Origin: a virus
DNA length: 28,529 nt
Virus record (IMG/VR): IMGVR_UViG_3300009173_000059
Coordinates: 1-28,529 of that record
Direction: 5' to 3' (one strand)
The notes under the pieces are model-generated. The model was not told the DNA's origin. It saw only the letters and a program-made list of their open reading frames with translations, and did not search any database. Made by a program: the position numbers and the translations under genes. Shown one piece after another: positions 1 to 28,529 of the stretch (position 1 is its first letter; each line of letters starts with the position of its first letter).

Positions 1-1
1 A

Positions 2-277
2 AGGAACCAAGTGGCGACCGTGACCAATTTAAGCTCCCTGAATTACTACGAGGACTCTGGAATTGGGAAAACTATGGCCCTTGATGGGACGGAATTCGAT
101 GAAACCTGTGCCGCCCGTGATGGTCGTATCTATACCCTATCCGAAGCGGCTGGAGAGCAGGAACACCCTAACGGGGTCCTTGCGTGGACACCTGTAGTGG
201 ATCGGGGTACATCACTAGGGGATCTCTCCCCACGATTAGCGCAGGAGATCCAAATCACAAAGGAGCGGACAACATGA
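2..277 (+). CDS. C-terminus of portal-MuF fusion protein (5' end lies at the other end of the window)
   Basis: This is the last 91 codons of the gene that starts at 26322; the same sequence is present at 28325-28529 and continues in the same frame. It holds the end of a MuF (Mu gpF, SPP1 gp7-like) domain: an ARN-type start, a run of small residues, then C-A-A-R-D-G and an E-H-P-N motif with a trailing W-T-P-V. MuF domains are minor head proteins linked to the portal and to DNA ejection. A GTG at 11 is an in-frame Val codon, not a start. The stop TGA (275-277) overlaps the ATG of the prohead protease (274), which implies translational coupling. The copy here differs from the copy at the window end by E/A, R/Q and Y/F, so two strains were probably sampled. 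Confidence 0.88.
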   Translation, partial: RNQVATVTNLSSLNYYEDSGIGKTMALDGTEFDETCAARDGRIYTLSEAAGEQEHPNGVLAWTPVVDRGTSLGDLSPRLAQEIQITKERTT

Positions 278-1161
278 CAACTATGGAGATAACTAGAAAA
301 ATAGGGGCCCCACTTTCCAAGGCTTCGGCTGAGTTTGTAAAAAGCCACATAGACGAGGCAAATGCTGAGGCCCTTGAGGGCTATGTCCTCTGTGTTGCAA
401 ACCATATGGAGGTGTGTGATTCCGATATGGATATCGTGAAATCAACAGCATGGGACGCCAGTCTCCAAGCTTTGAAGGCTGGCGATGCTGGGATCGCTGT
501 TCTGTATGGCCACGATGCCGCTGGTGGCGTTGTGGGGAAGGTGGTGGATGGGTTCGTGTTAGGCCTAGAGGATAAGACGAGCGTGCTGGTGCTGGAGCTA
601 AAACTAAACATGGACAAAGAAATTGGACGGGACTGCTTTAGCGACGTAGCTGGGGGCTTTTTGCGTGAGCTATCTGTGGGCTTCAATATCCCCAAAGTTG
701 AGGGCGCTACTAAGCGGGTCAAGGTAGGATCCGACTACGCTCAGGAGATTTTTTTGGCCGACCTCGTAGAGGTCAGCTTCGTCATCAGGGGCAGCTCGCC
801 AAATACTCGAATTATAGAAACCAAAGAAGACAAAGAGCAGATCGGACGGGATCGGTTTACAACGGCAAAAGAAGCAGCCCAGAGAGGCGAGGCGCTTGGA
901 TGTGGCTCAACTGCTCACGAGCACCGCGATCCTGATACTGGCGAGGTTTATTATATGCCTTGCCCAGATATGGCCGTCTATCGCTCCACGGACGCGATGA
1001 GAGGGGAGTCCCCGATCACTTACTCCACAGATACAGAAACCGCTAAGAATCACACTGAGACGGCAGCCGCTAGCGCTATTGAAGCCCTAGCCGCGAGAAT
1101 GCTGGCCAGTGCCATGCTTAAACGGCTAAAAAACCAAAAAAACCAAAAGGAAAATAACTAA
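274..1161 (+). CDS. HK97-type prohead protease (peptidase S78)
   Basis: A 295-residue serine protease that should trim the capsid scaffold (delta) domain during head maturation. Visible family motifs are LYGHD (catalytic His80), RELSVGF (catalytic Ser134) and LADLVEVSFV near residue 161, the usual late motif of S78 proteases. The start at ATG 274 is chosen because AAGGAG sits at 260-265 with good spacing and the ATG overlaps the stop of the portal-MuF gene; an in-frame ATG at 184 lies inside that gene. It is longer than the core protease: residues from about 195 carry an extra region with GCGSTAHEHRD and YYMPCPDM, a Cys/His-rich stretch that could bind metal. The tail ends in a Lys/Asn-rich sequence. 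It directly precedes the major capsid gene, as in HK97-like head modules. Confidence 0.9.
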   Translation: MTTMEITRKIGAPLSKASAEFVKSHIDEANAEALEGYVLCVANHMEVCDSDMDIVKSTAWDASLQALKAGDAGIAVLYGHDAAGGVVGKVVDGFVLGLEDKTSVLVLELKLNMDKEIGRDCFSDVAGGFLRELSVGFNIPKVEGATKRVKVGSDYAQEIFLADLVEVSFVIRGSSPNTRIIETKEDKEQIGRDRFTTAKEAAQRGEALGCGSTAHEHRDPDTGEVYYMPCPDMAVYRSTDAMRGESPITYSTDTETAKNHTETAAASAIEALAARMLASAMLKRLKNQKNQKENN

Positions 1162-1165
1162 TATC

Positions 1166-1666
1166 ATGGAAATTCAAAAATTAAGAGATGAGGCTTATGC
1201 CTTAACTCAACAGAGCCAGCAGGCCCTTAACGATAACGATGTGGAGAAGTCCCTCGGATTGTCAGGCGAAGCTACTCAATTGTTAGAAAAAGCTGAAAAA
1301 ATACAGGAAGCTAGTGACCAGATTAAAAGACTGGCCGCCAAGTCCTCCGACATTGTTGAGGTTAAGAACGACACCCCAGCAGTGGAGAAATTGCAGCTCG
1401 TAGCACAGGAACGACAAGAGGGCGGAAAAGCTCACTTATCAAATTCCTATAAATCAGCCGCATGGAATGAGGGCCTCCCAGCAATGGCACAACAGCCTTT
1501 TGTTTTGAAAAACTCAGGCGACGATCACAAAGAAATTGCAGAGATGCAAAAACAAGCGCACTCCCTCTGGATGCGGTCTAAATCAGACGCAGACTTTGAG
1601 AATCGTGCAAAAGCTACAAATCCACAGCTAATTAAGGCCTTAAATGAGGGCACTGATGCGCAGGGT
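1166..1666 (+). CDS. Major capsid protein, exon 1 (scaffold/delta domain and start of mature capsid)
   Basis: Exon 1 encodes 167 residues of an HK97-fold capsid protein. The first 70 or so residues are charged and helical (EIQKLRDEAYALTQQ, LLEKAEKIQEASDQIKRLA), as expected for the scaffolding delta domain removed by the prohead protease. The exon ends in KALNEGTDAQG, the well-known lead-in to the GGxxVP motif of this family. Unspliced reading then runs into unrelated codons and stops at TAA 1703-1705. Joining base 1666 to base 1954 gives AQG followed by GYFVPFEF in frame, a 448-residue product, a normal length for this family. The 5' splice site follows the U of GGU at 1664-1666. A possible ribosome site AAAGGA lies 14 nt upstream of the ATG. 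Confidence 0.92.
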
Positions 1667-1953
1667 AAAGTTCAAAATCTGCCCCGTATACTGGCAACAG
1701 TATAATGATAAAAAAACCGGATGAATTGCGGGAAACCTTAGGGACACCTATGGCAATCCGCATCCAAGCCAGCCACGATCTTGGTTGGAAGGTTCAGAGA
1801 CTAGGCGGAGCGGGTAGCGACTCGCATAATACGCCACTAGCGTCCGGAGACCTCAAAAATGAGGCCTATGATATAGTCCGACCTTCACGGAAACGTGAAG
1901 AACTAGACAGAAATGATCTAGTAATAAAGCTAATAGTTTTATTTAACAATTTG
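1667..1953 (+). ncRNA. Self-splicing group I intron (IA-like) in the major capsid gene
   Basis: All core parts can be read directly. P1: exon GGGU (1663-1666) with GCCC (1681-1684), giving the required U-G wobble at the 5' splice site. P10: exon 2 GGAU (1954-1957) with AUCU (1677-1680), directly next to the guide. P2: 1688-1693/1698-1703 closed by GCAA. P3: 1717-1723/1841-1847, seven pairs. P4: 1727-1731/1758-1762. P5: 1736-1742/1747-1753. P6: 1764-1768/1780-1784. P7: 1799-1803/1874-1878, inside GTTCAGAGACTA (R element) and GATATAGTCC (S element). P8: 1851-1854/1861-1864. P9: 1883-1889/1894-1900 with a GAAA loop. P9.1: 1902-1907/1917-1922. P9.2: 1923-1928/1938-1943. The 37 nt between P7 and P3' fold as P7.1 (1804-1807/1832-1835), typical of subgroup IA. 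The terminal G is 1953. It has no internal endonuclease gene. Length 287 nt makes both exons join in frame. Confidence 0.96.
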
Positions 1954-2799
1954 GGATATTTTGTACCTTTTGAATTTATCAGCGATGTCATCCTCACAGA
2001 TGGAGGCGGAGCGCCTGCGGGCACTCTCAAAAATGCCTGCCGTACAGTGAATGTTAATTCGATGTCTGGCGAGATTCCAAAGCTGGACGGGGCAGATTTT
2101 GCAGTACTTGCAGAGGGGTCTAGCATCTCTGACACTACTCCAACCATTGGCACGGTCGAATGGTCTGTAGCTAAGGCCGGGGTCATGTATAAGGCTAGTG
2201 ATGAATTACTGGCTGATTCTGGCGTGGATTTGGCTTTTTGGCTTGGCCAGTCGGCTAACGCTGCCAATAATCGATGGATTGAGGAGATGATAGTCGGGGG
2301 TACTACTTCGGACTATAATGGCATCCTAAAATCCGGATCGGGGATAAATACATATACTGCGGCCTCGTCTAGCGCTCTGGCTGCTGTAGATATCTTTGGG
2401 GCATTTATGAACAACTCGGGGCAGTACCGAGGAGATGGAAATAAGTGGCTTATGACCTCGGAAATAGCTTCGATAATTTCAACTCTGGCAAGCACCGCTG
2501 CCGGTTTGCATTCTGTGGACTCATTACGTGATGAGCCTACGAGATATCTCACAGGCCGCGATGTAATTACTTGTGATGTATCTGGTACAGGTCTCGGAAC
2601 GGCCACATCCACAGGGACGACCGTGGCGATAACTGCGGATTTTAATGGGGGTTGTTATGTTTTCTCTCGTCTTGGATTTACAGTCAAAAGGTCTACCGAG
2701 GCTTATTTCTCGACTGGTCAGATTGCGTATCTGTATGAAACTAGGAACGGCTGTAATGTCGCCAATCCTAATGCAGTTACTGCATTAAACATGGCATAA
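1954..2799 (+). CDS. Major capsid protein, exon 2 (HK97 fold)
   Basis: Exon 2 adds 281 residues, beginning GYFVPFEFISDVI. This is the conserved start of the mature HK97-fold capsid; LKNACRTVNVNSMSGEIPKLD and FAVLAEGSS follow where the family has its P-domain strand and E-loop region, and the C-terminus has DRLGFTV-like and YLYETRNG-like strands (here SRLGFTVKRS, YLYETRNGCNV). An ATG at 1705 opens a longer frame that includes 83 codons of intron sequence; those residues have no capsid resemblance and the ATG has no ribosome site, so I treat it as unused. The product self-assembles into the icosahedral shell. A G-rich hairpin follows the stop. Confidence 0.93.
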   Translation, partial: GYFVPFEFISDVILTDGGGAPAGTLKNACRTVNVNSMSGEIPKLDGADFAVLAEGSSISDTTPTIGTVEWSVAKAGVMYKASDELLADSGVDLAFWLGQSANAANNRWIEEMIVGGTTSDYNGILKSGSGINTYTAASSSALAAVDIFGAFMNNSGQYRGDGNKWLMTSEIASIISTLASTAAGLHSVDSLRDEPTRYLTGRDVITCDVSGTGLGTATSTGTTVAITADFNGGCYVFSRLGFTVKRSTEAYFSTGQIAYLYETRNGCNVANPNAVTALNMA

Positions 2800-2804
2800 A
2801 TCAC

Positions 2805-2836
2805 TTAGGGGGGGGCGGGCGCAAACGCTCCCCCTT
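2805..2836 (+). promoter_or_regulatory. G/C-rich hairpin after the capsid gene
   Basis: An eight-G run pairs with CCCCC around a GCG-CAAA-CGC tip, between the capsid stop (2799) and the next gene (2861). No T-run follows on the + strand, so it is more likely an mRNA-stabilising or attenuating hairpin than a classical terminator. It could set the capsid transcript above its neighbours. Confidence 0.5.
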
Positions 2837-2860
2837 AAAACATAAAAAAAGGGGGGCTAT

Positions 2861-3055
2861 ATGCCTAGTTATAAATGTACGGCCAAGGTCCGGATCGGAT
2901 CGGGCGAAGTTCTCAACGATGAGGGCAGCAACATCCACAACGTGGGGGATGTTGTTAGCATGTCCGCCAAGTTAGGGGATAAGTATGGCCAATACTTTGA
3001 GAAGATGGCCGACAAACCAAAAAACAAAGAACAAAAGCCGGAAAAAAATAAATAG
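2861..3055 (+). CDS. Small head-region protein, function unknown
   Basis: A 64-residue protein whose N-terminal part (YKCTAKVRIGSGEVLNDEGSNIHNVGDVVSMSAKLGDKYGQYFEKM) looks like a compact beta fold and whose end is Lys/Asn/Glu-rich (KPKNKEQKPEKNK). Small proteins in this position, between capsid and connector, are often capsid-associated or completion proteins, but I recognise no family. A G-rich segment just upstream of the ATG may serve as ribosome site. Confidence 0.65.
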   Translation: MPSYKCTAKVRIGSGEVLNDEGSNIHNVGDVVSMSAKLGDKYGQYFEKMADKPKNKEQKPEKNK

Positions 3056-3069
3056 CAAAGGAGGCCGGA

Positions 3070-3975
3070 GTGGTATCTCATACACTGGGAACAGTTACAC
3101 AGTTAAGGGAGCGCCTTAGTGCGTCGAGTGCTTACGCGTCATCGTGGACACTGGACACCTCTGCCCTGCTCCGTGTTCTTGAGGCTGCTACCCGACAGGT
3201 TGAGGCTTATTGTAAGGGCGGCCAATTTGGCCCCGTTACTACAAGTCTGACGTATGATCTCAACGGCTCAAAAAATGGGATCATTAATGATCCCCGCCCA
3301 TTCAATCAGATCGATCCTAGGCGTGGGAGTCTGGGAACTCCTTGGATCATTTCTCTCTCGTCTGTGACACTCTACGAAAACACAGCCCGAGACTCCTCCA
3401 CTGCGATCTCTAGTAGTGATTATTTACTTTTTCCCTATAATACGGTCGGATTTTCAGAAGCTCCTTTTTATGGGCTTAAATTCAAGGATTCCGGTAGCAA
3501 TTCGCCATTTTCAAAAACCGGCCAGCAGGTTCTAGTACTAGAGGGCGATCTGGGCTGGAGTGACCAAAAAAGCGCGGACACCGCTATCACGGCAGCGGAT
3601 TCAAGCACAACGGCGGTTACCTGCGTAAGTTCTGCAAACTTGAGCGCTGGGCAGACCATCCTAGCGGGCTCTGAGCGCCTTTATATCCAAAGCGTGACCG
3701 ATAGCACCAATTTGGTCTGTGCTAGGGCCGTGGCGGGCTCTGTGGGCGCTGCACACACATCCGCCACCTGCTCAGTATATTCATATGATGCCGCTCCAGT
3801 AGAGGCAGCGCTCTCCCTCGCTTCTTCGGCCTATATCTCCAGAATGTCAGGAATGCAGGACACTACAGAGATAGCAGGGGCCTCGTACTCATTTATTAGC
3901 GGGGAGCAAAAGAGCACACTTAAGCAGGTAGGATCCTATTCCTCCCACTCCTACACGTCGGGGGTTATTTTTTAA
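3070..3975 (+). CDS. Head-tail connector (HK97 gp6/adaptor-like) with an inserted beta domain
   Basis: A 301-residue protein starting at GTG 3070, five bases after a strong AAAGGAGG (3057-3064). Position after the capsid gene, the helical N-terminus (TQLRERLSASSAYASSWTLD, LLRVLEAATRQVEAYCKGGQF) and the C-terminal helix (EAALSLASSAYISRMSGMQD) fit the adaptor that sits under the portal ring. Residues about 180-240 are an insert of the pattern DSTTAVTCVSSANLSAGQ, ERLYIQSVTDSTNLVCAR, GAAHTSATCSVY, a beta module common in phage structural proteins that is probably surface-exposed. The stop overlaps the next ATG (TAATG). Assignment rests on gene order and fold pattern, not on an invariant motif. 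Confidence 0.68.
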   Translation: MVSHTLGTVTQLRERLSASSAYASSWTLDTSALLRVLEAATRQVEAYCKGGQFGPVTTSLTYDLNGSKNGIINDPRPFNQIDPRRGSLGTPWIISLSSVTLYENTARDSSTAISSSDYLLFPYNTVGFSEAPFYGLKFKDSGSNSPFSKTGQQVLVLEGDLGWSDQKSADTAITAADSSTTAVTCVSSANLSAGQTILAGSERLYIQSVTDSTNLVCARAVAGSVGAAHTSATCSVYSYDAAPVEAALSLASSAYISRMSGMQDTTEIAGASYSFISGEQKSTLKQVGSYSSHSYTSGVIF

Positions 3976-4493
3976 TGGTAATCACTGCAAGCATCCAGAA
4001 ACGCGGGCCCCTTTTTAAGCCTAACCTGAAAAAAATAGTGACCACAGGCGCAAACGACGCTATGAAAAAACTAATGCTAATAGGGCAAAGCGAGATTCAG
4101 CAGGGATATCATCCCTCGCCAGCTAGGAACCGCGTGGGAGGCGTCGGCACTGGCCAGCTCCGTCGCTCGATTAGAGGCCGCGTATTTGAGAAAGGCATGA
4201 GAGGGGAGATCCGGCCGGGTAGGTTTTCCCTAGGGCGAGACGTCCCACAGGCCCAGTATGCAGAATTCGGGAGGCGTGCCTCGGGGAAGGTCGTTAAGCC
4301 AAAAAATGGCGAATTCCTACGCTTTAAGCCTAGGGGAGAGGGCAAATTTGTTTTTGCTCGTAGTGTGCGTCCCTTTAGGATGCCCCTGATCCCAAATCCC
4401 CAATTTGGGAACCTTACAAAAAAATGGAACCGCAGGAACTCAGAAGCGGCCCGCCTAATCGGGAGCCGTGTGGCTAAGAGGCTCAGCAAATGA
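3975..4493 (+). CDS. HK97 gp10-like neck/tail-completion protein
   Basis: A 172-residue, very basic protein. The pattern of a helix (NDAMKKLMLIGQSEIQQGY), then TGQLRRSIRGRV, then YAEFGRRASGK and a late RPFRMPLIPNPQF matches the HK97 gp10 family, where an S/R-rich strand and Y-x-E-F-G-R motif are typical. Proteins of this family complete the head-to-tail joint. It overlaps the connector stop by one base and the next gene by four bases (ATGA at 4490-4493), so the neck genes are translationally coupled. Confidence 0.8.
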   Translation: MVITASIQKRGPLFKPNLKKIVTTGANDAMKKLMLIGQSEIQQGYHPSPARNRVGGVGTGQLRRSIRGRVFEKGMRGEIRPGRFSLGRDVPQAQYAEFGRRASGKVVKPKNGEFLRFKPRGEGKFVFARSVRPFRMPLIPNPQFGNLTKKWNRRNSEAARLIGSRVAKRLSK

Positions 4494-4936
4494 CGCGATC
4501 CGGCTGCATGTCACAGATTCAGACACTAATCGAAGGAATCTCTACCCTCTCCCCTGCCATTGTGGCAGTGACTCAGGGCCCCGCCATGTCTATCCCTACA
4601 ACTCCATGGGCGACGTATGAGATATCTCAGGTTAATAATTTAGAGGAGTTTGCCAGTCTCACAGATGAGTCCAGTGAGAGCCTCATCCTCGTCAAGGTCT
4701 ACAATCGGGCCCCATTAGCTCCTCAGGAGGGGGATACCGTAGCGCTCCAACAGTGGGAGTGTATGGCAGCCCTAAGGACAGCCCTGAAAGGCGACTCTAC
4801 CCTCGGGGGAAATTGTGACAATCTTTTTATCAATACAGCCAGCACCGGCGTCGAGGAGATAAATGGCGCTTTTTACTATGTGATCACCGCCCAATTAACA
4901 ATTCAAATTCTAAGTGATACAGCGGTTAGCGCTTGA
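4490..4936 (+). CDS. Tail terminator-like neck protein
   Basis: A 148-residue protein in the slot where HK97-like phages encode the tail-terminator/tail-completion protein (gpU class), just after gp10. It has the expected alpha/beta make-up: an N-terminal helix (SQIQTLIEGISTLSPAIVAV), central strands (WATYEISQVNNLEEF, LILVKVYNRA), a helix (TVALQQWECMAALRTALKG) and a C-terminal strand that ends in YYVITAQLTIQIL. No catalytic motif is expected. The call is by order and shape only. Confidence 0.58.
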   Translation: MTRSGCMSQIQTLIEGISTLSPAIVAVTQGPAMSIPTTPWATYEISQVNNLEEFASLTDESSESLILVKVYNRAPLAPQEGDTVALQQWECMAALRTALKGDSTLGGNCDNLFINTASTGVEEINGAFYYVITAQLTIQILSDTAVSA

Positions 4937-4938
4937 TA

Positions 4939-4979
4939 AAGGAGACTAATGTGATAAGTTTACATAATAGGAGAAAATC
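4939..4979 (+). promoter_or_regulatory. Leader of the fibre gene with a start-stop codon pair and a recurring 11-mer
   Basis: AAGGAG is followed after a few bases by ATGTGA, that is a start codon next to a stop. Then comes TTTACATAATA (4959-4969), an 11-mer found again at 7680-7690 and 22347-22357, and then a second Shine-Dalgarno (AGGAG) directly before ATG 4980. The 16-nt block AGGAGAAAATCATGGC (4969-4984) is identical to 6901-6916. The arrangement suggests a copied leader, possibly with translational control. Confidence 0.45.
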
Positions 4980-5933
4980 ATGGCATATGTAGCCCCTTCC
5001 TCAAAATCCGACGGCGATTCTATAGATGCGTCTATATGGAATCAGGACGTAGTTGACAATATTAAGGCCACTTTAGTGGGGGTTGTAACCAATTCAGGTG
5101 ATATAGGAGTGGGTACTGGGGCCGGGGCTGTTTCCCGCCTTGGGATTGGATCGGCTAATGAAATTTTGGCGGTTAATTCTTTGGCTACTAGTCCGGAATG
5201 GGTAGCGAATGCACCTGCCGCCTCTGCAATTACTGGTTTGACTGCCGATACTTCGCTTTTCGTAGACTCAGCAGCGGCGCTTGCATCCGTTGCGCTAGGC
5301 GCGAGCGGGACCGTTTATACTTCAGCCGGTGCAACGGCAGATCCAACGTGGAGCGCGTTACCCGCATCTGGCGGAGCGTGGACGCATATAGCAGGCACTA
5401 CCTCGGAAGTAACAACCACAGGAGCCAGCGCCACGCTAGGAATTACTTATAGCGGGCTATCGATCCCACTGGGTACGCCCTATGTAATTGTTGGCCGCTG
5501 TCGCGCTGGTACTACTTCTGCGTCGTTTGGTAAAGCGATGCTTCACACGACGCAGGCAAGCGGTGATACAAACATAGGAAACGCCGCGCAAGGCGATCTA
5601 ATGAGTATAAACACTTGGTATGCTAGCACTGGCGGTTTCTTCCATTTCGGAATCATGGAAGGCACGGGGGAGGCGGAATATAACCCATTCGGCAGTCCGG
5701 GATCCGGCGGGGCGTGGTGCTTTACTATGCAATGGACAAACTACGCGGGATCCGGCGCTGCCGGTGCTTCTACTGATTACCTCGTGGGGAACAGAGCGGG
5801 GCCATATACGAACACCAGTAACCAGATCTACAACGAAGAGATCACAGGTTTCAAAATTTACATAGCTAGCTCTAACGGATCTAATACATTTGGTATTAAC
5901 GACGTTCACGTGTACAAATTAGCGGTTAGCTAA
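4980..5933 (+). CDS. Fibre-like structural protein, probable receptor-binding or decoration protein
   Basis: A 317-residue protein rich in Ala, Gly, Ser and Thr with almost no Lys after residue 30. The N-terminus (SKSDGDSIDASIWNQDVVDNIKAT) resembles the attachment segment of many phage fibre proteins, and the motif RLGIGSANEILAVNSLATSPEWV is the recurring fibre repeat of the RLxIGSANQVLxV type. The C-terminal half (GGAWTHIAGTTSEVTTTGA to VHVYKLAVS) looks like a beta-sandwich head domain with aromatic-rich loops (WCFTMQWTNY). It lies between tail-terminator and tail-tube genes, not after the hub, so it may be a neck or head fibre. Inferred role: host recognition or decoration. Confidence 0.65.
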   Translation: MAYVAPSSKSDGDSIDASIWNQDVVDNIKATLVGVVTNSGDIGVGTGAGAVSRLGIGSANEILAVNSLATSPEWVANAPAASAITGLTADTSLFVDSAAALASVALGASGTVYTSAGATADPTWSALPASGGAWTHIAGTTSEVTTTGASATLGITYSGLSIPLGTPYVIVGRCRAGTTSASFGKAMLHTTQASGDTNIGNAAQGDLMSINTWYASTGGFFHFGIMEGTGEAEYNPFGSPGSGGAWCFTMQWTNYAGSGAAGASTDYLVGNRAGPYTNTSNQIYNEEITGFKIYIASSNGSNTFGINDVHVYKLAVS

Positions 5934-5944
5934 TAGGGGTTAAA

Positions 5945-6256
5945 ATGACAAAAAAATATTTTATACAAAAATCAACAGGAGACGCGATCTGTAACAGTGA
6001 AGGCGTTGCTATTTGGATAGACACAACGGCAGCCGCGCCCGCTGATATTGTTGCAGCCTTTGAAAAAATGAACGGATACAACGCCGGCGAATTGGAATTA
6101 AAAACAGCAAAAGGAAACGAGGGAAACCTAAGACTACCGGAACAGCCAGCGCCGCCTACGCCAGAGGAAGCAGAAGCAGCAGCAGCGGGTGAGATTCTTA
6201 AGAAAATAATCGATACATACGGCAGCCTTTCGGCAGCAGAGGCCGCGCTAAAATGA
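5945..6256 (+). CDS. Small protein downstream of the fibre gene, unknown
   Basis: 103 residues: a short beta-rich N-terminus (KKYFIQKSTGDAICNSEGVAIWID), a middle with EQPAPPTPEEAEAAAAG (Pro/Glu/Ala linker) and a helical C-terminus. It follows the fibre by 11 bases, which is the usual place for a fibre-assembly or fibre-tip partner, but I see no recognised motif. Its stop overlaps ATG 6253 of a tiny membrane peptide. Confidence 0.6.
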   Translation: MTKKYFIQKSTGDAICNSEGVAIWIDTTAAAPADIVAAFEKMNGYNAGELELKTAKGNEGNLRLPEQPAPPTPEEAEAAAAGEILKKIIDTYGSLSAAEAALK

Positions 6257-6381
6257 TCACGCTCTCCATCATCTACATACTCACACAAATAACGGGGGCG
6301 CTCGTCCTGCTGTTGGAAATCATCCACAAAGGAGAATTATATGGTTGCCAGATGGCTCGTAAGTTCATCAGACATAGCTGA
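6253..6381 (+). CDS. Tiny one-span membrane peptide next to the holin
   Basis: 42 codons that begin on the ATGA overlap with the preceding gene. Residues 4-24 (LSIIYILTQITGALVLLLEII) form a single hydrophobic helix; a short basic tail (MARKFIRHS) follows. It overlaps the start of the holin gene in another frame. Such small membrane peptides beside holins sometimes tune lysis timing. It has no own ribosome site and would depend on coupling, so it may also be a chance frame. Confidence 0.4.
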   Translation: MITLSIIYILTQITGALVLLLEIIHKGELYGCQMARKFIRHS

Positions 6382-6664
6382 AAGGACAGTAGCAACACTT
6401 GCCCAGAGTGCTCTGGCAGTCTTAGCGGCCTCCTGCATCGAGCCCCTAGGCGTGCCGTTTTCGTGGACTCTGCTCCTTGTTTGTGCTTTTGGAGCTGCTG
6501 GCCTTAGTTTAGTAAAGAGCTCTGTCGCTTCCCAATTTGGCACAAAGTCGGGGAGCGTGCTCACTCCACTCAATCGCGATCCGTCCACTGGCCGATTCAC
6601 AAGCCGACGAATTACCTACTCCGAGGAGGAGACAAGCCAAGGGAGATCAGACAATGGCGACTAG
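6341..6664 (+). CDS. Holin, r1t family
   Basis: 107 residues with an AERTVATLAQSALAVLAAS helix, then a second hydrophobic helix (WTLLLVCAFGAAGLSLVKSSVA) and the trailing G-x-K-S-G-S-V, which is the order and motif content of r1t-type holins. It opens the inner membrane so the endolysin can reach the wall. AAAGGAG lies just before ATG 6341. The basic and acidic C-terminus (RRITYSEEETSQGRSDNGD) should be cytoplasmic. Its place inside the neck-tail gene run, far from the amidase at 19475, is unusual. Confidence 0.8.
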   Translation: MVARWLVSSSDIAERTVATLAQSALAVLAASCIEPLGVPFSWTLLLVCAFGAAGLSLVKSSVASQFGTKSGSVLTPLNRDPSTGRFTSRRITYSEEETSQGRSDNGD

Positions 6665-6902
6665 TGGAAATATCAAAGGAAACGGCAATTATAAAGGGCG
6701 TCCAAAAGTGAAAAAATCAAAACTACAGAATGCGGACATCGTTGAGATCCTAGAGGATTTCTATGTGAAACCCCCAAAGGGTTCAACATTCAACAAAGGC
6801 GAGGAGATGATAATCAAGGCAGGATCGGATCCATCTGAGGCCCCTGATTTTGTTAATTGGGATTTTCTCGCCCGTCGTAATACAGTTAAAGCTAAAAATT
6901 AG
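6654..6902 (+). CDS. Small tail-region protein, unknown
   Basis: 82 residues, started at ATG 6654 because AGGGAG sits eight bases upstream; an in-frame ATG at 6537 lies within the holin gene. The N-terminus is Gly/Asn/Lys-rich (GNIKGNGNYKGRPKVKK), and the rest (ADIVEILEDFYVKPPKG, DPSEAPDFVNWDFLARR) looks folded. It overlaps the holin stop by 11 bases and precedes the tail protein by nine bases. No family recognised. Confidence 0.6.
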   Translation: MATSGNIKGNGNYKGRPKVKKSKLQNADIVEILEDFYVKPPKGSTFNKGEEMIIKAGSDPSEAPDFVNWDFLARRNTVKAKN

Positions 6903-6911
6903 GAGAAAATC

Positions 6912-7646
6912 ATGGCAAAGACTAACGCGCTCAATGTGCGACTATATGCAGGATCGGGGACGAGTTCCAAGGATTTGAGCGGGGACGTCTCTGCTCTCAC
7001 GAATTTCGGGATCTCGGCTAATTTGCTTTCAGTTTCCACGCTGGCCGATGCAGCGGAGGCCAGAATCCAAGGGAGTCAGTCGTCGACTATTGGCGTGAGT
7101 TCCTTTTTTGATACTTCCCTCGGCCATACTGTTTGGAGCGGACTCCCTACAGGTGATCAGAACGTGATGATCCCGATGCAGTCGGGAACGCTTGGGGGGG
7201 CCACGCTACACACGAAGGCCCTACAAGCTAATTACAATACATCAGGGGACGCTGGCACTAGTCCGGTGTCTTGTGAGGTCTCATATGAATCTACAGGCGG
7301 ATCGGATAATCCTGCTTTTGGCGTTTCCCTTACGGCGGGGAAAATTACAAGCGCCAGCGCCGAGAACTTGGCCGACGTAGATAATACAGCTGCAACTACT
7401 AACGGCTGGACGGCCTGCCTGTTCTGCTTCTCAATTGCCTCGGGTAGTATCATCGTCAAATTGCAGGACTCGCCTGATGATATAACTTACACAGATCTCA
7501 CGGGGGGGACCTTTTCAAATCTCAACGACGTGGGCTCTGAGATCATAGCCTCAGCATCTGGGGCCAGTGTGGCCAGATACGTCAGGGCCTCATTAACATC
7601 CACCTATGGAACAGCGGTTATAGCTGTAAGCTTTAACCGTAAATAA
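6912..7646 (+). CDS. Tail tube-like structural protein
   Basis: 244 residues of Ser/Thr/Ala-rich beta sequence. The layout (LYAGSGTSSKDLSGDVSALT, LADAAEARIQGSQSSTIGVSSFFDTS, HTVWSGLPTGDQNVMI, then VKLQDSPDDITYTDLTGG and ARYVRASLTS) matches a structural family found in long-tailed phages, where the C-terminal half is a lectin-like KLQxSxD domain. It shares its first residues (MAKT) and its ribosome site with neighbours. It may be a tube protein or a tube-decorating protein; the gene at 7693 is the better candidate for the main tube subunit. Confidence 0.65.
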   Translation: MAKTNALNVRLYAGSGTSSKDLSGDVSALTNFGISANLLSVSTLADAAEARIQGSQSSTIGVSSFFDTSLGHTVWSGLPTGDQNVMIPMQSGTLGGATLHTKALQANYNTSGDAGTSPVSCEVSYESTGGSDNPAFGVSLTAGKITSASAENLADVDNTAATTNGWTACLFCFSIASGSIIVKLQDSPDDITYTDLTGGTFSNLNDVGSEIIASASGASVARYVRASLTSTYGTAVIAVSFNRK

Positions 7647-7652
7647 TAAAAA

Positions 7653-7692
7653 AAGGAGATAAGTAAGGCAACGCCTTACTTTACATAATAAC
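7653..7692 (+). promoter_or_regulatory. Leader with a hairpin between the Shine-Dalgarno site and the start codon
   Basis: AAGGAG (7653-7658) is 34 bases from ATG 7693, too far for normal use. Between them lies AAGTAAGGC-AAC-GCCTTACTT, a nine-pair hairpin, then TTTACATAATA (7680-7690). If the hairpin forms, the Shine-Dalgarno site is brought close to the ATG. Compared with the leader at 4939-4979, this one looks like the same sequence with a 16-nt hairpin inserted between GATAAGT and TTACATAATA. Confidence 0.5.
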
Positions 7693-8112
7693 ATGGCTAA
7701 AACCTCGGGAATTGGCGCAATTATAAAGGTAGATGATAGCGGATCGGTCGCTCGTGATATTTCTATAGATGTCGGATCCTACAGTCTAAATGTAGGGAAC
7801 AACGTTGTCGATGTGTCCGCGATATCTTCCTCAGCTATGGAGCGGCTAATTTTAAGATCGGACATATCTATAAGCCTCACAGGGGCGGCTTTAGACTTTG
7901 GGACTAACTTGGCTCATGACGTTTTTAAGGTCCTGACAGGCGAGAGAACTGTGGAGCTCGGGCCTATTGGCTCAGGAACCGGAGATCCCAAAATTTCTTT
8001 TGAGGGCGTTATTGAGAGTTACACACCTACCACAGACGCTTCAGCCGCGAGTGGATGGTCGGCGACGATTATGCTCAGCAATGGAACAGCGCCAAGCTGG
8101 ACAACTTACTAG
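7693..8112 (+). CDS. Major tail (tube) protein
   Basis: 139 residues in the position of the tube subunit, directly before the chaperone pair and tape measure. It has the compact beta make-up of tube proteins: GAIIKVDDSGSVARDISID, NVVDVSAISSSAMERLILRSDI, then SISLTGAALDFGTNLAHDVFKVL and a late GWSATIMLSNGTAPSWTTY. The strand-helix-strand order with a central D-VF-L is usual for siphophage tube proteins. High copy number would fit its unusual leader. Assignment is by order and composition. Confidence 0.75.
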   Translation: MAKTSGIGAIIKVDDSGSVARDISIDVGSYSLNVGNNVVDVSAISSSAMERLILRSDISISLTGAALDFGTNLAHDVFKVLTGERTVELGPIGSGTGDPKISFEGVIESYTPTTDASAASGWSATIMLSNGTAPSWTTY

Positions 8113-8121
8113 GAGATATAA

Positions 8122-8478
8122 ATGAGCGGGAAATTTGCGCTAACTCGTAAAAACATAAAATTAGTATTCGATGACGTTGCGGACGAGCTCCACTCTTTCG
8201 AGATTGAGGCCCGTCTGGACATCGAATTAGGCACGTTTCTCTTGTTTCAGGAGAAGCTGGCCGAAAGTGATGACAATATGACCGGCATGAAAGAGGCCTT
8301 TACCCTTTGGGCTGATGAGGTACTCCTCGGCTGGAACTTAACGACAGAGGAGGGCGAGGAAATTCCTGCTACAGTGGAGGGCTTTATGAAATTAAGCCCA
8401 TCGGTAGCGAGCAGGGTAATCTCCCTCTGGAGTCAGAACGTGAGCCAGATCGACCCTTTAGCAGAGGGAGAATCTTAG
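8122..8478 (+). CDS. Tail assembly chaperone, short form (gpG-like)
   Basis: 118 residues, acidic and mostly helical after an N-terminal strand (KFALTRKNIKLVFDD). It sits between the tube protein and the tape measure, where lambda-like phages encode gpG. Near its end the mRNA has C-CCU-UUA (8454-8460) in the correct phase for -1 slippage, 16 bases before the UAG. Slippage would append 72 residues from the next frame and give a gpGT-type product of about 185 residues. Both forms are thought to bind the tape measure and help the tube assemble. Confidence 0.8.
   Translation: MSGKFALTRKNIKLVFDDVADELHSFEIEARLDIELGTFLLFQEKLAESDDNMTGMKEAFTLWADEVLLGWNLTTEEGEEIPATVEGFMKLSPSVASRVISLWSQNVSQIDPLAEGES
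8454..8460 (+). promoter_or_regulatory. -1 ribosomal frameshift slippery heptamer CCCTTTA
   Basis: The heptamer is in phase X-XXY-YYZ with zero-frame codons CCT and TTA. The -1 frame is open through to 8678 and contains the whole downstream chaperone part. The position, just before the stop of the first chaperone gene, is the classic place for the G/GT frameshift. Confidence 0.7.
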
Positions 8479-8678
8479 AGTGGAAGGCCGTGGGAGTGGC
8501 TACCCGTAAAGATGGGACAGTCACATCCAAACCCATGATCCTCCAACAGGCTGAGATCGTGAGCGGTCTGGCTGAGAAATTTGGGGTAGCTCCTGATGAT
8601 ATCCTCCGGAATCATGCGGGGATCCTCCAAATGGCCCAATTGGTGCAATTGGGAAAGGATGACGCTGATAATGTCTAA
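8460..8678 (+). CDS. T extension of the tail assembly chaperone (-1 frame)
   Basis: After slippage the reading continues with SRGRILEWKAVGVATRKDG and ends LVQLGKDDADNV, 72 residues. It has two short helices (ILQQAEIVSGLAEKFGV, DDILRNHAGILQMAQLVQL). A GTG at 8490 could start it alone, but no ribosome site precedes it and the family precedent is fusion by frameshift. It would act as the tape-measure-binding or tube-recruiting end of the chaperone. Confidence 0.65.
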   Translation, partial: SRGRILEWKAVGVATRKDGTVTSKPMILQQAEIVSGLAEKFGVAPDDILRNHAGILQMAQLVQLGKDDADNV

Positions 8679-8695
8679 ATTGGTGAAATTGTGCC

Positions 8696-8725
8696 ATTTA
8701 GAACGCTCTCAGAGCGTGCTCACGG
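8696..8725 (+). repeat. Intergenic element, copy 1 (upstream of tape measure)
   Basis: ATTTAGAA (8696-8703) followed by AGAGCGTGCTCACGG (8711-8725). The same two blocks recur at 11843-11881 before the hub gene. Here CGCTC-TCA-GAGCG can fold as a small hairpin over the start of the block. It fills the only gap between the chaperone and tape-measure genes, where no good ribosome site is seen. Confidence 0.6.
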
Positions 8726-8752
8726 CCCAGAAGGGACTGGATAGGTATCTCT

Positions 8753-11281
8753 ATGCCTAATGAAGTAGTTGTTGTTGTAAAAGCGAAAGATCAGGCCTCC
8801 AAGAAGCTGAAGGGCGTGGGTAAGCAGGTCGACGGTATAGGATCCAAGCTTAAAGGTTTAGGGCCTATCGGAGGCCTAGCCTTTGGAGCCATGGCAACGA
8901 TGGCGGCCAAGTCTGCCTTTGATGGGGCGATGGCGTTTGATGCAGCTTTCGGGCAGGTTCGCACGTTGCTCCCTGCTGCTAATGCTGACGCGCTTAGTAC
9001 CATGAGGGGGCAGCTCCTCGAATTCGCCAAGGATTTTGGTGAGGATTCGACAATTGCAGCGAAATCCCTCTACCAAGCCATTTCAGCAGGCGCAACAGAT
9101 ACAGCTGAGGCGTTCAATGTTCTCGAAACTGCGGCCAAGAGTGCAGCGGCTGCCAATACTGACACGGCGACAGCTGTAACACTCCTATCGCAGGTTATGA
9201 ACGGCTACGGCAGGGAGAACATAACAGCAGAGAAAGCGGCGGATATCCTCCAGCAGACGATCCGTTTTGGTATGACTACCTTTGAGGAAATGGCTGGCAG
9301 CCTGTTCCAAATTACTGGTCTTAGTAGTTCGCTTTCAATTTCATTTGAACAGCTTGGGGCTATGACCGCCACCATGACGGCAAAAACTGGAAATACATCC
9401 GTCGCAGTTACGCAATTAAAAAGCCTTTTTACTGCTTTGAGCAAGGGATCCAGTACCCTCGCTAAAACAATTAAGGCAGAATTAGGGGCCTCATTCTCGA
9501 CATTATCAGGCGAGGGGATGACGGTCGTGGATGTTCTGAGAAGATTGGCCGAGAATCGTACAGATGACGCCTTCCGTGATCTGTTTACTCGTGTTGAGTC
9601 ATTGCAGGGAGCTCAGGGCTTGCTGGGGGCGGCTTCAGACGGTAGGGAATTTGTGACGGTTCTCAAGGAGATGGCGGGGGCAGCGGGGGCCGTAGATGTA
9701 GCCTATAAAGCAGCAACAGACACTACATCCTTTAAATTTAAGAAGGCAATGAACGAAGTTAAGATCTCAATGCAAGAGGCAATTCTTGGATGGGCGGGCT
9801 TCCTTGATTTCGCGGCGTTTGCACTTACGAGACTAGCTCGGGACGGTGCTATTATAGGTAATGCTATCGGCGCATCAGTTAACGCTATCGATAGGTTAAT
9901 TAGGGATGATCCACTTGGGCGCTGGATGCAGTCAGGTATTAAATACACCAGCGCTATAGCAAGCGCCACCCCCGCCGGGGCGTTGGTTCGTGCGTTCGGA
10001 GGTGGTCAGGGTGACCCTTTTGATAGGGAGGCTTTTGACAGGAATGAATCATTCAACAGATTGACAGAGGCGATCCCTTTCGACTGGGATAAGGCATTTA
10101 ATAGATTAACAGAGGCGGTCCTCATGGACTCCACGGAAGCACCGACAACGGCAGCGATTCAAGCCGATCTTTTTAAGGACCTTTCAAAGGAGCAGCAGGA
10201 CGCTGCTTTAAAATTCAACAAACCACAAGACTATCAGTCTCTACTGAAGGATATGGGGCTCTCTCAGTTATCGGCTACACGAGCTAAAATTGTTAAGGAT
10301 TACGATCCGATCGGGGATGCAATTAAAGCCGTAGCCTTATCAATGCCGAAATGGGGGAGGGCTGTGGGGGCCGGTGCTGACACAGTGGACGACCTGCGTC
10401 ATTCAATTACTGACTTTGTGCATACGATGAGCGAGGAAGTAGAGGGGCTTCCTGCAGCTTGGGGCGCTTCCGCCGTCCACATGGAGGATCAACTCTCCGG
10501 ACTCCTTGAGGATGCACAGACTGCAGCCGACAACATGGCCACGGCCTTAGAGTTGGCCGCTACCAAGGGAGTGGATGCCTCTGATGAGCTGGAGAGGTGG
10601 CAGGGTGAATTAGTATCTATTCAGGGCGAGATGGCGACACTCACAGAGGGATGGGCTGAGAACATAGTGGCGGCAATTATTGAGCAAACAAGCCGAGATC
10701 AAAAATCTCAAGAAAAAGCAGAAAACACACGGCTAAGAATAGAGGCATATGAGCGGGCTCTCTTGGGGGTAATGGCCACAAGCATCGGGGCCACACTGTC
10801 AGAGGTAGATCCGTTTTCCGGCCCTTGGCCTAGTGGATCCTTTGCAATTGAGGCCCACGCCCGAGCACGTGCGGAAGCCGTGGCCTCTGGGCGCTTTGGA
10901 GCTACAGAAACCCAGCCAAATATCGGGATCGCTAATGAGTTTTTTAAGAAAGTAAAATCCGAATTTGAACGCTTAAAGCTCACCTTTCACTGGAAACCCG
11001 GAGATCTGATCCCAATAGGGCAGGGCTTCGCTCCCGATCCCACTGGGCCGAGTAGGGTGATCACGGCTTCGGGCCAAGTCAGAGGAGAGGGACAAACTGC
11101 TGAGGATTATGCTAGGGAGAGGGCAGAATTTGGGAGCTATCGGGGCGCTAATATTACCATCAACGTGGAGACTCTAATCGGCGAGCCTGCAGAGGCTGTT
11201 TATGGCCTCCTTAACCAAGGCAATCGGGATCTAGGGCTCCAATTGCTTAATTCTGCAGTGTCAGACTCGGATGGCCTATAA
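8753..11281 (+). CDS. Tail tape measure protein (TP901 family)
   Basis: 842 residues, by far the longest protein of the tail module, which sets tail length and helps DNA entry. The N-terminal third has the conserved TP901-type core: AFDAAFGQVRTLLP, FGEDSTIAAKSLYQAISAGATDT, LLSQVMNGYGRENITAEKAADIL, RFGMTTFEEMAGSLFQITGL and MTATMTAKTGNTSVAVTQLKSL. A hydrophobic stretch near residue 355 (WAGFLDFAAFALTRLA) may reach the membrane. The middle and C-terminal parts are helical, with Ala/Glu-rich coiled-coil segments. At this length a tail of roughly 120 nm would be expected by the usual 1.5 A per residue rule. The stop overlaps ATG 11281. No good Shine-Dalgarno precedes ATG 8753; the repeated element upstream may take part in initiation. 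Confidence 0.9.
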   Translation: MPNEVVVVVKAKDQASKKLKGVGKQVDGIGSKLKGLGPIGGLAFGAMATMAAKSAFDGAMAFDAAFGQVRTLLPAANADALSTMRGQLLEFAKDFGEDSTIAAKSLYQAISAGATDTAEAFNVLETAAKSAAAANTDTATAVTLLSQVMNGYGRENITAEKAADILQQTIRFGMTTFEEMAGSLFQITGLSSSLSISFEQLGAMTATMTAKTGNTSVAVTQLKSLFTALSKGSSTLAKTIKAELGASFSTLSGEGMTVVDVLRRLAENRTDDAFRDLFTRVESLQGAQGLLGAASDGREFVTVLKEMAGAAGAVDVAYKAATDTTSFKFKKAMNEVKISMQEAILGWAGFLDFAAFALTRLARDGAIIGNAIGASVNAIDRLIRDDPLGRWMQSGIKYTSAIASATPAGALVRAFGGGQGDPFDREAFDRNESFNRLTEAIPFDWDKAFNRLTEAVLMDSTEAPTTAAIQADLFKDLSKEQQDAALKFNKPQDYQSLLKDMGLSQLSATRAKIVKDYDPIGDAIKAVALSMPKWGRAVGAGADTVDDLRHSITDFVHTMSEEVEGLPAAWGASAVHMEDQLSGLLEDAQTAADNMATALELAATKGVDASDELERWQGELVSIQGEMATLTEGWAENIVAAIIEQTSRDQKSQEKAENTRLRIEAYERALLGVMATSIGATLSEVDPFSGPWPSGSFAIEAHARARAEAVASGRFGATETQPNIGIANEFFKKVKSEFERLKLTFHWKPGDLIPIGQGFAPDPTGPSRVITASGQVRGEGQTAEDYARERAEFGSYRGANITINVETLIGEPAEAVYGLLNQGNRDLGLQLLNSAVSDSDGL

Positions 11282-11844
11282 TGCCAGCAGCTAAAAAATC
11301 CAATTTTCTCCGCGATAATGTCGCACTAGTTTCGTCAATGATACCTGTTCTAGCTATAATCATCGCGGGCTTTAGCTATGTTTTTTCTATGGCGAATAAT
11401 GTTAGCACCTCAAAAAAAGAGATCCAAGCAATACAGGAGCAATTGGATGGAGCGGCTCGGATATTGTCAGTAAATAATTGGGGAGAGTCAGAAATTGAAG
11501 CAAGAATCAATTCTGTGGAGTACCATATTTTTGAAAATCAAGAAGCGCAGATCCTAGATATAATCACGCGGCTTTTGCTAATAGACGAAGCGATCCAAGA
11601 TATTCAGGACATACAGGACGGGATCAATTTCTATTTGTACGGTATGAGCGCAGTAGAGGGAGGAGTCCAGCAGTCAATCCAGTCAATCAAGACCACGCTC
11701 TCACTACTGGATCAGTCTGTGGAGGCTGTGCATGCCGATCACCTTTATTTCGTGGACGTATTGGAGGAGATAGAGGACGAGTTTGATATTAGGCTTTCAA
11801 AGCCTCCCGATGTATATGGAGGGGGATATGGGAATTATCGCTAA
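11281..11844 (+). CDS. Membrane-anchored coiled-coil protein in the tail module
   Basis: 187 residues. A basic N-terminus is followed by one membrane helix (residues about 15-38, ALVSSMIPVLAIIIAGFSYV), then a long helical region with repeated IQDIQDIQD and INSVEYHIFENQEAQILDI heptads and an acidic C-terminus that ends in GGGYGNYR. It overlaps the tape-measure stop by one base. No known family. A membrane protein between tape measure and hub could act in DNA entry, superinfection exclusion or lysis; these are guesses from position. Confidence 0.6.
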   Translation: MPAAKKSNFLRDNVALVSSMIPVLAIIIAGFSYVFSMANNVSTSKKEIQAIQEQLDGAARILSVNNWGESEIEARINSVEYHIFENQEAQILDIITRLLLIDEAIQDIQDIQDGINFYLYGMSAVEGGVQQSIQSIKTTLSLLDQSVEAVHADHLYFVDVLEEIEDEFDIRLSKPPDVYGGGYGNYR

Positions 11845-11881
11845 TTTAGAAAAAAACGACCCTCTGAGAGCGTGCTCACGG
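11843..11881 (+). repeat. Intergenic element, copy 2 (upstream of hub gene)
   Basis: ATTTAGAA (11843-11850) and AGAGCGTGCTCACGG (11867-11881), 15 of 15 bases identical to copy 1. The spacer is longer here (16 against 7 bases). The rest of this gap (11882-11925) ends with AGGAA, a modest ribosome site for ATG 11926. Confidence 0.6.
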
Positions 11882-11925
11882 TCTGAAATAAAGGCCGCCC
11901 GTACTTTAGCACCTAGGAATTACAC

Positions 11926-13188
11926 ATGAGCCCCCAGCCTTTTGTAGCCCCTACTGTTTCGGTGCGCTTTGGGGCAGGGCCTGACTTCAGTTCCTTCGTT
12001 TTAGGCTCAGGAGCGATATTAGGATCCAGTGTTTTGGGGACTGCGCTCCCGTATACAGATCTAAGCTCAAAGGTCAGAAAGTTAGTTATACGCTCGGGGA
12101 GATCTCGCGAGCTAGCTCACTATACGGCTGCAACTACTACCGCCACATTTGACAATCAGGACAATTCTCTCTCTCCTTTTAATTTATCCGGGCCGTATAG
12201 CTCAGGCGGTAAGACTCAAGTGCTGCCGGGGAGGATGATGAAAACGGTGCTAACTTGGGACGGCATTGAGTACCCACTCAGCAAGACGACGATCAGGGAT
12301 TGGAAACTCAATTATAAATTCGCGGGAATTTCGGGAACTACTGGCCAAGGTGACGGGACGAGCGTGGCAGTAGGGACGGGACTGCTGGCAGACCTGCAAA
12401 ACCAGACGATCAGCCTAACAACGTCAGCAGGAAAGGCGGGGCAGGCCGTCAATTCCATACTTGACGCATGCGATCCGGCCATAACCTCCCGTAATGTGGA
12501 CACAGGCCTCCACGATATGGCCAGTATTTCAGTCTCAGGGAACGCGCTGGACGCGATCCGGCTGTTCAGTTTCAGCGAAAAAATCGATATTTCAGATGTT
12601 TGGACGGATAACGAGAATGTGCTCCAGTGGGGCGGGGCTACTTCTTTAGATTCGACGGTATCCCTCACCACGATCGGAGTCGCAGGAATGCCGATCCACA
12701 AGGTTCACGTGGACATGGATAGCACTCTAATCAGGAACAAAATGACCCTAACACGGCAGGGCTCAGCCTCTCCCCAAGTGGCTCAGGACGCCACATCCAT
12801 CTCAGAATTTGGTAGAAAAAGCCTAGACAAAACAGGGATCACCCTCGCGAGTGATTCGGATACCCTTAAGCTTGCGGAGGCAGGGGTGGCACTTTTGAAG
12901 GACCCTAAAGCCCGAGTGAGGCAGGTAGAATTGGCCCCCCTGTCGGCAGACACCGACGCGCTTATGATCCAATGTCTAACGCGCCAATTGCGCGATCTGA
13001 TTTCTGTCTCGTGGACACCAGTAGGGGCAACGGCCCCAATTGTAGAGAAGCACCATATAATTGGGATTGAGCACATTTTTACACCTCAGAACATGCGGAC
13101 CATCTGGACGCTAAACGATGCCGAGGATCGAATTGGGCAGTATTTTGTACTAGGAACCTCGACCCTACCGGCTAAGCTATCTTTTTAA
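11926..13188 (+). CDS. Tail hub/minor tail protein
   Basis: 420 residues. Residues 1-130 have the baseplate-hub style of actinophage and related minor tail proteins: SSKVRKLVIRSGRSRELAHY, TATFDNQDNSLSPFN, then LPGRMMKTVLTWDGIEYPL. The middle carries repeated beta/alpha elements (ILDACDPAITSRNVDTG, SGNALDAIRLFSFSEKIDI) as found in hub domains, and the end has IIGIEHIFTPQNMRTIWTLNDAED, a common closing motif of this family. It is the last + strand gene of the tail module; its final four bases overlap the stop of the converging primase-helicase. No separate tail-tip fibre follows, so the fibre at 4980 may serve that role. Confidence 0.75.
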   Translation: MSPQPFVAPTVSVRFGAGPDFSSFVLGSGAILGSSVLGTALPYTDLSSKVRKLVIRSGRSRELAHYTAATTTATFDNQDNSLSPFNLSGPYSSGGKTQVLPGRMMKTVLTWDGIEYPLSKTTIRDWKLNYKFAGISGTTGQGDGTSVAVGTGLLADLQNQTISLTTSAGKAGQAVNSILDACDPAITSRNVDTGLHDMASISVSGNALDAIRLFSFSEKIDISDVWTDNENVLQWGGATSLDSTVSLTTIGVAGMPIHKVHVDMDSTLIRNKMTLTRQGSASPQVAQDATSISEFGRKSLDKTGITLASDSDTLKLAEAGVALLKDPKARVRQVELAPLSADTDALMIQCLTRQLRDLISVSWTPVGATAPIVEKHHIIGIEHIFTPQNMRTIWTLNDAEDRIGQYFVLGTSTLPAKLSF

Positions 13189-15326
13189 TTAAGGAGCCTG
13201 TAATTGGTTTTACCGTTAATCATATCGTTAAAAATTAAATTTTTAGCGCTCATCCTACTTATCTCCTTCTCCACGCTGGAGGTTGTGGCGTCGATATACT
13301 CGGCGATCCGTGTGGGGTCGTTGTAGTTTTTTATAATTGCATGCTTGATCCGTGTACGTAATGGGATAAGGTCTAGGCTGTCACTCTCGTAGATATCTCC
13401 CTCTGAGATACTTATAGGCCCCGCCGGGGTGTTAAATTCGGGCGTATCATCGAATTTGGTGACTGTTGCAAAGGGCAGGGCGGCCCTTGCTAGATTTGCC
13501 TTTCTCTGGAACCATGCAGAAATGAAGGACTCACCTGTGAGCTCTGTAGTTTCAATGTAAAAGGCGGCCCTGTGATTTGTCATCCAAGCAGAGGCCCCCA
13601 TCATCGTGCTAGTGCTCTCGATTCGCTTCTCAGAATTCTTAAAAGAGTCCTTCACTACGTGCCCGATGTTTATGGTGCTAATTCCTAAGTTTCGATTAAG
13701 CTCCTGTATGGCGCTCATAAATTGGTTAGCTTGCTCTTGGTTGTTTGTGTCGCCACCCCCCGCAAGTGTGCAACTGTCACAGATAAGAACATCAATTCCA
13801 TGCTCCTCGCAAAAATCCGATATATGTTGCACGTTCTCTTGCAGGGGATGGGTCTGAGGTAAGTAGTGGAAACTGTCACGATCCCAGAGTGGGCCCTCCC
13901 ACTCCTTAAGTAGTCGGGCTTGGTACTTTAACCAGATCCGTTGATCATTCTCCCAGTCAAGTATAAGAACCTTATGGGGGCGGCTGATGTGATGCCCTAG
14001 CCACGGGGTTCCTGTGACGAGGTGCATGGCCATATCATGGGCTAGGATCGTCTTAAGCCCTCCACCTCGTCCAAATAATAGCGTATGCGTCTGGGCGGGG
14101 ATTACCCCATCAATTAGCCATTGCTCGAAGGTGGTGGGGTCATGCTTTACGAGAGCAAAGTCCACACTGGACTCCCTCGCCTGCTCTTGTGCGCTAATTA
14201 TGCAGCGGCTGGCTGCCTTACTGCATAACTGCGGCCAAGAGACGCCATCCTCATCTCCCCAGTTTTTACGGCATTCCTGCGCTAGTGTTGAGATACTGCT
14301 GGAGCTTTTAAGATTGCACGATCTAATTATAGGCGTGTTCTCGTCCTCAATTGGGCTATGGGGAGGGATAACAGTAGCCTCCGCCGTGAAGCTGTTGCGC
14401 TTACTTGATATCTGCTGAAATTTGAAAGTTACGGATCCCCGTGGTGTCGGCATAGTGACCCCAATACTCCGAGGGCCATGGTACTCGATACGAACCTCAG
14501 GGGCCTCCCATATATTGAGCTCCCCCCCTTTCTCAAAATAGTCATAAGCGTCCTCCTTATAGCCCAATTTGACCTGTACCGTTTGGATGCTTTTAGCTAA
14601 GGGCCTAAGCTTGTCTTTTAGAGTTCTCTCCCATTTCTGTCCTGCCTCATCGTTATCCCTCCAGAGCCAGATCTCCCGATCCTGTAACATCTCCAACACT
14701 TTGGGCTTATAGTCTTTTTGACTCCCTCCCCCTCCGTTTGCTAGCACTACGGCCTCGACTCCCACCTCTCGGCATTTATTAGCGGCTTTTTCTCCTTCCA
14801 CTAGCAGGATCCTCATCCCTTCGCTTTCGGGCTTGAGCAGCTCCTCAGAGCCATATAGGGGTAATTCTGCTAAGGACAGGCCACCCTCGTCCTTTCCTAG
14901 TCCTTCCTTGTAATGATGGCCGGGCCTTCTCCACGCCATGGCCTTGGATCCGTCTGCTTTATTCCAGCGCAAGTGCTCAGCTATGACGTCGCCCTGAGGG
15001 CTGTAATATTCATATATGAACGTAGGGGGCGCGTCTCCTATTTTTGTCAGTGTGGCGGGGCTCATTTTTTCTCCTTCGTTTTCTGATATTTCCCAGAGGT
15101 CCAAATCAATGAGGGCTTTAATAAGATCGGCCTGCTCACATCCTGCGAAACATTTAATTAGTGTTTTCCCATTGCGTTCCTGAACACTGCACGAGGGCGC
15201 TGTGTCCTTGTGGGCTTCTCCTCGTGGGCATGTGGGAGGACACGGGGAATTCCCCGCACGCGGCGACTTTCCTCTCGCTTCCCAGAGTCGGGCCGATAAT
15301 TCTCTTGCTGAATATTTTGGGGGCAT
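13185..15326 (-). CDS. Primase-helicase (zinc finger, TOPRIM, RecA-like ATPase)
   Basis: 713 residues. A CHC2-like zinc region comes first (C29, C33, H39, C46, C59, C63). TOPRIM follows: ILLVEGEKAANK around residue 173-184 (Glu178) and WLWRDNDEAG near 220-229 with the D-x-D pair. A long linker leads to a RecA/DnaB-like ATPase: Walker A GRGGGLKT at 419-426, Walker B IDVLICDS at 511-518, and a sensor-like NIGHVVKDS. The end is a winged-helix-like segment (RIAEYIDATTSSVEKEISRMSAKNLI). Together this gives primer synthesis and unwinding in one chain, as in gp4-type or RepA-like phage replicases. It is the last gene of the - strand operon, nine bases after the recombinase-like gene. No DNA polymerase is visible, so host polymerase is probably recruited. 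Confidence 0.87.
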   Translation of the reverse strand: MPPKYSARELSARLWEARGKSPRAGNSPCPPTCPRGEAHKDTAPSCSVQERNGKTLIKCFAGCEQADLIKALIDLDLWEISENEGEKMSPATLTKIGDAPPTFIYEYYSPQGDVIAEHLRWNKADGSKAMAWRRPGHHYKEGLGKDEGGLSLAELPLYGSEELLKPESEGMRILLVEGEKAANKCREVGVEAVVLANGGGGSQKDYKPKVLEMLQDREIWLWRDNDEAGQKWERTLKDKLRPLAKSIQTVQVKLGYKEDAYDYFEKGGELNIWEAPEVRIEYHGPRSIGVTMPTPRGSVTFKFQQISSKRNSFTAEATVIPPHSPIEDENTPIIRSCNLKSSSSISTLAQECRKNWGDEDGVSWPQLCSKAASRCIISAQEQARESSVDFALVKHDPTTFEQWLIDGVIPAQTHTLLFGRGGGLKTILAHDMAMHLVTGTPWLGHHISRPHKVLILDWENDQRIWLKYQARLLKEWEGPLWDRDSFHYLPQTHPLQENVQHISDFCEEHGIDVLICDSCTLAGGGDTNNQEQANQFMSAIQELNRNLGISTINIGHVVKDSFKNSEKRIESTSTMMGASAWMTNHRAAFYIETTELTGESFISAWFQRKANLARAALPFATVTKFDDTPEFNTPAGPISISEGDIYESDSLDLIPLRTRIKHAIIKNYNDPTRIAEYIDATTSSVEKEISRMSAKNLIFNDMINGKTNYRLLN

Positions 15327-15335
15327 AGTGGAACC

Positions 15336-16142
15336 TTATCGCGTATCTGGAAAGCGAAGTAGATCGGGGTATAAGCCAAAAAGGCCCGCACTGTTGCCGC
15401 AGGCCTTCACAAGCTTCCAGACTCCTTGACGGGAGATCGTAGTCCCTAAGGGCCTCCCAGAGTTGTCCAGCGCTGGGAATAGGGTGGGGAACCCCTCTAG
15501 CCCTCTCTCCTGCCATTGTTTAACCACGGAGGGGAATCCTTCAGTCGCGTCCCCGTCTCGCCTTGCTACTGCCCACATAACCCACTCACTAAGGAATCGA
15601 GCAGGCTGAACCCTAAGCCTCACGCGCTGCCGGTTTCCACGAATATGGACGACAATGCTAGCGATCAGGTCTGTCTCAACTACTCCCAAAGTGGGCCAGC
15701 TTTCCAGTTTTCCAGCTTGCATCCAAAGATCCCCCATCTTTAATTGGCGGAGAACATCATAGCGAACCGGCCCCGCTGGGGTGTTCATAGGTTGCAAAAG
15801 CAGGGAGATGAGTGCCGCGTTTCGCGTTCTGAGGAGGGGAGTCCCTCCCATTCTGGCAGCAGACCACACTAGTATCGCTTTTTCGTCTTTATTGAGCGGC
15901 ATGACTCTCTTATACCCTACGGACTGGCCCCGCCACTGAGTCCAGTCCGTAGGGGGAGCATTGTGGGAGTTCTCCATATATTCCCCCAGCTCAGGCGGGG
16001 GATTTTTAAGCTCTCTTAAAAAATAAGCTTTAGCCTCCTGTAGGATCGGGCGCTGGTTTCTGATGCTTTGATCATGCTCGGACTTTAACCAGTCCCCAAA
16101 GTTTTCAAGATATTGATCTAACGCTGGCGCTAGGGTGGTCAT
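15336..16142 (-). CDS. Tyrosine recombinase-like protein lacking the catalytic tyrosine
   Basis: 268 residues. The N-terminal part (ALDQYLENFGDWLKSEHDQ, helical to about residue 60) resembles the core-binding SAM-like domain, and the rest looks like the integrase catalytic fold: LRTRNAALISLLL, VRYDVLRQLKMGDL (position of the first catalytic Arg), then ISRQGVWKLVKACGNSAGL and YPDLLRF, which matches the HxLRH box with His replaced by Asp. The protein stops seven residues later, before the late His/Trp and the Tyr nucleophile should appear. The bases after the stop give no obvious continuation in another frame before the primase starts. It is coupled to the upstream gene by an ATGA overlap. It may be a DNA-binding remnant with a new role in replication. 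Confidence 0.55.
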   Translation of the reverse strand: MTTLAPALDQYLENFGDWLKSEHDQSIRNQRPILQEAKAYFLRELKNPPPELGEYMENSHNAPPTDWTQWRGQSVGYKRVMPLNKDEKAILVWSAARMGGTPLLRTRNAALISLLLQPMNTPAGPVRYDVLRQLKMGDLWMQAGKLESWPTLGVVETDLIASIVVHIRGNRQRVRLRVQPARFLSEWVMWAVARRDGDATEGFPSVVKQWQERGLEGFPTLFPALDNSGRPLGTTISRQGVWKLVKACGNSAGLFGLYPDLLRFPDTR

Positions 16143-16924
16143 TTGCTGCCCTTTGCCAATTGCTCACTAACGCCCTCAGTCCAGCGATCTCGCAGTTGTT
16201 CCCAGTTGCACCAAGCAGAATCCCGATCATTAGGGTCCTTTTTTCGCTGGCAACTAACTACAAGCATATTTTTATTTTCTTGGTATGGCGAGAAACCCTT
16301 CCCAACGCCCTGCCTAAGCTTGTGAGTATTAAGATCGCAGGCATTAGACGGGCATTTAAAAGAGTTAGGGATCGGGAGTTCTCTGAGTTCTCCGTCTGCT
16401 GGAATTTCTCCCCAGTCACTGGGAACAGCGGAGGCCTGAGCTGGCTCCTCCTCCCATGGGGGAAGGTCAGGATCTACCCTTTTGAGTTGCATCGCGTCGG
16501 CTTCCTCTGTGAGACTCCTCCCCTTTGCCGGTTGTGGCTCCTGAGAGCGTGCTGGTGGCGCGTTATCGCTTACCGCCATCATTTCCTCACGGCTGGGGCG
16601 GGGTGTGTCGCTATGGGCTAACAGGACCAATTGGCTGTTATTTATGGCCCTCCCCACGCTGGAAGTCTCACAATTTTCATAAAAGGCGGGGACGTTTTTG
16701 TTCCCGTGCGGCTCGTCTGGGCTTAATTCCAGAGCCCAGCCCGTAGCTAGTGGGAGTTTCATTTCCAGCTCCTCGACATTCTTATATATCTCACTCTTAA
16801 AAACGCAGTAATTCCGATCCCCTGCCTCTAATGTTGTAATTATGCGGGCATCCGGAAGCGTTTTATACAGGCGCTGCAGGCGGGCCGCTACATCTTCATA
16901 GTCATCTAAGTTAAATCGTGCCAT
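16139..16924 (-). CDS. Probable single-strand DNA annealing/recombination protein (Erf/Sak-like)
   Basis: 261 residues. The first 110 residues contain YEDVAARLQRLYKTLPDARI, TLEAGDRNYCVFKSEIY, ATGWALEL and ENCETSSVGRAINN. The ET-S-VGRA motif following an A-x-G-W/A-x-E strand is typical of phage annealing proteins of the Erf/Sak type. Then comes an acidic, Pro-rich linker (PPARSQEPQPAKGRS to PPWEEEPAQ), and a C-terminal Cys-rich part (FKCPSNACDLNTHK, VVSCQRKK, AWCNWEQ) that could bind zinc and DNA. An AGGAGA site lies six bases upstream of ATG. The surrounding replication operon supports the role. It could also be a non-annealing ssDNA-binding protein. Confidence 0.6.
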   Translation of the reverse strand: MARFNLDDYEDVAARLQRLYKTLPDARIITTLEAGDRNYCVFKSEIYKNVEELEMKLPLATGWALELSPDEPHGNKNVPAFYENCETSSVGRAINNSQLVLLAHSDTPRPSREEMMAVSDNAPPARSQEPQPAKGRSLTEEADAMQLKRVDPDLPPWEEEPAQASAVPSDWGEIPADGELRELPIPNSFKCPSNACDLNTHKLRQGVGKGFSPYQENKNMLVVSCQRKKDPNDRDSAWCNWEQLRDRWTEGVSEQLAKGSK

Positions 16925-17153
16925 TTTTATCTCCTAAAATGTTTAAATCGTCGTAGGCGCTCCATACTATGGCGTATATACTGCCTAATTTGTTGTTTTT
17001 CTGTGCATAAGCTAACCCCTTGCATCCGAAAGTAGTGCAGCTTATCGAGTTCTTTTTTCTGTTGAGGAGCCAGTCCCTCCCGCAATTGTAGCAATACCTC
17101 CAAGAGCTGCCCCAAGTGCCTCGCTCTATAAATTGATCGAGTCTTTTATCCAT
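16911..17153 (-). CDS. Small zinc-ribbon protein
   Basis: 80 residues from ATG 17153, which overlaps the stop of the HTH gene. It has YCYNCGRDW and ISCTTFGCKG, four cysteines in the CxxC...CxxxxC pattern of a zinc ribbon. Six extra residues are possible if translation begins at GTG/ATG-like codon 17171. Its end overlaps the next gene by 14 bases. A second frame here (17115-16927) encodes 62 Leu/Gln/Arg-rich residues and stops just before the next ATG; I prefer the zinc-ribbon frame because of the cysteine pattern. Likely nucleic-acid binding. Confidence 0.55.
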   Translation of the reverse strand: MDKRLDQFIERGTWGSSWRYCYNCGRDWLLNRKKNSISCTTFGCKGLAYAQKNNKLGSIYAIVWSAYDDLNILGDKNGTI

Positions 17154-17916
17154 TGGCCAGCTCACTCTCAAGGTCGGCCACCTTTGCCCTCGCTTTTTCG
17201 AGCTCCTCCCTCGCCTGAGCCTGCTGCTTTAGGCGTTCCTCCTCTCGGGGATCCTTTAGCTTGTAATATTCATAAAACCACGTAGCAGGGGCCTCCCTAT
17301 TGCAATAAAAGCCGCCCCACTTACCAAATCCCTCGATGCGCTCCATGTTGTGACATTTTACCGTCGTCATGCCATAAAAAGGAGAATCCTGTTTATCACG
17401 GAGATCACAGTCCAGATTGAGATCGTAACCACTCCCCTCCTCGGTACACCCCAGCTTCTCGGGATATATACAACGGAAAGCAGGGATCTCCTCCTTCGAT
17501 ATCTTGCGTGGGGCTTCCTCATTAGTGAGCTCTAATTGTGTGGGCTCCTCTCTGGTTCCGTTTTGCGAATTGGGGCCGTGGCTAACCCAAAAAAAGTCAT
17601 TAACCGCGCCACAAGTGAGCGGACCCTCTGAGCCCTCGGGCCGTTCTCCGTAAAAGCCCCAAAACCAGCGGAGTGATGTAACAAAATCCTTAAATTTATG
17701 TCCAGTATTGGGAACGGCGGCGCCCCCTAATGCGTCCTCTATGCCCTCCACCCATTTGGTGGGGATCACTCTCTGATGCTCCTCGCTTTTGACCTCGGGT
17801 ATGATTCCTTTATTCATTAAATTATGAACGTGATTAGGGGACACACCAAAGTCCTCGGCGAACTTACTGCTCCCAACGGTCCCCCTTGGGGCTTTTCTCC
17901 TCTTTATTTTTATCAT
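17146..17916 (-). CDS. HTH-containing protein with Cys-rich centre and C-terminal coiled coil
   Basis: 256 residues. Residues about 14-36 (VGSSKFAEDFGVSPNHVHNLM) form a helix-turn-helix of the excisionase/MerR-like kind, followed by NKGIIPEVK and VIPTKWVEGI. The centre has spaced cysteines (FRCIYPEKLGC, LDCDLRDK, VKCHNME, FYCNRE) and the end is a strong coiled coil (EERLKQQAQAREELEKARAKVADLESEL). It starts on an ATGA overlap with the upstream gene. It may recognise the origin or control the early operon, but no known full-length match comes to mind. Confidence 0.55.
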   Translation of the reverse strand: MIKIKRRKAPRGTVGSSKFAEDFGVSPNHVHNLMNKGIIPEVKSEEHQRVIPTKWVEGIEDALGGAAVPNTGHKFKDFVTSLRWFWGFYGERPEGSEGPLTCGAVNDFFWVSHGPNSQNGTREEPTQLELTNEEAPRKISKEEIPAFRCIYPEKLGCTEEGSGYDLNLDCDLRDKQDSPFYGMTTVKCHNMERIEGFGKWGGFYCNREAPATWFYEYYKLKDPREEERLKQQAQAREELEKARAKVADLESELANG

Positions 17917-18287
17917 GATCTCTCCTCCTTGCTTATCTGGTGGATGCTTGCCTCTGCCTGATCAATGATCTCGGTGGCGGTGTTACTTATAGCCGACAGA
18001 GTGTCAGGATCTGGGTTGGGGTCCGTATCCATATTTGCCAAAAATTTCTCCAGTACGCTCACTGATCGGGCTAGATCCTCCGTTTTAATAGGGGCGATCC
18101 GGCGTGCTGGTATTAGTTCCAGTTTTTCGGTGTCGGAATCCATGACGTCCAGATCCTCTATGGCTCTGAGCAGCCCCATGGCGGTCAGATCCCCAGCCTG
18201 ATCAGTGTGTTCCAATATTTGAAGCACATGATCCAGAGGTTCCTCCCAGTCCGAATTAACTACTAGTGTAATTTTTGCATAAGCCAT
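17913..18287 (-). CDS. First gene of the replication operon, unknown
   Basis: 124 residues, acidic, mostly helical (PLDHVLQILEHTDQAGDLTAMGLLRAIEDLDVMD; LARSVSVLEKFLANMDTD) with a short N-terminal strand (AYAKITLVVNSDW). AAAGGAGG precedes ATG with ideal spacing, giving it the best ribosome site of the operon. The opening beta strand and following helices recall small single-strand-binding or regulatory proteins, but I cannot assign a family. Confidence 0.6.
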   Translation of the reverse strand: MAYAKITLVVNSDWEEPLDHVLQILEHTDQAGDLTAMGLLRAIEDLDVMDSDTEKLELIPARRIAPIKTEDLARSVSVLEKFLANMDTDPNPDPDTLSAISNTATEIIDQAEASIHQISKEERS

Positions 18288-18308
18288 TTTATGGCCTCCT
18301 TTCCTGTT

Positions 18309-18323
18309 CTGGGATTATCCCAG
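18309..18323. promoter_or_regulatory. Palindrome CTGGGATTATCCCAG, possible operator
   Basis: A perfect six-base inverted repeat around TTA lies just downstream of the - strand promoter and before the ribosome site of the replication operon. It could be an operator or an mRNA hairpin. Confidence 0.45.
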
Positions 18324-18331
18324 TAAGGATC

Positions 18332-18361
18332 AGCCTACTCTGAGGGCTGGCCCATCGTCAA
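18332..18361 (-). promoter_or_regulatory. Promoter of the - strand replication operon
   Basis: On the - strand TTGACG (18361-18356) is followed after 18 bases by TAGGCT (18337-18332). The -35 fits the sigma-70 class well, the -10 is weak. The same TTGACG hexamer starts the promoter before the small - strand operon at 24720. Confidence 0.45.
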
Positions 18362-18378
18362 CCTAATTCTTTGAAGCG

Positions 18379-18409
18379 TTGCAATTTGGGGGCCTTTTGT
18401 TAGTATTAT
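18379..18409 (+). promoter_or_regulatory. Promoter of the methyltransferase operon, short leader
   Basis: TTGCAA (18379-18384) and TAGTAT (18401-18406) or TATTAT (18404-18409) lie at 16 or 19 bases. Transcription would begin only a few bases before ATG 18422, and no Shine-Dalgarno is visible, so the mRNA may be nearly leaderless. Confidence 0.4.
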
Positions 18410-18421
18410 GTTGAGCAGACT

Positions 18422-19096
18422 ATGAACCAAATGGCCGGGCGTGTAAAAGTGAAACCGTTTTTTGATGACGGCCAGATCACAATTTATCACGGGGATTGTC
18501 GCGACATCCTGCCAACACTGGAGCCGGTGGATCTAGTGCTCACGGATCCGCCTTATGGGATCGGCAAGTATACGAAAGGCGGCAAATTTACCGGCGGGGC
18601 GTTGGGACATAGGAACAAAAAAGCATTTGCGCAAAGGGCGGATCCAGTTATTGGTGATGACCACCCATTCGATCCGGCTTTCCTTTTGATGTATGGCACC
18701 CAGCAAATTATCTGGGGCTGGAATCATTACCCTGACAAGCTACCCCGTGGTAGTTGCCTAGTATGGCTGAAAAGACACGATCCCGCTTTTGGATCCTTCC
18801 TGAGTGACGCTGAATTAGCATGGTTCAGCGCGGGCGCGGGGGTTTATTGTATCCGGGATTTATCTAATAATTCTATTACCCGTCAACGTGTCCATCCTAC
18901 TCAAAAACCAGTAAGCCTGATGCGCTGGTGCATTGAGAAAGCGAACGGGCAGATCATATTGGATCCGTTTATGGGAAGCGGGACGACACTCCGCGCTGCT
19001 AAAGACTTAGGGCGAAAGGCTATAGGGATCGAGATCGAAGAACGGTATTGCGAGATTGCGGTTCAAAGATTAGCTCAGGAGGTTCTCCCGTTATGA
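18422..19096 (+). CDS. Site-specific DNA methyltransferase, beta class (N6-adenine or N4-cytosine)
   Basis: 224 residues. Motif IV (catalytic) is DPPYGIG at 42-48; motif I (S-adenosylmethionine binding) is DPFMGSGTT at 181-189, followed by GRKAIGIEIEERYCEIA. Catalytic motif before SAM motif defines the beta class. It methylates exocyclic amino groups in DNA. VHPTQKPVSLM ahead of motif I is typical. The target recognition part between the two motifs is short, so the recognition site is probably short. An in-frame ATG at 18431 is an alternative start. The stop overlaps the ATG of the nuclease at 19093. Likely use: protection of phage DNA or marking of replicated DNA. Confidence 0.9.
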   Translation: MNQMAGRVKVKPFFDDGQITIYHGDCRDILPTLEPVDLVLTDPPYGIGKYTKGGKFTGGALGHRNKKAFAQRADPVIGDDHPFDPAFLLMYGTQQIIWGWNHYPDKLPRGSCLVWLKRHDPAFGSFLSDAELAWFSAGAGVYCIRDLSNNSITRQRVHPTQKPVSLMRWCIEKANGQIILDPFMGSGTTLRAAKDLGRKAIGIEIEERYCEIAVQRLAQEVLPL

Positions 19097-19491
19097 AAAA
19101 AGAGAAAGACCCCGCTAACGTCCAGAGAGGCCGCAGGAGCAAGGCCAGATCTAAGACTTATGAATTAGACTGGGCCAAATTTTTTAACACGCGGCGACTT
19201 GATGCGCTCATGCCGGGGGCTGCAGCTAGACGGGCAGATCTAAGATATACAAGCCCCGCAGGATATACCTACGATATAGAGGTCAAAAGTAGAATTTCAC
19301 AAGGGGCGGGGGCGCTTACTTTGTACAGGGAGGCAGTCGATAAGGCTGTCGATGGTAATATCCCAGTGCTAGGGCTGGAGATACGTCGGCCCTCATCAAA
19401 TAAAAACGAGCGGCTAGTGATTCTAAGCCGTGAAGATTTCGCCATGATTGTCGGAGCATCTGAGGAGGTAACTGATGACGCTAAAAATTGA
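19093..19491 (+). CDS. PD-(D/E)XK nuclease, Holliday-junction-resolvase-like
   Basis: 132 residues from ATG 19093, with AGGAGG upstream. A basic N-terminus (RGRRSKARSKTYELDWAKFF) precedes the catalytic pattern: ADLRYTSPAGY (Asp49) and YDIEVKSR (E63-x-K65), then ALTLYREAVDKAVDG and LVILSREDFAMI. This is the layout of archaeal/phage Hjc-like and related small resolvases. Role options are branch resolution before packaging, or restriction-type cleavage given its overlap with a methyltransferase. An upstream in-frame ATG at 19048 is inside the methyltransferase gene and is not used. Confidence 0.75.
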   Translation: MKKEKDPANVQRGRRSKARSKTYELDWAKFFNTRRLDALMPGAAARRADLRYTSPAGYTYDIEVKSRISQGAGALTLYREAVDKAVDGNIPVLGLEIRRPSSNKNERLVILSREDFAMIVGASEEVTDDAKN

Positions 19492-20497
19492 GATCGAAGA
19501 CCGAATTAATACAGAACACGCAAACCACCCAAACGCACCACTAGCAACGGAATCGGGTAAGGCTTTAGCCCTGACGATTCACGAAACTAGCAGCAATATG
19601 GGAGTAGTGGGGGGCGGGGGTTCTGCTGAGAATCATGCCGCTTGGCATTATCGAGGATGCCCCGGATCAGATCAAAAACCTACGCAAAAGTCATGGCATT
19701 TTACAGTAGACGAGGGGCCGATCATATACCAATCTATGCCCGTCGAGGGTGTAAACGGTGGGACGTATACGGCGATCGCTTGGCATAGTAGCGATTTGAA
19801 TACGCCCCTAGGTGGGAACGTTTCGACAGTGGGTATAGAAATTTGTTCAAACAGGGGAGCCGAGCAATTCAGGCAGGCGCTCGATAACGCGGCAAATCTA
19901 TGCGTGCAGCTCTACGAACTCGGACATGCCACCAATTCAATAACGGGAGAGGGGCCAATTCTAAAAATGCACCGAGACTGGAGCGGGAAACGGTGTCCCT
20001 TAGGGATGATCTCAGATCCTACTCTTTGGGATTACTTCCTCACGCGGGTAGAATATTGGAAAACCTCGGCAGCGGTTCCCTTTGGGGCCCCGAGACTTGA
20101 GTCCTTGCCGGATCTGTCAGGCCTTAAGCCTCCCACGGCAGTCACTGGTGGCCATTTGCCCGCCAGTCAATCACCAGAACCAACACCGCCACAATCCCCA
20201 CGATTACATGAATCGGGGGATCTATCACTAGGAAAGCAGAAAGAAAGGACATTGATGACTCCAAAATTACAAAATACTCAGCGGAATGTTATGAAATCGG
20301 GGCCCGAGTTTATGGGTTCCACATCTGTAGCTGGGGCCGTTGGGCTTATAAATAGCCTAATCCCCGACGGCCTACCAGTCGAGGCAATGCTGGGGATAGT
20401 CGCAGGAATCCCGCCCATTATTTACATGACAAGGCGATACATTAGAGACCTACTAAAGGCCCTCAAGGAGATGAGGAAGATGGTCGAGGATATCTAG
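19475..20497 (+). CDS. Endolysin: N-acetylmuramoyl-L-alanine amidase (amidase_2/PGRP) with C-terminal hydrophobic region
   Basis: 340 residues. Zinc ligands appear as LTIHETS (His36), KMHRDWSGKRCPLGM (His166, Cys174) and a WHFTVDEG strand (His75), with AENHAAWHYRG and STVGIEICSNRG between, all standard for amidase_2. It cuts the amide bond between muramic acid and the stem peptide. After residue 200 a Pro/Ser linker (LPASQSPEPTPPQSPRLH) leads to an 80-residue tail with one or two hydrophobic helices (VAGAVGLINSLIPDG, MLGIVAGIPPIIYMTRRYI). The ribosome site AGGAGG sits well before ATG 19475, which lies inside the end of the nuclease gene. See the separate entry for a probable internal start of the tail. 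Confidence 0.88.
   Translation: MTLKIEIEDRINTEHANHPNAPLATESGKALALTIHETSSNMGVVGGGGSAENHAAWHYRGCPGSDQKPTQKSWHFTVDEGPIIYQSMPVEGVNGGTYTAIAWHSSDLNTPLGGNVSTVGIEICSNRGAEQFRQALDNAANLCVQLYELGHATNSITGEGPILKMHRDWSGKRCPLGMISDPTLWDYFLTRVEYWKTSAAVPFGAPRLESLPDLSGLKPPTAVTGGHLPASQSPEPTPPQSPRLHESGDLSLGKQKERTLMTPKLQNTQRNVMKSGPEFMGSTSVAGAVGLINSLIPDGLPVEAMLGIVAGIPPIIYMTRRYIRDLLKALKEMRKMVEDI
20255..20497 (+). CDS. Possible internally started membrane protein within the endolysin gene
   Basis: ATG 20255 is in frame with the endolysin and preceded at five bases by AAAGGA (20244-20249), a good ribosome site in the middle of a gene. The 80-residue product has hydrophobic segments near residues 25-45 and 43-60 and a basic, helical end (RRYIRDLLKALKEMRKMVEDI). 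It could be a holin or holin partner made in addition to the full endolysin, so that one frame supplies both lysis parts. Confidence 0.5.
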   Translation: MTPKLQNTQRNVMKSGPEFMGSTSVAGAVGLINSLIPDGLPVEAMLGIVAGIPPIIYMTRRYIRDLLKALKEMRKMVEDI

Positions 20498-20500
20498 GCA

Positions 20501-20617
20501 ATGCAGAAACCTAAAAAGCCGGTAATCCTCCAGTATTCTCTAGCTTTTTATTTTGAGGCAGACCCTAAGCCTGCAGCCGGTAAGGTTGACAGTAAGACAA
20601 TCACGGGCAAAGACTAG
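20501..20617 (+). CDS. Small protein between lysis genes, unknown
   Basis: 38 residues (KKPVILQYSLAFYFEADPKP then a Lys/Thr-rich end), four bases after the endolysin stop. It has no clear ribosome site of its own except a weak AGG near 20496, and could depend on coupling. No family. Confidence 0.35.
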   Translation: MQKPKKPVILQYSLAFYFEADPKPAAGKVDSKTITGKD

Positions 20618-20637
20618 ACAGCAGGAAAGGGCTATCT

Positions 20638-21012
20638 ATGTTTTTTTTCATTTTTTCTTTAATCCTTGCGGGCTCCTTGGCGTTCTCGTCAGGGGAGCAA
20701 TTAACAGACAACGAGATCCGGCTCGTGCTTATCTCTGCAGGCTGGGCCTCTGAGGGTCCTGAGGTTCTGGAGGAGGCTTTCAGGGTCTCCTTATGCGAGA
20801 GCTCTCATATATGGGACGCAGTAGGGGAGGCGGGGGAATTGGGACTGTTCCAGCTCTCTTGGTACAGGACGGACACATGGCACGGGTTCAAGTTTTCAGC
20901 CCCTCGCTATCTTTATTATAAAGATGTGAGGCAGCCAGTAGCCAACGCCATGGCGGCCCTCTATGTTTACCGACTTTCTAACAGTTGGGAGGCGTGGACC
21001 TGCCAGCCATAA
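20638..21012 (+). CDS. Secreted lysozyme/transglycosylase-like enzyme
   Basis: 124 residues. An N-terminal signal peptide (MFFFIFSLILAGSLAFS) is followed by EEAFRVSLCESS with Glu54 as candidate catalytic residue, GEAGELGLFQLSW, and NAMAALYVYRLSNSWEAWTC. E-S-S, GxGLFQ and the A-A-x-x-Y helix are the signature of soluble lytic transglycosylase-type domains. It should cleave glycan strands outside the membrane. AGGAAAGGG precedes the ATG. As a second murein enzyme next to the amidase it completes the lysis set or helps DNA entry. Confidence 0.75.
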   Translation: MFFFIFSLILAGSLAFSSGEQLTDNEIRLVLISAGWASEGPEVLEEAFRVSLCESSHIWDAVGEAGELGLFQLSWYRTDTWHGFKFSAPRYLYYKDVRQPVANAMAALYVYRLSNSWEAWTCQP

Positions 21013-21042
21013 AACTATTTTTATCTATTTCAGCTTATTAGG

Positions 21043-21071
21043 TTGACAAAATAACGCGCAGGCCCCAAACT
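21043..21071 (+). promoter_or_regulatory. Possible promoter before the small-gene cluster
   Basis: TTGACA (21043-21048) is a perfect -35; the -10 at 17 bases (CAAACT) is poor. It precedes a strong AAGGAG for ATG 21091. Confidence 0.35.
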
Positions 21072-21090
21072 CAGGGTTAAGGAGTACAAC

Positions 21091-21294
21091 ATGAATAATC
21101 AATACCGCCACATAAAGAGAAGGAAAACCCCAAGCGGAAACGAACGAGCGATTTTTGGGGCATTATTACGCGCAGGCCTCCGGCCCCAATATAAGAGGAC
21201 TGAAGTTAGGGACATGACGGGGGGAATTATAGCTATTCAATCAGATTTAGTGCTGACCCCTCAGATCCAGAAAGCCCTTGAGGAGCTAGCATGA
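21091..21294 (+). CDS. Small basic protein, unknown
   Basis: 67 residues with a basic N-terminus (YRHIKRRKTPSGNERAIFGALLRAGLRPQYKR). AAGGAG precedes ATG 21091. The NERAIFGALLRAGL segment is helical. It overlaps the next gene by four bases (ATGA). It could bind nucleic acid, but no family is recognised. Confidence 0.6.
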   Translation: MNNQYRHIKRRKTPSGNERAIFGALLRAGLRPQYKRTEVRDMTGGIIAIQSDLVLTPQIQKALEELA

Positions 21295-21563
21295 GCACAA
21301 AAAGGCTGATAGTAGTCCCCAAGCTCTACGCTGGCGAGTTCGTTTATTTTTCGGCCCACTATCACAGGGACGAGGATGGCGTGGTCTACAGGTACGAAGT
21401 CATTGAGAGCATTGAGGATCGCCCGTTCTTTACTCAGGAGGAGATAGACAAGGTAGACCCTGAGGAGTTTGATGTGGTCTATGAGATGGGGCCGCCGTTG
21501 ATATATGTGGAGGCTGCCAAGTGGGAGGAAATCAGGAGGGAGGTGCTCCGTGGACTGGATTGA
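21291..21563 (+). CDS. Small acidic protein, unknown
   Basis: 90 residues, acidic (FTQEEIDKVDPEEFDVVYEMG), with beta strands at the start (RLIVVPKLYAGEFVYFSAHYH) and a C-terminal helix. Starts on the ATGA overlap with the preceding gene. No known family. Confidence 0.6.
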   Translation: MSTKRLIVVPKLYAGEFVYFSAHYHRDEDGVVYRYEVIESIEDRPFFTQEEIDKVDPEEFDVVYEMGPPLIYVEAAKWEEIRREVLRGLD

Positions 21564-21654
21564 ATCGCTGCCCTACTGGGTCGCTGCTATGCCTTTCTTT
21601 TTTGTCGCTGGGGTGGGTTATCTCTATCTACTAGCCAGAAGCCTCTGGCGATGA
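21550..21654 (+). CDS. Tiny membrane peptide
   Basis: 34 residues from GTG 21550, with GGAGG seven bases upstream. Residues 8-28 (PYWVAAMPFFFVAGVGYLYLL) are a single membrane span followed by ARSLWR. It overlaps both neighbours (stop TGA 21652-21654 over ATG 21651). Possible lysis or membrane-signal peptide. Confidence 0.45.
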   Translation: MDWIESLPYWVAAMPFFFVAGVGYLYLLARSLWR

Positions 21655-22355
21655 TTGCCGAGGAGTACCAAATCAGGGCGATCCCATCTGCCCAGTGTCG
21701 GGACTGGTTCCTCCGTAAGCATTACGCTCGACGGTTGGCCCCCGTTTCTTTTGCTTTCGGGCTGTATCGAGGCCCTCGGCTTTTGGGGGTGTGTAGTTTC
21801 GGCCATCCAATGAGCCCCACGCTTGTCTCTGGGGCCTTTGGAGGCCTCTACGCTGCCGAGTTTTTGGAGCTGAATCGTTTGGTAGTTACTGACGGGCTCC
21901 AAAGGAATGCCCTGAGCTTTTTCGTTTCTCAGTCTTTGGGTCTGCTGTCTCGTCCTCGGGTAGTTGTTTCATATGCCGATCCCTCTCATGGCCATCATGG
22001 CTATATTTACCAAGCCACGAATTGGACATACACAGGCTTAAGCGCCAAGCGCCCAGATTATAAGCTCAAAGGACAGGAGCGCCTGCACACTGCCAGCATT
22101 ACGGACAAGCTAGGGCGTACCGATAAGCTCCACGGGTTGAGGCAGATCGCACGGCTAAGGGAGCTTTATGGATCGGATTTTTATATGGAGGAGCGGCCCC
22201 GTAAACATAGATACTTTTACATCATCGGGAGCAGGTCAGAAAAAAAGGAGCGCCTGAACTCCTTGGCGTATCCTGTTCAGCCCTACCCAAAGGGAGACAA
22301 TCACAATTCGGCCTCTGATTATGAGCCAGCCAGTCAGGGACTACTGTTTACATAA
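21651..22355 (+). CDS. Mom-like DNA modification protein (GNAT fold)
   Basis: 234 residues. The order RDWFLRKHYARRLAPVSFAFGLY, LLGVCSFGHPMSP, LELNRLVVTDGLQRNALSFFVSQSLGLL, VVVSYADPSHGHHGYIYQATNWTYTG is the pattern of the Mom family of phage Mu, which attaches a group to adenine N6 and protects phage DNA from restriction. SYAD and GHxGxIYQAxNW are the clearest pieces; ELNR lies at the acceptor-binding strand. The C-terminus (RHKHRYFY-like, here RPRKHRYFYIIGSRSEKKERL) is basic. Last gene of the + strand modification and lysis operon, coupled to the tiny membrane peptide by a four-base overlap. Confidence 0.75.
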   Translation: MIAEEYQIRAIPSAQCRDWFLRKHYARRLAPVSFAFGLYRGPRLLGVCSFGHPMSPTLVSGAFGGLYAAEFLELNRLVVTDGLQRNALSFFVSQSLGLLSRPRVVVSYADPSHGHHGYIYQATNWTYTGLSAKRPDYKLKGQERLHTASITDKLGRTDKLHGLRQIARLRELYGSDFYMEERPRKHRYFYIIGSRSEKKERLNSLAYPVQPYPKGDNHNSASDYEPASQGLLFT

Positions 22356-22375
22356 TAAATATATAATTCTATTTC

Positions 22376-22405
22376 TTGCGTAAACTTGACATATGGGCTT
22401 ATACT
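22376..22405 (+). promoter_or_regulatory. Possible promoter reading into the structured region
   Basis: TTGCGT (22376-22381) and TATACT (22400-22405) at 18 bases. A TTGACA at 22386 is a better -35 but too close to this -10. Weak support. Confidence 0.35.
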
Positions 22406-22499
22406 CTGGGCTGAGGTTCTCCCGCAGAGCGTTAGCCCCGCAAGGGGAAGCGTTAAGACGCGAGGAGAGGGGAAAGTATCAGCTAACAGCCCAGAGTAT
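22401..22499 (+). ncRNA. Structured RNA candidate closed by a 13-bp perfect stem
   Basis: ATACTCTGGGCTG (22401-22413) pairs perfectly with CAGCCCAGAGTAT (22487-22499). Inside are a UCUCC/GGAGA pairing, a GCGUU/GACGC pairing and CCCC-GCAA-GGGG with a GNRA loop. The 73-base loop is thus itself ordered. This is more regular than a terminator and has no T-run. It resembles the body of a riboregulator or a protein-binding RNA. No known RNA class recognised. Confidence 0.55.
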
Positions 22500-22516
22500 T
22501 TATATCCCCCCATACA

Positions 22517-22571
22517 TGAGGGTTTAGCATACATTCAAATCTAATAAACTATTAGACAGCCTAAACCCTTA
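22517..22571. repeat. Inverted repeat with nested hairpin
   Basis: TGAGGGTTTAG (22517-22527) pairs with CTAAACCCTTA (22561-22571), one wobble. Inside, TCTAAT-AAACT-ATTAGA forms a second hairpin around 22540-22556. Confidence 0.5.
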
Positions 22572-22581
22572 CACTATGAGA

Positions 22582-22628
22582 GGGCTGCAAAAAACTAACA
22601 TATCTAGCAGCCCCTTATCTCTCTTTTT
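22582..22628 (+). terminator. Possible terminator hairpin
   Basis: GGGCTGC (22582-22588) and GCAGCCC (22607-22613) with an 18-base loop, followed after a few bases by CTCTTTTT (22621-22628). The loop is long and the T-run is offset, so the call is uncertain. Confidence 0.4.
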
Positions 22629-22634
22629 AGATTT

Positions 22635-22690
22635 AAGAGCTTCGCTGGAACTCCCGAGTCCCAACGGGAGGAGTTCAGCAAGCTCATCTT
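22635..22690. repeat. Long near-perfect hairpin
   Basis: GAGCTT-c-GCTG-g-AACTCCCG pairs with CGGGAG-g-AGTT-c-AGC-a-AAGCTC with a loop AGTCCCAA; outer AAGA pairs with UCUU. About 22 pairs in total, without a T-run, so it is not a normal terminator. Confidence 0.55.
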
Positions 22691-22694
22691 ATAA

Positions 22695-22807
22695 CTCTTA
22701 TTACTCAACTCTCTAAGAGCCTCTAATTTTTATTTTCTGTGTGTGGGATAGTTTACGTTCAGAGGTTGGGGTTTAACGGCAAAAAATGGAGTTAAAAGAG
22801 TAATAAG
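22695..22807. repeat. Inverted repeat CTTATTACTC/GAGTAATAAG
   Basis: Ten-base perfect inverted repeat (22697-22706 and 22798-22807) around 91 bases that contain smaller CCTCT/AGAGG arms. It encloses an independent domain of the non-coding region. Confidence 0.45.
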
Positions 22808-22859
22808 TCGTGATATCTCTCTCTTAAGATTTAATTTTTTTTTGCTTTAGCGCCCCTTT

Positions 22860-22895
22860 AGAGGGAAAGCCTCCGCCGTTGGCTCGCTTTCCTCT
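22860..22895. repeat. Hairpin just before the terS ribosome site
   Basis: AGAGG-g-AAAGC (22860-22870) pairs with GCTTTCCTCT (22886-22895); loop CTCCGCCGTTGGCTC. It lies 23 bases upstream of the AGGAG for terS and may affect its translation or mark the packaging site. Confidence 0.5.
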
Positions 22896-22929
22896 GTCGG
22901 TGCTATTATTATGTCCTCAGGAGATAGAT

Positions 22930-23478
22930 ATGGAAATCATCACAAGCGAGACAGCTCCACCCTTAGAGAAGCCCCCACCAGTTAAGCCTAAGCCCGTCCC
23001 CAGTGTAGGGACTACTATGCAAAAGTCCGGAAGCTCCAGACCTACCAAGACAGGAGAGGGGAGAGGACGCAAATCTAAGCTAACTCCTCAGCTAGCGGAG
23101 AACCTCGGGCTACTCATTAGAGAGGGGTGCTTTGTAGTGAATGCCTGCGATATTGTTGGGATTAATCAGGATACATATTACGACTGGAAAAAGCGAGGCA
23201 GAGCAGACCTAGAGGAGGGGGAACAGACAATCTATTCCGAATTCGTCGAATTAGTGACGCGTGAGGAGTCCAAGCTGGAGGCTGAGCTCATCCAGCTATG
23301 GAAAGGCTACATGGTCGGGCCTGATGGCGATTACAGGGCGATCCGTGACTTCATGCGCTACCGTTGGCCTAAGAGATACAGCCCAACAGTCAAGACAGAG
23401 CTCTCAGGGACTGATGGCGAGCCGATAGAGATAACTTTCGATGTAGATGTCGCGGCTGGTAGAAAGCGCAGCGGCTAG
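22930..23478 (+). CDS. terS: Terminase small subunit
   Basis: 182 residues. ATG 22930 is chosen since AGGAG (22919-22923) is six bases upstream; an in-frame TTG at 22879 has no such site. After a Pro-rich N-terminus (APPLEKPPPVKPKPVPS) the protein reads GRGRKSKLTPQLAENLGLLIREGCFVVNACDIVGINQDTYYDWKKRG, the classic terS helix-turn-helix start, then YSEFVELVTREESKLEAEL (oligomerisation helices), RYRWPKRYSPTVKTELSG and GEPIEITFDV. It binds the packaging site and hands DNA to the large subunit. The large subunit gene follows about 1.3 kb later, separated by a small - strand operon, which is uncommon. Confidence 0.88.
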   Translation: MEIITSETAPPLEKPPPVKPKPVPSVGTTMQKSGSSRPTKTGEGRGRKSKLTPQLAENLGLLIREGCFVVNACDIVGINQDTYYDWKKRGRADLEEGEQTIYSEFVELVTREESKLEAELIQLWKGYMVGPDGDYRAIRDFMRYRWPKRYSPTVKTELSGTDGEPIEITFDVDVAAGRKRSG

Positions 23479-23525
23479 CTGTAGGAGTGTTCCGTCTGAA
23501 CCGCACGGACAGCGGGCACTTATCC

Positions 23526-23554
23526 GAGGGGTGGGGACGAACATCCCCCCCCTC
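23526..23554. terminator. Bidirectional terminator hairpin between converging genes
   Basis: GAGGGG-T-GGGGA (23526-23537) pairs with TCCCCCCCCTC (23544-23554). It sits between the stops of terS (23478) and the - strand operon (23561) and can serve both strands. Confidence 0.55.
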
Positions 23555-23560
23555 ATCATC

Positions 23561-23755
23561 CTAGGCATCCTCCTCCCACTCCTCAACATAGAGATACCAG
23601 CGAGCCAACGAGCCCTCTAGGATTATCTTAAGGGCCTCCTGCTCGGCATAGTGGCAAGACCGTTTTAGCTGGTCATTGATATTGGTGAGGATTATATCAA
23701 GCTCGTCCTCAACGTCTGACTTTGTTAGTGTGTTCCGGTTCAGTGGGTCAGTCAT
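23561..23755 (-). CDS. Small protein of the metalloprotease operon, unknown
   Basis: 64 residues, acidic, helical (TKSDVEDELDIILTNINDQLKRSCHYAEQEALKIILEG), with ARWYLYVEEWEEDA at the end. Starts with a TAATGA overlap at the end of the SprT-like gene. Last gene before the terminator. Confidence 0.55.
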   Translation of the reverse strand: MTDPLNRNTLTKSDVEDELDIILTNINDQLKRSCHYAEQEALKIILEGSLARWYLYVEEWEEDA

Positions 23756-24291
23756 TAGAATGCCCCAGACAATACAAGGGGCTCGCTCACTGTGGGGAGC
23801 TTCTTAGTTCTTAGGGAGTGCGTGCGGGGTGCTACCTTCACACCTGCAGCCTTGGCGCTTGCCTCTAGTTCTGCGAGGCTCATGCTCGTGACCTTGAACC
23901 TGATGAGTAACTCGATGAGGTGGCGCATAAAGAGCCGCCCATGTGCTCCTCCTGTCTCGGTACATACCTCGTTAGGGGTCACACAGTGAGCGACCTCATG
24001 GGCTACAGCCCAGAGCTCGATGTGGATGGCCTTCGTGTCTGTGAGTGTTATCTTAGTACGGCCATATGAGACCATCCCTGACACTCTACTGCGCCGAGTG
24101 TTAAAGCTAACGTCGGGGGTCCAGCCGCCCCCTCGGGGGCCTCCCTCTATGTTCGCGGTCGTATGCCATCTGTACATCTCCTTGACGTACTTGCTGGACT
24201 GGGGGCGGCTGAGTTTGTGATCTCTACGCCCCTCTGTGGCCCACTCCCAGCCGTAAACTTTGGATCGTTGTATGTCTCTAGCTGTTCCCAT
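23755..24291 (-). CDS. SprT-like zinc metalloprotease
   Basis: 178 residues. HEVAH at 98-102 and GGAHG with His117 form the HExxH...H zinc site; LTDTKAIHIELWAVAHEVAHC is the expected helix around it. SprT-like domains in phages and hosts cut or process DNA-bound or other proteins. The N-terminal half (WATEGRRDHKLSRPQSS) and the C-terminal helix (SLAELEASAKAAGVKVAPRTHS) have no known domain. It is in the middle of a four-gene - strand operon, with overlap at both ends. Target unknown; a role in clearing proteins from DNA before packaging is only a guess. Confidence 0.75.
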   Translation of the reverse strand: MGTARDIQRSKVYGWEWATEGRRDHKLSRPQSSKYVKEMYRWHTTANIEGGPRGGGWTPDVSFNTRRSRVSGMVSYGRTKITLTDTKAIHIELWAVAHEVAHCVTPNEVCTETGGAHGRLFMRHLIELLIRFKVTSMSLAELEASAKAAGVKVAPRTHSLRTKKLPTVSEPLVLSGAF

Positions 24292-24521
24292 TATTTGCCC
24301 CCCCGCATTGCTATCCAGTCACGGCGGCGCATTCTGATAACTGACTCAGTGATCCCGTATACGCCCGCTATGGCGATGATATCCCTAAGTCTGATCCTGC
24401 CGTTGTCCATGGATGAGAACGCGGCCCCATATGTCTCCCACTTGGAGAACTGATATGGAATTGATGTTCTTATCTTGTGGAAGCGGCCCTCTATGTCGCT
24501 TAATGTGTCGATGTTTCTCAT
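24291..24521 (-). CDS. Small HTH-like protein, unknown
   Basis: 76 residues from ATG 24521, chosen since it follows the upstream stop (TAG) by four bases. RLRDIIAIAGVYGITESVIRMRRRDW looks like a helix-turn-helix (RxxIIAIAGVYGIT...VIRMRR). It could be the regulator of this operon or bind the tandem repeats at 24735-24756. The ATG of the SprT gene overlaps its stop (TAATG). Confidence 0.55.
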   Translation of the reverse strand: MRNIDTLSDIEGRFHKIRTSIPYQFSKWETYGAAFSSMDNGRIRLRDIIAIAGVYGITESVIRMRRRDWIAMRGGK

Positions 24522-24525
24522 GTCC

Positions 24526-24666
24526 CTATCCTTTCTCACTTTCTCGTTTTTCCTTTGCATCTGCTGCCATTGCAAACACGTCATCCATGCTCAGCTCGGT
24601 CACTACCGTAGTGATCGCGGCTTCTCGTTCCTTGCTCATTCTGATCTTGATTGTCTTGTCTTTCAT
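24526..24666 (-). CDS. First small protein of the metalloprotease operon, unknown
   Basis: 46 residues: KDKTIKIRMSKEREAAITTVV then ELSMDDVFAMAADAKEKRES. ATG 24666 has AAGGAG seven bases upstream, better than an in-frame ATG at 24720. The ribbon-helix-helix-like start (IKIRMSKEREAAITTVV) hints at a small DNA-binding regulator, low confidence. Confidence 0.5.
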   Translation of the reverse strand: MKDKTIKIRMSKEREAAITTVVTELSMDDVFAMAADAKEKRESEKG

Positions 24667-24691
24667 GGTGTACTCCTTAACCTCTGATGTC

Positions 24692-24720
24692 AGTATGAGG
24701 CCTGAGTGTAACAACGTCAA
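24692..24720 (-). promoter_or_regulatory. Promoter of the small - strand operon
   Basis: On the - strand TTGACG (24720-24715), 17 bases, CATACT (24697-24692). Good spacing and near-consensus elements. Confidence 0.55.
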
Positions 24721-24734
24721 CCACTAATTAGAAC

Positions 24735-24756
24735 TATCTTAGGATTATCTTAGGAT
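24735..24756. repeat. Tandem 11-bp repeat, possible operator
   Basis: TATCTTAGGAT occurs twice in perfect tandem (24735-24745, 24746-24756) in the 121-bp gap between the - strand operon and terL. The spacing of one helical turn fits side-by-side binding of a regulator. Confidence 0.55.
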
Positions 24757-24787
24757 TAGCCGCGTGACTGAATAAACCGAGCCCCTT

Positions 24788-26098
24788 ATGTCAACTAGCA
24801 GAACCCTCCCCAGACCCCCATCCTTGCCACTCTCTGAAAAACAAAATAAAATCGCTAGGATGCCGAAGCAGCTAACTATTAACCTCCCCGAACTTTATCC
24901 GCTCCAATTCGAAGCGGTCTATCCCTCGCCTGATAAGGATGGAGATATCCCTCGGATAAGACTGGTAGAAGCTACGACGAAGGCGGGCAAGACAACGGCG
25001 GCGCTATATTTTCTAGTACGTGAGGCCTATGATGCAGAGCGTGGCGGGGAGCATAAAAAATTCTTATGGTGCTCTCCTGTATTTTCTCAGTCAAAGATAG
25101 CTTACGAGCGTCTAAAGGCAGGACTGGGCCCTGAGGGCTACAGGAAGGCCAACGATACCAGTCAGGTGATAGAGCTGGTCAATGGCTCTATTCTCGATTT
25201 TCGTACAGGAGACAGCAGCGATCACCTCATGGGGGAGGAGTACCAATTAGCTATTATTGATGAGGCTTCTAGGTTTAGGGAACAGTCTTTTTTTAGTATT
25301 ATGTCAACTCTGACGACGACCGGAGGGGCCTGTCTGATGATTGGGAACGTAACCAGCCGTAATTGGTTCTGGAGATTGTGCCGGAGGGCTGAGCTTGGTG
25401 AGAAAAATCTAAGTTATATCAAGATAACGTACGAGGACGCTATCGCGGGCGGCGTCATGAATCTGGAGGATGTAAAGCTGGCCGAGTCCTTACTACCTGA
25501 GCATATTTTTAAATCGCTCTACTTGGCCGAGGTTTCTGAGGAGGGGACAAACCCCTTTAATGAGGAGGCCATTGAGAGGAACATCGTGGAATCTTTGAGC
25601 CCTAAGGATCCGATAGTCTGGGGCGTTGACCTTGGATCTGCCGTTGATTATACCTGTGCTGTAGGGCTGGACGAGGATGGAGTCGTCTGCCAATTCCATT
25701 ATTTTCAAAAGCCTTGGACTGATACGGCCCAATTTATCGAAATCGAATGCCTTGAGCAGTTCCCCCAGTCGCTTCTTACTGTGGATTCAACGGGCGTGGG
25801 CTCTCCTCTTTTAGCTCAGCTAACAGAACACTCCCCCGGCAGGGTTGAGGGCTATATATTCACAGGCCCCTCTAAACAGCAACTATGTGAGGGCCTTATG
25901 GTTCGGCTGGCGAGAAACGAGATCCAATATCCGGAGGGCAAAATAGCGCAGGAGCTTAGAGGCTTCTCCTACACTACGACCCCGCTGGGTAATATTAAAT
26001 ACGAGGCTGCAGGTTCTGGGCACGATGATGCTGTTATGGCGCTTGCCCTCGCCTGCTATAAGCTCAAAAGTTCCCGCCACGGCCTTGGAGTGTGGTAG
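24788..26098 (+). CDS. terL: Terminase large subunit (ATPase and nuclease)
   Basis: 436 residues. Walker A variant EATTKAGKTTAALY at 61-74, Walker B YQLAIIDEASR at 152-162, and coupling motif FSIMSTLTTTGG. The C-terminal RNase H-like nuclease has VWGVDLGSAVDYT (Asp281), LLTVDSTGVG (Asp333) and GHDDAVMALALA (Asp413-Asp414). It packs DNA into the prohead and cuts it. An in-frame ATG at 24860 (MPKQLTINLPELYP) would skip a Pro-rich N-terminus; neither start has a clear ribosome site. Deviant Walker A with K in GK-T is normal for the family. Confidence 0.93.
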   Translation: MSTSRTLPRPPSLPLSEKQNKIARMPKQLTINLPELYPLQFEAVYPSPDKDGDIPRIRLVEATTKAGKTTAALYFLVREAYDAERGGEHKKFLWCSPVFSQSKIAYERLKAGLGPEGYRKANDTSQVIELVNGSILDFRTGDSSDHLMGEEYQLAIIDEASRFREQSFFSIMSTLTTTGGACLMIGNVTSRNWFWRLCRRAELGEKNLSYIKITYEDAIAGGVMNLEDVKLAESLLPEHIFKSLYLAEVSEEGTNPFNEEAIERNIVESLSPKDPIVWGVDLGSAVDYTCAVGLDEDGVVCQFHYFQKPWTDTAQFIEIECLEQFPQSLLTVDSTGVGSPLLAQLTEHSPGRVEGYIFTGPSKQQLCEGLMVRLARNEIQYPEGKIAQELRGFSYTTTPLGNIKYEAAGSGHDDAVMALALACYKLKSSRHGLGVW

Positions 26099-26321
26099 GA
26101 TCTGGCTTGTGGGGGTACCTCGTTACTCCAATAATCTCATATGCCCCCACATTAAACCCCCCCTTGCTCCATCCCATCCCATCCCGTACCATCACGACAG
26201 GGAACACCGTATCCCTTGGGTATATCTGGGGCCGCTCCTTTCCTGTAACAGGTTTCGACTTGTAACAATTGCGGCCCCCGTGTTATAAGTAGATTGTCCG
26301 TGCTAAGGGTTATGTCAACAA
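26099..26321 (+). promoter_or_regulatory. Structured leader between terL and portal
   Basis: 223 bases without a gene. TGTGGGGG (26108-26115) pairs with CCCCCACA (26144-26151). GGGGCCGC (26228-26235) pairs with GCGGCCCC (26271-26278) around a loop that contains CCTGTAACAGG and a second TGTAACA. Three CATCC units lie between. This may be a leader controlling the portal gene, a terminator after terL, or a packaging site. Confidence 0.5.
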
Positions 26322-28529
26322 ATGGCGACGCTTTGGCCTTTTTCTCGTAAAGAATCAACAATAAACAAAGATCTGGCCATGTCCCTCCAAATTGGGGCAG
26401 AATTAGCCAGCGAATACAGCAGCACACAGCAAAACGCCGATCTGAAGTATTTTGCGGACGTTTTAGCCGCTAATCCCTTAGTTCATGCCTGCATTAGTGA
26501 GATAGCCATGTCTGTCGGCGCTATCGGATACCGGCCTGTTATCTCCAGAGTCGGCAAGGAGGAGGATTTCCGTGGGCCTTTTGCTGAGGTTCTCAATAAT
26601 CCGTACGGCCCCAATAACGCCCGATCTAAAACCGATTGGATTGAGGAGCTCATTTTCGATTTATACATATACGGCAATGTGTACGTATTTCTTGCGGCTT
26701 CTGAGGCGGGGCGGGGGCGCGTGACCTCGCTCCAGTTCCTCAGGCCTGACTTAGTGACCATAAACCTCTCCCCGGACGTCGCGGGCGGCGTTAAATCCTA
26801 CACATTTACACCCTCACAGGGCGCGGACGGTCTCGAAATCCCCGCCGATCAGATCTGCCATATGCGTATGCCAAATAATTCGAGCGGTCGAGCTACTGGG
26901 AACGCCTACGGGATTAGTCCCCTCTCATATATCAGAAACGATGTACAAATGGACGCCCACCTTTCAGACCTAGCTATGAGTTATGTAAAGTCTTCGGGAA
27001 TCCCGGCGGGAATTTTGAAATTACGCTCCACACAAATCAACGATCCCGAGCAGGCGGCAGAAATTCGACGGCGCTGGTCTGCTGCCTTAGGCGGTAAAAA
27101 CGCGTGGCAGGTGGCCCTGCTCGATGCCGATGCTGAGTATCAGGCTCTCTCTCCGACAGGATCAGGCGGCGGCATAGCTCTCCCAGATGTGCGGGAGGAA
27201 ATCCAGACTAAGATAGCTCTAGTTTTTCAAATCCCGCAAATTTTGATCGGCAGCCTCGCAGGCGTGCACAATTCTTCCTATAATTCGTATAAAAATGCGA
27301 TGGTCTCATTTAGGGACGAATTAATTTATCCAACCTCTCTCAAGGTCGCCAATTTCCTCACACAGATCTCAGATCGTGCCTTCAGTGGGGGCGCGTATGT
27401 CGTCCTAGACACGAGCAAGAGCCCACAATGGGCCGAGGATGTCACTGCACAGAGTAAAAGAGTCGAATCACAATACTCGACCGGCATCATATCCCTCTCA
27501 GAAGCGCGGGATCTGCTGGGCTATGACCCTCTCCCTAATAATCGGGGCGATGTAAGACGAACCCCCGCCAATGTTTTCGAGGTTCCGATCTCAGCCCCCT
27601 CTCCTCCGTCACAATTAGAGGCCAGTAGTGAGAAAATGATCAGCCTCGACTTAGGGAAAGGGCTGGAGTTGCCTGTCCTCCCTGAAATTGAGCAGCCAAG
27701 GACCGGCCCCGTACCCATTGAGGGCGCGGATCGCCTTATGAGCGCCATCCGGTCAACAGAGCAGGCGAATATTAACCGACTGGCTGGAGAACTAGAGCGC
27801 GGCTATTTTGCGGGCGTGATTTCAAACATTAACGGACGTACTGGGCGACTTTTAGAGGACGATACAAGATACACCCCCGGAAATCCCTACCCTTGGACGG
27901 CTTCCGAGCTCGTCCCTGACTCTTTGACGGTTTCGCTCCAGAACATACTGACAGACTCTGCTGAACGCGTTGTCAAGGATGTTTATAAAGCTATATCAGA
28001 CACGGGCCTCCTCCCGTCAATTTCCCCCACTCAAAAAGAACTTACCGAGATTATCCAGAAAGCTCTGGGCGATGAGCCCGCCGGCTACCGGCCAACTCTA
28101 GCGGGCCGATTTATTGCTCAGGCCGTAACGGCTGCAACACGTCAGGCTTTATGGATTGCGACCACTACAAGGAAAGCAGTGGAGTCTGTACTTTCGACAG
28201 CGATGGAGGAAGGCCTAACAGTGTCACAGATGACGCAAGGGCTGACCTTGGAATCAGATGGGCGAGGCTTTAAGGGCCTTAAGTCTGTTATGGCTGGATT
28301 TAAGAACCGGATCCCCACTATTGCAAGGAACCAAGTGGCGACCGTGACCAATTTAAGCTCCCTGAATTACTACGAGGACTCTGGAATTGGGAAAACTATG
28401 GCCCTCGACGGGACGGAATTTGATGCAACGTGTGCCGCCCGTGATGGTCAAATCTTCACCCTATCAGAAGCGGCTGGAGAGCAGGAACACCCTAACGGGG
28501 TCCTTGCGTGGACACCTGTAGTGGATCGG
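26322..28529 (+). CDS. Portal protein fused to MuF minor head protein (runs off the window end)
   Basis: 736 codons without a stop up to the window edge; joined to 206-277 by the terminal overlap the protein has 759 residues. The first ~400 residues are an HK97-family portal: NPLVHACISEIAMSVGAIGY, WIEELIFDLYIYGNVYVFL, AYGISPLSYIRNDVQMDAH, YVKSSGIPAGILK, QVALLDADAEYQALSP, EEIQTKIALVFQIPQILIG. The C-terminal part after a Pro-rich linker is MuF-like, ending in MTQGLTLE, IPTIARNQVATVTN and the CAARDG/EHPNG motifs. Portal forms the DNA entry ring; MuF is ejected with or lines it. ATG 26322 follows AAGGGT. An ATG at 26312 reads only 12 codons. Confidence 0.92.
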   Translation, partial: MATLWPFSRKESTINKDLAMSLQIGAELASEYSSTQQNADLKYFADVLAANPLVHACISEIAMSVGAIGYRPVISRVGKEEDFRGPFAEVLNNPYGPNNARSKTDWIEELIFDLYIYGNVYVFLAASEAGRGRVTSLQFLRPDLVTINLSPDVAGGVKSYTFTPSQGADGLEIPADQICHMRMPNNSSGRATGNAYGISPLSYIRNDVQMDAHLSDLAMSYVKSSGIPAGILKLRSTQINDPEQAAEIRRRWSAALGGKNAWQVALLDADAEYQALSPTGSGGGIALPDVREEIQTKIALVFQIPQILIGSLAGVHNSSYNSYKNAMVSFRDELIYPTSLKVANFLTQISDRAFSGGAYVVLDTSKSPQWAEDVTAQSKRVESQYSTGIISLSEARDLLGYDPLPNNRGDVRRTPANVFEVPISAPSPPSQLEASSEKMISLDLGKGLELPVLPEIEQPRTGPVPIEGADRLMSAIRSTEQANINRLAGELERGYFAGVISNINGRTGRLLEDDTRYTPGNPYPWTASELVPDSLTVSLQNILTDSAERVVKDVYKAISDTGLLPSISPTQKELTEIIQKALGDEPAGYRPTLAGRFIAQAVTAATRQALWIATTTRKAVESVLSTAMEEGLTVSQMTQGLTLESDGRGFKGLKSVMAGFKNRIPTIARNQVATVTNLSSLNYYEDSGIGKTMALDGTEFDATCAARDGQIFTLSEAAGEQEHPNGVLAWTPVVDR
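28325..28529. repeat. Terminal overlap equal to bases 1-205
   Basis: 205 bases match the window start with 10 substitutions, all between about 28406 and 28466; the outer 81 and 64 bases are identical. Reading frame is conserved and three residues change (E/A, R/Q, Y/F). It marks closure of a circular or terminally redundant map of 28,324 bp. Confidence 0.85.

Follow-up and report, generated by a model that had tools for sequence, protein, structure and literature searches.

The window analysed here is the entire 28,529-bp IMG/VR virus record IMGVR_UViG_3300009173_000059 from an uncultured phage. The two ends of the record (1-205 and 28325-28529) overlap over 205 bp with 95% identity, and the near-identical contig L011 (11,238 bp) spans its end-to-end junction; very probably, therefore, the record covers a whole genome of about 28.3 kb, either circular or circularly permuted, whose assembly combined two strain variants. 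The portal and prohead protease genes lie upstream of the major capsid protein gene and the tail genes lie downstream, which is the usual arrangement, and the protease, the portal, the tail genes and the second capsid exon are all open reading frames. Within the portal gene, a patch dense in differences between the window and the near-identical contigs (27203-27425) was observed, representing local recombination or strain variation. A G/C-rich hairpin, judged by eye, is located immediately 3' of the capsid stop codon (2806-2840, + strand) and is possibly a terminator or an mRNA stabiliser. The record also encodes a Mom-family protein (21651-22355, + strand; PF25680, 3.5e-40) and an N6/N4 DNA methylase (18422-19096, + strand; PF01555), and from these two genes this small phage may modify its own DNA.

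In the capsid region, all features of which are on the + strand, the open reading frames 1166-1705 and 1705-2799 lie in different frames. The second opens at a spurious start, the ATG at 1705, and runs through the interrupting sequence (1705-1953) into the capsid coding region to give a 364-aa ORF, which a gene caller would annotate as the capsid gene. When 1667-1953 was removed and 1666 joined to 1954, exon 1 (1166-1666, 167 aa, the N-terminal region to AQG) and exon 2 (1954-2799, 281 aa, GYFVP to NMA with the PF05065 core) gave a single 448-aa HK97-fold major capsid protein with the junction AQG^GYFVP (^ marks junctions and insertion points throughout). The original prediction that a length of 287 nt (2 mod 3) rejoins the shifted frames was thus borne out by the spliced translation. 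The spliced protein matched PF05065 (7.9e-26, starting at residue 167) and phrog_10, 'major head protein', over residues 13-446 across the junction, while exon 1 alone had no match to phrog_10.

The interrupting sequence (1667-1953) is a group I intron of 287 nt without an endonuclease ORF, identified by the Rfam model, the restored frame, homologues with empty sites and covariation. The RF00028 search proposed beforehand matched 1663-1900 on the + strand with 85.5 bits (E=1e-20) over the full model 1-253, against a curated cut-off of 50 bits, and RF00028 was the sole Rfam RNA family above its cut-off in the window. The fold of 1655-1960 was 5.1 s.d. more stable than those of dinucleotide shuffles (z = -5.1). 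Both predicted core elements were present, R being GTTCAGAGACTA and S being GATATAGTCC (1870-1879; sequence and Rfam alignment). A base-by-base check confirmed that every helix claimed can be drawn, including the P2 hairpin with a GCAA tetraloop (1688-1703), the 7-bp P3 (1717-1723 with 1841-1847) enclosing P4-P6 and P7.1/P7.2, the P4-P5-P6/P6a domain (1727-1792), and the P9 (GAAA loop), P9.1 and P9.2 hairpins (1883-1947). The 5-bp P7, the helix that binds guanosine and is contained in the R and S elements, pairs GACUA (1799-1803) with UAGUC (1874-1878) in both the Rfam alignment and the helix check, and the P8 hairpin lies inside the P7 span, directly before the S element. The P3-P8 domain, the P4-P6 domain and P7 by which group I introns are recognised were all found. 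P7.1 and P7.2 (1804-1835; GGCG/CGCC and GCGGGU/ACUCGC), the extra helices typical of subgroup IA, are located between P7 and P3 and carry compensatory changes in the related introns L010, L198 and L155, so that the intron is of the subgroup IA type.

Covariation was assessed on diverged introns from the same capsid family. Unguided RNAalifold on 12 introns recovered P2, P3, P4, P5, P6/P6a, P7.1, P8, P9 and P9.1, and 37 of the 55 pairs showed two-sided changes with pairing kept. P9.2 and P7.2 were misaligned by MAFFT and both covary in a hand alignment, which was hand-chosen and is weaker. P7 and P6 were without covariation in the 12-intron set, the former because P7 is invariant among these introns (alignment A4).

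The splice sites were located by guide/exon matching. The 5' splice site follows U1666, which closes the P1 exon strand GGGU (1663-1666) in a U.G wobble with guide G1681, and the terminal base of the intron is G1953. The internal guide sequence AUCUGCCC (1677-1684) consists of AUCU (1677-1680), the P10 strand, and GCCC (1681-1684), the P1 strand; GGAU of exon 2 pairs with AUCU directly 5' of the P1 guide strand. When the first 40 intron nt were shuffled, about 0.9% of the resulting sequences contained a 4-bp U.G-ended P1 and a 4-bp P10 around one guide G. With the U.G-ended P1, the P10 pairing and the terminal G, the splice sites fall at exactly the positions that had been claimed; the intron in the capsid gene is real and its coordinates are exact.

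A profile search of IMG/VR with these capsids gave 80 loci. Two belong to near-identical contigs that share the intron of the window, the only difference in the intron of L011 being GCAA to GUAA in the P2 loop. Of the other 78 related capsid loci, about 60 were continuous and 18 were interrupted upstream of GYFVP/GFFVP. Of 15 interrupted loci searched with RF00028, 13 matched and the remaining two were cut by a contig end, whereas none of five read-through control loci matched; in whole records, RF00028 found one intron each in 5/5 interrupted records and 0/3 read-through records. Among intron-free capsids, even the nearest homologues share only about 33-39% protein identity with that of the window, so we infer the window's own empty site from relatives. 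The sole cellular relative of the capsid, on one Hyphomicrobiales MAG contig, reads through the junction uninterrupted, and a tblastn search of isolated phages with exon 2 of the window's capsid gene gave no match.

Scanning for the S element followed by the exon-2 junction revealed a second type of capsid, 33% identical in protein sequence, whose gene carries a 284-nt intron at exactly the same junction, and a further scan revealed a 270-nt intron (L029) 15 nt upstream of the window's site. DNA patterns linking the S element to GGxTAxxTxGTxCC gave mostly chance matches outside capsid genes, the only true matches being the L007/L009/L010/L014/L015 group, L029 and the near-identical contigs. 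Altogether, the introns in these codons are group I introns that lack an ORF, measure 270-303 nt and occupy four positions in a 19-nt stretch: site A (GGT^GG; the window, the L010 type and the L206 type), site B, 15 nt upstream of A (GAT^ACAGAT; L198, L155 and L163), site C, 9 nt upstream of A (GAT^ACAGAA; L159 and L160), and site D, 4 nt downstream of A (GGCGGGT^AT; L189). A capsid-blind scan by the intron core added at least four further cases in the same capsid family, at A and C.

The guides follow these sites. The window's guide pairs with its own exons over 4 bp in P1 and 4 bp in P10, versus 1 and 1 with site B/C exons. Across all sites, the guides form a P1 of 4 bp and a P10 of 3-5 bp at home, and elsewhere P10 is only 1-2 bp, so the guide-by-exon cross-table falls into blocks by site. 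Introns at sites A and D carry the guide GCCC (for GGGU) and those at B and C carry GUCC (for GGAU), a compensatory change between sites in the guide/exon pairing, and the P10 strand varies along with exon 2. The base at -1 is T in every intron carrier versus 15 of 49 distinct empty site-A junctions. The introns of L010 (site A) and L198 (site B) are 84% identical and those of L155 (B) and L159 (C) are 95% identical; thus, closely related introns occupy different sites, the first pair differing by a re-matched guide and the second pair reusing the same short target GAT^ACAGA. The GG(Y/F)FVP codons are therefore an insertion hot spot for related introns whose guides each fit the site they occupy, and this capsid hot spot may be new.

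Clustering of the capsids at 95% amino acid identity gave 41 clusters, 10 of them intron-bearing. Intron-free alleles are also present in 7 of these 10, so the hot-spot introns have been mobile recently; for most carriers, the nearest empty exons have 84-95% DNA identity. No endonuclease-length ORF was found in the introns measured, including that of the window, and no match to HNH_3, HNH or GIY-YIG was found in the window's record. Beside the capsid genes of the relatives and in their whole records, no homing endonuclease accounting for the mobility was found; one intron-free record contains an HNH domain several kb off. For such introns, reverse splicing has been described as well as collaborative homing that relies on a free-standing endonuclease (PMC3984707), and the movement could have proceeded by either an endonuclease acting in trans or reverse splicing.

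The locus almost certainly carries an ORF-less group I intron of subgroup IA type in a tailed-phage major capsid gene, spliced to give an intact capsid protein. After transcription, the RNA would fold and the guide sequence would pair with the end of exon 1 to form the U.G-ended P1, upon which a guanosine held in P7 would attack after U1666. Exon 1 would then attack after G1953, with P10 aligning exon 2, and the joined mRNA would encode the capsid protein in one piece; ribosomes entering the intron would meet an in-frame stop after 12 codons and so stay off the catalytic core. That the major capsid gene contains a complete group I intron lacking an ORF, as the original prediction had it, is supported jointly by the Rfam model, the restored protein, the intron-free homologues and the covariation across diverged introns, and on these grounds we infer with high confidence that the intron is spliced.

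Three other readings were weighed against splicing at 1666/1954. That the sequence is a degenerate relic, a former group I intron which no longer splices in a phage that is defective or has a dead capsid gene, is very improbable. In its favour, no endonuclease that would maintain mobility was found in the searches above; however, its core elements and P1/P10 are all intact, the protease, portal and tail genes have stayed open, as has exon 2, the near-identical contigs retain the intron with at most one loop-neutral change, and decay would mean the loss of an essential gene. A capsid made without splicing as separate chains of 179 aa and, from ATG 1705, 364 aa can hardly be credited, even though neither ORF is broken and the second can start at an ATG of its own within the intron, since the extra residues are unconserved, the other introns of 270-303 nt would give differing short read-through peptides, the RNA helices covary and the splice pairings follow the site. 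HK97-fold subunits are, moreover, single chains. Other splice positions such as 1657^1954 or 1672^1954 also keep the frame, but are just as hard to accept because only 1666^1954 gives a U.G-ended P1 with an adjoining P10 and yields the EGG(Y/F)FVP spacing of the intron-free homologues. All three readings were rejected.

The spliced reading settles a gene for which callers would report two wrong ORFs, and the related loci indicate that, in many uncultured phages, the mRNA of the most highly expressed protein can accommodate a ribozyme. More interesting than the single intron is the wider hot spot; its four neighbouring sites, intron-free alleles and site-tracking guides let the spread and shift of endonuclease-free introns be tested. 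Tentatively, and with the balance tipped slightly against it, GG(Y/F)xVP of PF05065 could be a general hot spot in which ORF-less IA introns re-target neighbouring sites via guide change, capsid genes being their main home in environmental phages; if true, this would provide a naturally occurring series in which the movement of introns lacking an endonuclease could be tested.

How often capsid genes host such introns was estimated in IMG/VR from the ORFs downstream of group IA introns sharing one core pattern. Among the matches listed, clusters totalling 36 of 123 were capsid genes of seven families, a rough share and no census since it is based on the downstream ORF and on cluster representatives; eight were psbA and eight were ribonucleotide reductase. 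The share suggests that it is common for uncultured phages to have introns in their capsid genes, a statement not found in the published literature covered, with subscription journals outside it. Among the matches listed in L033-L150, the downstream ORF was endonuclease-VII-like (PF02945) in 12 and GIY-YIG in 4. Also among the matches listed, L077, L096, L102, L110 and L111 had two to three same-pattern intron cores about 0.3-1.3 kb apart on one strand, suggesting genes split by several introns.

The subgroup IA introns of T4, SPO1 and Twort interrupt conserved protein genes and have extra P7.1/P7.2 and P9.1/P9.2 helices, as in the window; unlike the window's intron, they are mainly in nucleotide-metabolism and replication genes, with endonucleases frequent. 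The IMG/VR hot-spot introns (L010, L198/L029, L155, L159, L189, L206, L220, L229, L069 and L146) share the same helices and the same few capsid codons, but are only 53-66% identical to the window's intron, some of them lying 15 or 9 nt upstream or 4 nt downstream with guides re-matched. Introns before SU10-like, Gp10A-like and other capsid families have the same R/S core type upstream of the capsid 3' exon, whereas their hosts belong to capsid families other than the window's. Phage introns have been reviewed (PMC3984707), and a capsid intron in lactococcal phage Tuc2009 is mentioned by way of citation in PMC3706429. A close parallel is the mycobacteriophage LittleE (JF937101), for which splicing of a capsid group I intron was shown in 2013 by RT-PCR and N-terminal sequencing (PMC3706429). 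As in the window, the GGYxVP junction of an HK97-fold capsid gene is interrupted, a U ends exon 1 and a G ends the intron. In contrast to the window's, the LittleE intron is 819 bp with a homing-endonuclease ORF, scores only 30.7 bits against RF00028, belongs to an unrelated high-GC phage and is inserted after GGTGGT and before TACGCAGTCCCC (GGTGGT^TAC), 3 nt or one codon downstream. With a precedent at practically the same junction, and with capsid genes seemingly common hosts in environmental phages, the importance first attached to the single intron as notable was overstated: a group I intron in a capsid gene is already known, and that of the window is a further example.
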